Part shown: piece after piece, positions 1 to 64,000 of the stretch
Position numbering within the stretch: position 1 is the stretch's first letter
How the letters are laid out: each line of letters begins with the position of its first letter
NCBI RefSeq assembly: GCF_017301335.1
Contig: NZ_CP071247.1
Location: 1,860,001 to 1,924,000, forward strand
DNA from: Marinobacter salinisoli
GTDB taxonomy: Bacteria; Pseudomonadota; Gammaproteobacteria; Pseudomonadales; Oleiphilaceae
Direction of reading: 5' to 3'
Length of the DNA stretch: 64,000 nucleotides
Position numbers and translations under genes: made by a program
The notes under the pieces: generated by a model
The model's input: the letters and a program-made list of their open reading frames with translations, nothing else
What the model was told of the DNA's origin: nothing
Database searches by the model: none

Positions 1-1071
1 GTGTGCGCCGGTATCACGCCATTCAACTTCCCGGCGATGATTCCGCTGTGGATGTTCCCGATGGCCATTGCCTGCGGCAACACCTTTATTCTCAAACCGT
101 CCGAACAGGATCCGCTGACACCGATGCGGCTGGCCGAGCTGTTTGAAGAGGCCGGCGCACCCAAAGGCGTCCTGCAGGTGGTTCACGGTGGTAAAGAGCA
201 GGTCGATACCCTGCTGACCGATCCCGCTATCAAAGCGGTGTCGTTTGTGGGCTCAGTGCCGGTCGGCCGCTACATCTACGAGACCGGCACGCGCAACATG
301 AAGCGGGTCCAGAGCTTCGCCGGCGCCAAAAATCACATGGTGATCATGCCGGATGCGGACAAACAGCAGGTGATCAACGCTCTGGTCGGCGCCTCTGTGG
401 GTGCCGCCGGCCAGCGCTGCATGGCCATCTCCGTGGCCGTGTTCGTGGGCCAGGCCCAGGAGTGGATCCCGGAGCTGAAAGAAGCCATGGCCAAGGTACG
501 CCCGGGTGCCTGGGATGATGCCGGCGCCAGCTACGGCCCGGTGATCAGCCCGCAGGCCAAGGACCGAATTGAATCACTGATCGCTGCCGGCGAGGCCCAG
601 GGTGCCAACCTGCTGCTGGATGGCCGCGGTTGCACCGTGGAGGGCTATCCCGATGGTAACTGGGTCGGGCCGACCCTGTTCTCCGGCGTAACCACCGACA
701 TGGACATCTACCAGGAAGAAATCTTCGGCCCGGTCCTGTCCTGCATGGAACTGGATACCCTGGGTGACGCCATCGAGCTGATCAACGAAAGCCCGTACGG
801 CAATGGCACCTCCATCTTTACCTCCTCCGGTGGCTGTGCCCGTCGCTTCCAGCACGAGATCGACGTGGGTCAGGTGGGTGTGAACGTACCCATTCCGGTA
901 CCCCTGCCGTTCTTCTCCTTCACCGGCTGGAAGGGCTCTTTCTACGGTGACCAGCACGCCTACGGCAAGCAGGCGGTTCGTTTCTACACCGAAACCAAGA
1001 CCGTCACCTCACGCTGGTTCTCCAACGAGGTGGCGTCCACCGAAGCCAACTTCTCCATCCAGTTGCGTTGA
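1..1071 (+). CDS. mmsA: Methylmalonate-semialdehyde dehydrogenase (CoA-acylating), 5'-truncated by window edge
   Basis: NAD- and CoA-dependent oxidation of methylmalonate semialdehyde to propionyl-CoA, the last step of valine degradation. The 356 residues visible are the middle and C-terminal part of an aldehyde dehydrogenase; full MmsA is about 500 residues, so roughly 140 N-terminal residues lie left of the window. Visible hallmarks are the NAD-binding stretch ILKPSEQDP, the [12 protein letters not shown] segment, and the catalytic cysteine at local residue 140 in AAGQRCMA, the context typical of MmsA rather than of other ALDHs. It heads a same-strand run of valine genes ending with mmsB. 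The GTG at position 1 is internal, not the true start. Confidence 0.93.
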
Positions 1072-1131
1072 TAGACCTGGGGAGCGGGGCAGGGCCAGCC
1101 CGGCCCGGTTCCCGCTTCCGGGAGTAAAAGC

Positions 1132-2298
1132 ATGAATTTTGACCTGAATGAAGATCAGTTGGCGTTTCGCGACGCCGCCCGGGCCTTCGCCGAAAAATCC
1201 ATGGCGCCTTATGCAGCGCACTGGGATGACGAACATATCTTTCCGGTCGATGTGCTCAAAGAAGCCGGCGCAATGGGCTTCATGGGCATGTATACCCCGG
1301 AAGCCTATGGCGGCATGGGGCTGTCCCGCCTGGATACCTCGGTGATTGTTGAGGAGCTGGCCGCGGCCTGCCCATCTACAGCGGCGTTTATCACCATCCA
1401 CAACATGGCCACCTGGATGGTGGCGAGCTTCGCCTCCGATGACCTGAAGCAGGAAATCGTGCCCAAGCTGGCCAGCGGCGAGTGGCTTGCATCCTACTGC
1501 CTGACCGAGCCGGGCGCCGGCTCCGATGCCGCGAGCCTGCGAACCAAGGCCGTTCGCGATGGCGACAGCTACGTGATCAATGGCAGCAAAATGTTTATCT
1601 CCGGCGCCGGCAGCACCGACGTGCTGGTGCTGATGGCTCGAACCGGCGATGCCGACAGCGGCTCCAAAGGGATTACCGCTTTTGTGGTGCCGGCCGACGT
1701 CGACGGCATCTCCTATGGCAAGAACGAAGACAAGATGGGCTGGCACAGCCAGCCGACCCGCATGGTGAGCCTGGAAAACGTTCGTATCCCGGCATCCAAC
1801 CGCATCGGTGCCGAGGGCGAGGGTTTTGCCATTGCCATGAAAGGCCTTGATGGTGGCCGCCTGAATATCGCCACCTGTTCGCTCGGTGGCGCCCAGGCAG
1901 CTCTGTTGCGGGCCCGGAACTACCTGCACGAGCGGGAACAGTTCGGCAAGCCCCTGGCTGCTTTCCAGGCCCTGCAGTTCAAAATCGCCGACATGGCCAC
2001 CAACCTGGTCGCCGCCCGGCAAATGGTCCGGTTGGGTGCTTACAAGCTCGACAACCGCGACCCGGAAGCCACGCTGCACTGTGCCATGGCCAAGCGCTTC
2101 GCCACCGACGCCTGTTTCGAAGTGGTGAACGACGCCCTGCAACTGCACGGTGGCTATGGCTACATCCGGGAATACCCGCTGGAGCGATACCTGCGTGACC
2201 TGCGGGTGCATCAGATTCTTGAAGGCACCAATGAAATCATGCGCCTGATCGTCGCCCGTCGCATTCTCGAGGACGGCGTGGCCGAGGCCATACAGTAA
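1132..2298 (+). CDS. Acyl-CoA dehydrogenase, probable isobutyryl-CoA dehydrogenase
   Basis: FAD-dependent alpha,beta-dehydrogenation of a short branched acyl-CoA; position in the valine operon points to isobutyryl-CoA to methacrylyl-CoA. The 388-residue length is normal for the family. Visible are the FAD/substrate signature CLTEPGAGSDA, the mid-domain FGKPLAAFQALQFK region, and the C-terminal ILEGTNEIM motif with the catalytic base Glu364, the SCAD/MCAD position. The ATG at 1132 follows a GGAG-type site about 8 bases upstream. It lies 60 bp after mmsA and 38 bp before the hydratase. The exact acyl substrate is inferred from neighbours. Confidence 0.9.
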   Translation: MNFDLNEDQLAFRDAARAFAEKSMAPYAAHWDDEHIFPVDVLKEAGAMGFMGMYTPEAYGGMGLSRLDTSVIVEELAAACPSTAAFITIHNMATWMVASFASDDLKQEIVPKLASGEWLASYCLTEPGAGSDAASLRTKAVRDGDSYVINGSKMFISGAGSTDVLVLMARTGDADSGSKGITAFVVPADVDGISYGKNEDKMGWHSQPTRMVSLENVRIPASNRIGAEGEGFAIAMKGLDGGRLNIATCSLGGAQAALLRARNYLHEREQFGKPLAAFQALQFKIADMATNLVAARQMVRLGAYKLDNRDPEATLHCAMAKRFATDACFEVVNDALQLHGGYGYIREYPLERYLRDLRVHQILEGTNEIMRLIVARRILEDGVAEAIQ

Positions 2299-2336
2299 AT
2301 AATCAATAACACCGCAAGGAACAGGGGAGACCAACC

Positions 2337-3116
2337 ATGAGTGATCTGATCCAGATCGAAAAACGCAGACACATTGCGGTACTGACCATCAACAACCCGC
2401 CGGCCAACACCTGGACGGCGGAATCCTTGCCGGCCCTGCGCGATCTCGTGCGGGAACTCAACGCCGACACCAACATCTTCGCCCTGGTGGTGACCGGGCA
2501 GGGTGAGAAGTTCTTCTCCGCCGGTGCTGATCTGAAAACCTTTGCCGACGGCGACAAGGCCCGCGCCAACGACATGGCCCAGCTGTTCGGCGAAGCCTTC
2601 GCCACCCTGAGCGAATTCCGGGGTGTGTCGATCGCCGCCATTAACGGTTACGCCATGGGCGGTGGCCTTGAATGTGCCATGGCCTGCGATATCCGCATCG
2701 CTGAAGAGCACGCTCAGATGGCCCTGCCGGAAGCCACGGTTGGCCTTCTGCCCTGTGCCGGTGGAACCCAGAATCTGCCCTGGCTGGTGGGCGAGGGCTG
2801 GGCCAAGCGCATGATTCTGTGCGGCGAGCGGGTGAAAGCCGATAAGGCTCTGGAAATCGGCCTGGTGGAAGAAGTTGTGCCCTCCGGTGCCAGTCTCGAC
2901 GCGGCCCTGAAGCTGGCGGAGGGTGCCTGCAAGCAGAGCCCGTCGTCGACCGCTCGCTGCAAACAGCTGATCATGAGTGCCCGGGACGGGCGCAGCCATG
3001 AAGATGGCTGGCGTATGGAGCGGGAACTCTTTGTGGAGCTGTTCTCCACGGAAGACCAGAAAGAAGGCGTGAATGCCTTCCTTGAAAAGCGTTCGCCCGA
3101 GTGGAAAAACCGATAA
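2337..3116 (+). CDS. Enoyl-CoA hydratase (crotonase family), valine operon
   Basis: Crotonase-fold hydratase, inferred to hydrate methacrylyl-CoA to 3-hydroxyisobutyryl-CoA. It has 259 residues, the standard family length. The oxyanion-hole segment SAGADLKTF and the two glutamates of the hydratase active site are visible, in GGGLECAMACD and in LPEATVGLLP. An AGGGGAG-like ribosome site just upstream of ATG 2337 supports the start. It sits between the acyl-CoA dehydrogenase and the 3-hydroxyisobutyryl-CoA hydrolase, the usual order in gammaproteobacterial valine operons. Substrate assignment is from context. Confidence 0.88.
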   Translation: MSDLIQIEKRRHIAVLTINNPPANTWTAESLPALRDLVRELNADTNIFALVVTGQGEKFFSAGADLKTFADGDKARANDMAQLFGEAFATLSEFRGVSIAAINGYAMGGGLECAMACDIRIAEEHAQMALPEATVGLLPCAGGTQNLPWLVGEGWAKRMILCGERVKADKALEIGLVEEVVPSGASLDAALKLAEGACKQSPSSTARCKQLIMSARDGRSHEDGWRMERELFVELFSTEDQKEGVNAFLEKRSPEWKNR

Positions 3117-3149
3117 TTTCCCGGCAGGGCACCGGGACAAGGACTTTGT

Positions 3150-4223
3150 ATGACTGACCACCCGATTGTATTTGAAGAGTGGAGCACCGCGGACGGCGGC
3201 CTGATCGCCGTTGCCCGCCTGAATACACCCAAGGCGCTGAACTCCCTGTCGATTGAGATGATCCGTTTGCTCACGCCCCAGTTCCGGCGCTGGGCCGACG
3301 ACGCCCGGGTGTGCGCGGTATGGCTTGAGGCTGAGGGTGACAAGGCATTCTGTGCCGGCGGCGACATTGTTGCCCTGTACCGCAGCATGACCGAGCCCGA
3401 TGCGGCGAGCGAGGGCGAGGCCTTTTTCGCGGAGGAATACGAGCTGGACCAGCTGATCCACAGCTTCCCGAAGCCCATTGTGTGCTGGGGCCATGGCATT
3501 GTCATGGGCGGTGGCATGGGGCTGTTCCAGGGGGCTTCTCACCGGGTGGTGACAGAAGGCTCGAAACTGGCCATGCCGGAAGTTTCCATCGGCCTGTACC
3601 CCGATGTTGGGGCGGGCTGGTTTCTGAATCGAACGCCCGGCCGCACTGGCCTGTTCCTGGGCCTTACCGGTGCCCGCATGAACGCCGCAGATGCCCTGTT
3701 TACCGGCCTGGCCGACCGCTTTATCAAGCATCAGCTGAAGGCGGAGGTGATCGGCGAACTGTGCCAGCGCCACTGGCAGGGTGAACAGCCCAGCGCAGTG
3801 GTTGGCAGCGTGCTGCGCCAGTTTGAGCAGCAAAGCAGCGACGCCCTGCCAGAATCCCCGGTACGGACCCATCTTGATGAAATTAACCGGGCAACGGACG
3901 GTGACTCGCTGGAAGCCATAGTGAGTCAGCTCGGCGAACTGGCCGGTGGCCAGGGGTGGCTGGCCACGTCGGTTGCTTCTCTGGGCAATGCATCCCCGAC
4001 GTCTCTGGCCTTGTTCTGGCGCCACCTTGAACGGTGCCGGCGCGACAGCCTGACCGAGGTGTTCGAGAAGGAGCTGGCGATGTCCAGAAAAGGACTGAGC
4101 AAGGGGGAGTTTGCCGAAGGCATCCGGGCGTTACTGATCGATAAAGACCAGCAGCCCCGCTGGCACTACGCCACGCTGCGTGAAATCGACGACGCCTGGC
4201 TGGAAGATTTCTTTACCGCCTGA
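3150..4223 (+). CDS. 3-hydroxyisobutyryl-CoA hydrolase
   Basis: Crotonase-superfamily thioesterase that releases free 3-hydroxyisobutyrate from its CoA ester, a step unique to valine catabolism that relieves toxic methacrylyl-CoA. It has 357 residues, about 100 longer than a plain hydratase, as expected for HIBYL-CoA hydrolases. The N-terminal crotonase core shows FCAGGDIVALY and GHGIVMGGGMGLFQGASHR; the family-specific Glu and Asp region MPEVSIGLYPDVGAGWFL follows. The C-terminal extension carries the family phrase EFAEGIRALLIDKD. It is directly followed by mmsB, whose substrate is its product. Confidence 0.92.
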   Translation: MTDHPIVFEEWSTADGGLIAVARLNTPKALNSLSIEMIRLLTPQFRRWADDARVCAVWLEAEGDKAFCAGGDIVALYRSMTEPDAASEGEAFFAEEYELDQLIHSFPKPIVCWGHGIVMGGGMGLFQGASHRVVTEGSKLAMPEVSIGLYPDVGAGWFLNRTPGRTGLFLGLTGARMNAADALFTGLADRFIKHQLKAEVIGELCQRHWQGEQPSAVVGSVLRQFEQQSSDALPESPVRTHLDEINRATDGDSLEAIVSQLGELAGGQGWLATSVASLGNASPTSLALFWRHLERCRRDSLTEVFEKELAMSRKGLSKGEFAEGIRALLIDKDQQPRWHYATLREIDDAWLEDFFTA

Positions 4224-4259
4224 TTGTTAAAGCCAGACACAACAACAAGGAGCACAGAT

Positions 4260-5153
4260 ATGGCGAAGATTGCATTTATTGGCCTGGGCAACATGGGTGG
4301 CCCGATGGCCGCCAACCTGGTGAAAGCCGGGCACGACGTCACCGTATTTGATCTGTCCGACGCCGCGGTGAAGGCGCTGGAAGCAGACGGCGCAAGCTCC
4401 GCCGGCACCGCTAGGGCGGCCGCTGGAGGCGCCGAGTGCGTGATTACCATGCTGCCTGCCGGCCAGCACGTTGAATCCGTTTACCTGGGTGAGGGTGGAC
4501 TGCTGGCGCATCTGCCGGAAGGCACGCTGGTGATCGACTCCTCCACCATAGCGCCGGAAACTGCCCGTGGTGTGGCCGAAGCGGCCCGCGCACGGAACAT
4601 TCCGTTCCTCGATGCGCCTGTTTCCGGCGGGGTGGGTGGCGCCAAGGCCGGCATCCTGACGTTCATCTGTGGCGGAGGCGAGGATACCTTCAATAAGGCA
4701 AAACCGATCCTCGAAGGCATGGGCAAAAACATCTTCCACGCCGGTGATCATGGCTCAGGGCAGGTGGCCAAGATCTGCAACAACATGATGCTGGCGATTC
4801 TTATGGCCGGCACCAGCGAAGCCCTCGCGCTGGGGGTGAAAAACGGGCTGGATCCGGCGGTGCTGTCAGAGATCATGAAACAGAGCTCCGGTGGCAACTG
4901 GGCGCTGAACGTCTATAACCCCTGGCCGGGTGTGATGGATGGTGTGCCGGCCTCACGGGATTACCAGGGTGGCTTCCTGGTGAACCTGATGAACAAAGAT
5001 CTGGGCCTGGCCTTCGACAATGCCGTGAAAAACCACGCTCCGATTCCCATGGGCGCGCTGGCCCGAAACCTGTTCGAATTGCACGCAGGGCAGGGCAATG
5101 GGGAGCTGGATTTCTCCAGCATCCAGCGGTTTTACTGCCCGGAAGACAAGTAA
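4260..5153 (+). CDS. mmsB: 3-hydroxyisobutyrate dehydrogenase
   Basis: NAD-dependent oxidation of 3-hydroxyisobutyrate to methylmalonate semialdehyde, feeding MmsA. It has 297 residues from ATG 4260, chosen because GGAG lies 8 bases upstream and the protein then begins MAKIAFIGLGNMGGPMAANL, the Rossmann GLGNMG motif; a TTG at 4224 would add a non-homologous tail. The beta-HAD signature DAPVSGGVGGAKAGIL and the catalytic lysine region QVAKICNNMMLAI are visible. It is the last gene of the valine operon, and a hairpin follows. Confidence 0.95.
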   Translation: MAKIAFIGLGNMGGPMAANLVKAGHDVTVFDLSDAAVKALEADGASSAGTARAAAGGAECVITMLPAGQHVESVYLGEGGLLAHLPEGTLVIDSSTIAPETARGVAEAARARNIPFLDAPVSGGVGGAKAGILTFICGGGEDTFNKAKPILEGMGKNIFHAGDHGSGQVAKICNNMMLAILMAGTSEALALGVKNGLDPAVLSEIMKQSSGGNWALNVYNPWPGVMDGVPASRDYQGGFLVNLMNKDLGLAFDNAVKNHAPIPMGALARNLFELHAGQGNGELDFSSIQRFYCPEDK

Positions 5154-5184
5154 GCAGCCTTCAACTGCGGTCAATGCCTGATGG

Positions 5185-5203
5185 ACCCCGGTTTCCCCGG
5201 GGT
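5185..5203. terminator. Hairpin between convergent mmsB and mscS
   Basis: A 7-bp stem ACCCCGG / CCGGGGT with loop TTTCC lies in the 52-bp gap between two convergent stop codons. There is no strong T-run on either side, so terminator function is inferred from position. Confidence 0.5.
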
Positions 5204-5205
5204 TC

Positions 5206-6084
5206 TCAACTGGCTGACTTGGTTTGCGTCACGGGCAAGGGCTCTTTGAAGGTCAGCGTGCGATAGGGGAAAGGGATTTCTATGCCGGCCTTGTCGAGTG
5301 CGGCTTTGACGGCTTCAATCACTTCGTCTTTGGATGTCCGAATATCGATGGGGCGTGAGCCGGTCCACCAGGTGATTTCAAAATTAATCGAACTGCTTCC
5401 AAATTCCCTTGCGAAGACCTCTACACCTTTTGAGGCGTCAACCGACTCAAGACCCGTCAGTGCAGTTCGTATAATCTCGCGGCCTTGCGCTATGTCTTCG
5501 CCGTAAGCGATGCCACAAATGACGGTGATGCGCCTTTTGGTGCGATCGGTGTGAATGAAGACCGCATTCTTATACAGCGTCGAATTCGGAAGCAGAACCA
5601 GATCACCGTTCACCTGCCTGATGTAGGTATCCCGAAGCGTAATCTGGGTGACTTCCCCCTCGATGCCTTCCACTTCAATAAAGTCACCGATTCGCATGGG
5701 TTCTCTGAGCAGCACCATCACGCCCGCCATGAAGTTCTCAAAGATGTCTTTGAACGCCAGCCCGATAGCCAGTGAACCCAACCCAAGCCCGGCCAGCAGT
5801 TTGGTGGGAGTCAGGTTGGGCATCGCGATGGTAGCGGCAATCAAGATGCCGCTGATCCAGATGCCGACCTTGGTCAGGGTGAGCAGCGCGCTTTGCAGGG
5901 AAGGGCGCAGTCTGGTCTTCGCCAGAACCCTGCGGTAGAGCATGATCACCAGCCTGTTGACCACCCAGACCAGAGCCAGAAAAAACAGTGCTGCGACCAG
6001 GTTGGGAAGGGCTTGGACAAACTGCTGGGATATGCCTTCAATGCGGGATTCAATGATGTCGAGCGGTGCGACGTTGATGTCCAT
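5206..6084 (-). CDS. MscS-family small-conductance mechanosensitive channel
   Basis: Inner-membrane channel that opens on hypo-osmotic shock. It has 292 residues, close to E. coli MscS. The N-terminal transmembrane segments (about residues 25-105) are followed by the pore-lining helix region LLAGLGLGSLAIGLAFKD and the beta-domain FMAGVMVLLREPMRIGDFIE, which match the MscS fold well. Its C-terminus has the alpha/beta domain ending near FPYRTLTFKEP. It is convergent with the valine operon and has no visible operon partner. Confidence 0.93.
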   Translation of the reverse strand: MDINVAPLDIIESRIEGISQQFVQALPNLVAALFFLALVWVVNRLVIMLYRRVLAKTRLRPSLQSALLTLTKVGIWISGILIAATIAMPNLTPTKLLAGLGLGSLAIGLAFKDIFENFMAGVMVLLREPMRIGDFIEVEGIEGEVTQITLRDTYIRQVNGDLVLLPNSTLYKNAVFIHTDRTKRRITVICGIAYGEDIAQGREIIRTALTGLESVDASKGVEVFAREFGSSSINFEITWWTGSRPIDIRTSKDEVIEAVKAALDKAGIEIPFPYRTLTFKEPLPVTQTKSAS

Positions 6085-6538
6085 CCAGGGTCTCCTCGGT
6101 GAATCTCATCAATGTAGCCCAGTCAGGCGCGAGGAGAGGCTCGGCGTTGCGCTGTTTGGCTGTTGATACCGGTTGGAGAACTGAGCCAGTTCCGAGGCGC
6201 GTGTGATGCCTGCCAATGACTCAGTAGGTTTTTTATCTGAGCAGGGAACAGCTGGAGATCAGGGAATCACCGCACTCATTAAGTGGCTAATATGGGCTTC
6301 CAATTCTGGCTGTTCAGGTCGCAAAGCGGACATTGAGAGTGCGAACTTTTGTCGACTTAAAACGCAAGCGACGGGGTGAGCTGTGCGTTCAGCGTCAGTT
6401 TGCCCAGGCTGAATTATTAATCAGATCCCTTCCTCGATATCTCCAAGGAAATAATGAACAGTCCATTCGTCGTTAAACAAATCGCTGATCTGAGGAACAA
6501 ATCGAGACACAGACATACGCGACTCTTCTGAATTTCAG
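6085..6538. other. 454-bp intergenic region
   Basis: Lies between the start of the mscS-like gene and the stop of the SCP2-like gene, both minus strand. It contains one half-copy of the oriented repeat (listed separately) and otherwise no convincing reading frame. It should hold the mscS promoter, but I could not pick a clear -35/-10 pair. Confidence 0.5.
6317..6334 (-). repeat. Oriented repeat, copy a (half element)
   Basis: On the minus strand reads AATGTCCGCTTTGCGACC, identical to the left half of copies e and f. It lies about 205 bp beyond the stop codon of the minus-strand SCP2-like gene, so it is downstream of that gene in its own transcription sense. The second half of the element is not recognisable here. 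Confidence 0.7.
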
Positions 6539-7192
6539 TCAGCTACGTTGCTGGAAAGCTGATCTAAACACCTCTAAAGCCTCGGCTTCAGAATTCTCGC
6601 TATTGCCGTAAAGCTTAAGCAACTTGAGTTTTAACAAGTCCTCTATCGTAAGCTTGCCATCCAGCAATTCTGCGTAAGCAAGATCTGGGATAAGCACGGT
6701 TAGTTCGTCTTCAGAGGGCCGAGAGGTGTGATATTCAGCGCCATTGGTCGGATCATTCAAGCGCATCCACGCCCCAGTCTGCGTCAAGAGCACCGAAATC
6801 GTTGGCCCTGACGCCGCCTGCTTGGAAAGCGCAGACATATGCGCTGCAGCTCTGTGGCTTATCTTGGTGAGAACCCACCGCCGCGCTACCTCGTGTTGAG
6901 GCAAACCCGATAATATGTTGCGTTCAACCGCTTCTCTCGTGGCGATTGCGACGGATATAACGCCTTTGTGACTCACCGAGAAAGCATCAAGGCCGAGGGG
7001 TGCCTCCAATGCGCAAGCCCTGCCATTCGGGTGATAGAAGGAGGCGAATGAGAATATGACAACGGCTGCCAGGTAAACGATTTTTTCAGGGATTGAGTTA
7101 ATGCTAGGCAAGAAAACCTTTCGATGGTTATCAAGCAATGACCCGACATCGAATTGATTCTTACGCATGCTGGCAGCTCTGTGGAGAAGCAT
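6539..7192 (-). CDS. Hypothetical protein with SCP2-like C-terminal region
   Basis: 217 residues, not assignable to a named gene. One hydrophobic segment near residues 38-55 (KIVYLAAVVIFSFASFY) suggests a membrane anchor or signal. The C-terminal 90 residues (LTVLIPDLAYAELLDGKLT then IEDLLK...LYGN) resemble the SCP2-like sterol-carrier fold seen at the end of the neighbouring alkylsulfatase. ATG 7192 has a GAGG site 5 bases upstream. It begins 11 bp after that gene's stop on the same strand, so the two are probably co-transcribed. Function unknown; a lipid-binding accessory role is a guess. Confidence 0.65.
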   Translation of the reverse strand: MLLHRAASMRKNQFDVGSLLDNHRKVFLPSINSIPEKIVYLAAVVIFSFASFYHPNGRACALEAPLGLDAFSVSHKGVISVAIATREAVERNILSGLPQHEVARRWVLTKISHRAAAHMSALSKQAASGPTISVLLTQTGAWMRLNDPTNGAEYHTSRPSEDELTVLIPDLAYAELLDGKLTIEDLLKLKLLKLYGNSENSEAEALEVFRSAFQQRS

Positions 7193-7203
7193 CGGTCCTC
7201 AAC

Positions 7204-9135
7204 TCATCGACCTGACAGTTTGATTTCCGGTTTCGAGAAATCGAAAATCGAGGCGAAAGCTCCGAGCGCATCGGGATCACCCTCTACGGTCGTCACGCCG
7301 TCTTCGATAGACTGGCGCAACGTTGATCTGCCGAGCACAAAATCGTAAATCACTTGGCTGGGCAACCTCAGAACAACGTCAGATCGTTCCGGGACTTGCT
7401 CGTAAAAGGCTGCGATTCCGTTGCGAACATGATAGCCATAGCTCTCATCTCGGTCTTCGATGATGAAGCCCACCCGCAAATTGGCATCAACCGCTTTGGC
7501 TGCATCGACCTTCACTCGTAGATTTTCGAGAATGGTGCCAATGCCGAATTGTTCAATGATAACCGGGTTCGCAAAATCGAATGCACCAGAGCGGTCCAGG
7601 CTACCATCGAGCTCTGCTGCACCACTTAATGCAAAATTCCGATAATAAATGTTCGCCTGGTCGTACCCCCATTCGCGCATGGCTTGCGACTTCAGCAGCT
7701 TTGCGGCCTGGTCGTCAGGATTGCTGCGCACCGCATGAGTAAGCACTTCCATCGCCCAGCCATAGTCCTCTGCCTCGATCGCCTGGCGGGCCAGTTCAAG
7801 CACGCTGTCCCTGCCCCCCATTGCCGAAACGTACAGCTTGGCTTTACGTTGGAACTCTGGCGTAGCGAGTTCAGTCGCATCACCTGAATACCAACCTAAA
7901 TAGCCGTTATAAACGTTTCGAACAACGTGCGCGACGCTGCCATAAAACTCTTGAAGCCAGGGATCGTTTTGCAGATTTTCCGGCAGCTTTACGAGACCGA
8001 CCAGCTCCTCACGAGTCGCGCCCTTGTTCATGTAGCGGATAGACTGGTCATGAACGTACTGGATGGCATCCCTGTAGTTCTGAATTCGCTCAACAATGAA
8101 GTCGTTTCCAACCCATGAACGCATGTGTGAATGAGTGTACGCGTCACTTTGTTTCGCGTACTCGAGCAAGCGATCAACACCCTTGTACCACTTGACGAGG
8201 TCCCGGTACTTGGTTCCTCTCAGCGTGTAAAGGTTTGGGAAGGATTCACCCTGGATCGTCTCAGACCCATGAACTAGCTTCAGCCCTGGAAAGAAAACGT
8301 CAATCTCGTCCTCGGCATCTCCGTACCCTTCGAAAAGCACCATGTCTACGCCAGAAACATTGACTTCCAGTTTGTCATCAACGAGGTCGGTGGGGGCATA
8401 GAAAGAAATTTTTCCACCAGCGAAGGTCGGCCCAAGACCGGCATGAACCAACCCTTCTGGGTTTTGTCCTAGATAGCTGGCACCGCCATATGCAGTGCGT
8501 TCCGTGAGAATTTCACCCACGACACTGGCATCGTTCGCCAAATACTCCATGAATTGATGGTGGGCGAAAACACGCACTTTTCCGCTTTCCACATCCTCCT
8601 TCGTGACCCCCATTCCCGCCGAGCCAAAGGAGTGATCTGGATGGCGGTGACTGTAAATGATCGCGGTGACCGGTAGATTAATGCCTGTAGTCGCCCGAAA
8701 ATCCGCGAGTATCCGTTCAGAAGCTTCATCACTCTCTCCCGGGTCAACCACAATCAGGCCGTCGTCCCCGACGACAATGAGCGTTGATGTGAGCTGCCAG
8801 CCAGACATCAAGAATGCTTTATCTTTTACCGGCTCATAAATGGTTTTCGCTTGCTGTTGGGCAAAACTCGTCATTCGCGGATTGATTGTGTCCGCTGGCT
8901 CAGTAACCGCGAGGTTATCGAAACGAGCACGAATCGGCGCGAGATTTTTGAGAATTTCGGGATCCGCATAAGGCTCAACCTTCAGAGCCACATTCATTTG
9001 AAGCACCTCTGGCGCTAGAAGTGATTCATCAACATTGGCGGTTCGCGCCGAGTTCAGACTTTGACACCCTTGAAGCAAAAAAGCGGAAGCAATGAATAAA
9101 GAAAGGCGGGACACATTCTTTGGCATTGTTTTCAT
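7204..9135 (-). CDS. Alkylsulfatase-type metallo-beta-lactamase-fold hydrolase, lipoprotein
   Basis: 643 residues with the three-part architecture of SdsA1/BDS1-type alkylsulfatases: an MBL-fold catalytic domain, a helical dimerisation domain, and a C-terminal SCP2-like domain (VVLRLPSQVIYDFVLGRSTL onward). The metal-binding motif SHRHPDHS supplies the HxHxDH ligands. The N-terminus has a lipoprotein signal with lipobox LLQGC, so the mature enzyme is predicted to be membrane-anchored in the periplasm or outer membrane, where it could hydrolyse sulfate esters of alkyl chains or detergents. SdsA1-type enzymes are usually plain secreted proteins, so the lipobox is a small oddity. Substrate unproven. 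Confidence 0.87.
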   Translation of the reverse strand: MKTMPKNVSRLSLFIASAFLLQGCQSLNSARTANVDESLLAPEVLQMNVALKVEPYADPEILKNLAPIRARFDNLAVTEPADTINPRMTSFAQQQAKTIYEPVKDKAFLMSGWQLTSTLIVVGDDGLIVVDPGESDEASERILADFRATTGINLPVTAIIYSHRHPDHSFGSAGMGVTKEDVESGKVRVFAHHQFMEYLANDASVVGEILTERTAYGGASYLGQNPEGLVHAGLGPTFAGGKISFYAPTDLVDDKLEVNVSGVDMVLFEGYGDAEDEIDVFFPGLKLVHGSETIQGESFPNLYTLRGTKYRDLVKWYKGVDRLLEYAKQSDAYTHSHMRSWVGNDFIVERIQNYRDAIQYVHDQSIRYMNKGATREELVGLVKLPENLQNDPWLQEFYGSVAHVVRNVYNGYLGWYSGDATELATPEFQRKAKLYVSAMGGRDSVLELARQAIEAEDYGWAMEVLTHAVRSNPDDQAAKLLKSQAMREWGYDQANIYYRNFALSGAAELDGSLDRSGAFDFANPVIIEQFGIGTILENLRVKVDAAKAVDANLRVGFIIEDRDESYGYHVRNGIAAFYEQVPERSDVVLRLPSQVIYDFVLGRSTLRQSIEDGVTTVEGDPDALGAFASIFDFSKPEIKLSGR

Positions 9136-9392
9136 TCCGTGATTGGTATTGCCTACATTGGCCGGCGGCCAAGGGCAGGTTTACGGTCTTGCGCCGGAAG
9201 CGTACAAAACCACACGTCAGAGGGCGGCACATCAAAAGCCCCAAAAGCCGGCAGTAAATATGAATCTAGCATCTGATGCGTTGTTCTGTTGGATTGCAGG
9301 TAACCAAGTTGCGGTTGGTTTGGAATTTTGGGCGTTTGCTTCTTCTCTGGAATTCAGGAGGTTCTAGCCATTGACGCTCAGTGCAAATAACG

Positions 9393-9482
9393 CCAACACC
9401 AAAGATCCAGAAAATCGGAGGCAAGGCGCTCTGGTCATCGTAGACCGCCTAGTCCAGTATCTGGTGTTGGCTCGACCAGACA
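9393..9482. repeat. Inverted repeat with inner hairpin, attC-like in size only
   Basis: Perfect 10-bp arms GCCAACACCA (9393-9402) and TGGTGTTGGC (9473-9482), preceded by TAAC, with an inner GGTC/GACC hairpin. Length and nested design recall an integron attC, but no matching GTTRRRY end is present, so it is recorded only as an inverted repeat. Confidence 0.45.
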
Positions 9483-9566
9483 GCCTTCCTTGGCCGTCAA
9501 GATTGCAGACGTATCGATTACTATAGTTCACATACTATTAAATCAAGGGAGAAATCGAGGCACGCC

Positions 9567-9620
9567 AATGTCCGCTTTTGTTGAGAAACCTCGGAGGCCT
9601 CGACGGTCGCAAAGCGGACA
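9567..9620 (-). repeat. Oriented repeat, copy b (complete)
   Basis: A complete element with inverted ends TGTCCGCTTT (9569-9578) and AAAGCGGACA (9611-9620) around a 32-bp centre. It lies in the downstream flank of the minus-strand mipA-like gene. Over 41 aligned bases it differs from copy c at only 3 positions by hand comparison. Confidence 0.8.
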
Positions 9621-9764
9621 CGGAAGTCATGTGAAGTTGGGAGCCAGTAAGCTGTCAATAATCCAAGCATCCCCCGGAAAAGAGACACTCTGACTTGGAG
9701 GCCTGCAAAAAGCAGGGCCATGCTTGCCATCAAAGAAAAATCAAAAGGAACTCAGGCAGGAACA

Positions 9765-10589
9765 TCAAAAAACATAAATGAAGCCAACCCCGATTTCCGC
9801 TTCATAATCGTTTCGAGATATCGGGCTGTCTCTGACATCACTGCCGTAGATTTCGTAAAGAGCTTCACCGAAGATCTGCCAGCTCTCGTTCAGGTAATTC
9901 CGATAGTTAACGTTGAAACCGGTTGACCTGTACCCGCTATCAATATCGGTTTCTGGAAGGCCTGAGTCGATGGACTGCTGTGTGTTCACACCAAAGTCCC
10001 GGTTGGCTAGTTTACCATCGTGGAAAGTGACAGCAGCGCCTACTTCCCAGCCAGTGCCGTTGGGCTGGCAACCCAAACACGTTCCTGCGCCGAAAATCCC
10101 GAGCGTACCGATTTCTCCGGCCAATACACGGCCATCCAGAAAGTAACGCCAGTTTTCTGCAAGGGCACGACGCACTTCCAGCAGCACTGTCACCCCGGAA
10201 TTCGATTCGCCTAACCCATCCAGTCTGCCATCTTCTGAATCGCCCTCTTCACGGCCTTCTTCGTAGCCTAAAGAGGTTTGAAACAACCAGGGATCCCTGG
10301 CAACTGTTCGCCAGCCAATGGCTTCACCTGCCCAGAAAAAAACGTTGTCGCCAGTTCGCCACTGAACACCCCCAGCCGGATCGACCTCACGCTCGAATTC
10401 TTCTGAACCCTCATAGGCAGACTCATATTCAATGCCGAGGCCCAACCCAACACCCCAACCATCGCCATCTGTAAAATCGACGATAGAAGGAAGCGGAACG
10501 AGAGGGGTTCTCGTCTCTGTCGCATGTACCGATCCAAAACACGAAAGAGCGCCAAGAAATGGGGCGACTTGGAAGACGATTTTTTTCAT
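9765..10589 (-). CDS. MipA/OmpV-family outer membrane protein
   Basis: 274 residues from ATG 10589, chosen for the AGGAAAG site upstream and the signal peptide that follows (MKKIVFQVAPFLGALSC...SVHA). Beyond the signal peptide, alternating aromatic/glycine beta-strands such as GWGVGLGLGIEYESAYEGS and a terminal phenylalanine (GVGFIYVF) fit an outer-membrane barrel of the MipA/OmpV family, known as scaffold or porin-like proteins. A CLGC pair near residue 190 is unusual for a barrel. It is a single gene flanked by repeat copies b and c. Confidence 0.82.
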   Translation of the reverse strand: MKKIVFQVAPFLGALSCFGSVHATETRTPLVPLPSIVDFTDGDGWGVGLGLGIEYESAYEGSEEFEREVDPAGGVQWRTGDNVFFWAGEAIGWRTVARDPWLFQTSLGYEEGREEGDSEDGRLDGLGESNSGVTVLLEVRRALAENWRYFLDGRVLAGEIGTLGIFGAGTCLGCQPNGTGWEVGAAVTFHDGKLANRDFGVNTQQSIDSGLPETDIDSGYRSTGFNVNYRNYLNESWQIFGEALYEIYGSDVRDSPISRNDYEAEIGVGFIYVF

Positions 10590-10810
10590 TGTGTCTTTCC
10601 TATGAACCGGCAAGTGGTGATCCGACTCACTCACCTACATCATAGATCACTGGCTTTCATTTGCTCTAAAGCGCCTGCGCCACCATCGTTCTGTGACCCC
10701 ATCGCAAACGAAAATACTCAAATTTTCATTTAACAGCGGCCGGGACACCCGATGTCGAGACCGCGTTGGACATTGATCGAATCCAAGAAGACTTTTTCTG
10801 GCTGTGAAAG

Positions 10811-10852
10811 GTCCGCTTTTGTTTAGAAAACTTGGAGGCCTCGACGGTCGCA
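10811..10852 (-). repeat. Oriented repeat, copy c
   Basis: Shares the centre GAGGCCTCGACGGTCGCA and the left end with copy b, in the same orientation. The right inverted end is eroded (CAGAGG instead of AAAGCGG). It lies about 200 bp downstream of the minus-strand phospholipase D gene. Confidence 0.75.
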
Positions 10853-11054
10853 GAGGTCTCAAACCGCTTGAGCGGTCAGCGTATAGCACATGGGAATTTG
10901 CGCTGGGCGGTTTTCGTAAACCTTGTACTCCACCCCGCGATTCAGGTGCGGATGCTCCGTAAATTTCTGCAGCTTGAAACTGTTCGGCACGTATTCGGTC
11001 AGAATTTCTCCGAGCGTATGCATGTGCTGGTTGCGGGGAAACTTGTCTCGAACA

Positions 11055-12584
11055 TCAAAGCGCGCCCTCAATTGGCAAATGCGAGAAGAACCAATCTTCG
11101 ATGCGCTGCATGAACGATGTAGCTGGCTGAAATTCAAGTGTCCGGTCATCGGCTACCCAGTAGATCTTGCCATTTTCCCGCAGTTCCAAATGCCACGCGT
11201 TTGCGGTTAAGAAATCACCTTCCACCGCGTCACGAACTGTTTTGTTGAACTGATTGCTTATGACAAGCAACCCCATTTCAGTATTGATGCGCAATGAACG
11301 TGGATCCAGGTTTGCGCTGCCGATGAATACTTTGTCATCGTCGATAACTAATGCCTTCGCATGCAAAGCAAGCTTTTTCCGGCCTATCGGTGTCAGCATG
11401 TATCGTTGTCGGTCACGAGCATTTGTGCGCACCTCGCTCAGTTCCGCCCCCATGTCGAGCAGCGTGTAGATATGATTGCGATAGGCGCTGTGCGCGGCCA
11501 AATGATTGTTAGAACCGATTGAATTGGTCAGTATCCGCACGCGAACGCCGCGATCGAGAGCGCGTTTAACTGCCCCCTGAAGATCCGGCGTCGGTATTAG
11601 ATAAGCCGAAACAATCAAAATCTCCGATTCCGCATTGTCGAAAAGATGGACCAGTTCATTCGCTACCTGAATCGGTTCCTCCTCCCGGTTCTTGGGGTTA
11701 CCGTCGGGCGGGTCGTCCGAATAGAGAAGTGTCTTGCCCGTATCTGCCTGCCTGATAATCTCGCGCCACATAACCATCAGATCTTCAGCCGGCTTTTCGA
11801 CATGCAGATGCTGCGACAAGTCGGTCACGCGCCGGGCTTCGGCGAGTTGTTCCTGTGATGCCTTCTTGTGGCTCAGTGTCTCGATCGGAAACGACCATTG
11901 GTCGTTCCAGTAGTCATCAAAAGTAGCGCTGATTTCCTGAACGATTGGGCCGCCAAGCAGCAACTCCAAATCGCGAAAGTTAAATGTATCGCTGAGACCA
12001 AAATACTCATCGGCGATATTCCGACCGCCTACGATTGCAATACGGTTATCAACCACCATCGCTTTGTTGTGCATACGGTGATCGAGCCGTCGGAACTCTG
12101 ATAGGTTCAGTAGTTGGCGTGTTACCAGCCCACCCGAGCGACGCTTGAAAGGATTAAAAACGCGATACTCTATATTCGGGTGCTCCGCGAGCGCCAAAAG
12201 CAGTTCGTTTTCGTGAACCAGAAACGTATCGTCGACAAGAATCCGCACAGTGACATTACGATCCGCCGCTCGGACAATATGATCCAGAACCATCGCACCT
12301 GCGGTATCGAAGAACCAAAGAAAGGTCTGGAAATCGATGCTTTCAGCCGCACTATCGATCGCTTTAAGTCGCACGTCTAATGCCCTCGGCCCATGATCAA
12401 GCAAGGAGTGCCAGTTCACAGAGGCCGTGGGGTCGACCGCGTCCCAAAATGCGGTGTGTGCTGGCGGAGCCGTGTACTCCGGTGGACGCTCAATGGGTTT
12501 TAGCGAGGAACAACCCGCCCCAATCAGAATCAAAAGGCCCAGGCAACACCATCGTCGTGAGAGAAAAGTCAGATGAATATTCAT
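11055..12584 (-). CDS. Phospholipase D / cardiolipin-synthase-C-like lipoprotein
   Basis: 509 residues with a lipoprotein signal (LLILIGAGCSS) and two HKD phosphodiesterase motifs: HNKAMVVD followed by GGRN, and HAKALVID followed by GSANLDPRS. This is the two-domain PLD-superfamily layout of ClsC/YmdC-type cardiolipin synthases, which transfer a phosphatidyl group between two lipids. Unlike cytoplasmic-facing synthases, this copy is predicted to be a lipoprotein, so a periplasmic phospholipase or transphosphatidylase is the safest reading. It is a single gene with no clear operon partner. Confidence 0.85.
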   Translation of the reverse strand: MNIHLTFLSRRWCCLGLLILIGAGCSSLKPIERPPEYTAPPAHTAFWDAVDPTASVNWHSLLDHGPRALDVRLKAIDSAAESIDFQTFLWFFDTAGAMVLDHIVRAADRNVTVRILVDDTFLVHENELLLALAEHPNIEYRVFNPFKRRSGGLVTRQLLNLSEFRRLDHRMHNKAMVVDNRIAIVGGRNIADEYFGLSDTFNFRDLELLLGGPIVQEISATFDDYWNDQWSFPIETLSHKKASQEQLAEARRVTDLSQHLHVEKPAEDLMVMWREIIRQADTGKTLLYSDDPPDGNPKNREEEPIQVANELVHLFDNAESEILIVSAYLIPTPDLQGAVKRALDRGVRVRILTNSIGSNNHLAAHSAYRNHIYTLLDMGAELSEVRTNARDRQRYMLTPIGRKKLALHAKALVIDDDKVFIGSANLDPRSLRINTEMGLLVISNQFNKTVRDAVEGDFLTANAWHLELRENGKIYWVADDRTLEFQPATSFMQRIEDWFFSHLPIEGAL

Positions 12585-12748
12585 ACTTAACTTCGATTTC
12601 GTTTTCCTGGTGTCTCTAAAACATTAGCCTATCCAAGGCCTGGCTTCGTTTACATGTAATCGTCTGACGTTTGTGGTTTGCTCCAGCAGGCGCACGTTAT
12701 GAAGTATCGTCAGTTGGCCCGAAGTCACTGAAGGTTTAGTCAGACTCG

Positions 12749-12790
12749 AATGTCCGCTTTCTGTTTAGGAAGAGCCGGGGAGTCGCGGCA
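12749..12790 (-). repeat. Oriented repeat, copy d (diverged)
   Basis: Carries the conserved end AATGTCCGCTTT (+ strand) and then CTGTTTAGGAAGAGCC with GGGGAGTCGCGGCAGG, a diverged form of the centre of copies b and c. It lies just downstream of the stop of the minus-strand phnA-like gene. Confidence 0.65.
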
Positions 12791-12850
12791 GGCTGCGAAG
12801 AGGGCTCCCAGCCAAGCCTGCCGCTATTGCTGACCGTTTTTCGTGAAGGG

Positions 12851-13186
12851 CTAAACCTTCTTCACAAATTTGGCGGTGACCATCATTTCGCCCACCCCGG
12901 GGAGTTTGCAGTCAAGTTCGTGGTCCTTTCCTTCCACAATTCTCCGTATCGCAGTCTTGGTTCCAATTTTGAGCACCTGCGAGCTGCCCTTTACTTTGAG
13001 GTCCTTGATCAGAGTGATTTTATCGCCAACTTCCAGAACCGTGCCGTTGGCATCCCTGACTTCGAACGTATCTTCCCCGGCTACTTCCGAAGGATTCCAC
13101 TCGTAGGCGCACTCGGGGCAGATAAGGTTCGACTGGTCTTCATAGACGTATTCGGATTTGCACTTGGGGCAAGGGGGATGTGACAT
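12851..13186 (-). CDS. PhnA/YjdM zinc-ribbon protein
   Basis: 111 residues, the usual family length. An N-terminal zinc ribbon is visible as [19 protein letters not shown] plus CAYEW (two Cys pairs), followed by the small beta-domain [20 protein letters not shown] typical of the PhnA family. Despite its name, the family has no proven role in phosphonate use; E. coli YjdM lies near the phn operon only by history. Encoded alone. Confidence 0.92.
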
Positions 13187-13264
13187 GGCGTTGGATCTCT
13201 GAATTCATGTGGTGTGATTGGTGGTGCTGTATCTGCGGAAATGCAGTGCGGCTTGATCGGCTTG

Positions 13265-13684
13265 CTAGGCGTCTGTGTCATCGGTAGGGCCTATCCAGGC
13301 GAATGGGTTGTGTGCAATTTCCCACAGGTGCCCATCGGGATCCTTGAAGTAACCGCTGAAACCACCCCAGAACACCTTCTGGGGTCTCTTGACCAGAGTC
13401 GCGCCAGCTCTGAGTGCCTCGTTCATGACAGCTTCGACCTCCGCTGGCGACTCTACGTTGTGGGCGATCGCGAAAGCGTTAAAGCCACTGCCTTCCGCTG
13501 GCACACCCGCGTCCTCAGCGAGCGCTTGTCGGCCGTAAAGTCCAAGCCAGGTTCCATTCAGATTGAAGAAAGCGACGTTCTCTTCATGTCCGTAACGGGG
13601 GAAACCCAATCCTTGCTCATAGAATTCAATCGAGCGATTCAGGTCGTCCACGCCCAATGTGATCATGCTCATTCTTGGTTTCAT
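13265..13684 (-). CDS. VOC/glyoxalase-superfamily protein
   Basis: 139 residues from ATG 13684, preferred because an AAGGG site precedes it, while the upstream ATG at 13699 has none. The vicinal-oxygen-chelate beta-alpha-beta-beta-beta modules are visible: MITLGVDDLNRSIEFYEQGL and the C-terminal FKDPDGHLWEIAHNP with a metal-ligand His and Glu. Members include glyoxalases, dioxygenases and resistance proteins; substrate cannot be read from the sequence. Confidence 0.85.
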   Translation of the reverse strand: MKPRMSMITLGVDDLNRSIEFYEQGLGFPRYGHEENVAFFNLNGTWLGLYGRQALAEDAGVPAEGSGFNAFAIAHNVESPAEVEAVMNEALRAGATLVKRPQKVFWGGFSGYFKDPDGHLWEIAHNPFAWIGPTDDTDA

Positions 13685-13777
13685 CGGAGGCCCTTCCATC
13701 TGACGCCGGGCGGCTCATTCATTTGGTGTGGTATTAAACCGCAACGCCCGCTTCCCGCACAGGTGGAATTTGCGGGT

Positions 13778-15331
13778 TTATTTCAATTTCAGGAACACGT
13801 GCGGGTCAATTGCCGCCGCGGCCAGCATGGCTCCTGTCAGCGCTCCGGCGATGCCGGGAATAAGGACGTCCTGGCCGGACAGAAACAGGCCCGGCACGGG
13901 GGTTCGGGCACTCAGCGCCTCGGACAAAAGCCGGCGTGGGCTGGTTTCGATACCATAGAAGGCGCCTTTTTCATGGCCGGTAAACAAGGCGGTGGCCAGT
14001 GGCGTGCCCAGTTCATGGTAGGTGATAAGCGGAGCCAGGTCCGGAAACTTCTGTTTGAAGAAATCCAGTATCCTGGCCTCGACGCGCTGCTTGAACGATG
14101 CCCACTCGTCCGGGCGCTTGGCCGCACCGCCATCCGCGAAGTCGGCCACCGAGGACCAATCGGCCCAGATCAGCACGTCACCGGTGTGCTTGTTTCTCGG
14201 GCCGGGATCGTGCGCCGGGTCTTTGAGGGAGGCAAACGACACAAACATCATCTGAATCGGCTCGCCGTCTTTCGCACCCCAGATGGCATCGCTGGTATCC
14301 CAGCTTTCGTAGAACCAGTGGTTTGAACGCGTCGCTCCGTGTTGGTTGATGTCGCCCTCAAAGCCGAGAAACAGATCGAAGTGGCAGATCGATGGCCTGA
14401 AACTGGCAATCTGACGAGCCCAGTCCTGCCGCCGAATCTCCTCCGGCAGCAAGTGCTTCACGGTTTCACCGGCGCCGATGGCCGAAACAATGGTCTGTGC
14501 GTGGAATACTTCACCGGCTTTCGTGCGCACACCCACGGCTGTGCCATTTTCAAGCAAGATCTCATCAACCGCTGTGCCGGCCCGCGCGCTGCCTCCCGCC
14601 GCTTCGATCACCGGAACAAGTCCCCGGGCCAGGGCGGCGGCACCGCCAACGGGATAACCGGCGCCCTCAAGGTAGTGGCCGATGATTGTGGCATGAATGG
14701 CAAAGCTGGCGTCTTTCGGCTTGCCGCCGTAGGTGCCCCATTGCGCCGATAATACGGCGGCCAGCTGCGGGTTGCTGATCAGTTCCGCGATAACCTCGCC
14801 CGTCGTGCGGTTGCACCAACGCTGAAGTTTCTTTTTGTTCCACCAGCGATGGGCGGAACGAAAGGGCTCGGGCATGGCTCGCTCGGCGCCGGCCATGTGA
14901 CCGGCTTCCTCCGCTGACAGCAACGCCTCGAAGTAGGCATCGATTTCGGCCGCGTTGTCGGGAAAGCGTTCTTTCAGCTCCATCTTGTAGGCGTCGGCCG
15001 GACGCCCGACGGAGATCTCGAAATCATCCGGGAAGTGCAGGGTGTCATAAACTGTGCCGACCGAGCGAAACTCGATCGTTCCGTCGCTCAGCCAGTCCAG
15101 TATCCGGCCTGCAAGCTGGTCATGGCCGAATGTGCCGCAATAGTGGAGGCCGACATCCCAGGTGAATCCCTCGCGCGTGAAGGTGTGGGTGAGCCCGCCA
15201 ATCTGTTGCGCCTGCTCGAGTAACAGGACGCTGTGGCCCAGTTGGGAAAGGGCTGCGGCGGTTGTCATTTCGCCAATGCCGGACCCGATAACGATGACAT
15301 CGAACGGGTGGGTAGAGGATTTGGCTGTCAT
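13778..15331 (-). CDS. NAD(P)/FAD-dependent oxidoreductase, CrtISO/retinol-saturase-like
   Basis: 517 residues. N-terminal Rossmann motif VIVIGSGIGEMTTAAAL, in which Glu stands where most relatives have Gly, then a flavin acidic end LLLEQ and the GFTWDVGLHYCG phrase typical of the phytoene-desaturase/carotenoid-isomerase/retinol-saturase superfamily. The C-terminal flavin-contact motif LFLSGQDVLIPGIAGALTGA is intact. A second member lies at 30812-32437. The substrate is unknown; an isoprenoid or polyunsaturated lipid would fit the family. Encoded alone. Confidence 0.83.
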   Translation of the reverse strand: MTAKSSTHPFDVIVIGSGIGEMTTAAALSQLGHSVLLLEQAQQIGGLTHTFTREGFTWDVGLHYCGTFGHDQLAGRILDWLSDGTIEFRSVGTVYDTLHFPDDFEISVGRPADAYKMELKERFPDNAAEIDAYFEALLSAEEAGHMAGAERAMPEPFRSAHRWWNKKKLQRWCNRTTGEVIAELISNPQLAAVLSAQWGTYGGKPKDASFAIHATIIGHYLEGAGYPVGGAAALARGLVPVIEAAGGSARAGTAVDEILLENGTAVGVRTKAGEVFHAQTIVSAIGAGETVKHLLPEEIRRQDWARQIASFRPSICHFDLFLGFEGDINQHGATRSNHWFYESWDTSDAIWGAKDGEPIQMMFVSFASLKDPAHDPGPRNKHTGDVLIWADWSSVADFADGGAAKRPDEWASFKQRVEARILDFFKQKFPDLAPLITYHELGTPLATALFTGHEKGAFYGIETSPRRLLSEALSARTPVPGLFLSGQDVLIPGIAGALTGAMLAAAAIDPHVFLKLK

Positions 15332-15632
15332 GGTTTCAGCCTCTTTCGTCGGCTCTGACGTTTGCCGATATGAACGCTAAATGGTATCGACGTGTATCCG
15401 GTCACCGCTCGCGTGACCAGCACGGATAGGCAGGCTATCCCCACCCACGAAGTGTAGCCGCAAAGCAGGGCGCGAGAGCCGCTACATCAGGGTACGTTGG
15501 CGCAAAGGGCATTCAGGTTACTGAATTCGTGCTAAATTGGCGTGGCGGTGCCAGCTGGCGCCAGCATCTGGCGCCACAGCGTTGCCCCAGAGGCAGATCA
15601 GAAGCGCGTGACAACCCTTATTTTTTTCGACG
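15332..15632. other. 301-bp divergent promoter region
   Basis: Lies between the divergently read flavoprotein and NADAR genes. It holds an inverted repeat GGTCAC...GTGACC (15400-15418) and two adjacent palindromes containing TGGCGCCA around 15550-15577; either could be an operator, but nothing ties them to a regulator. Confidence 0.4.
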
Positions 15633-16121
15633 GTGACTATGGCTTTATTCCCCGATGACAATGGCGAAAGCAACCTGTACGTAACCCGTTCAGAGTTGGA
15701 CAACCTGCTGGGCACCTATGCCCCTTATGGATTCGAGCTGGAGGGCAAACACTGGCCCACGGTGGAGCATTACTTCCAGGGCATGAAATTCACCGATGAG
15801 GCGCGGCAGGAAGAGGTGCGTAACGCCAGTTCGCCGGAAAGGGCCCGCAAGCTCGGTCGGAAGCGCCACAAGAGTTTCCGGAAAGACTGGAAGAAAGTGC
15901 GTGAAACAGTGATGACGCGCGGTGTCTATATTCGTGCCCGCACCCACGGTGAGCTGGCGGAAGCCCTGCTCACCACCGGCGACCAGATCATCATGGAAAA
16001 CAGCAATTACGATTACTTCTGGGGCTGCGGCCGGGACCGGCGCGGTGAAAACCGCTACGGCAAGGTGCTGATGAACGTTCGCACCAAGCTGCGGCAGGAG
16101 CAGGCGGCCGAAGCCGGCTGA
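15633..16121 (+). CDS. NADAR-family N-glycosidase (YbiA-like)
   Basis: 162 residues from GTG 15633; ATG 15639 is an almost equivalent start. The family phrases WPTVEHYFQGMKF and the C-terminal FWGCGRDRRGENRYGK are present, covering the conserved Glu and the WGCG.G.N.LG-type pocket. YbiA-like members hydrolyse damaged riboflavin-pathway intermediates, and other NADAR proteins act on ADP-ribose adducts. Which applies cannot be decided here. Confidence 0.88.
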   Translation: MTMALFPDDNGESNLYVTRSELDNLLGTYAPYGFELEGKHWPTVEHYFQGMKFTDEARQEEVRNASSPERARKLGRKRHKSFRKDWKKVRETVMTRGVYIRARTHGELAEALLTTGDQIIMENSNYDYFWGCGRDRRGENRYGKVLMNVRTKLRQEQAAEAG

Positions 16122-16151
16122 TTGCGCCGTTTCTGCAGCGGCGGGCTGATG

Positions 16152-17129
16152 CTAGAACGCCGCTACCCGCTCGAACAGCCAGAATGAGGCCAGGGAACCG
16201 ATGAAATAGGGCGGCACCTTCTGCAGAATCCGTCCTGGCTGAAAGGCGAGCTTCCTGGCCAGGGCCGTCAACGCCAGAAAGGCAAAGACAAACAGCAAAT
16301 TGCCCACCTCAACGCCCACGTTAAAGAACACCAGTGCCAGTGCCACCGCGTTCTGGGGCAGTCCGATCTCGCCCAATGCCGCTGCGAAACCCAGCCCGTG
16401 CAGCAAACCAAAACTGAACGCCACCAGCCAGGGATTGCGCTGGGTGATGCCCGGCTGCCCGCGCTGGGCACGCAGTATTTCGGCCGCCACAAACACAATG
16501 CTCAGCGCGATCACAGCCTCAACCGGTGGGACCGGAATACGAATGATGCCCAGAGAGGCCAGCGACAGGGTGATGCTGTGGGCGATGGTGAATGCCGTGA
16601 TGGTCAGGATCAGCTTGCGGGTGCTGTTGATCAGGAGCAGCAGGGCCAGCACGAACAGGAGGTGGTCAATGCCCAGCAGAATATGCTCGATGCCGAGCAC
16701 CAGGTAGGTCTGGGCGGTGTCCAGCAGGGTCGGCTGGGCGGCCAGGGTGACCTCTGGCGCAGCAGGAGTCAGCCGATGGGTGACGCTGGAGCCGTCCAGG
16801 TATTCCACCCGCAGCAGTGCTTCGGTGGAGGTGCGTGGCAATCCTTCGATGCTTACCCTGGTGCCGGCCAGGCCTTGCTCGCGGGTGAGTGACCACTGCT
16901 GCAGGTGGGCGCCGTTCAGAAAACCTTCAACCGGCTCTGAAGTGTCAGCGGGCGCGGGTTCAAAGCGGACCTGCAGGGCGAGCCGTTGCTCGCCTCTGGC
17001 CGGAACCTTCCACAAAACGGTGTAGGTGCCCGGAGACTGTTCGGTCAGTTGCAGGTAGGCTGGGCGCAGTTCGTCGGCCCGGGCGAAGGAAACCGCCATC
17101 AGAGCCAACAAAAGTAGCCAGATTCTCAT
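16152..17129 (-). CDS. HupE/UreJ-family membrane protein
   Basis: 325 residues with a signal peptide (LLLLALMAVSFARA), a periplasmic beta-rich domain of about 150 residues, and a C-terminal HupE/UreJ domain with about six membrane segments beginning LGIEHILLGIDHLLFVLALL. The histidine-rich GIEHILLGIDH motif is the metal-associated hallmark of this family, often linked to nickel or cobalt uptake. It is the last gene of a three-gene minus-strand set with a PPIase and a DUF3604 protein, an association I recall from other marine gammaproteobacteria. No hydrogenase or urease lies nearby, so its cargo is unclear. Confidence 0.87.
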   Translation of the reverse strand: MRIWLLLLALMAVSFARADELRPAYLQLTEQSPGTYTVLWKVPARGEQRLALQVRFEPAPADTSEPVEGFLNGAHLQQWSLTREQGLAGTRVSIEGLPRTSTEALLRVEYLDGSSVTHRLTPAAPEVTLAAQPTLLDTAQTYLVLGIEHILLGIDHLLFVLALLLLINSTRKLILTITAFTIAHSITLSLASLGIIRIPVPPVEAVIALSIVFVAAEILRAQRGQPGITQRNPWLVAFSFGLLHGLGFAAALGEIGLPQNAVALALVFFNVGVEVGNLLFVFAFLALTALARKLAFQPGRILQKVPPYFIGSLASFWLFERVAAF

Positions 17130-17144
17130 GGGTGCCGCTCCGGT

Positions 17145-17990
17145 TTACTGGTTTTTGTCGGTGACAACGGTGATGTCGTAGTTGGCCAGCAGGCCTTCCC
17201 GGAAGGATGCGTCCAGCGCCTGCGCCCGATCGAAACGCCACTCCCGTTCGACTTTCCCACGGATGCTGGCGAGTTCCGGTAGACCACCCGGAGTGTGCTC
17301 CTCAAGCCGGATGAAATGAATTCCCATGCTGGATCGAATAGGCCCTTGCCAGGCTTTTTTACCCAGCCCCTCCAGCTGTAACGCAAATCCCTGGCCGAAG
17401 GTTTTGTCCAGCATGCGCCCGCTCACGTTCTCAAATTCCGTGGGCAGCAGTGACGGATCGCCCGACACGGACTCTCCCTCGGCCAGTGCCCGTTCTGCTT
17501 CCGCCACTCGCTTTCGCAGTTCAGGCTGTGGCTGGTCGATACTCAGGTACACCTGGCGGAAGGAGTAGTGGTCATCGGTGCGGAATTTGTCCGGGTGCTG
17601 CTCCAGATATTCGGTAAGCTGTTCGTCGCTGGGGGCCAGCGCGTTGGCCAGGTTGTCGGTGTAGATTTCCATCTTCTGGCGCAGCCGGCGACGGATCACC
17701 GGATCGTTCTTGTCAATGCCGAGGGCCAGTGCTTCGCGGTAGTAAATCTCTTCGATCACGAAGTTTTCAATTAGGCCCTGCAGTTCCTCCTCGGTGGGTT
17801 TGCGCTGCCAGGCCCGGGCGAACTGCTGCTCCAGGCTGTTGATCTGGCCCTGGTCAACCAGGATGCGTTTGTCGTCCTGCATGGCTTGCGGATTGAGCGC
17901 GCTGTAGAGTGCGAACAACAGCGCGCCAATCAGAAGAATCTGGATAAGCGGTTCCTTCGCCAGGGTTGTCAGCCGATGGGGCATGGCCAT
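17145..17990 (-). CDS. Membrane-anchored peptidyl-prolyl cis-trans isomerase (parvulin type)
   Basis: 281 residues. One N-terminal transmembrane segment (IQILLIGALLFALYSAL), then a SurA-N-like helical region (NSLEQQFARAWQRKPTEEEL), and a C-terminal PpiC-like domain (DDHYSFRQVYLS through GIHFIRLEEHTPG). It is a periplasmic foldase anchored in the inner membrane. It lies 15 bp upstream of the HupE gene and 22 bp downstream of the DUF3604 gene, so the three are surely one operon; it may fold one of its partners. Confidence 0.87.
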   Translation of the reverse strand: MAMPHRLTTLAKEPLIQILLIGALLFALYSALNPQAMQDDKRILVDQGQINSLEQQFARAWQRKPTEEELQGLIENFVIEEIYYREALALGIDKNDPVIRRRLRQKMEIYTDNLANALAPSDEQLTEYLEQHPDKFRTDDHYSFRQVYLSIDQPQPELRKRVAEAERALAEGESVSGDPSLLPTEFENVSGRMLDKTFGQGFALQLEGLGKKAWQGPIRSSMGIHFIRLEEHTPGGLPELASIRGKVEREWRFDRAQALDASFREGLLANYDITVVTDKNQ

Positions 17991-18012
17991 GTTTCAACGT
18001 CCTCTGTGTTGA

Positions 18013-19869
18013 TTAATCTTCCGGGGTGTACCAGATGGGCGAGGAGAAGGCGCGCTCCTGATGCACCAGCGGTACCTCATCTGGCATGGAGACATCGAAC
18101 CGAACCTTGTCGTACAGCGTCCAGCGTGGTGTTGGAATTTCCAGCACCCGCACGTAGTAGAACGCGGGCTGGTCCGGGTCGAACGATGGGTCTGTGAAGT
18201 AGCCCATGAGTTCCGCGGCGCCAATGGAGTTGCTGTACTCGGCGGTTTCCATGTTAACGGTATTGCCTACCGCAGGCAGTTTGCCGTCGTCGCCGATTTT
18301 GCGCTCGCCGGACCAGACCACATCAAAGACCTTCTCATGAGTTTCGCCGCTGTCATCGACCCAGCCCTTGATCACCTGAGCCCTGTCCAGGTTGCCGCTC
18401 TCCGGATCTTTTTTGGCAGCGATGAGGAAGGTTGGGGCTTTGTTGTTTCCGTTAGCGGATAGGTTGGCGCCCATGGGCACGCCTTTGTCGTAGCCTGCCG
18501 CGACCAGATCACCGGTGAGATCCTCTTCGGAATAATCAAATCCACCGAAGAAACGCACTTCCATGCGCGGGCCGGAGGTGGCAAAGGTTTCTTTGCGGGC
18601 CATGGCATCCCAGATGGCTTCCCGGGTGTTCTCCGTTGCCCACACACCCATCACGCCAGATGCCGCCTGCTCCCAGCCCATGTAGTTGCTGTCGATGCCT
18701 TCCAGCAGCGGGAAATCCCAGCGCTCTGCCCGGGGCTCCACGGTCTTGAACTTACCGTAGAAGTTGTCTTCGTCCGGAGTGGAGAGCCCGGTATGGGTAT
18801 CGGTGGCTGCATTAGCGCCTTGCTGGAAGGGGTTAACACCCAGCTCCTCCTTGATGCGAAGCCCGTTTTTCAGGGCTTCACGCCAGTACTCATACTGGAT
18901 TGCGCCTTCGGGTTTGGGCTTGAGAATCAGGTTGCCCCGATCCCACAGGTCCCAGTCAGCGAACTCATCGTTGGGGGACAGGCTCGGGTGGGATTCACTC
19001 TGGCCCTTGATCTGGGTGAGTTCGTAAAGTGGTTCGTATTTCGCCCGCATTTCAGCCCATTCCTTGGTCATGGCGGAACCGTCGAACTGCTGCAGTTCAA
19101 ACATGCGACCGTTGGACATATTGCCGTTGTGGGGAATGGCCAGCACCTGGCCACCGGTTTTCTTTTCGTATTCCGCCATCCATTGCCAGAGCTTGTAGGA
19201 ATCCTGTGTCACAAAGGTGGTGAGTGGCAGTACTTGCCCGGCTTTGTCGGCGCCATCCCGGAAGATCACATTGCGGTGCAGGTTGTCACCGCCGTCGGAA
19301 TTCACCGTCCACTCATAGGCAATGAAGGTGCTGAATTGTCCGGGCTCATTGTATTTCTCAGCGGCTTCTATGGTTTTTTCCCAGGCGGATTTCATCCACT
19401 TGGGGTCCATGATCTCTTCCGGCAACTCACCGTTGGATTGCATACGGATCAGCTCGCTCTTGGCGGAGGCAGCGGCTTCGCCACCTTCCTCGATCGCGGC
19501 TTTGAAGCGCTTCAAAATGTCGTTTTCCATCATTTCCGGATTGCCGGCGACGATTTCATTGATGGTGCCCATGCCATCGGAGTGGTCGGTCACCATGAAC
19601 CAATCAAAGGGGCGCGATAGCTTGGCTTTCAGCCCGGAGTTGGACTCTACCTCCTGGCCAAGGGCAAAGCGGTAGGCATCTTCGGGTGAGGTGATCGCGC
19701 CGTCCATACCCGCATCAGCGGACCAGCCGGTGTGAACATGGGTGTCACCGAACAGGGCCTGGCGGGGGTAGTCGGTGCCTGATTCCATTTCTGAATGGGA
19801 GCTGGCGTTGGCGGTCAGCGCAAGGGCTGAGGCCAGAACTGCCAGGCAGAGGGTGTGATGGGTGCTCAT
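18013..19869 (-). CDS. DUF3604 secreted protein, metal-dependent PHP-like hydrolase
   Basis: 618 residues from ATG 19869. That start has GGAG 8 bases upstream and is followed at once by a signal peptide (LCLAVLASALALTANASS); the frame remains open a further 450 bases but without any homologous sequence. After the signal, GDTHVHTGWSADA gives the HxH metal motif, and WFMVTDHSDGMG gives the second histidine cluster, as in polymerase-and-histidinol-phosphatase-like phosphoesterases. The family has no established substrate. First gene of the operon with the PPIase and HupE-like proteins. Confidence 0.85.
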   Translation of the reverse strand: MSTHHTLCLAVLASALALTANASSHSEMESGTDYPRQALFGDTHVHTGWSADAGMDGAITSPEDAYRFALGQEVESNSGLKAKLSRPFDWFMVTDHSDGMGTINEIVAGNPEMMENDILKRFKAAIEEGGEAAASAKSELIRMQSNGELPEEIMDPKWMKSAWEKTIEAAEKYNEPGQFSTFIAYEWTVNSDGGDNLHRNVIFRDGADKAGQVLPLTTFVTQDSYKLWQWMAEYEKKTGGQVLAIPHNGNMSNGRMFELQQFDGSAMTKEWAEMRAKYEPLYELTQIKGQSESHPSLSPNDEFADWDLWDRGNLILKPKPEGAIQYEYWREALKNGLRIKEELGVNPFQQGANAATDTHTGLSTPDEDNFYGKFKTVEPRAERWDFPLLEGIDSNYMGWEQAASGVMGVWATENTREAIWDAMARKETFATSGPRMEVRFFGGFDYSEEDLTGDLVAAGYDKGVPMGANLSANGNNKAPTFLIAAKKDPESGNLDRAQVIKGWVDDSGETHEKVFDVVWSGERKIGDDGKLPAVGNTVNMETAEYSNSIGAAELMGYFTDPSFDPDQPAFYYVRVLEIPTPRWTLYDKVRFDVSMPDEVPLVHQERAFSSPIWYTPED

Positions 19870-20116
19870 TGGCGACTCCGCTTCAATGGTGTAAGTCCCG
19901 TCATTTGGGCTGACGACAAAGAAGTGACGGAAAGCACCGGCGTGGTTCAGGGCGGATTCGAACACCGTTCCATGGCCTGGACTCGTCGCCTCGTAAGTCT
20001 GGCCTGAGGCGAGAAAGATCCTAAAAGGTATAGCAGGCCAGCCCGGTCTTTGAAAGCGATGAAACTGACCTATCCTGAGTGCAGGGATCCGAATGCCAAC
20101 GGGAGGTAAGCCAGCC

Positions 20117-21262
20117 ATGATTCCAGACAGCATGAAAGCGATGGTCCTGACCGGCCACGGCGGTGTGGACATGCTCAAGTACCAGGAGGTTGCCACGCCC
20201 CGGCCAGGGCCAGGCGAGGTGCTGGTGCAGGTAACGGCGACCGCCAAGAACAACACCGACCGTAAAGCACGGGAAGGTTTGTACCCCACCAAAAAAGGTG
20301 AGGTGAAATCGTTCATGATGGGCGGCAAGCCGACGCTGACGTTTCCTAGGATTCAGGGGGCCGACATCGCCGGCCGGATTGTTGCGGCAGGTGAGGGCGT
20401 TGATCGGGCGCGTGTCGGCCAGCGGGGGCTGCTGGATTTTAACCTCTATGCCAGTGACCGGCGCGATATCAATCTGACGCCGGACTATTACGGCCACGGC
20501 GCCGATGGCGGCTTTGCCGAGTACGTGGTTCTGCCCTCGGACCAGTTTCATCACATCCCGAATCCGGAGCTGAGCGATGCCGAAGTGGCGTCCATGGGCA
20601 TGTGTTCCTATCAAACCGCCATGCATATGGTCACCTCTGCCAGCCTCGCTGCGGGTGAGCGGGTGCTGGTGAGCGGAGCCAGTGGCGGCGTGGGCACCGC
20701 TCTGATCCAGTTGTGCCGGATTATCGGCGCCGTTCCCTATGCGCTCAGCCAGCCTGACAAGGCCGATGCCCTGCTGGATTTGGGGGCTGAAGCGGTGCTG
20801 GACCGGTCCGATATGGATCAGTTCCAGCAGCAGGTTCGCGCAGCCACCGGGGGCAAACCCATGGATGCGGTGATGGATCTGGTGGGCGGAGACATGACCG
20901 ATCAGTTCATCGACACCATGATTTTCGACATGAACGCCCGGTCTACCTACCCGAGATTGAGTATCGCCGGGGCCAGTGGCGGTAACATCAGTGAAATTTT
21001 GTGGACTCGCATCTATCTGTATCAGGTGCAGATTTTCGGGGTTTCTCATGGCACCCGTGCAGAGGCCGAACAGCTGATTGCCTGGATTCGCGAAGGCCAG
21101 CTCAAGCCGGTGCTGCATGGTGCCTTCCGGCTCTCCGAGCTGCACGCGGCCGAGCGTTATTTCGTGAACCGGGGCAGCAACTATCTGGGCAAGATCGTCA
21201 TCGTTCCCGATGCGCAATGGGACGAGCATGGCAAGCCCTATGCGATCGAGGGGGCAGCATGA
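20117..21262 (+). CDS. MDR-family zinc-less NADPH:quinone reductase-like protein
   Basis: 381 residues from ATG 20117, supported by GGGAGGT 9 bases upstream. Medium-chain dehydrogenase/reductase fold: the N-terminal GroES-like domain (GPGEVLVQVTATAKNNTDRK) lacks the usual zinc cysteines, and the NADPH-binding motif is VLVSGASGGVGTALIQL. The C-terminus is normal. Its stop overlaps the ATG of the next gene (ATGA), so it is translationally coupled to the proline-racemase-like protein. Substrate unknown. Confidence 0.85.
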   Translation: MIPDSMKAMVLTGHGGVDMLKYQEVATPRPGPGEVLVQVTATAKNNTDRKAREGLYPTKKGEVKSFMMGGKPTLTFPRIQGADIAGRIVAAGEGVDRARVGQRGLLDFNLYASDRRDINLTPDYYGHGADGGFAEYVVLPSDQFHHIPNPELSDAEVASMGMCSYQTAMHMVTSASLAAGERVLVSGASGGVGTALIQLCRIIGAVPYALSQPDKADALLDLGAEAVLDRSDMDQFQQQVRAATGGKPMDAVMDLVGGDMTDQFIDTMIFDMNARSTYPRLSIAGASGGNISEILWTRIYLYQVQIFGVSHGTRAEAEQLIAWIREGQLKPVLHGAFRLSELHAAERYFVNRGSNYLGKIVIVPDAQWDEHGKPYAIEGAA

Positions 21263-22293
21263 CTAACGCGCCAGTCATTCAGTTAATGGACACCCATGCC
21301 GGTGGCGATGTGAGCCGGATCGTCACCGGTGGTATTGCGCCGCTACCCGGGGCTACGGTCCGGGCCCAGATGGAGTACCTGCGTGACCAGGCAGACGGGC
21401 TGCGTCGGCTGCTGCTTGAGGAACCCTATGGCATCCCGGAAATGTCGGTGGATCTGCTCGTGCCCGCCACCGATCCACAAGCTGCGGCCGGTTACATCAT
21501 CATGGAAGTCATGGGGTATCCGATCTATTCAGGGTCCAACACCCTGTGTACCGCGACAGCGGTGCTGGAAAGCGGCATCGTCGCCAAGCAGGAGGGCCAC
21601 CAGACGTTCCTCCTGGAATCACCCGCCGGACTGGTGCAGATTGAGGCGGAGGTGCGGGATAACGTGGTGGAAAGCGTTACCTGTGAGGGCTTGCCCAGCT
21701 ACATCGATACCTACCGGGCCAGAGTGCATGTGCCAGGCCTGGGTGACGTGGACTACAGCATTGCCTACAGCGGTGGATTCTACGCGCTGGTGGAGGCAGC
21801 AGAGCTTGGTTTTGCGCTGAATCTAACCGAGGAACGGCGGCTGGCGGACACCGCCCATGCTATCGTGGAAGCGATTCGGGCCGAGCGCAGTTTTTCCCAT
21901 TATTCCCTGGGCGACGTCGGGCCACTGCCGTTCCTGCACTTTATGGGGCCAGTGGAGCAGGTGGCTCCCGGCCAGTACCGCTCCCGCTCCGCGACCTACG
22001 TACACCCCGGTGTCATCTGCCGCAGCACCACTGGCACCGGTACTTCCGCCCGTCTTGCGCTGATGCACTATGAGGGCCGGATCCAGCCCGGCGACCAGCT
22101 GGAAACCGTTTCCCTGAGACAGACCCGCTTTATTGGCCGGTTTACCCGTGCCGAACCGCAGGGAGACTATTCGGTGGTGAAGAACACCATCACCGGAAGG
22201 AGCTATGTCATCGCACGATCCGATATCGTGGTGAACTGCGAGGATCCGATGGTGGAGTGCGGGGCGCTGCTGTCGATTCTCGGCGAGTCGTGA
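21259..22293 (+). CDS. Proline racemase-family protein with Ser/Thr in place of both catalytic cysteines
   Basis: 344 residues; starts at the ATGA overlap with the reductase gene. Fold and length fit the proline racemase / hydroxyproline epimerase / 3-hydroxyproline dehydratase family (DTHAGGDVSRIVTGG at the N-terminus, RSTTGTGTSARLA at the C-terminus). In proline racemase the catalytic bases are Cys in MCGHN and in DRSPCGTG. Here the matching sites read YSGSN (Cys to Ser, His to Ser) and CRSTTGTG (Cys to Thr, Asp to Cys), so racemase or epimerase chemistry by two thiols is impossible. Dehydratase or other activity is possible. Confidence 0.83.
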   Translation: MTNAPVIQLMDTHAGGDVSRIVTGGIAPLPGATVRAQMEYLRDQADGLRRLLLEEPYGIPEMSVDLLVPATDPQAAAGYIIMEVMGYPIYSGSNTLCTATAVLESGIVAKQEGHQTFLLESPAGLVQIEAEVRDNVVESVTCEGLPSYIDTYRARVHVPGLGDVDYSIAYSGGFYALVEAAELGFALNLTEERRLADTAHAIVEAIRAERSFSHYSLGDVGPLPFLHFMGPVEQVAPGQYRSRSATYVHPGVICRSTTGTGTSARLALMHYEGRIQPGDQLETVSLRQTRFIGRFTRAEPQGDYSVVKNTITGRSYVIARSDIVVNCEDPMVECGALLSILGES

Positions 22294-22507
22294 GCAGCAC
22301 TGCCAGGGTTGCCCGGGCTGCTAATTCTGAGCACCGCTGCATGCATCGAATCAGTGGCCTGGTTCACAGTGCGTTGCACCTCTGTGGTCCAAACTGGTAA
22401 CGACACGGGCGGTTTTTGAATTGCCAGGGACCAGGCACAGTTTCTTTTCTGACCAGGACTGCGTGCCTGAATGGTTCCCGCCGAACCATAGTGATGGAGT
22501 GGCATGT

Positions 22508-24160
22508 ATGTACCTTACCGTTAGGGTTGAAAGGGGGCCGGCAAGTGAACAGGGTGCCTCTGTCATGGTGGACGCCCCCTTCCAGTACCGGTCTGAAGGC
22601 TCAAACCCGGGGGTACTTTATTACACGCGATTGCCGGCAAATATGTCTGCCGACGACGTGGTCGACCATATCGTCAGGCGGGACTGGCGCTTTGTTGTTA
22701 ACGCGGAACAAAACTTTATTGCCGTGTTTGTGACCGGGCGAGGCGAGGGCCAAAGCTGGACCCTGGTGCGTGATCGCTACGGCAGCCAGCGAGTTCTGAT
22801 GACAACCACAAAACACGGCCTCTTGGTAACAACCAATCCCTGGCTGGTGCGAGATCAGAGCACGCGCTGGAATCCGGAAGTGGTTCGTCAGGCGATCATC
22901 TCCCGGATGCTCACGGAGGCGGCACTGGAAGAGGGGGTTTCGGTGCTGCCACTGTGGCACGGGTTAACCTTCGATCAGACGGTGGGATTGGTGGAAATTG
23001 CAACGGGTGCTGAGGAGCTCACGGTCAGGGAGTCCCGGTGCAGGCTCAGCGATGGCGAGGCAATCAGCCAGATCAAAGCGAGCATATTGGAATCCTATCA
23101 GCAGCTCGACACAGAACAACCTGTTGCCATTTTGCTGAGCGGGGGAGTCGATTCGTTCGTTCTGACGGCACTGGCAAAACAATCTATTCCCCGACTGATT
23201 GCCTACACGCCAACATGGGCTGATGAGCCGAACCCCGAGTTGCAACGGGCTGTTCGCTTTGCCCGGCAACTGGATATTGAACACCGGGTCATTACCGTTG
23301 CAGCAGAAGATTTCGAAACCTGTTTTTTCGAGATGATCGAAGCGAACGGAGTCCCGGTCCGAAACTACAGCTCACTGACAATTCACGCCTTGTTCAAGGC
23401 GATTTCCGAGCGTCAGATCATTTATGGCGAGTACGCAGACACCTTGTTTGGCAGCTTCGCCATCAAGTCAGGGATGATCGACCAGACGTACTCCGCGATG
23501 CTCCGATGGATTCCCGGAATTCTCCTACCCCGGCGGATCCGGGAGATCGCACCGAGCATTGAGCGTGTGACGACGAACAAGCTGGTTGATATCTCGGGGA
23601 TGGATGAAGGGTTTGTAGAGAGGTGCCTGGCGCACCTCGGGGTTGGCATGGCGAAAAAACCGAACACTGAATCAGCCGCCTCGTTCAGTCGGATTTCGGG
23701 TATCGAATGCAACCTGAGAAATGACTGCTGTCAGCACATGGTTGAAATTGAAACAAGCGCGCTTTTACTGGGCAAAACCGTGGTAACGCCTTTCTACAAC
23801 GGACGAATGATGGCGTTATCAAACCGTCTCTCAACCCGCCAGATGTTTGGCGCCAGTGGTGTAAGTGTTCGGAGAAACTTCAGGCAACGGACGGACGGCG
23901 ACGTGAAGCCATTGTTAAAGGCGCTGGCGTGTGAATTTATCGAGCCTGATGCCATCTACCTGAAAAAGCTTGGGTTTTCTATTCCCTTCAGGAAGTGGGT
24001 AAGCCATGTCGACGCGGTTTCTGGCATTCAACGCTACCCTGGCGCGAAGGGCGCGGAACAAATTTGGTCATCGATCAATCTGGCTTACCTTGCGAATCGC
24101 GTTGCGGCGGCTGCTGACTCCGACCAGCAGATGTTTGATTCGGTTCCCGGCTGCGGGTGA
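22508..24160 (+). CDS. Asparagine-synthase-like ATP-dependent amide-forming enzyme, no N-terminal nucleophile
   Basis: 550 residues from ATG 22508, preceded by GGAG at 22496. The N-terminal 180 residues resemble the glutamine amidotransferase domain (VRDRYGSQRVLM, VTTNPWLV) but begin Met-Tyr, so the essential Cys2 is absent and glutamine cannot be hydrolysed. The C-terminal half carries the PP-loop ILLSGGVDSFVL and the synthase phrase IIYGEYADTLFG. This combination is found in lasso-peptide cyclases and beta-lactam synthetases as well as in inactive asparagine synthases. No lasso protease or clear precursor gene is nearby. The sequence is AT-richer than its neighbours and is followed by a tiny membrane peptide gene. 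Confidence 0.78.
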   Translation: MYLTVRVERGPASEQGASVMVDAPFQYRSEGSNPGVLYYTRLPANMSADDVVDHIVRRDWRFVVNAEQNFIAVFVTGRGEGQSWTLVRDRYGSQRVLMTTTKHGLLVTTNPWLVRDQSTRWNPEVVRQAIISRMLTEAALEEGVSVLPLWHGLTFDQTVGLVEIATGAEELTVRESRCRLSDGEAISQIKASILESYQQLDTEQPVAILLSGGVDSFVLTALAKQSIPRLIAYTPTWADEPNPELQRAVRFARQLDIEHRVITVAAEDFETCFFEMIEANGVPVRNYSSLTIHALFKAISERQIIYGEYADTLFGSFAIKSGMIDQTYSAMLRWIPGILLPRRIREIAPSIERVTTNKLVDISGMDEGFVERCLAHLGVGMAKKPNTESAASFSRISGIECNLRNDCCQHMVEIETSALLLGKTVVTPFYNGRMMALSNRLSTRQMFGASGVSVRRNFRQRTDGDVKPLLKALACEFIEPDAIYLKKLGFSIPFRKWVSHVDAVSGIQRYPGAKGAEQIWSSINLAYLANRVAAAADSDQQMFDSVPGCG

Positions 24161-24164
24161 GTCG

Positions 24165-24245
24165 ATGTTTGTTCTGGCACTGAATGTCGTCGCGGCGATG
24201 GGCGCAGCCATGGTGCTGGCTTTGGTTCTCATTGGTGCCCGATGA
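24165..24245 (+). CDS. Putative 26-residue membrane peptide coupled to the asparagine-synthase-like gene
   Basis: The ATG lies 4 bases after the stop of the asparagine-synthase-like gene, with GGGTGAG as ribosome site. The product is a single hydrophobic helix with the core VVAAMGAAMVLALVLIG, ending in Arg. A strong terminator follows 22 bp later, so it is the last cistron of that unit. Spacing, ribosome site and terminator support a real gene, but at this length chance cannot be excluded. Function unknown. Confidence 0.5.
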   Translation: MFVLALNVVAAMGAAMVLALVLIGAR

Positions 24246-24267
24246 ACGTTGGCGTTTTGAAAGGCAG

Positions 24268-24296
24268 AAAAAAGGGAGTCTTCGGACTCCCTTTTT
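24268..24296. terminator. Rho-independent terminator
   Basis: Perfect stem AAAAAGGGAGTC / GACTCCCTTTTT with a TTCG tetraloop and a T-run on the + strand (and an A-run giving T on the minus strand). It ends the asparagine-synthase-like unit and may also serve the convergent barrel-protein gene. Confidence 0.93.
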
Positions 24297-24360
24297 CGTG
24301 CGCGCTGGTTTGGCGCGGGCTGGCTGGCGCCGTCAATGGCCAGCCTTACTGGCTCAGGCC

Positions 24361-24927
24361 TCAGAATTCAAACTGAGCGCCGACAGAAAAGGCCTCGTAG
24401 TCGTCGATCTTGGACAGGTCGACAATAAAGGCTGTTTTCTGGGTGTACTGGTACTTGGCACCGGCACCGATACCCAGCTCAATGGAGGAATCCGACCCGC
24501 TTGAGTTCAGGCCAGCGGATTTGACTTCCACGTCAGACGACACGTAAACGAGGCCACCGCGACCGTAAACGGAGATCTTGTCGTCCAGCGGGTGCTCGTA
24601 CACGCCGTAACCGCCCAGCAGGAAGTAGCTGGCGGATGTCTTGACGTTGTTACCGAAACCGTCGTTGAAGGAGCTTTCCGCATCGCTCAGGCTGAATCCG
24701 AGATCCGCTTCAAAACGGAAGTTCTGATGCACCTGTGGCAGGCGTTTACCGTAGGTGCCGGTTACCGCCAGGGCAGCGTCGTCCAGTCCCAGGTCGGCAA
24801 AACCAATCAAGGCTTTGAAATAGCTATCCTGCTTCAGGAAATCGACGGTGTTTTGTGCCTCTTGCGCAGAAACGGGAGCTGCGGCAAGTGCAGAGGCGAT
24901 GGCGGATGCGATCAGAACTTTTTTCAT
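24361..24927 (-). CDS. Outer-membrane beta-barrel protein (OmpA/OmpW-like small barrel)
   Basis: 188 residues with a clear signal peptide (MKKVLIASAIASALAAAPVSA) and eight or so amphipathic strands, e.g. FRFEADLGFSLSD and YFLLGGYGVYEH, ending VGAQFEF with the C-terminal Phe of barrel proteins. Fits the general outer-membrane beta-barrel domain family; no specific function can be named. Encoded alone and convergent with the asparagine-synthase-like gene. Confidence 0.8.
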   Translation of the reverse strand: MKKVLIASAIASALAAAPVSAQEAQNTVDFLKQDSYFKALIGFADLGLDDAALAVTGTYGKRLPQVHQNFRFEADLGFSLSDAESSFNDGFGNNVKTSASYFLLGGYGVYEHPLDDKISVYGRGGLVYVSSDVEVKSAGLNSSGSDSSIELGIGAGAKYQYTQKTAFIVDLSKIDDYEAFSVGAQFEF

Positions 24928-25093
24928 GGTACGACCCTTATTTTTTGAATTTCAGGCACTCCTGAACTGGAGGCAGAATTCTATCGGTCGTGTGCTCGGA
25001 GAGTAAGCGTTTGTTGGTAAAATAATGTTATTTGTCAATTGATTAGCTTTTTTGGGACGGGGTTTCAGCGCGGTCTCCTGAGAGCCGGGGGCA

Positions 25094-25894
25094 TTATTCA
25101 CTGAGGGTCTGGGTATTGATCTGCTCAAGCAGATCAATCAGTGGTTGCTGGTTAACGATGACCAGTCCCTGGGCCGGACGGTCCAGGTCCACTAGCAGGC
25201 TGAGTACGCCGCCAAGCACAACGATCAGCACCACCGCGGTGGGCGGACTTCGGCGCCCAGTAAGGCCGGCGCTGTAGCCTACCATGCCCAGGGTCAGCAC
25301 GAAGGTGGCCAGCAGCAGGATGAACACGGTGATCGGCAGGCGCGCGTAGATGCCCGCAGTGACTCGTGTTTCGTGCAGGTCGATGGTTTCATTCAGGGAG
25401 TGAATGTACAGGGCAATCAGCGGGGAGTTGGGATTTTCCCGCGCCAGTTCCTCGGCGATGGACCAGAGTTCTGTATGTATTTCCTGCGACCGGGCGATTC
25501 CCGCGATGATGTCATTGGGATCGGGGTTTTTAGAGACGACCCGCAATGGGGCGTATTCACTGAGCAGGGTTCGTGACTGAGTGGCGGCTGGCTCTGCCAG
25601 GTAGCCCGCACGCATGTAGGTGGTTCCGATGCTGTTGGCCTCGGCGAGCGTCATGGCGCGTCGGGTATCGAAGCGATCTGACGACATCCCCATGGTCACG
25701 GCCAGCATAAAGGCCAATAGCCCCAGCAGCGAGCCAACAATCATGTTGGTCGGCCCTTCTTTTTCCTCCGGCGTTTCTCTCTGCCACCAGTGTCCGACGC
25801 GGTAGCCTGCCTCCGATATCAGCATCGCTGAGAGGACAAACATCAAGAAAAGTATCGAGAGCGGGACCGAGTCGAGCAGTGCCTGGAACTGCAT
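25094..25894 (-). CDS. DUF4239 (bestrophin-like) membrane protein
   Basis: 266 residues from ATG 25894, with a GGGGG-rich site upstream. Four hydrophobic segments are visible: two N-terminal (VPLSILFLMFVLSAMLISEA and MIVGSLLGLLAFMLAVTMGM) and two C-terminal (LPITVFILLLATFVLTLGMV and AVVLIVVLGGVLSLLVDLD). The central helix with FDTRRAMTLAEANSIGTTYM is the DUF4239 signature. Distant similarity to bestrophin anion channels has been noted for the family; the role is unknown. Encoded alone. Confidence 0.82.
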   Translation of the reverse strand: MQFQALLDSVPLSILFLMFVLSAMLISEAGYRVGHWWQRETPEEKEGPTNMIVGSLLGLLAFMLAVTMGMSSDRFDTRRAMTLAEANSIGTTYMRAGYLAEPAATQSRTLLSEYAPLRVVSKNPDPNDIIAGIARSQEIHTELWSIAEELARENPNSPLIALYIHSLNETIDLHETRVTAGIYARLPITVFILLLATFVLTLGMVGYSAGLTGRRSPPTAVVLIVVLGGVLSLLVDLDRPAQGLVIVNQQPLIDLLEQINTQTLSE

Positions 25895-26117
25895 CTGAGT
25901 ACCCCCTGTGCGTGACCTCAAGAAGTATAGTCACTCTCTGTAGCGCAAATAGACATTCCGGATTATTTTTTCAGCCCGGTGATTTCGTCCGCAGGGGAAG
26001 CCGGAAGTCACCAAAAAATGCGCCTGCTCGTGGCGTGTTAGCGATGCTCGTCTAGTCTTAAAACACCTGTCCAGCCGTGAGGGCTGGGTTCGTTAACGTC
26101 GCCAGAAAAGGACGAAG

Positions 26118-27299
26118 ATGGTGCCCGTTAAACTTTCCCAACGGCCGGGATGGCTCCCGGTCTTTTGTCTGATTGTGATGGCTTTTCTGTCGGCCTGTTC
26201 CGAACCCGAACAATCCGCGCCCGCTGAACCTGCCTCTGTGTCGGTGATTGCGGTTGAAGAGGCCGAGGTTCGGCCCGGCCGGCAGTTCGTTGCCAGAACG
26301 GAAGCGTCAGCCACGGCGGATCTGACGGCGCGAATCGAAGCAGAGATTCAGGAAGTGCTGTTCCAGGAGGGGGCGCGAGTGGAGAAGGGCGATGTACTGG
26401 TGCGCCTGGAAGATACCACCGTAAAGGCCAACCTTGATCAGGCGGAGGCCGAGCTGGCCGCAGCCAGAGCGGAACTGGAGTCTGCCCGAAAGAATCTGCG
26501 TCGTGGAGAGGAAGTGGCCAGCAAGGGCTTTTTGTCAGATGCAGATCTTGACCAACTGAAAGACCGGTTCAGTGCCGCCGAGGGGCGGCTGAAAACCGCG
26601 AAGGCGGCCGTCGATAAGGCGTCGACGAATCTTGATTATGCAGAGATCAAGGCGCCGTTTGATGGCTGGATCGGCAAGCTCAATTTTGATGTGGGCGCGG
26701 TGGTTAAACCGGTCAGTGGTCCGATTGCAGAAGTTCTTGTAACTGACCCGATCTACGTGCAGTTCGAGGTCAATGAGGCCGATTACGTGGCATTCCGGCG
26801 AACTTATCGAACATCCCCCCAGGTGGCATCTGATCAGCTAGACCTTGCCCTGACTCTGCCCGACGGCGAAACCTACCCGTACGACGGAACCCTGGATTTC
26901 GCCGATGTTCGAACCGAGGGCAACACGGGCACGGTAGCCATCCGGGCTGTTTTTCCCAATCCGGATGCACTGCTTCTGCCCGGACTGTACGTGACGCTCC
27001 GGATTGAAGGCCAGTCTGGTGCTATGCAGGTTCTGGTCCCTCAAATGGCCTTGCAGGAGACCCTTGAGGGCAAGTTTGTACTGGTGGTGAATGAGGACCA
27101 GGAAGTCGCACAGCGATTCGTGCAGGTGGGTGCTCCAAAAGGTGCGATGGTCGCTGTGGAGGCAGGTCTGGACGCTGGTGATCAGGTGATCGTTGAAGGG
27201 CTTCAGAAGGTTCGGACCGGAACAAAGGTGAGCCCGGTACAGAAGCAGATTGATACTCAGACCGGCGCTCTGATGGATCAGGAAGAGGCGGCTCAATGA
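26118..27299 (+). CDS. RND efflux periplasmic adaptor (MFP) lipoprotein
   Basis: 393 residues. Lipoprotein signal with lipobox LSAC, then the lipoyl/coiled-coil hairpin of membrane fusion proteins (ADLTARIEAEIQEVLFQEGA; the coiled coil runs about residues 95-160, e.g. AEAELAAARAELESARKNL) and a beta-barrel domain. It bridges the inner-membrane pump to an outer-membrane channel. The stop overlaps the pump gene start by 4 bases. No TolC-type gene is present, so a channel encoded elsewhere must be used. Confidence 0.95.
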   Translation: MVPVKLSQRPGWLPVFCLIVMAFLSACSEPEQSAPAEPASVSVIAVEEAEVRPGRQFVARTEASATADLTARIEAEIQEVLFQEGARVEKGDVLVRLEDTTVKANLDQAEAELAAARAELESARKNLRRGEEVASKGFLSDADLDQLKDRFSAAEGRLKTAKAAVDKASTNLDYAEIKAPFDGWIGKLNFDVGAVVKPVSGPIAEVLVTDPIYVQFEVNEADYVAFRRTYRTSPQVASDQLDLALTLPDGETYPYDGTLDFADVRTEGNTGTVAIRAVFPNPDALLLPGLYVTLRIEGQSGAMQVLVPQMALQETLEGKFVLVVNEDQEVAQRFVQVGAPKGAMVAVEAGLDAGDQVIVEGLQKVRTGTKVSPVQKQIDTQTGALMDQEEAAQ

Positions 27300-30200
27300 T
27301 CAGTCGGGTCTTCATTTACCGCCCCAAATTCGCCTTTGTTATTTCCATTCTGATTACCTTGGCGGGCCTGCTGGCATTGCGGATTCTGCCGGTCAATATG
27401 TACCCGGACATGGCTCCACCGCAGGTTCAGGTAACGGCGACGCTTCCCGGCGCCAGTGCCGAGGTGGTGGAAGAGGCGGTAACCCGACCTATTGAGCAGC
27501 AGCTCAATGGTGTCGAGGACATGATTTATATCGAGTCCACGGCCTCCAGTGATGGCACGGCCAACATAACTCTGACGTTTGAGAGCGGCACCGATACCGA
27601 TATCGCTCAGGTGAATGTCCAGAACCGGGTGGCGTTGGCCGAGCCCTTCCTGCCTGATGAGGTTCGCAGACAAGGTGTGGTGGTCAGCAAGCAGTCCGGC
27701 AATATGCTGATGGGCATTAACCTGATCTCTGAGCGGGATGATCTGGACGGTATTTTCCTGAGCAACTATGCCTCCAACAATCTCGTGGATACTCTTGGCC
27801 GGGTGCCTGGCGTCGCGTCTGCCGAGGTGATGGGTGCCAAGGATTACAGCATGCGGGTATGGCTGGATCCCCGGCGTATGGCGTCACTGGGGGTCACGGT
27901 ATCAGAGGTGGCGGCTGCCATTCGGGAGCAAAACCAGATTGTGGCGGCCGGCAAGCTGGGGCAGGCACCCGTGCCCAAGGGACAGCAGTTTGTTTACACC
28001 ATCCAGAGCCGGGAACGGCTGTCGGATCCCGAGGAATTTGCCAATACGATTCTCCGGGCCACTCCAGATGGTGGTTTCCTGCGGTTGAGGGATGTTGGTC
28101 GAATTGAATTGGGGTCCCGTTCCTACACATCCACCGCCAAACTCAATAATCGTGATACGGCGTTCGTGGTTATTTACCAGTTGCCTGATGCCAACGCTCT
28201 TGATGTGGCGACCGAGGTAAAACGGGTTGTGGACGCTGTAGCCGAGAGCTTCCCTGACGGCGTTTCCCACGCGATCCTGTATGACACCACCGAGTTCATT
28301 ACCCGTTCCATTGATGAAGTGATCATCACGCTCTACCAGGCGATCGGGCTGGTCATTCTGGTGGTGTTCCTGTTCCTGCAGAACTGGCGGGCGACGCTGA
28401 TTCCCTCCATCGCCATTCCGGTGTCCCTGATCGGCACGTTCGCGGTGATGGCGCTGCTGGGGTATTCCATCAATACCATCACGCTGTTTGGTTTGGTGTT
28501 GGCCATCGGCATCGTGGTGGACGATGCGATTGTGGTCATCGAGAACGTGGAGCGAATCCTGAAAGAGGAGCAGCTGTCTATCCAGGAGGCGGTGACCAAA
28601 GCCATGGAGGAGGTTTCCGGCCCGGTGATTGCCACCACGCTGGTGTTGCTGGCGGTGTTTGTGCCGGTGGGCTTTATGCCCGGCATTACAGGCACTCTCT
28701 ACCAGCAGTTTTCCGTGACGATTTCCGTGGCCGTCATCATCTCTTCCATTAACGCGCTGACCCTGAGCCCGGCGTTGTGCGTCTCTCTGCTTGGCAGGGG
28801 GAGCAGCACGATCGGTTGGTTGAGGCCGTTCGAAAAAGCCATCGACGCCAGCACCGGCGGCTATGCGAAGGTGGTGGGGCGGCTCCTGCGCAAGAGCCTG
28901 GTGGTTGCCCTTCTGCTGTTGTTGGTGGTCGCTGCCATTTTCGGACTTTTTCGGGCAGTTCCCAATGCGTTCGTACCGCCGGAGGATCAGGGATTCCTGT
29001 TCGTGGATGTTCAGTTGCCTGATGCGTCGTCTCTGGAGCGCACCGATGCCGTATTGGCCAAGGTAACTGAACGGATTCTGGAGGATGAGGCGGTCACGGA
29101 TATTATTACTGTGTCCGGTTTTTCCCTGCTTGGTGGTGCGGCCTCGAACAACGGTTTAGGCATCGCCATGTTGAAAGATTGGGAAGAGCGGACCGAACCC
29201 GGCTTGGGGCTTCGTGAGGTGTTGCCACGGCTGTATGGCGGATTATGGTCCATTCCGGAAGCTCAGATTATGGTGTTCAACCCACCGCCGATTCCGGGCC
29301 TGGGCACATCTGCTGGTTTCGATTATCGCCTTCAGGACAATCTGGGGCGCGACGTGTCGGAGCTGGCGCAGGTCATGAATGGCGTGATCTTCGAAGCGAA
29401 CCAGCGCCCGGAGCTTGCACGAGTCTACAGTACCTATCGCGCCAATATTCCCCAGTACCTGCTGGAAGTCGATCGCAATAAGGCCAAGGTACTGGGTATC
29501 GAGTTGTCGGATATCTTCTCAACGCTTCAGACCCAGCTGGGCTCTCTGTTCGTCAATGAGTTCACCCGGTTTGGCCGGAACTACCGGGTGCTTCTGCAGG
29601 CCGAAGGTGAGTTCCGGCAACGGCCCGAAGACCTGTCTCACTACTTTGTCCGTAACCGGGACGGGGAAATGGTGCCGCTGACGACACTGGCTACGCTGCG
29701 GCCGGTGCTTGGGCCGTCCAGCATCCAGCATTTCAATCTCAAACGGTCGGTGACGATCACCGGTGAGGCAGCGGCTGGATTTGCCAGTGGCGATGCCCTG
29801 GGAGCCATGGAGGAATTGTCTGAAACCTTGCCTCAGGGGTACGAGTTCAGTTGGGCAGGGCAGAGTCTTCAGGAGCTACAGGCCGGCAATCTTGCGACCG
29901 CCATTTTCCTGCTGGCGATTGTGTTCGTGTATCTTTTCCTGGTAGCACAGTATGAAAGCTGGAGCTTGCCCTTCGCGGTCATTGGCGCGGTGCCATTGGC
30001 GTTGCTGGGCGCGATGGGGGGGCTCTGGCTGGTGGGGCTGGCGAACAACATCTACGCTCAGGTGGGCCTGGTGCTGCTGGTAGGGTTGTCGACCAAAACG
30101 GCGATTCTGATCGTGGAGTTCGCCATGCAGCTGCGGGCATCTGGCCTGGCGGCCGTTGATGCCGCCCATAAAGCGGCGGTTATGCGCTTCCGGGCCGTCC

Positions 30201-30391
30201 TGATGACGGCTTTCTCGTTTGTGTTGGGCGTTCTCCCTCTGGTGTTTGCCAGCGGCGCGGGTGCAGCCAGTCGGATTAGCCTGGGTATCACGGTGCTGAG
30301 TGGCATGATAACCGCCACCATTCTGGGGACCTTGCTGGTGCCGGTTTTCTACCGCTGGATTCAGGCGGTCAGGGACCGACGGGCCGCGTGA
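27296..30391 (+). CDS. RND multidrug efflux permease (HAE1/AcrB type)
   Basis: 1031 residues with the twelve-helix RND plan: TM1 at the N-terminus, a large periplasmic porter loop, helices TM2-6 around residues 340-540 carrying the proton-relay motif GLVLAIGIVVDDAIVVIENV (two Asp), a second periplasmic loop, and TM8-12 with the lysine in GLSTKTAILIVEF. Drug/proton antiporter of the inner membrane working with the adaptor upstream. No regulator is adjacent. The last 23 bp overlap the convergent K+ channel gene. Confidence 0.96.
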   Translation: MISRVFIYRPKFAFVISILITLAGLLALRILPVNMYPDMAPPQVQVTATLPGASAEVVEEAVTRPIEQQLNGVEDMIYIESTASSDGTANITLTFESGTDTDIAQVNVQNRVALAEPFLPDEVRRQGVVVSKQSGNMLMGINLISERDDLDGIFLSNYASNNLVDTLGRVPGVASAEVMGAKDYSMRVWLDPRRMASLGVTVSEVAAAIREQNQIVAAGKLGQAPVPKGQQFVYTIQSRERLSDPEEFANTILRATPDGGFLRLRDVGRIELGSRSYTSTAKLNNRDTAFVVIYQLPDANALDVATEVKRVVDAVAESFPDGVSHAILYDTTEFITRSIDEVIITLYQAIGLVILVVFLFLQNWRATLIPSIAIPVSLIGTFAVMALLGYSINTITLFGLVLAIGIVVDDAIVVIENVERILKEEQLSIQEAVTKAMEEVSGPVIATTLVLLAVFVPVGFMPGITGTLYQQFSVTISVAVIISSINALTLSPALCVSLLGRGSSTIGWLRPFEKAIDASTGGYAKVVGRLLRKSLVVALLLLLVVAAIFGLFRAVPNAFVPPEDQGFLFVDVQLPDASSLERTDAVLAKVTERILEDEAVTDIITVSGFSLLGGAASNNGLGIAMLKDWEERTEPGLGLREVLPRLYGGLWSIPEAQIMVFNPPPIPGLGTSAGFDYRLQDNLGRDVSELAQVMNGVIFEANQRPELARVYSTYRANIPQYLLEVDRNKAKVLGIELSDIFSTLQTQLGSLFVNEFTRFGRNYRVLLQAEGEFRQRPEDLSHYFVRNRDGEMVPLTTLATLRPVLGPSSIQHFNLKRSVTITGEAAAGFASGDALGAMEELSETLPQGYEFSWAGQSLQELQAGNLATAIFLLAIVFVYLFLVAQYESWSLPFAVIGAVPLALLGAMGGLWLVGLANNIYAQVGLVLLVGLSTKTAILIVEFAMQLRASGLAAVDAAHKAAVMRFRAVLMTAFSFVLGVLPLVFASGAGAASRISLGITVLSGMITATILGTLLVPVFYRWIQAVRDRRAA

Positions 30392-30716
30392 GTTTGTGGA
30401 TATCCACGTTCCTGTCAAACGCGTATGTGGCCGACTCTACCGCGATGGCAATGACAATGCCGGTAAACATCAGGCCGACAAAGGCAATCACGACGGCAAG
30501 GATTTTGGACGGCTTTTGGCTCGGCCGAATATCGCCAAAGCCAACGGTAGAGGCGGTGATGAAGGACCAGTAGAGGGCGTTGAATGGCGTCCAGTTCTCG
30601 ATGCGGCCCACCACCAGCCCAAGCCCGGCAACCACGCAGGTGAAAGATCCCAGCAGCGGCAGCGTTAGCCAGGCGATAGTGAGGAAGGCGTCCAGAAAAT
30701 CGAGCGTGAATTTCAT
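30369..30716 (-). CDS. Small two-helix potassium channel
   Basis: 115 residues with the K+ selectivity filter TVGFGD in ITASTVGFGDIRPS between two membrane helices (LTLPLLGSFTCVVAGLGLVVG and ILAVVIAFVGLMFTGIVIAIA). This is the minimal pore module (Ion_trans_2) without voltage sensor or RCK domain. The 3' ends of this gene and the RND permease overlap by 23 bases on opposite strands. Confidence 0.9.
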   Translation of the reverse strand: MKFTLDFLDAFLTIAWLTLPLLGSFTCVVAGLGLVVGRIENWTPFNALYWSFITASTVGFGDIRPSQKPSKILAVVIAFVGLMFTGIVIAIAVESATYAFDRNVDIHKLTRPVGP

Positions 30717-30811
30717 AGATAACCGATGGTTGAGAATGGTTTACCGATCAAAATCAGTGTAAACCATCCTCGCATCAACCATCGGTCACCTGGGTCGCAT
30801 GCGCGGGGCCT

Positions 30812-32437
30812 TTAGCCAACGAACATTTTCTTGGCCAGTGGTAATCCCTTCAGCCCACTGACGGCGATGGTGGTTAGCAGGCCACCAATCATCGCGCCCA
30901 CCACACCACAGGTCATGATGTCCTGACCCGTGAGGTAGAGCCCGGGGATGCGGGTTTTCGGCTTCAGCCAGTCCTGTTCGAAACGGTCTGGCGTATGGTT
31001 CAGGCCATAGATCTCGCCCTTGCTGTACCGGCAGAAGTAATCGGTGGACAGCGGCGTAGACAGCTCGTAGTAATCTACCTTTCCTTCCAGATGCGGGAAT
31101 TTCTCGTACAGCTTGGCCAGCAGGCGCTGGGCGTAGGCTTCCTTCTCTGCCTCGTACTCTTCACCGCGCTTGCCCCAGGGCTTGTCGGCCCATTGGGCGT
31201 ACCACTCGTAGGGGCCCGGAGCGACGATCTCGATGGTGGCCCGCCCGGGGTAGCGTTCGGCAAAACTCGGGTCCTTGGCCGAGGGGAAGGAGATGTAGGT
31301 GAGGGGGATATCGCTGTTGGCGGGGTCTGCCATAAAGTCGGCCAGGTGCTTCTCGTAATCCGCGCCCGGATAGATCCAGTAGTTGGTCTTGGGCAGTTGC
31401 AGGTTTTCTGCCGTGTCTTTCAGGCCAATGTACAGGCAATTGCTGGCCATCGACCGCTCTACAGTCTGTAGCTTGTCCAGGTAGTGGAGCTTTTCCTTGG
31501 CGGAATCCGGCAGTAGGGGACCAAAGGTATTGAACACCCCGGCATTGCTGATTACCAGCGGCGCACGAACTTCCTCGCCGTCCGCCATCCGCACGCCAAC
31601 GGCCTTGTTTTTCTCGATCAGGATTTCTTTTACATCCGCGTAGGTGAAGACTTCGCCGCCGCTCTCCTGAATAACGGGAATGATGGTTTTGGCCATTTCT
31701 GACGCCCCGCCAATGGGGTAGTAGCCGCCATAAAGGTAATGCCGGGCGATCAGGGCGTGGATGATGAAGCTGGATTCGGCCGGTGGCAGGCCGTTATCGC
31801 CCCACTGGCCGGTGAGGACCGCAATCAGTTCCTGGTTGCTGGTCAGGCTTTCCAGCACGTCCCGGGTGGGCTTGTTCAGGTAATCCGGGGCCGCTTTGCT
31901 GACCAGTTTACGCAGCGGGCCTGACGCAATGTCCGGCAGGACCTTGCCGAGCACCAGCCCGGGCATGGCTTTGGAGACCTTACGCAGATAATCAAGGTAG
32001 GTGTCGATGGCGGCTTCTTCGCCGGGAAAGGCCTTGAGCAGTTCGGCTTTGAAGGCGTCCGGGCCGGCCACCAGATCCACGTGCCGGTCGGCCAGGAAGA
32101 TACGGTCGAAATGGTTGTCCATCGGCGCCCAGTGCAGCTGGCCATCGGTGATGTAATCGAACAGCCGTTTGCCCAAGGTGTGGTCGGCCCCCATGTCGCC
32201 GATGTAGTGCACCCCGACATCCCATTCGTAGCCGTTGCGGTCGTAGCTGTGGGTGAAACCACCGGCGGTGTAGTGCTGTTCGAAGACCACCACTTTCTTG
32301 CCCATCTTGCTCAGGCAGGCGGCGGCAGTCAGGCCGCCGATGCCCGAGCCGATCACGATGGCATCGTAAGGGCCTTCAAGGCGGTTGGCGCGGTAGCGTC
32401 GGCCGACTCGGATGGTGCTGGGTTTGGGGCTGCTCAT
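30812..32437 (-). CDS. NAD(P)/FAD-dependent oxidoreductase, CrtISO/retinol-saturase-like (second copy)
   Basis: 541 residues. Motif AIVIGSGIGGLTAAACL, flavin acidic end VVVFEQHYTAGGFTHSY, and NGYEWDVGVHYIGDMG, homologous in order to the copy at 13778-15331 but with the standard glycine. The C-terminal LYLTGQDIMTCGVVGAMIGG contacts flavin. It lies 17 bp downstream of a TetR-type regulator on the same strand, so it is co-transcribed with and probably controlled by it. Possible substrates are isoprenoids or unsaturated lipids; none can be read directly. Confidence 0.85.
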   Translation of the reverse strand: MSSPKPSTIRVGRRYRANRLEGPYDAIVIGSGIGGLTAAACLSKMGKKVVVFEQHYTAGGFTHSYDRNGYEWDVGVHYIGDMGADHTLGKRLFDYITDGQLHWAPMDNHFDRIFLADRHVDLVAGPDAFKAELLKAFPGEEAAIDTYLDYLRKVSKAMPGLVLGKVLPDIASGPLRKLVSKAAPDYLNKPTRDVLESLTSNQELIAVLTGQWGDNGLPPAESSFIIHALIARHYLYGGYYPIGGASEMAKTIIPVIQESGGEVFTYADVKEILIEKNKAVGVRMADGEEVRAPLVISNAGVFNTFGPLLPDSAKEKLHYLDKLQTVERSMASNCLYIGLKDTAENLQLPKTNYWIYPGADYEKHLADFMADPANSDIPLTYISFPSAKDPSFAERYPGRATIEIVAPGPYEWYAQWADKPWGKRGEEYEAEKEAYAQRLLAKLYEKFPHLEGKVDYYELSTPLSTDYFCRYSKGEIYGLNHTPDRFEQDWLKPKTRIPGLYLTGQDIMTCGVVGAMIGGLLTTIAVSGLKGLPLAKKMFVG

Positions 32438-32454
32438 ATCAGGGGTCCTTGGGG

Positions 32455-33072
32455 TTATTGTTGGTGTCGGTTTCGGGAACCGTCCAGCAGGAGGCCAAGC
32501 ACGCCCTCTGCCAGTTGTGGTTCTGCGTCGGCCAGCGGCAGATGGCCGTCAATGGTGAGTTGGGAAAGTCCGTGTACCAGCGACCAGGCTGCGGCTGTCA
32601 TCAGTGACAGCGGCAGGGGCTTGAGCAAGCCCAGGCTCTGGGCACCGGCAATGGTGTCTTCGAGTACCTGAAACGCATCGCGACCGGCCTGATCGAGCCC
32701 CGGGTGGGCACCTTTGGGCAGTACACGGCCGCCAAACATCAGTCGGTACAGATTGGGTTCGTCCTGGGCAAAGGCAACGTACACCAGGCCGATATTCACC
32801 AGCGCCTGTTCAGGGTCTGTTTGGTCTACGGTTTGAAGGCGCCGGCGGAGTGCTTTGAAGCCGAAAATGGCCAGTTCGGCCAGCAGGCTGTCGCGGTCGG
32901 AAAAATGCCGGTAGAGCGCGGGGGCGCTGACACCCAGTTGCTTGGCCAGGGCCCGCAACGCGATGGCCGTGTCGCCCTGCTCGCGCACGGTCTCCAGCCC
33001 CAGTTGAAGTGCCTGTTCGGGCAGGTTGCCGTGGTGATAAGAGGCTGCTCGCGAGGAGGCTTCTGGCTTCAT
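32455..33072 (-). CDS. TetR-family transcriptional regulator
   Basis: 205 residues. N-terminal helix-turn-helix (TAIALRALAKQLGVSAPALY followed by RHFSDRDSLL) and an all-helical ligand-binding C-terminal part with the WSLVHGLSQL phrase of the TetR_C_33-like group. First gene of a two-gene unit with the flavoprotein. Two tandem copies of a 15-bp imperfect palindrome sit right in front of its start codon and are the likely auto-operator. Confidence 0.92.
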   Translation of the reverse strand: MKPEASSRAASYHHGNLPEQALQLGLETVREQGDTAIALRALAKQLGVSAPALYRHFSDRDSLLAELAIFGFKALRRRLQTVDQTDPEQALVNIGLVYVAFAQDEPNLYRLMFGGRVLPKGAHPGLDQAGRDAFQVLEDTIAGAQSLGLLKPLPLSLMTAAAWSLVHGLSQLTIDGHLPLADAEPQLAEGVLGLLLDGSRNRHQQ

Positions 33073-33074
33073 AA

Positions 33075-33107
33075 GTTAACGCCGATAACAATGTTTACGG
33101 TGATAAC
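33075..33107. promoter_or_regulatory. Tandem palindromic operator for the TetR-type regulator
   Basis: Two 15-mers GTTAACGCCGATAAC (33075-33089) and GTTTACGGTGATAAC (33093-33107), 18 bp apart centre to centre, each an imperfect palindrome GTTAnCGnnGnTAAC. They begin 2 bp upstream of the regulator's ATG, so bound protein would block its own transcription. Confidence 0.65.
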
Positions 33108-33189
33108 ATAGCAGCGTGCGTGTGATAGTCAACGAATTTGTTGTTCAGGAAGGCGGCAGCGGACCTCGCGATGGGCGAACCGGGTGTGC

Positions 33190-33330
33190 TAGAATCCGCG
33201 CCGCTCCGGGCCGGCGCCGTTCTGAATGACGGATGCGGGCACCGACCGGAAGCTGATGAGCGTCGTCCCATCCGGGGCGGTGTCGGAGGAAACCCCGATA
33301 AACCACGCGGTACTGATACCCCAGGCAGTT
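33190..33330 (+). ncRNA. Structured leader candidate upstream of the Tsx-like gene
   Basis: Within a 460-bp gene-free stretch. A 9-bp stem CGTCGTCCC / GGGGCGGTG (33261-33269 / 33274-33282, G-U pairs included) with loop ATCC sits inside CCGA/TCGG (33242-33245 / 33283-33286). Further small hairpins are CCGT...ACGG near 33218-33232 and GGTACTGATACC near 33309-33320. No known riboswitch consensus fits. May simply be GC-rich DNA that folds. Confidence 0.35.
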
Positions 33331-33532
33331 GCACCTTCCCCAGATTGATCCTGAGCCAGTTCTTGGTCGAGAGCTGTGGCTTTGCTTTTTCCGCTGAAAC
33401 ACGCCGACAGCCGCCGTGCGTCCGGTGACGGCAGCGCTGTTGTTGGTCAGCGGAACAGCCCGGTCATGCCGGAAGGGATGGGTCCAGGAAGGCGCATCAC
33501 TGCCTGACAATGAACTTTGTGAGGACCTGGTC

Positions 33533-34300
33533 TTGAATACATTCGGTAAAGCGGTTGCCGCCGCTTTTGTTGCGAGCGCAATGGCACCTGCTGCCCACGC
33601 GGAGAAATTTTTCAGCAGCTCCAGCGTTTCGGCGCTGTATGGCACCAACTACAAGGTAACGCCTGAAGAGCTGGTGACCTTCACTTTCGAAAACGTCACC
33701 GCCCACAACTGGGGTGATACGTTCTTCTTCATCGATCGCCTGCAGTCCCGCGGTGACGGTGAGCGGCTGAAGGAAACCTACGGTGAGTTCTCACCGCGTG
33801 TCAGCATGGGGTGGCTGACCGGACAGCCGATGACGTTCGGGCCGGTGAAGGACGTATTGTTCGCTTACACCTACGAGTTCGGCGTTAACGACAACCCGTT
33901 CGTATCCGCGTTCGACAACCACCTCGCCGGTATTGGCCTGAGCTGGGATGTGCCGGGCTTCCAGTATGTCGACACCAACGTCTACTACGCCAACAACGAC
34001 GAAACCGCTGACGACTGGCAGCTGACCGTCACCTGGGGCCTGCCGTTCAGTGTTGGTCAGGCGGCTTTCCTGTTTGATGGCTTTATGGATTACTCCTCTG
34101 CGGCCAGCGACCACAAGGCGGAAATGCACATCAACCCGCAGCTGAAACTGGATCTGGGTGCCTTCTCCAATAACCCGGGCGTGCTCTATGCCGGTGTCGA
34201 GTATTCCTACTGGCGCAACAAGTTCGGTCTGGATCGCAACCTCCCGCTGGTCGACGGTACGGAAAACGTCGTCAGCGCACTGGTGAAGTTCCACTTCTGA
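33533..34300 (+). CDS. Tsx-like nucleoside-specific outer-membrane channel
   Basis: 255 residues if started at TTG 33533, chosen because GAGGA lies 8-9 bases upstream and the signal peptide FGKAVAAAFVASAMAPAAHA starts there; the frame is open from 33416 but adds no homologous sequence. The mature protein is a beta barrel with family phrases THTFE-like VTFTFENVTAHNWGD and FFFIDRLQS and ends in Phe. It would admit nucleosides through the outer membrane, which fits the adenine deaminase gene 156 bp downstream. A hairpin separates the two. Confidence 0.85.
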   Translation: MNTFGKAVAAAFVASAMAPAAHAEKFFSSSSVSALYGTNYKVTPEELVTFTFENVTAHNWGDTFFFIDRLQSRGDGERLKETYGEFSPRVSMGWLTGQPMTFGPVKDVLFAYTYEFGVNDNPFVSAFDNHLAGIGLSWDVPGFQYVDTNVYYANNDETADDWQLTVTWGLPFSVGQAAFLFDGFMDYSSAASDHKAEMHINPQLKLDLGAFSNNPGVLYAGVEYSYWRNKFGLDRNLPLVDGTENVVSALVKFHF

Positions 34301-34308
34301 TCCTGTCT

Positions 34309-34334
34309 GGGAGCCTGGCATCCGCCCGGCTCCC
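34309..34334 (+). terminator. Hairpin terminator after the Tsx-like gene
   Basis: Stem GGGAGCC / GGCTCCC with a 12-base loop, followed by CTTTCTCC. Position 9 bp after the stop codon supports termination or attenuation before the deaminase gene. Confidence 0.6.
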
Positions 34335-34425
34335 CTTTCTCCGGTCAATCCCTGATGCGGCAGCGGCTATAGTCAGGTTACCCTGTGGTAGCGGCGGTAC
34401 CCGGTAAGGTTGTGCCCCTCTGTAA

Positions 34426-35412
<987 letters not shown>

Positions 35413-35783
35413 CGTTTCTGTGCGCTGGTCTGGCTTTTGCCGCTGAGGCAGGCAGGTGATCGGTATAGGATGAAGCTCCGCGAGCCTGCAAGGATGTTGT
35501 TTTTGTGGGCGGCGGATCGACACAGGACTTTCGGGTTGTTCACCAGGCCCATCACCTCGGGTTCATCACGGGGGTGGTTGTGGCTGCCTTTTGGGCTCTC
35601 GTTGGCGCCCGCTTCCGCTCAGGTACTTTTCACACCGAACGCTTTCTGTTTCTCCGTTGACTGGGTGGCCCGGAAACTCCGCTGATCCCACCGTATTGGC
35701 CTAAAGTTTACCTTTACGTAAAGTGAAATCGTGTGCTACTCATTGCTAGGTACTTCACGAAATAACAACAACAGGAGTTGAAC
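35413..35783. other. 371-bp promoter region
   Basis: Between adenine deaminase and the acyl-CoA synthetase remnant. Short open frames here lack homology flavour. The LiuR-type box at 35707-35722 is the only clear signal. Confidence 0.5.
35707..35722. promoter_or_regulatory. LiuR-type box upstream of acyl-CoA synthetase
   Basis: TTTACCTTTACGTAAA, matching the palindromic box at 60816-60831 at 13 of 16 positions. Located 61 bp before the ATG of the acyl-CoA synthetase remnant. Confidence 0.65.
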
Positions 35784-37422
35784 ATGAGCCTTCCGGAATA
35801 CACCGCCGTGTACAACAGCTTCGACCCCGCCGCACTGGAAGCGGAGGTCCTGGACGGGCGTCTTGATAGCGGTCTGAACGTCTGCCACGAGATTTGTGAC
35901 AAGTGGGCGGGCGACCCTCAGAAAGTCGCGCTCTTTTACGAGAAAGAAGAGGGTGGCGAGGGCGCATTGACGTTTGCCGAACTGAAGGACGCCTCTGCCC
36001 GGTTTGCCAACTACCTGACCTCGCAAGGCATCGGCAAGGGGCGCCCTGTTGCCGCGTACTCCTGAATTGCTGATCGTTATCGCCGGGACACTGCGTGCCG
36101 GTGCGGTCTACCAGCCACTGTTTACCGCGTTCGGGTCCGGTGCCATCGAATACCGGTTTGAGCGCGCCGATACCAAGCTGGTTGTCACCAACCCGGAAAA
36201 CTACCCCAAGCTCAGAGAGGTCAGGGAATGTCCGCCGGTGGTGGGGCTGAATGCCGGTGCAATCGCCGCTGATGTGGCCGATTTCGGGGCTATTCTGGCG
36301 GAGCAGTCCAGTGACTTTGAGCCGGTGCTGGTAACCGGGGATGACCCTTTCCTGCAGATGTTTACCTCCGGCACGGTTGGCAAGTCCAAGGGTGTGGCCG
36401 TGCCGGTGCGGGCTCTGCTGGCGTTCTATGTCTATATGAAGCACGCCATCGATCTGCGCGCAGACGACCGGTACTGGAACGTGGCGGATCCCGGCTGGGC
36501 CTATGGCCTGTATTACGCGGTGGTCGGGCCGTTGCTGATGGGGCATGCCACCCACTTCAATCCCGGCGGCTTCACCCCTGAATCCACCTACGACATGATC
36601 CGCAAGTACAAGATCACCAACCTTGCCGCGGCGCCCACGGCCTACCGCCTGCTCAAGGCCAACGACGATGTTCTGCCCGAGGGCGAGAACCTGGGCCTCC
36701 GGGTTGCCAGCAGTGCGGGTGAGCCGCTGAATCCCGAGGTGGTGAACTGGATCAAAAATCGTCATTTCTGCCCGGTGAAAGACCATTACGGCCAGACCGA
36801 AACCGGCATGACCTGCTGCAATTTTCACGGCCTTGAGCATCCGGTTCGCGAGGGCTCCATGGGCTACGCTGCCCCCGGCCACAAGGTGGTTGCGCTGAAC
36901 GAGAAAAACCAAGAAGTCGGCGCTGGTCAAGTAGGGCAGCTGGCGGTCGATGTGGCGGCATCGCCGCTGTTCCATTTCGATGGTTACACCTGGGGTGAGA
37001 AAGACCCGTTCGTGAACGGCTACTACCTCACCGGCGACATGGTGATCTGCCACGGTGATGGCAGCTTCTCCTTCAGCGGCCGGGATGACGACATCATCAC
37101 CACCGCGGGCTACCGCGTCGGGCCGGCAGATGTGGAAAGCACTCTGCTGGAGCATGCCGCTGTGGCCGAGTCCGGCGTGGTGGGCAAGCCGGACGAAAAG
37201 CGCGGCTCCATTATCAAGGCCTACGTGGTGATCAAAGGCGATCAGGCTGCGGCGGATGACGAGACGCTGAAAGATGAACTGCAGGAGCTGGTTCGTCGCC
37301 GGTTGTCCACTCACGCGTTCCCGCGCGAAATCGAGTTTGTCGACGAGTTGCCGAAAACGCCGAGTGGCAAGATCCAGCGTTTTGTTCTTCGCAACCGGGC
37401 ACAGGATGAACAAAATCCATGA
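35784..37422 (+). pseudogene. AMP-forming acyl-CoA synthetase disrupted by a frameshift
   Basis: Reads as one acyl-CoA synthetase split over two frames. The first frame (35784-36062, MSLPEYTAVYNSF to GIGKGRPVAA) covers the N-terminus; the second (open from 36049 to 37422) resumes with LPRTPELLIVIAGTLRAGAV and carries the AMP-binding motif TSGTVGKSKGVAV, the GQTETGMTC motif and the C-terminal lysine of TPSGKIQRF. The family normally reads GKGDRVA..LPRTPE at the junction, so a deletion of about 11 bases near 36040-36048 is the simplest explanation. An intact form would be about 550 residues. The 3' end overlaps the thioesterase gene by 4 bases. Sequencing error cannot be excluded. Confidence 0.8.
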
Positions 37423-37835
37423 TCATCACCTTTGAAGAGCTGCAGGCTTTTCTCGATGAGCAGTTTCCGCAGGGCGCCGCGTTCGGCACCCTGCAGAAGC
37501 TCGGAGACGGCTGGGCGGAAATGAAGCTGGAGGTGGATGAAGAGCACCTCAGGCCGGGCGGAACCGTCTCGGGGCCGGCGATGATGGGGCTTGCCGATGT
37601 CACCCTCTACGCCGCACTCCTGAGCCAGATTGGTCTCGTGCCGCTGGCGGTCACCACCAACCTGAACATCAACTTCCTGCGCAAACCGGTCGCCCATAAG
37701 CCCATCTGGGCCAAGGCAACGATGCTGAAGGTGGGCCGGACCATGGCTGTCGGCGAAGTGTTCGTTTACTCCGAAGGTGCCGAAGCGCCGGTTGCCCATT
37801 CCACCATGACCTACTCGATTCCACCCAGGCGGTAA
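37419..37835 (+). CDS. PaaI-like hotdog-fold thioesterase
   Basis: 138 residues. Hotdog fold with the family segment RPGGTVSGPAMMGLADVTLYAAL (conserved Gly and the acidic Asp of the helix) followed by VTTNLNINFLRKP. Such enzymes hydrolyse acyl-CoAs that accumulate as dead ends. The start codon overlaps the stop of the acyl-CoA synthetase remnant (ATGA), and the hydrolase follows after 6 bp, so it belongs to the same operon. Confidence 0.88.
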   Translation: MIITFEELQAFLDEQFPQGAAFGTLQKLGDGWAEMKLEVDEEHLRPGGTVSGPAMMGLADVTLYAALLSQIGLVPLAVTTNLNINFLRKPVAHKPIWAKATMLKVGRTMAVGEVFVYSEGAEAPVAHSTMTYSIPPRR

Positions 37836-37841
37836 GGCCTC

Positions 37842-38651
37842 ATGCAGATCCAAGACACGATGGTCTCTCTTGGCGACGGCGTCTCGGTCGAGGCGCGACG
37901 TATCCGCCACAACAAGCCTTCGGGGCCAACGCTGGTTTTCCTGCACGAATCCCTGGGCAGCATTGCCCTGTGGCGCCGGTTCCCGGAACAGCTGGCTGAG
38001 GCCACCGGATTGGATGCCCTGGTCTTCAACCGTCTTGGCTATGGGCGGTCGTCGGATGAAGTCCTGCCGCGGCCCTACGACTACCTGCAACAGCATGGCG
38101 AACATTGGCTGCCCCGCCTTCTGGACACCCTGGCGATCGATCAGGTGGTGCTTGTCGGGCACAGCGACGGGGGCTCTATCGCGCTGTTTGCCGCGGGCGC
38201 GCTTGGGGAGCGTGTCCGGGCGCTGGTGACCATGGCGGCGCACACCTACGCCGATCACCTGACCCTAAAAGGCATCCGGGACATGACAGTGAAGTACCGG
38301 GAAACCGATCTGCGCGACAAGCTGTGGCGCTACCACGGTGCCCGCACTGACGAGCTGTTCACCGCCTGGCACACCGTATGGCTGGATGAGGCGTTTCAGC
38401 GCCATCTGGATTTCAGTGGGGCGCTGGCGGCAATCACGTGTCCGTCTCTGATCATTCAGGGTGACAACGACGAATACGGGCTGCCGCAGCAGGTGACGGA
38501 CATTGCCGAAGGCATCGGGGACACGGCCCGGGCGGTGTTCATGGCGGACACGGGCCACGCTCCGCATCTGGAAAAACCAGCTCAGGTTGGGGATTTGATA
38601 TGCGACTTTTTGCCTAGTGAACTGGCCCGAAAAAGTGCAGTAATGAGTTGA
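37842..38651 (+). CDS. Alpha/beta-fold hydrolase
   Basis: 269 residues with the nucleophile elbow VGHSDGGSIAL, the oxyanion region FLHESLGSIALWRRFP and the catalytic histidine in DTGHAPHLEKP; the acid is probably Asp in IQGDNDEYGLP. GHSDGG-type hydrolases act on C-C or ester bonds of small acids. It lies between a thioesterase and the ABC transporter genes; its stop overlaps the LiuR-type box. Substrate unknown. Confidence 0.86.
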   Translation: MQIQDTMVSLGDGVSVEARRIRHNKPSGPTLVFLHESLGSIALWRRFPEQLAEATGLDALVFNRLGYGRSSDEVLPRPYDYLQQHGEHWLPRLLDTLAIDQVVLVGHSDGGSIALFAAGALGERVRALVTMAAHTYADHLTLKGIRDMTVKYRETDLRDKLWRYHGARTDELFTAWHTVWLDEAFQRHLDFSGALAAITCPSLIIQGDNDEYGLPQQVTDIAEGIGDTARAVFMADTGHAPHLEKPAQVGDLICDFLPSELARKSAVMS

Positions 38652-38669
38652 CGTTTACGTGTACGTCAA
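38648..38669. promoter_or_regulatory. LiuR-type box upstream of the ABC transporter operon
   Basis: Palindrome TTGACGT...ACGTCAA over 22 bases; its inner part TTTACGTGTACGTCAA (38654-38669) matches the divergent liuR box at 12 of 16 positions. Located 54 bp before the first transporter ATG. Confidence 0.65.
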
Positions 38670-38722
38670 ACTAGTCTGTGAAGTAGTTTTAATGTACAAC
38701 AATAACAAAGGTAGACTGGCTC

Positions 38723-39526
38723 ATGAGTGAACAGTACGTTCTGGAGACCCGCAACCTTGTCAAAGAATTCAAGGGGTTTGTTGCGGTCGACGACGTGAAT
38801 CTGAAGATTCAGAAGGGCCATATCCATGCCCTGATCGGCCCCAACGGTGCAGGCAAGACCACGGTCTTTAATCTGCTCACCAAATTCCTCATCCCGACCC
38901 GTGGCCAGATCCTGTTCAATGGCCAGGACATCACTGCCATGAAGTCGGCCGCCATTGCCCGTAAAGGGGTGGTGCGCTCCTTTCAGATCTCGGCGGTGTT
39001 CCCGCACATGACGGCGCTGGAGAACATCCGTGTTGCCTTGCAGAGCTTCGAAGGTACGTCCTTCAGTTTCTGGAAATCGGGGAATTCGCTGAACAAGCTC
39101 AACGAACGCTGTATGGAACTGCTCGATGCCGTGGGCCTGGCTGAGTACGCCAATACCACCACGGTGGAGCTTGCCTATGGCCGCAAGCGAGCGCTCGAGC
39201 TGGCGACAACCCTGGCCATGGAGCCCGAGCTGTTGCTGCTTGACGAGCCGACCCAGGGCATGGGCGCCGAGGATGTTGACCGTGTTGTCGAACTGGTGCG
39301 CAAGGCCGCACAGGGGCGCACGGTGCTGATGGTCGAGCACAACCTCAGCGTGGTGAGCAAACTGTGTGACCGGATTACGGTGCTGGCCCAGGGGGCGGTG
39401 CTTACCGAAGGCGATTACGACACGGTGTCGGCCGACCCGCGCGTCCGGGAAGTCTATATGGGCAGCAGTGACAGCGGTGAGCGCGGCACGGGCGCGGTGG
39501 AAAGCCAGAAGGAGGCCGCCCAATGA
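38723..39526 (+). CDS. livG: Branched-chain amino-acid-type ABC transporter ATP-binding protein
   Basis: 267 residues. Walker A GPNGAGKTTV, LivG-specific insertion with FQISAVFPHMTALENI, and Walker B LLLLDEPTQGMG; the usual signature LSGG is replaced by LAYGRKRALELA, as is typical of LivG. First gene of a five-gene transporter operon (ATPases, binding protein, two permeases). The LiuR-type box in front suggests control with BCAA catabolism. Substrate could also be a short amide, urea or an acid, since this family transports several; the neighbouring acyl-CoA genes favour a carboxylic acid or amino acid. Confidence 0.92.
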   Translation: MSEQYVLETRNLVKEFKGFVAVDDVNLKIQKGHIHALIGPNGAGKTTVFNLLTKFLIPTRGQILFNGQDITAMKSAAIARKGVVRSFQISAVFPHMTALENIRVALQSFEGTSFSFWKSGNSLNKLNERCMELLDAVGLAEYANTTTVELAYGRKRALELATTLAMEPELLLLDEPTQGMGAEDVDRVVELVRKAAQGRTVLMVEHNLSVVSKLCDRITVLAQGAVLTEGDYDTVSADPRVREVYMGSSDSGERGTGAVESQKEAAQ

Positions 39527-40245
39527 GCCAGCGTGCGGACCGAGAATACGAACAGCTGCGGGTGTCCGGGTTGCACGCCTTTTACGGCGAATCCCACATC
39601 CTGCATGGCATCGATCTGGTGGTGAACCGCGGCGAGCTGGTGACGCTGCTGGGCCGCAACGGGGCGGGGCGCAGCACCACGCTCAAGTCAATCATGAACA
39701 TGGTGGGCCGCCGCACCGGCTCCATCATGATCAACGGGGAAGAGACGATGTCGTGTGCCCCGCACCACATCGCCCGGCTGGGTGTCGGGTATTGCCCCGA
39801 GCATCGGGGCATCTTTTCCGCCCTCAACGTGCAGGAAAATCTCACCCTGCCACCGGTGGTGCGCAGCGGCGGCATGAGCCTCGAAGAAATCTACGAGATG
39901 TTCCCCAACCTTTACGAACGGCGCTTCAGCCAAGGCACCAAGCTCTCCGGTGGTGAACAGCAGATGCTGGCCATGGCCCGCATTCTGCGCACCGGCGCCA
40001 ATATGCTGTTGCTGGACGAAATCACCGAAGGCCTGGCCCCGGTGATTGTCGAGAAACTGGGTGAGGTGCTGGTCAGGCTCAAGGAAAAGGGCTTGACCAT
40101 CGTACTGGTCGAACAGAATTTCCACTTCGCAGCGCCGCTGGCCGACCGCCATTACGTGGTGGAACACGGGCAGATTGTGGAGGAAATCAGCGCTGGCGAA
40201 CTGAGCGCCAAGCAGTCAGTGCTGGACAGCTATCTGGGGGTGTGA
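39523..40245 (+). CDS. livF: Branched-chain amino-acid-type ABC transporter ATP-binding protein
   Basis: 240 residues; ATGA overlap with livG. Walker A is GRNGAGRSTT, where the usual Lys before Ser/Thr is replaced by Arg (GAGRST instead of GAGKST), which is atypical and may lower ATP hydrolysis. Signature LSGGEQQMLAMAR and Walker B MLLLDEITEGLAP are intact. The LivG partner has a normal Walker A, so the dimer could still be driven by one good site. Confidence 0.92.
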   Translation: MSQRADREYEQLRVSGLHAFYGESHILHGIDLVVNRGELVTLLGRNGAGRSTTLKSIMNMVGRRTGSIMINGEETMSCAPHHIARLGVGYCPEHRGIFSALNVQENLTLPPVVRSGGMSLEEIYEMFPNLYERRFSQGTKLSGGEQQMLAMARILRTGANMLLLDEITEGLAPVIVEKLGEVLVRLKEKGLTIVLVEQNFHFAAPLADRHYVVEHGQIVEEISAGELSAKQSVLDSYLGV

Positions 40246-40323
40246 TCCCAGCCAGGCAAGACCGAGAGAACAAGAGCAACAACAAACCCGAACCAACGCA
40301 AAAACAGTAGCGGAGATACAACA

Positions 40324-41538
40324 ATGACAATGATGAAAAAGCTTCTGACTTCAGCCGTTGCCTCAGCCATGATGGCCGGTGGTGCCCAGGCCGCCATTTC
40401 CGGCGATACCGTCAAGATCGGTTACCTGGCGGACATGTCAGGCACCTACCGGGATCTGGCGGGCCCCAACGGTCTGAAAGCGATGGAAATGGCCATTGCC
40501 GACTTCGGTGGCAAGGTAAATGGCGCCAAGATTGAAGTGGTCAGCGCTGACGACCGCAACAGCGCGGACGTGGCCTCCAGCACCGTGCGCCGCTGGGTTG
40601 AAAACGACGAGGTCGATCTGGTGGCCGGGCTTGTAGCCTCCTCTGTATCCATTGCCGTCAGCGATATCCTTGAAGAGAACGACAAGCTGGGGATCATTTC
40701 CGGCTCCGCAGCCTCCAGCATCACCAACGAGCACTGCACCCCGAACCATATCCACTATGTGTACGACACCTATCCGCTGGCTAACGGTACCGCCAGTGCA
40801 GTGGTCAAAGAGGGTGGCAAAAGCTGGTTCATCCTGACCGCCGATTACGCCTTCGGCCATGCCCTTGAGGGTGATGTATCCAGCGTGGTTCAGGAGAACG
40901 GTGGCGAAGTGGTTGACACGCTGCGCCATCCGTTCCCGACTCCGGACTTCTCTTCCTTCATCCTGCAGGCCCAGGCCTCCGGCGCTGACGTCGTGGCACT
41001 GGCCAACGCCGGCGCCGACACCACCAACGCCATCAACACCGCTGGCGAATTCGGGCTGACCCAGTCCGGCCAGACGCTGGCGGCGCTGCTTCTGTTCCTG
41101 ACCGACGTTAACGCTCTGGGCGTCGAAGCGGCCCAGGGCATCCAGCTCACTACGGGCTGGTACTGGGACATGAACGACGAGACCCGCGAATGGTCGGATC
41201 GCTTCATGGAGCAGACCGGCGTGCGTCCGACCATGGTTCACGCGGGTATCTACTCCAGCACCATGCAGTATCTGAAGGCGGTTGAAGAAACCGGTTCCGA
41301 CGATGCCCAGACCGTGCGCAAGCAGATGATGGCTACCCCGATCAACGATATGTTCGCCAGCAACGGCAAAATCCGCGAAGACGGCCGGATGGTGCACGAC
41401 ATGTACCTGGCCGAGGTGAAAACTCCGGATGAGTCGAAAAGCGAGTGGGATCTGTACAAGATTCTGCGGACCATCCCGGCCGATGAAGCCTATCGTCCGC
41501 TTTCTGAGAGCAAGTGCCCACTGGTAACCAGCAAGTAA
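40324..41538 (+). CDS. ABC transporter periplasmic substrate-binding protein (Leu/Ile/Val family)
   Basis: 404 residues with signal peptide MKKLLTSAVASAMMAGGAQA and a type I periplasmic-binding fold (IGYLADMSGTYRDLAGPNGL, ADYAFGHALEGDVSSVV, VVALANAGADTTNAIN). Members bind branched-chain amino acids, amides or aromatic acids; the exact ligand is not readable. A strong stem-loop right after the stop probably protects or raises its mRNA relative to the permease genes. Confidence 0.9.
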   Translation: MTMMKKLLTSAVASAMMAGGAQAAISGDTVKIGYLADMSGTYRDLAGPNGLKAMEMAIADFGGKVNGAKIEVVSADDRNSADVASSTVRRWVENDEVDLVAGLVASSVSIAVSDILEENDKLGIISGSAASSITNEHCTPNHIHYVYDTYPLANGTASAVVKEGGKSWFILTADYAFGHALEGDVSSVVQENGGEVVDTLRHPFPTPDFSSFILQAQASGADVVALANAGADTTNAINTAGEFGLTQSGQTLAALLLFLTDVNALGVEAAQGIQLTTGWYWDMNDETREWSDRFMEQTGVRPTMVHAGIYSSTMQYLKAVEETGSDDAQTVRKQMMATPINDMFASNGKIREDGRMVHDMYLAEVKTPDESKSEWDLYKILRTIPADEAYRPLSESKCPLVTSK

Positions 41539-41607
41539 GAGCGTAACCTCCGGGGCTCTCCGGCCCGCATGGCCGGCGAGCTTCCGGAATCCGCAACGGC
41601 GCTCTTA
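41536..41607 (+). terminator. Nested intercistronic stem-loop after the binding-protein gene
   Basis: Outer stem TAAGAGCG / CGCTCTTA (41536-41543 / 41600-41607) encloses a CTC-T-CCGGCC / GGCCGG-C-GAG hairpin (41556-41580, loop CGCAT). Without a T-run, so more likely a processing or mRNA-protecting element or partial attenuator than a full terminator. Confidence 0.6.
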
Positions 41608-41642
41608 GCGAATACGTCTGCGCTGCTTTTGGAGTTAGCAAC

Positions 41643-42530
41643 ATGTCGATGATTTTCGGTGTCCCCCTTGCCGTGCTGTCCGGCCAGCTTCTGATCGGGG
41701 TCATTAACGGCGCGTTCTATGCGCTGTTGAGTCTCGGGCTGGCCGTTATTTTTGGTTTGCTCAAGATTATCAACTTCGCCCACGGGGCGATGTACATGCT
41801 CGGTGCCATGGCCACCGTCATCCTGTTCGACGTTCTGGGTGTCAGCTACTGGGTTGCGCTCATCATGGCGCCGCTGCTTGTCGGTGTAGTCGGGGTGCTG
41901 ATCGAATACTTCCTGCTGCGTCGCATTGCCGGACAGGACCACATTTACAGCCTGTTGCTGACCTTCGGTATCGCCCTGCTGCTGCAAGGGGTACTGACCA
42001 ACATCTATGGCGTGTCGGGTATGCGTTACTCCATGCCGGATCTGTTCAAGGGCGGGGTCAATCTGGGCTTCATGTTCCTGCCGTACTACCGGGCCTGGGT
42101 TATCGTGATTGCCCTGCTGGTCTGTTTCGGTACCTGGTTCATGATTGAGAAGACCAAGCTGGGCTCATACCTGCGGGCCGGCACAGAAGATGCCGAGCTT
42201 ATGCAGGGTTTCGGCATCAACGTGCCTTTGCTGGTCAGCCTTACCTACGGCTTCGGGGTCATGCTGGCGGCCTTCGCCGGGGTTCTGGCGGCGCCGATTT
42301 ATTCCGTTACGCCGGTGATGGGCTCCCACATACTGATTACCGTGTTCGCGGTTGTTGTTATCGGCGGCATGGGTTCCATCGGGGGCGCGATCATCACCGG
42401 TATCCTGATGGGGGTGATTGAAGGTCTCACCAAAACCTTCTATCCGCCGGCCTCATCCGCCGTGATCTTCCTGGTCATGGTGGTGGTGCTGATGTTCCGG
42501 CCTGCGGGTCTGTTTGGTAAGGAGGCTTAA
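41643..42530 (+). CDS. livH: Branched-chain amino-acid-type ABC transporter permease LivH
   Basis: 295 residues with about eight hydrophobic segments and the LivH phrases FYALLSLGLAVIFGLLKIIN and FAHGAMYMLGAM at the N-terminus and VIGGMGSIGGAIITGILMG near the C-terminus. Inner-membrane half of the translocation pore. Starts 35 bp after the stem-loop; ends 2 bp before livM. Confidence 0.93.
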   Translation: MSMIFGVPLAVLSGQLLIGVINGAFYALLSLGLAVIFGLLKIINFAHGAMYMLGAMATVILFDVLGVSYWVALIMAPLLVGVVGVLIEYFLLRRIAGQDHIYSLLLTFGIALLLQGVLTNIYGVSGMRYSMPDLFKGGVNLGFMFLPYYRAWVIVIALLVCFGTWFMIEKTKLGSYLRAGTEDAELMQGFGINVPLLVSLTYGFGVMLAAFAGVLAAPIYSVTPVMGSHILITVFAVVVIGGMGSIGGAIITGILMGVIEGLTKTFYPPASSAVIFLVMVVVLMFRPAGLFGKEA

Positions 42531-42532
42531 CC

Positions 42533-43528
42533 ATGAGCCAGTCGTTCAATCCGGCCGATATCCATAACGCAATCCTCGAACAGCAGAAGGTTCAGGACCG
42601 CAAGAAAATGCTGCTCAACGGGGTGCTGGTGCTGCTGCTGATGGCAGCACCATTCGTCATGTATCCGGTCTTCCTGATGAAGATCCTGTGCTTCGCCCTG
42701 TTCGCGGTGGCCTTTAACCTGCTGTTTGGCTTTACCGGGTTGTTGTCCTTCGGCCACGCCGCTTTTCTGGCTACCGGTGGCTACACCACGGGGTATTTGC
42801 TCAGTAACTATTCCGGTTTGACCACCGAAGTTGGCATTCTCGCGGGGACCGCGGTGGCCACGGGCCTGGGCCTGGCCTTTGCCCTGCTGTCTATTCGCCG
42901 GCAGGGCATCTATTTCGCCATGGTCACCCTGGCACTGGCGCAGCTGGTGTTCTTCTTCTTCGTTCAGTCCGAGTTCACTGGCGGTGAAGACGGCATGCAC
43001 GGTATTCCCCGGGGCCACCTGTTCGGGGTGATCAATCTCGAGGATAACCTGAACATGTACTACTTCGTGCTGGCGGTGTTCCTGGGCTGTTATCTGCTGG
43101 TCCAGCGGATCGTGAGCAGCCCGTATGGTCAGGTGCTCAAGTCCATCAAGCAGAATGAACCCCGTGCGGTCTCGCTGGGTTACAACGTCGACCGCTATAA
43201 AATACTGGCGTTCGTGATCTCGGCCGCCCTGGCGGGCCTGGCCGGGTCAATGAAGTCAGTGGTGTTCCAGCTGACCTCGTTGAACGATGCCCACTGGCAC
43301 ATGTCAGGCGAGGTGATCCTGATGACGCTGGTGGGCGGCATGGGCACCTTGCTCGGCCCCGTCGTTGGCGCCACCTTCGTGGTGAACGTGGAGTACCAGT
43401 TGTCGCAGGGCTCCCTGCGCGACTGGGTCGACCCGATTCTGGGGGGCATCTTCATCCTGACGGTGCTGGCCTTCCGCAGCGGTATCGTCGGCGAGATCCA
43501 GAAGTTCCTCCGGAAAAACATGGGCTAG
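42533..43528 (+). CDS. livM: Branched-chain amino-acid-type ABC transporter permease LivM
   Basis: 331 residues, membrane permease partner of LivH. Family phrases FNLLFGFTGLLSFGHAAFLATG and ALAGLAGSMKSV and GMGTLLGPVVGA are visible. The N-terminus has a soluble 25-residue lead before the first helix. Last gene of the operon; a strong terminator follows 20 bp later. Confidence 0.93.
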   Translation: MSQSFNPADIHNAILEQQKVQDRKKMLLNGVLVLLLMAAPFVMYPVFLMKILCFALFAVAFNLLFGFTGLLSFGHAAFLATGGYTTGYLLSNYSGLTTEVGILAGTAVATGLGLAFALLSIRRQGIYFAMVTLALAQLVFFFFVQSEFTGGEDGMHGIPRGHLFGVINLEDNLNMYYFVLAVFLGCYLLVQRIVSSPYGQVLKSIKQNEPRAVSLGYNVDRYKILAFVISAALAGLAGSMKSVVFQLTSLNDAHWHMSGEVILMTLVGGMGTLLGPVVGATFVVNVEYQLSQGSLRDWVDPILGGIFILTVLAFRSGIVGEIQKFLRKNMG

Positions 43529-43548
43529 GCCCAAAGCCTGCCAGGGTC

Positions 43549-43578
43549 AAAAAAGCCGCTGTCCGTAGCGGCTTTTTT
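43549..43578. terminator. Bidirectional rho-independent terminator
   Basis: Perfect stem AAAAAAGCCGCT / AGCGGCTTTTTT with loop GTCCGT, directly after livM. The symmetric A/T runs suit both strands. Confidence 0.95.
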
Positions 43579-43628
43579 GTGCGTGTCCGATGCCTCGGGG
43601 GAAAGTCCACCGAAACAGGAGAACGACG

Positions 43629-43874
43629 ATGCCGAAGGTGTGGATACCCCTAGTCGAGAAATTCGGCGGTCAGCATCATGGGTATTTTCTGCCGTCGGAA
43701 GGTGCCAACAAGATCGCTATCGCACTATTCACGTTCGAGTCGCTGGCAGCCTATGAAGAATACCGTGAGGCCTCGTTGCACGACTCAGCCTGACAAGCCG
43801 CCTTCAAATACGCCGGAGAAACTCGTTGTGTACTAAGCTGTAAGCGCAGTTTTATGAGGCCGGTTTTTGAGTGA
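43629..43874 (+). pseudogene. NIPSNAP-family protein remnant with in-frame TGA
   Basis: Reading starts at ATG 43629 (GGAG upstream) with VWIPLVEKFGGQHHGYFLP, SEGANKIAIALF and AAYEEYRE, the body of a NIPSNAP protein. A TGA at 43791 stops it at 54 residues, yet the same frame continues after it with QAAFKYAGETRC and RSFMRPVFE to a second stop at 43872. Relatives as I recall them read ECQAAFKYAEETRC there, so TGC to TGA is likely. About 25 N-terminal residues of the family are also missing. Confidence 0.8.
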
Positions 43875-43960
43875 ACTTGTAACAAGTGCATTAAGTCTGC
43901 TCCGGCCAAGGGTTAGCTGATGAGAGCACATCAGCCCAACTGCCAGGAGAGAGCTAAACC

Positions 43961-45586
43961 GTGAAACTAACAGCATTTTTAAACCCCATCGGTGGGGCAC
44001 TAATCGCTGTGTTACTCGTTTCAGCAGGGGCCCATGCCCAGCAAAACAACCAAATGCCACCCAAGAACCCCTTCCTCATTCAAGACAGCTTCTTCCCGAT
44101 GGTTCATTACAATTCGGCCCAGACGGATGTGGTGGAGAATAGCTACGGAGGTGGTGGCCGGGTGGTGAAGCCCGAGGAGGTCAATTTCCAACCCGGTGGG
44201 ATGGGGAATCCCGGCTTGGCCCACCGTCGCTATCAGGATGGTCGGGAGGCCATCTGCGTTTCGGGCCCCGGCCGGGTGGCCAAGTATCGTTTCGACGAGG
44301 GGCGACTCGAACTGATCAATGAAATCAAGATCCCCGGGCATGAGTCCGACTACATGTCAGGCAAGGAGCTGGCCGAACTGGTTGCGAAACTCGACGCGGT
44401 CGGTACCAATGACGAAGAGTTCCTGGCCATCACCCAGGCGGTCGCCAAGAAGACCGGGATTTCCTCGGAGAGTTGGCCAAATGGCATGTACGGGATGATG
44501 GATCGGGATGGTTACTTCTATGCCGGCTTCGGGACGGTTCTGTACAAGTTTGGCGACAAGACTCCAGGAGATGCAGGGTCGGAGCTTGTGGTCGTCGCCA
44601 AGCGTGACATCAAGAATGACCTGCCCGAGGAATTGGCCGCAGAGGTCAGCCGCTTTCTTGGCGTGAACATGACTTACGACGGTCATGTGGTGGTGGCGCT
44701 CTCGGGTGTGATTGGCATCCTCGACCGGGATCTCACCAAGTCTTGGTTGGCGCCAATTCCCGGTGAGGCCCTCGACAATGGCGTTATTGCTGACGAAAAC
44801 AATGGCATTTACGTAGTCACCGACAAGTTCATGCGCAAGCTGGTGTGGAAAGGCGATGAGCTTTCTCTGGATGAGGCCGACGGTGCCTGGAAGGAGCCCT
44901 ACGACTGGGTCAAGAAAAAGGGTTCATTGTCCCGTGGATCGGGAACCACACCGACGTTGATGGGCTTTGGTGAGGGCAACGACCGGCTGGTGTTGACGGT
45001 GGATCAGGGCGACCCGGTAAAGGTGGTGGCGTTCTGGCGGGATGAGATTCCGGATGACGCAGTAGCGGTGCAAGGCGCTCCAAGCAAACGCACCGCGGGA
45101 TCAGCGGCGATCTCCTTTCCGGTCAAGACCACCATCGAATGGTCTCCGCATGTTTATGGCTACGGCACCATGGTGATGGGATCCGAGTTCCCGAGAGTGA
45201 TTCCGGCGGACAAAGGTCTGGACCTTCTCTCTACCGTTATGACCATGGGCACCACGGTGCCGGGCCCGCGGGGCGCCGAGAAGTTCCAGTGGAACACCGA
45301 AACCAACCGTCTCGAAAGTGCCTGGGTGTACAACGACAAAGGATTGGCGTGGCAGCTGTCCCCCATCTCCACCGTCGATAACGCCGTCTATCTCAACACA
45401 GCCAAGGACGGCCTGTACTCGCTGACTGGTCTTGATTGGGACACGGGTAAGGTAATCGGCACGATCACGCTTGGAAAGAGCGTCAAGTTCAACACCGGCG
45501 GAACCTTCGTGACCCCTTTGTCCGATGGCGGCCTGTATATCAATGGCTTTTTCGGCCCGGTACGTATCGCCGCGCCGGCGAGATAG
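43961..45586 (+). CDS. Secreted protein of unknown function, beta-propeller-like
   Basis: 541 residues from GTG 43961, with AGGAGAG upstream. Signal peptide ALIAVLLVSAGAHA. The rest has repeated short blades such as GMYGMMDRDGYFYAGFGTVLY, MTYDGHVVVALSGVIGILD, GVIADENNGIYVV and NAVYLNTAKDGLYSLTGLDW, suggesting a six- or seven-bladed propeller of the SMP-30/gluconolaconase or quinoprotein style. I do not recognise a named family. Cysteine-poor (one), predicted soluble in the periplasm or outside. Stands alone between the livM terminator/NIPSNAP remnant and the integron cassette. Confidence 0.75.
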   Translation: MKLTAFLNPIGGALIAVLLVSAGAHAQQNNQMPPKNPFLIQDSFFPMVHYNSAQTDVVENSYGGGGRVVKPEEVNFQPGGMGNPGLAHRRYQDGREAICVSGPGRVAKYRFDEGRLELINEIKIPGHESDYMSGKELAELVAKLDAVGTNDEEFLAITQAVAKKTGISSESWPNGMYGMMDRDGYFYAGFGTVLYKFGDKTPGDAGSELVVVAKRDIKNDLPEELAAEVSRFLGVNMTYDGHVVVALSGVIGILDRDLTKSWLAPIPGEALDNGVIADENNGIYVVTDKFMRKLVWKGDELSLDEADGAWKEPYDWVKKKGSLSRGSGTTPTLMGFGEGNDRLVLTVDQGDPVKVVAFWRDEIPDDAVAVQGAPSKRTAGSAAISFPVKTTIEWSPHVYGYGTMVMGSEFPRVIPADKGLDLLSTVMTMGTTVPGPRGAEKFQWNTETNRLESAWVYNDKGLAWQLSPISTVDNAVYLNTAKDGLYSLTGLDWDTGKVIGTITLGKSVKFNTGGTFVTPLSDGGLYINGFFGPVRIAAPAR

Positions 45587-45708
45587 GTTGACAACAACCT
45601 GAGTTCAAAGAACGGTCCACCCCAACGTGAAGGACGCAAAGCATTGGCAGCGCCCGTGTTATACGGGCGTTCAGCCCCCCTCCTGAGGTCGCGCCCCTGC
45701 CGCTAACG

Positions 45709-46407
45709 TTATAGGTCATCTAAATGAAATGCTCAGTATTCATCGCTACAAGTGCTGACGGTTACATCGCAACCGCTGACGATAGTGTTGAGTGGCTTGA
45801 AACAGCTGGAAAACCTAATGTCGACCTTGGTGGTCAGGCTGACATGGGCTTCAACGATTATATTGCTTCAGTCGATTGCATGATCATGGGTCGTAACTGC
45901 ATGGAAAAGCTAGCTAGCTTTAACCTTACCGATGACCAGTGGCCTTATAAAGACATTCGAATTATTGCGCTAAGTAAAACAGTCACCGAGCCCCCGAAAA
46001 ATCTGGCAGGTAAAATCGAAATGTATTCAGGTGATATTCGTCAACTCATTAAGGAGCTTGAAAGTTCAAACTTTAAACACGCTTACATAGATGGCGGCGA
46101 AACCATTACCTCTTTCCTTAATGAGCAACTTATTAATGAAATAACCATCACTCAAGCTCCTTTATTACTGGGGTCTGGCAAGCCATTGTTTGGTGATATT
46201 TTCAAAGAAGTAAAACTCACAAACGCTAAAGCAACAGCATTCCCCAACGACTTTGTTCAGGTGAGGTACGATGTCGATTACCTATAACAAGTTGCAGCAC
46301 AAACGAACCTTGGGTGCTCGGATTCCGTTCCGCCAGTTCTATTTGTGCTTGGCTTCGCCAATCCTTGAGCAAATCGATCTGGCTGCCCTTCGCCCGTGTG
46401 CAAGGCG
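45709..46407 (+). mobile_element. Intact integron gene cassette (dihydrofolate-reductase-like gene plus attC)
   Basis: 699-bp unit beginning TTATAG after a G (junction GTTATAG, 45708-45714) and ending with the G of GTTAGGG (46407-46413). The first bases of the cassette are the exact complement of the attC core CTATAAC (46282-46288), as expected if a circular cassette was inserted by an integron integrase. The ORF starts 15 bp inside and ends within the attC. No integrase gene is in the window. AT-rich against its flanks. Confidence 0.88.
45724..46287 (+). CDS. RibD C-terminal/dihydrofolate-reductase-like protein, cassette-borne
   Basis: 187 residues of the RibD_C/dihydrofolate-reductase-like fold: SVFIATSADGYIATADDSVEW (N-terminal strand and glycine-rich turn), MIMGRNCMEKL and HAYIDGGETITSFL, the NADPH-binding region. 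This group includes many uncharacterised small reductases and is distinct from trimethoprim-resistant DfrA. No strong ribosome site; only 15 bp separate it from the cassette edge, which is common for cassette genes. Its stop lies inside the attC. Clearly AT-richer than neighbouring genes, suggesting transfer. Confidence 0.88.
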   Translation: MKCSVFIATSADGYIATADDSVEWLETAGKPNVDLGGQADMGFNDYIASVDCMIMGRNCMEKLASFNLTDDQWPYKDIRIIALSKTVTEPPKNLAGKIEMYSGDIRQLIKELESSNFKHAYIDGGETITSFLNEQLINEITITQAPLLLGSGKPLFGDIFKEVKLTNAKATAFPNDFVQVRYDVDYL

Positions 46408-46413
46408 TTAGGG
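46282..46413 (+). repeat. attC recombination site
   Basis: 132 bp. Left core CTATAAC, spacer AAG, then TTGCAGCAC; right end GTGTGCAA, GGC, GTTAGGG. TTGCA-CAC pairs with GTG-TGCAA, leaving one unpaired G in the left arm, the extrahelical base that orients integron attC sites. An inner stem GCACAAA / TTTGTGC (near 46297 and 46344) continues the hairpin. Confidence 0.88.
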
Positions 46414-46420
46414 CTCCCAA

Positions 46421-46609
46421 GTGAATATGGAAGTTTCGATGAACGCTGCAATTAGAGAACATCTGAAGTGGGTCCACGAATTAGTTCTTGAGTGGGGCTA
46501 TCAAGCAAGCGAGTCCGAAATTCTTGAGAGGCTCCAAGCATTGGTGAATTCCTCCCATCATCAGGTATACGTGGCCCTTTCTGATGACTTGGTTTTGGGG
46601 TGGGCCTGA
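46421..46609 (+). pseudogene. Truncated GNAT acetyltransferase in a second cassette
   Basis: 62 residues from GTG 46421 (AGGG 7 bases upstream), 14 bp after the preceding cassette boundary. The sequence IREHLKWVHELVLEWGYQAS then LNSSHHQVYVALSD-like strands is the first third of a GNAT N-acetyltransferase; it ends at LVLGWA* where strand beta-4 and the acetyl-CoA site should follow. The TGA is inside GCCTGACAAG, which resembles an attC left core. The rest of the gene has been deleted. Confidence 0.65.
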
Positions 46610-46811
46610 CAAGTCACGGAAGGCGGATGCGTGACACGCGCCGCTTCCCGGCTCCAGCCTGGCGCTTGAAACCAGCGAGCTAAACGCCGAGCCGAATGCG
46701 CGAATACCCCACGATTAATGGGCGCAACATTGCGAGCTTTTTGCTGCGGTCGCTGCGTGCCCGTGCTCCGTGTTATTTTGTTGTCCAAATCATTCGGATA
46801 AGCCATTACCT

Positions 46812-47864
46812 ATGTTGAATACCTCATCGACCCGTCTCAACAAGTACATCAGCGAGAGCGGTATGTGTTCGCGCCGCGAAGCGGACCGGTATATAGAGCA
46901 GGGTAACGTGTATCTGAATGGCAAGCGTGCTCAGGTGGGCGACCGTGTGATGCCCGGCGATACGGTGAAGGTTAATGGGCAACTCATTGAGCCGCCAGAG
47001 CCCGAAGATTTTGTTTTCATTGCACTGAATAAACCGGTGGGGGTAGTCAGTACGACGGACAGCAGCGAGCCCAGCAATATCGTGCGCTTTGTTGGCCACA
47101 GTACCCGCATCTTCCCCATTGGTCGCCTGGATAAGGATTCCCAGGGCTTGATCTTTTTAACCAATAACGGCGACTTGGTGAACAAGATCTTGCGCGCAGG
47201 CAATGACCACGAAAAGGAATATCTCGTGGAAGTGGACAAGCCCATTACCAATAGTTTTATTGAGGGCATGGCCAATGGCGTGCCGATTCTGGGCACCATG
47301 ACCAAAAAGTGTAAGGTGCAGAAGGAAGCACCCAATGTCTTTAGAATTACCTTGGTGCAAGGCTTAAATCGGCAGATTCGCCGTATGTGTGAGCACTTTG
47401 GTTATGATGTGGTGGCACTGGAGCGCGTTCGCATCATGAACGTGGATATAAAAGGCCTGGCCGTTGGCGATTGGCGTGATCTCACGCAAAAAGAGCTGAA
47501 CGGTATTTTTGACGCCATCAAAGACTCATCGTCTGAGGCGCCTGCCGGGCATAAAACCACGCAGAAAAAACCCAGTAAAAAGCCCGGTCAGAAATCCGCT
47601 TCGGGCGGTAACGCGGCCGGTGCCAAAGCCGGCAACAGCAAGAATGGCCCCAAACGCGGTGGCCCACCTAAAGGCAAAAAGCCAGGCGGTGACCCGAATA
47701 CGAAACATGCGCCCAGAAAACCATCAGGCAAACCTGCGAAACCCGGTAAGGGCGGCGATAAGAATAGACCGGGTGGCAAACCTGGCGGTAAACCCGTCGG
47801 TAAAAGGACAGGGCCAAAGTCAAAACGGCCGGGTAAGCCAAGTGTGAAGAAAGGCCGCCACTAG
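46812..47864 (+). CDS. rluF: 23S rRNA pseudouridine synthase RluF
   Basis: 350 residues from ATG 46812; a TTG 42 bases upstream adds nothing recognisable. S4-type RNA-binding domain at residues 1-60 ([20 protein letters not shown]), then the RluB/E/F-type synthase domain with catalytic Asp in [18 protein letters not shown], and [17 protein letters not shown]. It modifies U2604 in helix 93 region in E. coli. Residues 245-350 are a low-complexity Lys/Pro/Gly tail ([16 protein letters not shown]), longer than in the E. coli protein (290 residues). Convergent with rlmE. Confidence 0.9.
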
Positions 47865-47895
47865 CGGCCAGTTTTCCGGCATGCCAGGCGGCCTG

Positions 47896-48516
47896 CTAGC
47901 CTTTGAAACCTTTGGCCACCAGGTACACCTCGCGGGAGCGAGGACGTGATGCATCAGGCTTACGGATCAATACTTTATCAAAGGATGAGCGCACGTCTTT
48001 TAAATACTCATCATAGCCAGCGCCCTGAAACACCTTGGCAACGAAACTGCCACCGGGTTTCAGGACCTGACGGGCCATATCCAGCGCCAATTCCACCAGA
48101 TACATCGAGGATGCTTGGTCGGCGGCGTTGATGCCGCTGATGTTGGGTGCCATGTCCGATACCACCAAGTCCACCGGGGCGTTGTCTAAGATGGCCATGA
48201 TCTCATCAAAGACGTCATCTTCGGTGAAGTCGCCCTGAATGAAGTCCACGCCGGCCATGGCATCCATGGGCAATATATCGGACGCGATGACACGGCCCTT
48301 ATCGCCGACAATCGACGCCAACACCTGTGACCAGCCACCCGGTGCACTGCCAAGGTCCATGGTCACCATGCCGGGGCGGACCAGCTTGTCCTTGTCAATC
48401 AGCTCAAGCAGCTTGTAGCTGGCGCGGGAACGATAGCCTTCGTTCTGCGCGCGCTTCACATACACATCATTGACGTGTTCGTTAAGCCATTGTTTGCTGC
48501 TTTTGGATCTTGCCAT
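47896..48516 (-). CDS. rlmE: 23S rRNA 2'-O-methyltransferase RlmE (FtsJ/RrmJ)
   Basis: 206 residues, standard length. SAM-binding [13 protein letters not shown] and the K-D-K-E catalytic tetrad are all present: Lys in SYKLLEL, Asp in VVSDMAPN, Lys in FVAKVFQG, Glu in [10 protein letters not shown]. Methylates U2552 of the A-loop in 50S subunits. In most gammaproteobacteria rlmE lies next to ftsH; here it sits in an AT-richer island between rluF and a SpoU methylase, which hints at a second copy or transfer. Confidence 0.94.
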
Positions 48517-48707
48517 GTCTTTGCTCTGAATCGGGCCCGAAGGATGCGCTGATTATACCTGCTCAGGGGCGTGCCTGTAACACGGGTAAGCCCCAGACAG
48601 GCTAGTACTCGCTTGCTTTGCAGGTACAATTGCCTCTGATTGGCCATGCTGGCGGGTGAATAGCACGGCATTGAGTGATGCGCACTTTGTCTGTTGAGTA
48701 ATGCACT

Positions 48708-49454
48708 ATGAAATTAGATGACATAAAAAAACTGCACAAAAAAAAGGGCCGCAATGAATTTGGCTGCTTTTTGGTGGAGGGTGAACACCTGATTCTAGAG
48801 CTCGAAAAGGCGGCTAGAAACGTCCCAGCATTCCGGCAGGCCAAAGTCTATGTCAGTGACAGCTATGGCGACGTGCATACACAGCTCGAGCAGGTGCGTA
48901 TCACCGACAAGCAAATGCAGAAGATTGCCGATACGCAAACCCCGCAGGGCATTATCGCGGTGGTGCCGTTTCACTCAGCTGAGCCACTGCATGCGCCTGC
49001 TGCTGAAAAGGGTGCAACGGCGAAAGAAAAAACCATCTATCTATACGAAGTGCAGGACCCGGGCAACCTGGGCACTATTTTGCGCACGTTGGCCTGGTTC
49101 GGTGGTTTCCGCTGTGTATTAAGCCCGAATAGTGTGGACCCGTATAACCCGAAAGTAGTGCGCGCCAGCATGGGGGCGATTTTTCATTTGCCCATTGAGC
49201 TGGATGTGAGCATCGCCGAGTTACAAACGCGCTTTGATCGCTTTGCGTGTTTGGATATTGAAGGCGCACCGATTGCCAGTGAAGGCTTTAACAAACAACA
49301 GTGCTTTGTCTTCGGTAATGAAGCGCGCGGTGTACCCCATGAAGAACTGGCCAGGCTCGATGTGACGGCCTACTCCATTCACGGCGGGGGCGTTCTGGAA
49401 TCCCTGAATCTAGCCACGGCCGTTAATATTTGTGCGTACGAACTGAACCGCTAG
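48708..49454 (+). CDS. TrmH/SpoU-family RNA 2'-O-methyltransferase
   Basis: 248 residues. SPOUT knot motifs: DPGNLGTILRTLAWFG, FGNEARGVPHEEL and ESLNLATAVNICAYEL. The N-terminal third (FLVEGEHLILELEKA) is the substrate-binding domain of the RlmB/TrmH-like group. The target nucleotide (rRNA or tRNA) is not determinable. The gene is followed by a complete copy of the oriented repeat (copy e). Confidence 0.9.
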   Translation: MKLDDIKKLHKKKGRNEFGCFLVEGEHLILELEKAARNVPAFRQAKVYVSDSYGDVHTQLEQVRITDKQMQKIADTQTPQGIIAVVPFHSAEPLHAPAAEKGATAKEKTIYLYEVQDPGNLGTILRTLAWFGGFRCVLSPNSVDPYNPKVVRASMGAIFHLPIELDVSIAELQTRFDRFACLDIEGAPIASEGFNKQQCFVFGNEARGVPHEELARLDVTAYSIHGGGVLESLNLATAVNICAYELNR

Positions 49455-49479
49455 CACCGGTCATGGTTCGAGCGTCCTG

Positions 49480-49536
49480 AATGTCCGCTTTGCGACCCGC
49501 GCAGCCTCTCAGGATCCTTGAACAAAAGCGGGTATT
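49480..49536 (+). repeat. Oriented repeat, copy e (near complete)
   Basis: Reads AATGTCCGCTTTGCGACC, a 25-bp centre with GCCTCTC, then AACAAAAGCGGG. Relative to gene direction it aligns with copies b and c in inverted orientation: those follow minus-strand genes, this one follows the plus-strand SpoU gene by 26 bp. Confidence 0.75.
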
Positions 49537-49744
49537 CGCGCTGCTCACGTTTCGCTCATTTTCCCTGCAATGTACTTCAGGCCTCCCATCTTTTGGTATG
49601 TCGGTAATCATGATCTGCCGCGGCGTTCGGATTCAGTCAAAAGTTACGCTGTAGAGCCACCCTGAAGGCTATTCTATGGTTAAGATGTAAATCGTTAAGC
49701 GTTAAGATCAATTCAAGAAGGCTGGAAAGAAGGAATGCTGCTCT

Positions 49745-50209
49745 ATGGACGAGATTGGTACTGAGGCGAAGTCAATTCGACAGATACTCCAGGATAAATA
49801 CGGCTGGAATCATATGGCCTTCGTGGACGGAATGGCTCCTATCGACTTTCAAAATGGAAAGCAGTTTTGGAAACCAAAGACCAAACTTATGAGAAGAATT
49901 TTCGGTGGTAGTAATGGTCGGTCTATAAGAACTGATTTCGTCATAGGTCCCGGAACCTACCTGAAATTTGTTTCGCCCAATGCGTCAACGGAAAGTACGT
50001 TGGATTACCAAAACTGGCTTGGCTACTTTGAGCGAGAAACACAATATTCGAGCCCGAAAGAAGGTTCTATTTTTGAAAGATGGGTCCTCTTCAAATCATG
50101 GAATCGAGGTGGGTTTGAATTCACCGTGGCGTTTCCTGACAGTGATGTTGAGGTTGTTATCCCCTCCATAGTTTTCTTTGGAGCGGAATGGATTTTAGTA
50201 TCCGATTAA
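49745..50209 (+). CDS. Hypothetical protein
   Basis: 154 residues, no family recognised. Aromatic-rich, soluble, with FVDGMAPIDFQNGKQFW and FERWVLFKSWNRGGFEFTVA; no signal or membrane segment. An AAGGAATG site just upstream is weak. Flanked by repeat copies e and f. Codon use is AT-richer than the core genes, suggesting an acquired orphan gene. Confidence 0.6.
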   Translation: MDEIGTEAKSIRQILQDKYGWNHMAFVDGMAPIDFQNGKQFWKPKTKLMRRIFGGSNGRSIRTDFVIGPGTYLKFVSPNASTESTLDYQNWLGYFERETQYSSPKEGSIFERWVLFKSWNRGGFEFTVAFPDSDVEVVIPSIVFFGAEWILVSD

Positions 50210-50300
50210 TGCTCTCTTTTTGCACTCGAATGAGTCAAATCGACCGGTTTGCCCTGGAGCTCCAAGCGGCGGCTTACCAAGGCTGTGGTCGCGACGCCTG

Positions 50301-50318
50301 AATGTCCGCTTTGCGACC
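50301..50318 (+). repeat. Oriented repeat, copy f (left half)
   Basis: AATGTCCGCTTTGCGACC identical to copy e; the second half is not clearly present. Lies 92 bp after the stop of the 154-residue orphan gene in the transcription sense of that gene. Confidence 0.65.
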
Positions 50319-50397
50319 GGCGCTTCCTTCTTTGCTCCCCAGAACCGCTTGGGGTTTAATGCGGATTCAAATAATAAGAGGTTATGCAGGGCGTAGT

Positions 50398-50799
50398 ATG
50401 AAAAAGGCGGTATTGGCTGGTTCCGACTCTTACAAACTTTGCTTTCGGTATGAGTCAGCGACGTTAGAAGGTGGCCAATTCGAAAAGCCTTTGGTCGTCG
50501 CGGAGTTTCCTTTCCCATTGGAGTGCGGGTGCATCGATTTTCATGAGAAATGGGTCGTTACGGGCGGTCAAGGAATCGTTATTTATTACCTGAAGCCTCC
50601 ATTTGAGCCCCATCGATTGGCGGAAGAGTCTCTCCAGTGGAAGACGCTCTGGTATCCTAACAAATCCCTGAATATGTTCCCGGAAGCGATTGTTCAAGTA
50701 GACGATGAGACGGTGCGTATTCTGATCGATGTGAATAGTGAAAATGCCGGTGTGTATGATGTAAATGTGTATACACTCGAAACCATCAAGCGCATGTAA
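50398..50799 (+). CDS. Hypothetical protein
   Basis: 133 residues from ATG 50398 (AGGG site); the upstream frame to 50302 lies inside repeat copy f and is rejected. No family recognised. Beta-rich: GCGCIDFHEKWVVTGGQGIVI and VDDETVRILIDVNSENAGVY suggest a small soluble beta-sandwich or propeller blade-like fold. Followed by a small orphan gene after 76 bp, possibly co-transcribed. Confidence 0.55.
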   Translation: MKKAVLAGSDSYKLCFRYESATLEGGQFEKPLVVAEFPFPLECGCIDFHEKWVVTGGQGIVIYYLKPPFEPHRLAEESLQWKTLWYPNKSLNMFPEAIVQVDDETVRILIDVNSENAGVYDVNVYTLETIKRM

Positions 50800-50875
50800 T
50801 TAATAGCGGCTTACGGAGCTCAGACGGCCATAACGCAGGCGCCTGTGCGATCAGCTTTTAAGTGGCAAAGAGAAA

Positions 50876-51115
50876 ATGTGCATCTTCATCATCTACACGC
50901 AAAATTCGATGCTGATTTCCAAAAAGCAATACCAGTCTTGGCGGGAAGTTCAGGATGAATTTCATGGTTACACTTCTTCTCTTGGGCCTTGGGGTATTCA
51001 GGAAACTGTGGATTATCTGAACGAGGAGTATCCCGACCTAAAGCCTACAGCTTCCGAGCAGGTAGGTTTGTTGCTCTCAGAAGCTTCTGAATATCGGGTT
51101 TTGAGTTTTAAGTAA
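50876..51115 (+). CDS. Hypothetical protein
   Basis: 79 residues from ATG 50876; an internal ATG at 50909 is an equal candidate (68 residues). Unknown family; contains YQSWREVQDEFHGYT and YLNEEYPDLKPTASEQVGLL. Ends 12 bp before an attC-like core ATTTAAC and 41 bp before repeat copy g. Confidence 0.45.
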   Translation: MCIFIIYTQNSMLISKKQYQSWREVQDEFHGYTSSLGPWGIQETVDYLNEEYPDLKPTASEQVGLLLSEASEYRVLSFK

Positions 51116-51127
51116 TTCCATAGGGTC

Positions 51128-51150
51128 ATTTAACAAGTGCGGTGGCCCTC
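51128..51150 (+). repeat. attC-like left half (ATTTAAC-AAG-TGCGGTGGCC)
   Basis: ATTTAAC fits the RYYYAAC core, followed by the same AAG spacer as the confirmed attC and a GC-rich arm. No matching right half (GTTRRRY with complementary arm) is visible before the terminator, so it is at best a fragment. Confidence 0.35.
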
Positions 51151-51156
51151 AGATCC

Positions 51157-51174
51157 AATGTCCTCTTTGCGACC
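51157..51174 (+). repeat. Oriented repeat, copy g (left half, one mismatch)
   Basis: AATGTCCTCTTTGCGACC, differing from copies e and f by one base (CT for CG). Downstream of the 79-residue orphan gene and just before the terminator of the liu operon. Confidence 0.6.
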
Positions 51175-51208
51175 ACTCCGACCTTATCGTGGTGTGACTT
51201 CCAAATAA

Positions 51209-51234
51209 CAAACCCCGGACGGTGCCGGGGTTTG
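51209..51234. terminator. Rho-independent terminator of the liu operon
   Basis: Perfect stem CAAACCCCGG / CCGGGGTTTG with loop ACGGTG. Lies 22 bp past the stop of the minus-strand acyl-CoA ligase gene; T-rich on both strands. Confidence 0.9.
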
Positions 51235-51255
51235 TTTGCGGATTGATGGCAGGCG

Positions 51256-52944
51256 TTATTTGCTAAGCCCCATCTCCTCGATGGAAATTTCCCGCATTTT
51301 GAACTTCTGGATCTTGCCGGTGACGGTCATCGGGAATTCGTCCACGAACTTGTAGTTCTTGGGGATTTTGAAGTGGGCGATCTGGCCCTTGCAGAAGGCG
51401 ATCAGGTCGTCTGCGCTGACTTGTTCAGCCTCCGGGCGCAGCTTCACCCAGGCAATCAGTTCCTCGCCGTATTTCTCATCGGGAATGCCGGTCACCTGGA
51501 CTTCCTCGATGGACGGGTGGGTGTAAAGGAACTCCTCGATCTCCTTCGGGTAGATGTTCTCGCCGCCGCGAATGACCATGTCCTTGATGCGGCCAACAAT
51601 CTGGATGTAGCCGTCCTCGTCCATGGTGGCCAGGTCGCCGGTGTGCATCCAGCCAGCGTCGTCGATGGCTTCGCGGGTCTTCTCATCGTTGTTCCAGTAC
51701 TTCAGCATCACGCTGTAGCCGCGGGTACACAGCTCACCGATTTCACCCCGTGGCACCACGTTGCCGGTGGCCGGGTCGACGATCTTGCTTTCCAGATGCG
51801 GCTGGGTCCGCCCCACGGTGGTGACCTGCTTCTCGAACGGGTCGAGGGAGCTGGTCTGGGTCGACACCGGGCTGGTTTCGGTCATGCCGTAGGCAATCTG
51901 AACCTCTTTCATGTGCATCTTGCCATTGACCTTCTTCATGACCTCGGCCGGGCAGATGGAGCCCGCCATGATGCCGGTGCGCAGGGTAGACAGGTCATAG
52001 GTTTCGAATTCCGGCTCCGCCAGTTCGGCGATGAACATGGTGGGCACGCCGTACAGGGCCGTGGCCTTTTCCTGGTGGACGGCCTGCAGCACGGACTTGG
52101 GCTCGAAGGCTTCGCCCGCGTAGATCATGGTCGCACCGTGGGTAATGCAGCCGAGGTTGCCCATCACCATGCCGAAACAGTGGTACAGCGGCACCGGAAT
52201 GACCAGCCGGTCTTCATGGGTGAAGCGCTGGCTCTTGGCCACGAAGTAGCCGTTGTTCAGGATGTTGTGATGGGTCAGGGTGGCGCCTTTGGGGTTGCCC
52301 GTGGTACCCGAGGTGAACTGGATGTTGATCGGATCATCGAACTGGAGCTGGCCCTGAACTTTGTCCAGTTCGTCCTGACTGACATCGTGGGCGAGCTGGA
52401 CAAACTCGTTCCAGGTCCACATGCCGTCGTGTCTTTCGGTATCGAGATTGATCACTGCACGCAGGTCCGGCAGGCGGCTGGACTTGAGTTCGCCAGACTG
52501 AGCGGTTTTCAGCTCCGGTGCCAGTTCATAAAGCGTCTTGCGGTAATCGGAGGCTTTGAAGCAGTCAGCCGTGACCAGCACGCTGATGCCCGCCAGGTTC
52601 ATGGCGTATTCGAGCTCGTGCATGCCGTAGGCGGGATTGATGTTGACCAGAATCGCCCCGACCTTGGCAGTGGCGAACTGGGTGACTGTCCACTCATACC
52701 GGTTGGGTGACCAGATACCCACACGGTCACCACGCTTGACGCCAATGGCGAGGAATGCCCGGGCAGCCTCGTTGACTTTTTCAACGAACTCTTTGTAGGT
52801 CCACCGGATGTCCTGGTGCAGGCACACCAGGGCTTCGGTGTCCGGATATTGCTCGGCGGTGCGGTCCAGCATTTCGCCGATGGTCATGCCCAGCAGCGGA
52901 GCTTCGGAAATGCCGCTGGTGTAGCTTGGTAACGTCATGCTCAT
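51256..52944 (-). CDS. AMP-binding acyl-CoA synthetase of the liu operon
   Basis: 562 residues from ATG 52944, chosen for GGAGG 7 bases upstream; the open frame extends 36 bases further. AMP-binding motif [18 protein letters not shown], then [14 protein letters not shown] and the C-terminal [13 protein letters not shown] lysine. Resembles medium-chain acyl-CoA/short branched acid ligases. Last gene of the minus-strand leucine operon. It could activate acetoacetate, isovalerate or a longer acid; acetoacetate is the product of HMG-CoA lyase just upstream, which makes that a reasonable guess. Confidence 0.9.
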
Positions 52945-52995
52945 TGTCTTTGCCTCCATTGTTGTTGTAGTCGAGGGCAAGCAGGGCTGGGCCTG

Positions 52996-53574
52996 CTAGC
53001 GACTCTGGCTGTGATATTCAGGATTGGGTTGCATATCACTGGCAATCGCAACGCGATTGGACATGTTGTAAAAACCGATCAGATTGCTCAGGTCCCAGAT
53101 GGCACGGTCGCTCAGACCGGCGTCGCGCAGGGCCTGGACATGCTCTTCGCTCACGCCTGCGGGTGCGCGGGTCAGTTCCGATGCAAAGTCCAGCATCGCC
53201 CGCTGGCGGTCGTTCAACTTGGCGCTCCGGTAATTCATCACCAGGTGCTCGCCCAGGGCCGGATCGCCGCTGAGTACCCGCACGGCAGCGCCGTGGGCTA
53301 CCAGGCAGTAGAAGCATTTGTTCTCGGACGAGACCACCACCGCGATCATTTCCCGCTCAAGCTTGCTGAGTTCACTCTCGCCCAGCATCAGCTCGTTGTA
53401 TAGGCGACTAAAGCCGTCTAGCTGACCTAGATTCTGGCTGTAAGCGGTCAGCACGTTCGGGATCATGCCCAGCTTTTCCTGGCAGATATCGAAGTACTTC
53501 CGGGTGTCCTCGGGCAGGTCAGAATATTCCGGGATCGGAAGATCGAGGGCGACGACGTCCTTGTTCAGCTTCAT
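52996..53574 (-). CDS. AhpD-like/peroxidase-related protein
   Basis: 192 residues from ATG 53574 (AAGGAG site), overlapping the liuE stop by 4 bases. Carboxymuconolactone-decarboxylase/AhpD fold with the redox motif [12 protein letters not shown]: two cysteines in CxxC and the catalytic His four residues on. Usually an alkylhydroperoxidase or decarboxylase-like subunit. Its role inside a leucine operon is unclear; a housekeeping antioxidant for FAD dehydrogenases is one possibility. Confidence 0.87.
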
Positions 53575-54497
53575 GCCGTTTCTCCTTGCTGTTTGCCTTT
53601 GCCGCCGAGTGCCTGGCCCACTTTCGAGCCGTTGTGCCGATTCAGCTGGCCGCAGATCCAATTGCCGGTGGCGACCAGTTTGTCCAGATCGACGCCGGTT
53701 TCGATACCCAGACCCTGCAGCAGGTAGAGCACATCCTCGGTGGCGACATTACCGGACGCGCCCTTGGCGTAAGGACAGCCGCCCAGGCCGGCCACGGAGG
53801 CATCAATTACTGCTACGCCCTGTTCCAGCACGGCATACAGATTGGCCAGGGCCTGGCCGTAGGTGTCGTGGAAGTGGGCGGCCAGATGCTCGACGGGAAC
53901 GTGCCGGGCGACCGCATCGATCATGCGCTTGGCCTTCAGCGGTGTGCCCACGCCGATGGTGTCGCCGAGGGAAATTTCGTGGCAACCCATCTGGTAAAGG
54001 TCCCGGGCCACTTCGGCGACTTGCTCCGGCGCGATGTCACCCTCGTAAGGACAGCCCAGCACGGTGGATACGTAGCCGCGCACGGGCATGCCGTTCGCCC
54101 GGGCCTGTTCGATCACCGGTACAAACCGCTCCAGGCTGTCGGCGATGGAGCAGTTGATGTTCTTCTGGCTGAAGGATTCGGAGGCGGCGGCAAAGACGGC
54201 TACCTCGTTCACTCCGGCAGCCAGTGCATTCTCAAAGCCCTTCAGATTTGGCGTCAGGGCGGAATAGCAGACGCCGGGCTTGCGCTGGATGCCGGCCATC
54301 ACTTCGGCCGCGTCGCCCATCTGCGGAACCCACTTCGGGGACACAAAACTGGCGGACTCGATGTGGGTCAGCCCGCAGCCGGCCAGCCGGTCGATCAGCC
54401 CGGTTTTGATGTCGGTGGCGATCACCGGGCCGGGTTCATTCTGCAGTCCGTCCCGGGGGCTCATTTCCACCAGTCTGACTTTCTGGGGTAGGGCCAT
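53571..54497 (-). CDS. liuE: Hydroxymethylglutaryl-CoA lyase
   Basis: 308 residues, TIM-barrel lyase cleaving HMG-CoA to acetyl-CoA and acetoacetate, the last step of leucine breakdown. Motifs [14 protein letters not shown] (metal Asp and Arg), [12 protein letters not shown] (metal His pair) and the active-site Cys loop [19 protein letters not shown]. The start overlaps the liuD stop by one base. Confidence 0.95.
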
Positions 54498-56491
54498 TAC
54501 TCTGCCTCCTCTTCCTGAATGTCGATGGCGATGAGTTCAGCACCCTCGGACACCTGATCGCCCTCGGCGAAGAAGATCTCACTGACCACGCCGTCGGCCG
54601 GGGCCTTGATGGCGTGTTCCATTTTCATGGCTTCCATGATGACCAGGGTCTGGCCCGCGGTCACGGCATCACCCACTTCCGCCTGAACCGCAACAATGGC
54701 GCCGTTCATGGGCGCTGCCAGGCTGCCTTCGCCGGCCGCGTCTTCCAGCTGGTAGGTTTCCCGGTAAAGCGTGCACTGAAAGGTTTCACCCTCGCAGAAC
54801 AGCACCAGCTGGCCGTTGTGCAGGTTGCCATGAACGCTGATGCGATGGCCGTTGATCACCGCCTGCAGGTAGTCGTCGTCCAGCTTTGCCGTCAGCGTGT
54901 AGACGCTGCCGCCGACAAACACCTGATAGTCGTCGCCACGCTCCAGAATCTTGAGCTCATGAATGTCGTCACCCACCTGCAACTGCAGCGGCTGGGCGTA
55001 TTCGGAGTTCATGCGCCAGCTGTTACGACGGCCGAACGGTGAGAAAGGATCGGTGGTGCCTGACTCGCTGGGCTTGCGGTGCTCCTGAATGAAGCCCGCG
55101 GCCAGCACCAGCGCCTTGTGGGCATCCAGTTTCGGTGCCGGGAACAGCAGTGTGCGGTGGTCTTCGATAAAGCCGGTGGTCAGGTCCGCTTCACGGAATG
55201 GCTGGGCATCGGCCAGTGCGTGCAGGAAGCGAACGTTGGTTTTCACGCCGGCAATCCGGTAGTTCTCCAGGGCCTGAACCATGCGGTTGATGGCCTGATC
55301 CCGGTTCTCGTCCCAGACGATCAGTTTGGCGATCATGGGGTCGTAATGGATGCTGATGTCATCGCCTTCGGTCACGCCCGTGTCCACCCGCACATGGGTG
55401 TTTTCATCGGGGGTGCGCAGGTAACGCAGATGGCCGGTGGCGGGCAGGAAGTCGTGGTCCGGATCTTCCGCGTAGATGCGCGCTTCCAGGGCATGGCCAC
55501 GGGTTTTGACGTCTTCCTGAGCCAGGGGCAGGGGCTCGCCCCACGCCACCTTCAGCTGCCACTGCACCAGATCCTGGCCGGTCACCATTTCCGTCACCGG
55601 GTGCTCCACCTGCAGGCGGGTATTCATCTCCATGAAGAAGAACGAACCGTCCACGTCGTAGAGAAATTCGACGGTGCCTGCGCCCACGTAATTGATGGCC
55701 TGGGCCGCGCGCACGGCGGCTTCGCCCATGGCCTGGCGGGTTTCATCGCTCAGCCCGGGCGCGGGTGCTTCTTCCAGAACCTTCTGGTGGCGGCGCTGAA
55801 CAGAACAGTCCCGCTCGGCCAGATAAACGCCATTACCCTGCTGGTCGCAGAACACCTGAATCTCCACGTGCCGTGGCTGGGTCAGGTAGCGCTCGATCAG
55901 CATGTCCGGGTTGCCGAAGGCATTGCGCGCTTCCCGCTGGGCAGCGGCCAGTGCGTCATCGAACTCGGACAGGCTTTCAACCACTCGCATACCCTTCCCA
56001 CCGCCGCCGGCGACGGCCTTGAGCAGCAATGGAAAACCGCACTTCTCGGCTTCGCTGCGCAGGGTATCCGGTGACTGATCATCACCGTGGTAACCCGGCA
56101 CCAGCGGCACGCCGGCTTTTTCCATGATCGCCTTGGCGGCGGATTTGGAGCCCATGGCGGCGATGGCGGAGGAGGGTGGGCCGATGAACACCAGATCGTT
56201 GGCTTCGCAGGCTTCAGCGAATTCGGTGTTTTCCGACAGGAAGCCGTAACCCGGGTGAATTGCCTGGGCGCCGCTTTGCTTGGCGACGTCGATGATCTTT
56301 TCGCTGCGCAGGTAGCTGTCCGAGCTGGGTGCCGGGCCGATGTGGAAGGCTTCGTCGGCCATGGCGACATGGCGGGCGTTGGCGTCGGCGTCGGAATAGA
56401 CCGCGACGCAGCGGATACCCATGCGGTGGGCGGTCTGGATGATCCGGCAGGCGATTTCGCCCCGGTTGGCTATCAGGATTTTGCTGAACAT
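54497..56491 (-). CDS. liuD: 3-methylcrotonyl-CoA carboxylase, biotin-containing alpha subunit
   Basis: 664 residues. Biotin carboxylase domain (about 1-450: [20 protein letters not shown]-grasp [26 protein letters not shown]), linker/BT domain, and a C-terminal biotin carrier domain with Lys623 in [12 protein letters not shown]. With LiuB it carboxylates 3-methylcrotonyl-CoA to 3-methylglutaconyl-CoA. Lies between liuC and liuE with 5 bp and 1 bp spacing. Confidence 0.95.
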
Positions 56492-56496
56492 GGTTG

Positions 56497-57300
56497 CTAT
56501 ACCTCCGGAACCCAGTTGGCCTTGCGCTTGTTGAGGAAGGCGCCCAGGCCTTCCTGGCCTTCGTCGCTCACGCGGATGTCGGCGATGCGATGGGCGGTGT
56601 CGTCAATCACGGCGGCGTCAATCGGTTTCTGGCTGACCGCGAAGATCAGATCCTTGGCGGCGGTCATGGCGTTGGGGCCGTTGTGGGCGAGTTGCTGGAT
56701 CAGCTCGTTGCAGTGCTGATCCATGGCGTCCACGTCGTTGCAGACGATATGCACCAGGCCGTAATCCTGTGCCTGTCGGGCGGAGAATATTTCGGCGGAC
56801 AGGAAGTACCGGCGGGCCTGACGCTCGCCGATGGCCCGGACCACATAGGGGCTGATCACGGCAGGAATCAGGCCGAGCTTCACTTCGCTCAGGCAGAAGC
56901 TGGATTTCTCGGTGGCAATGACGATGTCGCAGCAGGCCGCCAGGCCGACTGCTCCGCCGAAGGCGGCGCCCTGGACCAGACCGATGACCGGCTTGGACAG
57001 GTGGTTCAGCACGTTCATCAGCCGCGCCAGTTCCCGCGAGTCATCCAGGTTTTCCTGATGGCTGTTGTCGGCCATGCGGCGCATCCAGCCCAGGTCGGCG
57101 CCGGCGGAGAAATGCTTGCCCTCGGAGCGAAGGATGACTACCCGGGTGTCCGGGTCAGCGTTGGTTTCTTCCAGCGCGCTGATGAGCTGCTGGATGATCA
57201 CATCGTCAAAGGCATTGCGCTTGTCCGGGCGGTTCAGCACGATTTCGGTGACACCCGCGTCCCGACGTCTGAGCAGAACCGCTGTTTCTTGTTCTGACAT
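56497..57300 (-). CDS. liuC: 3-methylglutaconyl-CoA hydratase
   Basis: 267 residues, crotonase family. FSAGADLGWMRRMA and GAAFGGAVGLAACCDI (first Glu position replaced by Ala-type residues, as in AUH-like hydratases) and the second glutamate in SEVKLGLIPAVISP. Hydrates 3-methylglutaconyl-CoA to HMG-CoA. Position between liuB and liuD supports the assignment. Confidence 0.92.
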   Translation of the reverse strand: MSEQETAVLLRRRDAGVTEIVLNRPDKRNAFDDVIIQQLISALEETNADPDTRVVILRSEGKHFSAGADLGWMRRMADNSHQENLDDSRELARLMNVLNHLSKPVIGLVQGAAFGGAVGLAACCDIVIATEKSSFCLSEVKLGLIPAVISPYVVRAIGERQARRYFLSAEIFSARQAQDYGLVHIVCNDVDAMDQHCNELIQQLAHNGPNAMTAAKDLIFAVSQKPIDAAVIDDTAHRIADIRVSDEGQEGLGAFLNKRKANWVPEV

Positions 57301-57315
57301 AGGATGTCTCCTCGA

Positions 57316-58923
57316 TTACATGCGGAACACGCCGAAGCGCGTCGGCTCGGCGGGACGGTTCATGGTGGCCGACAGGCTCAGGGCGACGACTTCCCGGGTT
57401 TGGGCCGGGTCAATCACGCCGTCGTCCCACAGGCGGGCGCTGGCGTAGTAGGGGTGGCCCTGTTCCTCGTACTTGTCGACGATGGGCTGCTTGAATTCGG
57501 CTTCTTCGTCGGCGCTCCATTGCTCGCCCTTGCGCTCCATGCCCTCACGCTTCACCTGCGCCAGCACGCCGGCGGCCTGTTCGCCGCCCATCACGGAGAT
57601 GCGGGCGTTCGGCCACATCCACAGGAAGTCCGGGTTGTAGGCGCGGCCACACATGCCGTAGTTGCCGGCACCGAATGAGCCGCCGATCAGTACGGTAATC
57701 TTCGGCACGTTGGCGCAGGCCACCGCCATCACCATCTTGGCGCCGTGCTTGGCGATGCCTTCGGCCTCGTATTTCTGGCCCACCATGAAGCCGGTGATGT
57801 TCTGCAGGAACAGCAGGGGAATGTTGCGCTGGCAGCACAGTTCGATGAAGTGCGCGCCTTTTTGGGCGGCTTCGCTGAACAGGATGCCGTTGTTGGCAAT
57901 GATACCCACCGGGTAGCCGTGAATGTGGGCAAAGCCGGTGACCAGGGTCTGGCCGTAGTAGCGTTTGAATTCGTCGAACTCGGAACCATCGACAATGCGG
58001 GAGATGACATCGCGCACATCGAACGGCTTGCGCAGATCGGTGCCGACAATGCCGTACAGTTCTTTGGCGTCGTACAGTGGCTCGCTGGGCTTCTTCACTT
58101 CCACCGGCACCGGCTTGCGCAGGTTCAGGTTGGACACACAGCGGCGGGCGATTTCCAGCGCGTGGGCGTCGTTTTCCGCGTAGTGGTCGGCCACGCCGGA
58201 GGTTTTGCAGTGCACGTCGGCACCGCCCAGCTCTTCGGCAGTGACCACTTCGCCGGTGGCGGCTTTCACCAGGGGCGGGCCGGCCAGGAAGATGGTGCCC
58301 TGGTTGCGAACGATGATGGATTCGTCGGCCATGGCCGGGACATAGGCGCCGCCGGCGGTACACAGGCCCATGACCACGGCAATCTGGGGAATGCCTTCGG
58401 CGGACATGCGGGCCTGGTTGTAGAAGATGCGGCCGAAGTGGTCCCGGTCCGGGAAGACTTCGTCCTGATGGGGCAGGTTGGCGCCGCCGGAGTCCACCAG
58501 ATAGATGCAGGGCAGGCGGTTCTGGTGGGCGATTTCCTGGGCCCGCAGGTGCTTTTTAACCGTCAGCGGGTAGTAGCTGCCGCCTTTGACCGTGGCGTCG
58601 TTGGCGACGATCATGCACTCAACGCCGGAGACTCTCCCTATGCCGGCGATGGCGCCTGCGGCTGGGACTTCGTCTTTGTAAACGTTGTAGGCGGCGAACT
58701 GGCCGATTTCGAGGAACGGGGAGCCGTCGTCGAGCAGGCGGTTGATGCGCTCGCGCGGTAGCAGCTTGCCCCGGGCGGTGTGGCGTTCCTGGTAGGTGGG
58801 GCCGCCACCTTGCTGGATGGTGCCGACTTTTTCCCGCAGGTCTGCGACGGCGGCCGCCATGGAGTCATGGTTGGCCTGAAACTCTTCCGATCTTGGGTTT
58901 ATTTTGTTCTGGAGTATGGTCAT
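57316..58923 (-). CDS. liuB: 3-methylcrotonyl-CoA carboxylase beta (carboxyltransferase) subunit
   Basis: 535 residues from ATG 58923; the longer open frame to 59034 runs through a stem-loop element and is not credible. Carboxyltransferase core with [37 protein letters not shown], and [16 protein letters not shown] oxyanion loops typical of MCCB/PCCB. Begins 31 bp downstream of the stem-loop that separates it from liuA. Confidence 0.95.
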
Positions 58924-58952
58924 TTTCCCGGCCTTCTTTGATTCGGGCATCC

Positions 58953-59060
58953 GGGGCTGGTGAACGGAACTCGCGGGAAACGCTTCGGGCACATCCATGT
59001 GCGCTTGATTCAGGCCATCCCTGGCCTTAAACATTCCCGCGAGTTCCGTTCACCACCCCC
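58953..59060 (-). repeat. Long stem-loop element between liuA and liuB
   Basis: 27-base arms (58953-58979 and 59034-59060) complementary except one C-C; the inner 21 are perfect. The 54-base loop holds two small hairpins, GCACAT-CC-ATGTGC and AGGCCA-TCCC-TGGCCT. Read in the gene direction it shares the CATGGATG / AGCG layout with the element at 62853-62958. Arm sequence is unrelated to that element. Confidence 0.85.
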
Positions 59061-59092
59061 TCGACGTACTTGGGAGTTAAAGTCCTGGAGCC

Positions 59093-60259
59093 TTACTTGT
59101 TCAGGAAGAGTTCCCGACCAATCAGCATGCGGCGAATTTCGGAAGTGCCCGCGCCGATCTCATACAGTTTTGCGTCCCGTAGCAGCCGGCCTGTCGGGTA
59201 GTCGTTGATGTAGCCGTTGCCGCCCAGCAACTGGATAGCGTCCAGCGCCAGTTTGGTGGCCATTTCCGCGGAGTAGAGGATGGCGCCGGCGGCGTCTTTG
59301 CGGGTGGTTTCGCCGCGATCTGCCGACTGGGCGACCATGTAGACGTAGGACTTGGCGGTGTTCATGAACGTGTACATGTCCGCCACTTTGCCCTGTACCA
59401 GCTCGAACTCGCCGATGGCCTGGCCAAACTGTTTGCGCTCGCGGATGTATGGCACCACCACGTCCATGGCGGCCTGCATCAGGCCCAGCGGGCCGCCGGA
59501 CAGCACCAGGCGTTCGTAGTCGAGGCCGCTCATCAGAACCTTGGCACCGTTGCCGACACCGCCCAGTACATTTTCCCTGGGCACTTTGCAGTCCTGGAAT
59601 ACCAGTTCGCAGGTGTTGGAGCCGCGCATGCCGAGTTTGTCCAGCTTCTGGTGGCGGCTGAAGCCGGGGTAGTCGCGCTCAACGATGAAGGCGGTCACGC
59701 CCTTGGAGCCGCCCTTCGGGTCGGTCTTGGCGTAGATGACGAAGGTATGCGCGTCCGGGCCGTTGGTGATCCACATTTTGTTGCCGTTCAGCACGTAGTG
59801 GTCGCCTTCGTCGCGGGCGTGCAGCTTCATGGAGATAACGTCGGAACCGGCGTTGGGTTCGGACATGGCCAGGGCGCCGACGTGCTCGCCACTCACCAGC
59901 TTGGGCAGGTATTTCTGCTTCTGCTCTTCGGTGCCGTTGCGGTGAATCTGGTTCACACACAGGTTGGAGTGAGCGCCGTAGGACAGGCCCACGGAGGCCG
60001 AGGCCCGGCTGATTTCTTCCATGGCGATCACATGGGCCAGGTAGCCCATGTCGGAACCGCCGTATTCTTCTTTAACGGTAATGCCCAGCAGGCCCATGTC
60101 ACCAAATTTCCGCCACAGGTCCATGGGGAACTCGTTCGTGCGGTCGATTTCTTCGGCGCGGGGCGCAATTTCGGCGGCGGCGAAGGCGTTCACCTGTTCG
60201 CGCAGCATGTCCGGGGTTTCGCCAAGGCCAAAGTTGAGCTCTGAGTACTGTGATTTCAT
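59093..60259 (-). CDS. liuA: Isovaleryl-CoA dehydrogenase
   Basis: 388 residues from ATG 60259. FAD-dependent conversion of isovaleryl-CoA to 3-methylcrotonyl-CoA. Signature [14 protein letters not shown]. The catalytic base is at the isovaleryl-type position, Glu249 in [12 protein letters not shown], while the C-terminal site reads [10 protein letters not shown] (Gly where SCAD/MCAD have the base), which separates it from the enzyme at 1132-2298. Lies 78 bp downstream of liuR on the same strand. Confidence 0.94.
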
Positions 60260-60337
60260 CGGGCTTACCTTCTTGTTCTGTATCTTCAAAAAACGTTGAT
60301 CGGTCCGGGCGGGTGTGCTCACCGCGTGGTGTGTCGC

Positions 60338-60781
60338 TTAGCCCGCCTCAATTGTTTTCGATTTCCTGGAGGCACCCGGTTTCCGGTCGGTTTTTCCGCG
60401 GAGTTCCGCCAGTGCATCACGGCACCGCGCTTCGGCGGCGTCCATTTCCTGCTCCATCATTTCGATGTCTTTCTTCTGCTGTTCGATCTGCTCACGTTTG
60501 CGTGCCAGGGTTTCCAGCATGAGTAAAAGCTGGTTCTCGCTGCCTTTCAGACTGTTGTCGTAGAGGTCGAACAGTTCCCGGGTTTCTGCCAGCGAAAACC
60601 CCATGCGCTTACCCCGGAGGATCAGTTTCAGCCGGACCCGGTCACCTTTGCTGAAGATGCGGGTTTGGCCGCGGCGGGCGGGCTTCAGGAGTTCCTCCGC
60701 CTCGTAAAAACGGATGGTCCGGGTTGTCACGTCAAATTCTTTCGCGAGTTCGCTGATGCTGTAGGTGTCTTTGGTGGTCAT
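60338..60781 (-). CDS. liuR: MerR-family regulator of leucine/branched acyl-CoA catabolism
   Basis: 147 residues. N-terminal MerR helix-turn-helix (YSISELAKEFDVTTRTIRFY), a dimerising coiled coil and a C-terminal tail. LiuR-type regulators respond to a branched-chain acyl-CoA intermediate and control liu genes. Placed upstream of liuA, divergent from the SDR gene, with a palindromic box between. Confidence 0.92.
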   Translation of the reverse strand: MTTKDTYSISELAKEFDVTTRTIRFYEAEELLKPARRGQTRIFSKGDRVRLKLILRGKRMGFSLAETRELFDLYDNSLKGSENQLLLMLETLARKREQIEQQKKDIEMMEQEMDAAEARCRDALAELRGKTDRKPGASRKSKTIEAG

Positions 60782-60815
60782 GTTGAGTTCCTTTTTTTGT
60801 CTAGGTTAGATAAAG

Positions 60816-60831
60816 TTTACGTAAACGTAAA
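60816..60831. promoter_or_regulatory. LiuR-type operator in the divergent liuR / SDR promoter
   Basis: Box TTTACGTAAACGTAAA lies 35 bp upstream of liuR's ATG and 52 bp upstream of the SDR's ATG. The half-site pattern TTTACGT...ACGTAAA matches the described LiuR motif as I recall it. Two similar boxes occur at 35707 and 38648. Confidence 0.75.
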
Positions 60832-60882
60832 GAATTTTTGGGCCATCTTGAGCACAAAAACAAATAGCGAAAACAGGAGAAG

Positions 60883-61647
60883 ATGATGGAATTCAAAAAC
60901 GTACCCGCCATCGTTACCGGCGGTGCTTCCGGGCTTGGCGAAGGCGCAGCCCGCACACTGGCTGCAGCAGGCTGTAAGGTCGCGATTTTCGACATGAACG
61001 CCGAGCGTGGAGAACAGGTTGCCGCCGAGATTGGTGGGGTATTTGCCCAGTGCGATGTCGCCTCCACCAGCAGTGCAGAGGCCGCCTTTGCTAACGCCCG
61101 TGAAGCGCACGGCCCCTGTGGCATTCTGGTGAACTGCGCCGGCATTGCGCCAGCGGCGAAGATTCTGGGGCGCGACGGTGTGATGCCGCTGGAGAACTTC
61201 AGCAAGGTGATTGAGGTCAACCTGATTGGCACCTTCAACATGCTTCGGCTGGCGGCGGCGGAGATGGCCCAGCGCGAGCCCAACGCTGATGGTGAGCGGG
61301 GTGTGGTTATTAACACCGCATCCGTGGCCGCTTATGAAGGGCAGATCGGGCAGGCGGCATACAGTGCTTCCAAGGGTGGAGTGGTGTCGCTGACTTTGCA
61401 GGCCGCCCGTGAACTGGCCCGCGAAGGTATTCGGGTGAACACCATCGCTCCGGGGCTGTTCATGACCCCGATGATGGCGGGCATGCCGGAGGAGGTTCAG
61501 CAGAGCCTGGCCAACACACTGCCGTTCCCCAAGCGCCTGGGTAAGCCGGAAGAATTCGGCATGATGGTGGACCAGATGGTGCGCAACCCCATCCTGAACG
61601 GCGAAGTGATCCGCCTGGACTGTGCCCTGCGCATGGCCCCAAAGTGA
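60883..61647 (+). CDS. Short-chain dehydrogenase, probable 3-hydroxy-2-methylbutyryl-CoA dehydrogenase
   Basis: 254 residues from ATG 60883 (a second ATG follows at 60886; CAGGAGA upstream). Rossmann TGGASGLG, NAG-type LVNCAGIAP, and the triad Ser147, Tyr160, Lys164 (YSASK). The HSD17B10-like sequence pattern and position next to liuR suggest oxidation of 2-methyl-3-hydroxybutyryl-CoA, the isoleucine branch. First gene of the operon with an acyl-CoA dehydrogenase and a thiolase. Confidence 0.85.
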   Translation: MMEFKNVPAIVTGGASGLGEGAARTLAAAGCKVAIFDMNAERGEQVAAEIGGVFAQCDVASTSSAEAAFANAREAHGPCGILVNCAGIAPAAKILGRDGVMPLENFSKVIEVNLIGTFNMLRLAAAEMAQREPNADGERGVVINTASVAAYEGQIGQAAYSASKGGVVSLTLQAARELAREGIRVNTIAPGLFMTPMMAGMPEEVQQSLANTLPFPKRLGKPEEFGMMVDQMVRNPILNGEVIRLDCALRMAPK

Positions 61648-61672
61648 CAGCCGCGAGCGGCAGGAGACAACA

Positions 61673-62824
61673 ATGACAACCTCTGTTGATCAAGAAGAGC
61701 TGGCCCTGTTCCGGGATTCCGTTATCAAGGCGCTGGAAACCGAAGTGGCGCCTCACTATGAGGCCTGGGAGAAGTCCGGCCTGGTGCCCCGGGAGCTGTG
61801 GAACATCCTGGGCAACGCCGGCATGCTGTGTGTGGATGTGCCCGAAGACCTCGGGGGCTGCGGCGCACCGTTTCAGTATTCGGTGGTGGTGGGCGAGGAA
61901 ATGGCCCGTCTGGGCTTCGGCGCGCTGTCCACCAACGTGATGGTGCATTCCGACATCGTCGCCCCCTACCTGACGCACATCGGTAACGACGAACAGCGCC
62001 AGCAATGGCTGCCGAAGATGGTCTCCGGCGAGGCCGTGGGCGCCATCGCGATGACTGAGCCAGGGGCTGGCAGTGACCTGCAGGCCATCCGCACCAGCGC
62101 GGTGAAAGATGGCGACGACTACATCCTGAATGGCTCCAAGACCTTCATCACCAACGGCCAGCATGCCGACATGGTGATTGTCGCCGCCAAAACCGACCCG
62201 AGTGCCGGCGCCCGGGGCATCAGCCTGTTCCTGGTGGATACCTCGCTGCCGGGTTATAGCAAGGGCCGCAACCTGGACAAAATCGGCCAGCACTCCGGCG
62301 ATACCTCCGAACTGTTTTTCTCCGACATGCGGGTTCCGGCCTCCGCCCTGCTGGGTGAAGAGGGACAGGGCTTCATGTACCTGATGCGTGAGCTGCCCCG
62401 TGAGCGGCTGGTGATCGGTGCCCTTGGCGTTGCGGCGGCCCGAGGCGCGCTCGATCTGACCATTGCCTACGCCCAGGAACGCGAACTGTTCGGCCAGAAG
62501 CTCGCCCAGCTTCAGAACACCCGGTTTGAAATCGCCCGCATGGAAACCGATTACCGGGTAAACCGGGCCTTTGTACAGGAGTGCGTGGAAGCCTACGAAC
62601 GCGGCGAGCTGGATGCCCCCACTGCCTCCATGGCCAAGTACAGCGCCACCGAAATGCAGTGCCGGGTGGCCGATGGTTGCCTGCAGCTGTTCGGTGGCTA
62701 CGGCTACACCACTGAGTACCCGATTTCGCGGGCGTTCATGGATGCCCGGGTACAGCGGATTTATGGCGGCACCTCCGAGGTCATGAAGGAAATTATTGCG
62801 CGCTCAGTACTGGGTAAGGCCTGA
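61673..62824 (+). CDS. Acyl-CoA dehydrogenase (AcdA/LCAD-like)
   Basis: 383 residues from ATG 61673 (CAGGAG site). FAD signature AMTEPGAGSDLQAI. The C-terminal motif reads IYGGTSEVMKEIIARS with Gly at the MCAD-base position, so the base is likely the Glu in LPRERLVIGALG, as in long-chain and isovaleryl enzymes. Substrate may be 2-methylbutyryl-CoA, from context. An unusual stem-loop separates it from the thiolase gene. Confidence 0.88.
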   Translation: MTTSVDQEELALFRDSVIKALETEVAPHYEAWEKSGLVPRELWNILGNAGMLCVDVPEDLGGCGAPFQYSVVVGEEMARLGFGALSTNVMVHSDIVAPYLTHIGNDEQRQQWLPKMVSGEAVGAIAMTEPGAGSDLQAIRTSAVKDGDDYILNGSKTFITNGQHADMVIVAAKTDPSAGARGISLFLVDTSLPGYSKGRNLDKIGQHSGDTSELFFSDMRVPASALLGEEGQGFMYLMRELPRERLVIGALGVAAARGALDLTIAYAQERELFGQKLAQLQNTRFEIARMETDYRVNRAFVQECVEAYERGELDAPTASMAKYSATEMQCRVADGCLQLFGGYGYTTEYPISRAFMDARVQRIYGGTSEVMKEIIARSVLGKA

Positions 62825-62852
62825 GTAAGGACGGCCAACTCCACACTATGCC

Positions 62853-62958
62853 GAGGGCGTGGAAAGGTCATTCAGGGACCGTCCAAAACATGGATGTTTT
62901 GGTCGAGCGTACACGGACGTATTCACAGCGAGTGCCTGAATGACCTTTCCGCGCCCTC
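62853..62958 (+). repeat. Long stem-loop element between acyl-CoA dehydrogenase and thiolase
   Basis: 24-base arms (62853-62876 and 62935-62958), fully paired in RNA with one G-U. The 58-base loop contains the hairpin CCAAAACAT-GG-ATGTTTTGG and TACACGGACGTA, then AGCG. Same layout as the element at 58953-59060 but different arm sequence. Lies 28 bp after one stop codon and 26 bp before the next start codon. Confidence 0.85.
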
Positions 62959-62984
62959 AAGCACCAAGATTTGAGGACAGAGAG

Positions 62985-64000
62985 ATGAATAAAATCGACG
63001 TAGTCATCGCAGGCTCCGCAAGAACCCCCATGGGCGGCATGATGGGCGCCCTCAACTCCGTGCGCTCGCCGGACCTCGGCGCGGTAGCCATCAAGGCGGC
63101 TATCGAAAAGGCCGGCCTCCAGCCGGCTGACGTGCAGGATGTGGTCATGGGCTGCGTACTCCCCGCGGGCCTTGGCCAGGCACCGGCGCGACAGGCTTCC
63201 CGGGCATCTGGCATTCCCGACAGCACCGGCTGCACCACCATCAACAAAATGTGCGGCTCTGGCATGCAGGCCCTGATCATGGCTCATGACCAGATCAAAG
63301 CCGGCACCAACGACATCATGATTGCCGGTGGCATGGAAAACATGAGCCAGGCGCCGTATCTGCTGCCTAAGGCCCGCGCCGGCATGCGCATGGGCCACGG
63401 ACAGGTCATGGACAGCATGTTCCTGGACGGGCTGGAAGATGCCTACGAAGGCGGCCTGATGGGGGTGTTCGCCCAGCGCACGGCGGACAAGCTGAATATC
63501 AGCCGCGAGACCATGGACGAGTTCGCCATCGGCTCACTGAACAAGTCCCTCGCGGCCATCGAGAATGGCTGGTTCCGGGATGAAATGGCACCGGTGACGG
63601 TCTCTGGTCGTGGTGGTGAAACGGTGGTCGATACCGACGAACAGCCGGGCAACGCCCGTCCGGACAAGATTCCTCACTTGAAACCGGCCTTTGCGAAAGA
63701 CGGTTCCGTGACTGCGGCCAACTCCAGCTCCATCAGCGATGGTGCCTCGGCTCTGGTGCTGGCTTCTGCCGCCGAAGCCGAGTCCCGCGGCCTGACCCCG
63801 CAGGCCCGTATCGTGGCCCATGCCACCCACGCTCGCTTGCCGTCGGAGTTCACTCTGGCGCCCATTGGCGCTATTGAGAAGGTCTTGGAAAAGGCCAACT
63901 GGTCGGTCAAAGATGTGGATCTGTTCGAGATCAACGAAGCCTTCGCCGTGGTCACTCTGGCCGCCATGCAGGCGCTGGATCTGCCGGAAGAGAAGGTGAA
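62985..64000 (+). CDS. Acetyl-CoA acetyltransferase (thiolase), 3'-truncated by window edge
   Basis: 338 codons are visible of a thiolase normally about 390 residues. ATG 62985 has a GAGGA site. Nucleophile Cys90 in NKMCGSGMQALI and the NEAFAVV motif with the general-base region are present; the second catalytic Cys near the C-terminus lies beyond the window. It could cleave 2-methylacetoacetyl-CoA to propionyl-CoA and acetyl-CoA, completing the operon with the SDR and dehydrogenase. Confidence 0.93.
   Translation, partial: MNKIDVVIAGSARTPMGGMMGALNSVRSPDLGAVAIKAAIEKAGLQPADVQDVVMGCVLPAGLGQAPARQASRASGIPDSTGCTTINKMCGSGMQALIMAHDQIKAGTNDIMIAGGMENMSQAPYLLPKARAGMRMGHGQVMDSMFLDGLEDAYEGGLMGVFAQRTADKLNISRETMDEFAIGSLNKSLAAIENGWFRDEMAPVTVSGRGGETVVDTDEQPGNARPDKIPHLKPAFAKDGSVTAANSSSISDGASALVLASAAEAESRGLTPQARIVAHATHARLPSEFTLAPIGAIEKVLEKANWSVKDVDLFEINEAFAVVTLAAMQALDLPEEKV

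Follow-up and report, generated by a model that had tools for sequence, protein, structure and literature searches.

How does a well-preserved integron gene cassette come to stand in a chromosome with no integrase beside it? The cassette considered here lies within 64 kb of the one-contig genome G000 (3,716,531 bases); this whole stretch, C1:1860001-1924000, is referred to as the window. The original prediction had described the cassette as solitary, and had offered two origins for it, an insertion outside any integron or the tail of a lost array. The cassette and its parts are as follows (window coordinates):

45709 to 46407, plus strand: intact gene cassette of 699 bp, from TTATAG through the G of R', delimited from the sequence, its start being the exact complement of R''.
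45724 to 46287, plus strand: cassette gene of 187 aa, a predicted DHFR/RibD_C-type reductase (PF01872, E 6.5e-17).
46282 to 46413, plus strand: the cassette's complete attC (132 bp), from covariance model R1.

The anatomy of this unit and the family of its gene agree with what had been predicted. The left boundary falls at G45708|TTATAG, R'' (CTATAAC, 46282-46288) is the exact complement of GTTATAG, and R' is GTTAGGG at 46407-46413. Pairing of the arms, TTGCAGCAC for L'' and GTGTGCAA for L', leaves one extra G unpaired. The reading frame starts 15 bp inside the cassette, its TAA stop codon lies within R'', and the cassette is AT-richer than its surroundings, with a GC content of 0.441 vs. 0.579 for the window. 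The unit is therefore built like an integron gene cassette: behind a single gene stands an attC that has R'', L'', L' and R' as well as the additional base in L''. A search for a promoter-like site in positions 45560-46800 found none.

Geometry alone is not decisive for an attC: 18 of 40 dinucleotide shuffles contained one or more instances of a loose pattern, arms combined with a matching start no more than 1.5 kb upstream, and purely geometric scans were discarded because they were too loose or overlooked attCs. Therefore, a covariance model (R1) was made from attCs of four relatives (G022, G004, G002 and G015), hand-picked among candidates and with the window genome excluded. Sixteen attCs were aligned, three short ones were dropped, and the structure was written by hand on the remaining 13; RNAalifold predicted no pairs on the plain alignment of the 16. 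The hand-written structure pairs 78.7% of cells compared to 31-39% when the partners are slid, a control that favours it because it was derived from those very sequences. The model yields 94 attCs in 17 loci, its 13 training sequences included. In the window its top match covers exactly 46282-46413 (22.1 bits, E 0.003, or E 6.9e-5 when 45400-46900 is searched alone with filters off; these E-values are rough), so that the check recommended in the original prediction, an attC covariance model, was carried out with a model of our own and returned the proposed site. The runner-up, 51203-51261 (15.6 bits, E 0.15), is a terminator-like hairpin. At 132 bp the cassette attC is longer than all 94 attCs found by the model (55-117 bp); it resembles none of 92 distinct attCs in a BLAST search of the window, and Rfam gave no match. 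In minimum-energy DNA folds its outer arms are unpaired, and the stability exceeds that of shuffles (z of -2.6 and -2.5).

A second line of evidence is the agreement between the start of a cassette and the R'' of its attC. All three variable R'' bases agree in 51 of 65 neighbouring attC pairs of the fetched arrays, one of them counted twice because loci L041 and L160 overlap; two bases agree in five other pairs, one base in five and none in four. Random re-pairing gives full agreement in 5.8%. The cassette at 45709-46407 follows this rule at three of three variable bases.

The cassette gene is widespread beyond the genus, with 1301 homologues, the top one being 90% identical and located on a 34.6-kb contig; by sequence, the closest solved structure to its protein is 3ky8 (E 5.9e-32). 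Homologues were located at 47 genome loci. Of the 43 that were run through the attC model, one has an attC directly behind the gene, although a model with training sequences from a single genus can overlook attCs of other genera. A cassette of Vibrio nereis (L110) is similar in its 58% identical gene, in the stop codon within R'', in the 130-bp attC directly behind (27.2 bits, E 7e-4 with the attC model) and in the GGGCGTTA end that precedes the gene; it differs in its attC sequence and lies on a Vibrio contig. Within the genus, the gene is unique to the window genome (124 genomes searched, own included, 110 of them at least 90% complete). Partial matches in 72 other genomes (73 of 124 with its own, E <= 0.001) are weak at 28-41% identity, the best covering residues 102-157 at 38%. 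The comparison with relatives, which had been proposed to see whether the gene is ordinary core sequence, did not refute the cassette, as none of the 123 other genomes of the genus that were searched contains the gene itself.

Is the cassette solitary? The window contains four attC relics (BLAST against the 92 distinct attCs, E <= 0.05) together with further small open reading frames, and this part of the original prediction has to be given up. The relics lie within 7 kb, at 43.88-50.86 kb, and bracket an rRNA-modification block, rluF-rlmE-SpoU, inside the interval between livM and fadD. Their best matches are all on the plus strand, and the search found no attC relic elsewhere in the 64 kb. 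The features around the cassette are:

43635 to 43907, plus strand: further cassette relic, an ORF in disrupted form, 88% identical to L152 over 263 bp, followed by the left part of its attC (43880-43907).
43961 to 45586, plus strand: 541-aa gene between two relics, GC 0.577, not AT-rich.
45680 to 45712, plus strand: attC relic, namely the right half of a site that belonged to an upstream cassette now lost; it is 91% identical to a G083 attC over 33 bp (E 3.7e-6).
46408 to 46650, plus strand: second small unit, with a 60-aa ORF (46427-46609) and an attC relic (46604-46647; over 39 bp it is 95% identical to relatives' attCs, E 4.8e-11).
46812 to 47864, plus strand: rluF, predicted 23S rRNA pseudouridine synthase (NCBIfam NF007784, 496.7 bits, cut-off 318).
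47896 to 48516, minus strand: rlmE (rrmJ/ftsJ), predicted 23S rRNA methyltransferase (NCBIfam NF008390, 307.6 bits, cut-off 269).
48708 to 49454, plus strand: predicted SpoU-family RNA methyltransferase (PF00588, E 2.5e-29).
49455 to 51255, plus strand: right-hand decayed array with ORFs 49745-50209, 50302-50799 and 50876-51115 and an attC relic (50813-50858), GC 0.474.

The relic at 45680-45712, which is also 88% identical over 40 bp to a G070 attC, abuts the intact cassette at G|TT. On the other side, the relic at 46604-46647 has lost its R' end, and complete versions of it are present in relatives. The extents of two relics depend on the scoring (46609-46647 vs. 46604-46647, and 50823-50858 vs. 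50813-50858). For the leftmost relic, the matching ORF sits between attCs in G130, and the attC part (43880-43907) is 96% identical over 28 bp (E 3.7e-6); the rightmost, 50813-50858, is 83% identical over 36 bp (E 5.5e-4). The 60-aa ORF has no relative in Pfam, PDB or plasmids, and its reading as a cut acetyltransferase was unsupported by searches. None of the three small ORFs of the right-hand array has a Pfam family; for the 154-aa ORF at 49745, Marinobacter sp. T13-3 is the one named source of a homologue. For the 541-aa gene, twelve relatives gave no match at E <= 1e-20 and Pfam no family; it may or may not belong to the array. A repeat, GAATGTCCGCTTTGCGACC, occurs in five copies with at most three mismatches (0.01 expected), three of them in the decayed array (49479-49497, 50300-50318 and 51156-51174) and two at 6317-6335 and 9605-9623 of the window.

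The region had been described as otherwise devoted to acyl-CoA genes, a setting that is wrong or incomplete, as the array remains surround rluF-rlmE-SpoU in a stretch that runs from a liv transporter cluster to an acyl-CoA ligase gene. The first gene of the bracketed block is rluF, whose listed ORF begins at 46770. In the window, and likewise in seven relatives (G114, G131, G070, G100, G002, G069 and G071), the three genes stand next to one another; rlmE and the SpoU gene are absent from the 20 kb fetched around rluF in G083 and G087. The sequence behind the SpoU gene varies: three small ORFs and then the ligase gene in the window, an rlmJ gene (PF04378) in G114, one or two ORFs and then families F13/F14 in G131, G100 and G071, and family F26 in G002, where it comes immediately, and in G069, where four ORFs precede it; in G070 none of F13/F14/F26/rlmJ is found. 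The array stretch 49455-51255 runs up to the ligase gene and terminates at its stop codon; ten relatives share this gene end and have other sequence beyond it. Moreover, G083, G087, G002 and G131 each lack the block at this address: a single contig carries livM and the ligase gene at a distance of 6-26 kb. Because the livM-fadD interval is free of the block in these relatives and filled in the window, we conclude that the block and its array ends changed address.

In several relatives the block is itself edged by attCs. The model detects them before rluF in G069 (39.0 bits) and G131 (34.7 bits), and weakly in G114 (18.9 bits, E 0.11); behind the SpoU gene it detects them in G069 (49.6 bits), in G131 and G100 (27.8 bits each), and again weakly in G114 (17.7 bits, E 0.23). 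G002, G070 and G071 possess the block with no model-detected attC beside it. By eye, a GGGGCGTTAATGGC end before rluF is common to G002 and G069. In G114, G131, G100 and G071 the contigs end near rluF, which leaves the left side of the region incomplete in these four. The block as one giant cassette was rejected, the start and the R'' behind agreeing at one of three variable bases; in G069 and G131, by eye, GTTAATG precedes rluF and the R'' behind the SpoU gene is ATTTAAC. Array pieces before rluF also contain CcdA/CcdB toxin-antitoxin pairs, at L189:18378-18967 (G114) and L194:2142-2705 (G069). In G131, seven attC matches (L204:9963-15928) lie behind the LPD1-domain gene that borders the integrase in G069, and the L204 contig has no integrase match above cut-off.

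Where, then, is the integrase? A genome search gave no integrase match or relic within the 64-kb window, as had been predicted from the sequence; the window does not combine intI and attI in cis as a complete integron does. The search for intI elsewhere, which had also been proposed, found a single complete integron integrase in the genome, at C1:2960053-2961099 (409.5 bits), 1.05 Mb from the cassette. It adjoins pterin dehydratase and imuA genes and has at least seven attC matches beside it. A second, larger array at C1:762404-776603 (partly L038) has at least 16 attC matches in one orientation and no integrase match nearby, and at least three further attC matches (E <= 1) lie elsewhere; 150 of 2030 candidates were scored in this genome-wide search, and the window attC is not among the matches listed. 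The array of the complete integron also contains a transposase-like ORF (L008:10590-11696), apparently inside an attC and of IS110 type by eye. At L010:3821-4132 (G000:C1:623865-624128), a short ORF resembles the N-terminal part of integron integrases, with 33-38% identity to others.

Relative G069 (L156/L194) carries a complete integron directly before rluF, in which intI (417 bits), cassettes and attCs lie between the LPD1-domain gene and rluF. It occupies the same place before rluF as the window cassette and its attCs are oriented alike relative to that gene; it differs in that it has several cassettes along with an intI and an attI-like site, and in that the LPD1-domain gene, not livM, flanks it. 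The integrase of the window genome is 82% identical to that of the G069 rluF site and 73% identical to that of G004, which is located elsewhere. Integrases at imuA in G131, G002, G130, G070, G022 and G114 are 49-51% identical to it, and the G083 integrase beside the dehydratase gene 51%. In a tree of 11 integrases, G000, G069 and G004 are grouped with a support of 100/100, and by eye the attI-like end beside intI, TTGCTGTTA, is present in these three and not in G131 or G022. On the simplest reading of these sequences, the integrase lineage that heads the rluF-site array in G069 would now stand at imuA in the window genome; alternatively, the likeness to G069 could reflect a horizontal gain. 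G070 contains two integron integrases, one at the imuA site that is interrupted by an internal stop codon (C18:6920-7858) and a second, intact one (C10:298251-299192).

Given the relics, the rluF integron of G069 and the grouping of the integrases, a lost array, of which this would be the tail, fits the observations, and a lone insertion does not. Of the two origins first offered, the former is therefore retained and the latter dropped; the original prediction was also right that the cassette is genuine and testifies to integron activity in the past. We consider the cassette to be probably the piece that survives from an integron array of the chromosome, the integrase of which has gone from the spot. 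An IntI of the G069 lineage would have gathered cassettes beside rluF-rlmE-SpoU by ordinary attC recombination, and the array head would have been lost or exchanged, with the same lineage now at the imuA locus. The block with its array ends may then have entered the livM-fadD interval, presumably by rearrangement or by integrase-driven insertion, where the attC sites, with neither attI nor integrase in cis, would have decayed by deletion and point mutation. Several observations count against a lost array: the single complete attC, the 541-aa gene between the relics, which is not cassette-like in base composition, the block with no model-detected attC in G002, G070 and G071, the one attC behind a homologue among 43 loci, and the lack of any integrase relic in the window that would mark a former array head here. 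The distant IntI, acting in trans, may perhaps still be capable of excising the one whole cassette.

Could the array pieces never have had an integrase here? The distant IntI might have inserted cassettes directly into the livM-fadD interval at attG-like sites, perhaps several at once in a block that included the rluF genes, which we regard as possible but tentative. The right edge joins GGCAGGCG to the TTA of the ligase stop codon, where the ten relatives differ, the block-free interval of the four relatives is in keeping with it, and cassette insertion at attG sites is described as established elsewhere (PMC12901181, citing Loot 2024). On the other hand, the left edge has no recognisable attG-like joint, and several attCs in the same orientation, with a block that bears edge attCs at the addresses of other species, point to an older array that moved whole. 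A more far-reaching and rather unlikely reading is that arrays carry core genes: array ends on both sides would have let rluF-rlmE-SpoU take up different chromosomal addresses in sister species, the integrase head would have been exchanged into the imuA site, and the cassette would be the footprint of this traffic. That one cassette was inserted alone, outside any integron, agrees with the one complete attC in the window but is very improbable for a cassette surrounded by four attC relics, one of which abuts its left end. Finally, an ordinary gene followed by an inverted repeat by chance is scarcely credible: the recurrence of the loose geometry in shuffles and the missing canonical stem in minimum-energy folds would agree with it, and the model match, the start/R'' rule, the adjoining relics and the homologous cassette in Vibrio nereis speak against it.

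As the remnant of a lost array, the locus is close to a known kind. Clusters of attC sites lacking an integron integrase (CALIN) are described as proposed degraded integrons (PMC9024848, PMC12444791), and in Xanthomonas such arrays are reported at recurring chromosomal loci (PMC12444791). The likeness is an attC-bearing cassette with no intI nearby. The difference is that one attC is complete here and the others are relics: with one complete attC, a second model match at E 0.15 and four BLAST relics, the default of IntegronFinder 2, given as at least two attC sites (PMC9024848), would probably miss them. Two twists go beyond a CALIN, the relocated rRNA-modification block flanked by array pieces on both sides and an apparent integrase exchange between two integron sites. 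A literature search by title and abstract, which included Marinobacter integron cassette arrays, returned no paper on this locus.

The picture of integron decay is clear here, but such cases have been heard of before. This one locus displays the process at several stages, with a whole cassette, attC relics at differing degrees of loss, and a relative in which this border still carries a full integron. Should the block indeed have travelled with array ends, integrons would reshape core gene order, beyond the storage of cassettes, and two integron sites within a genus would be seen to trade integrases.
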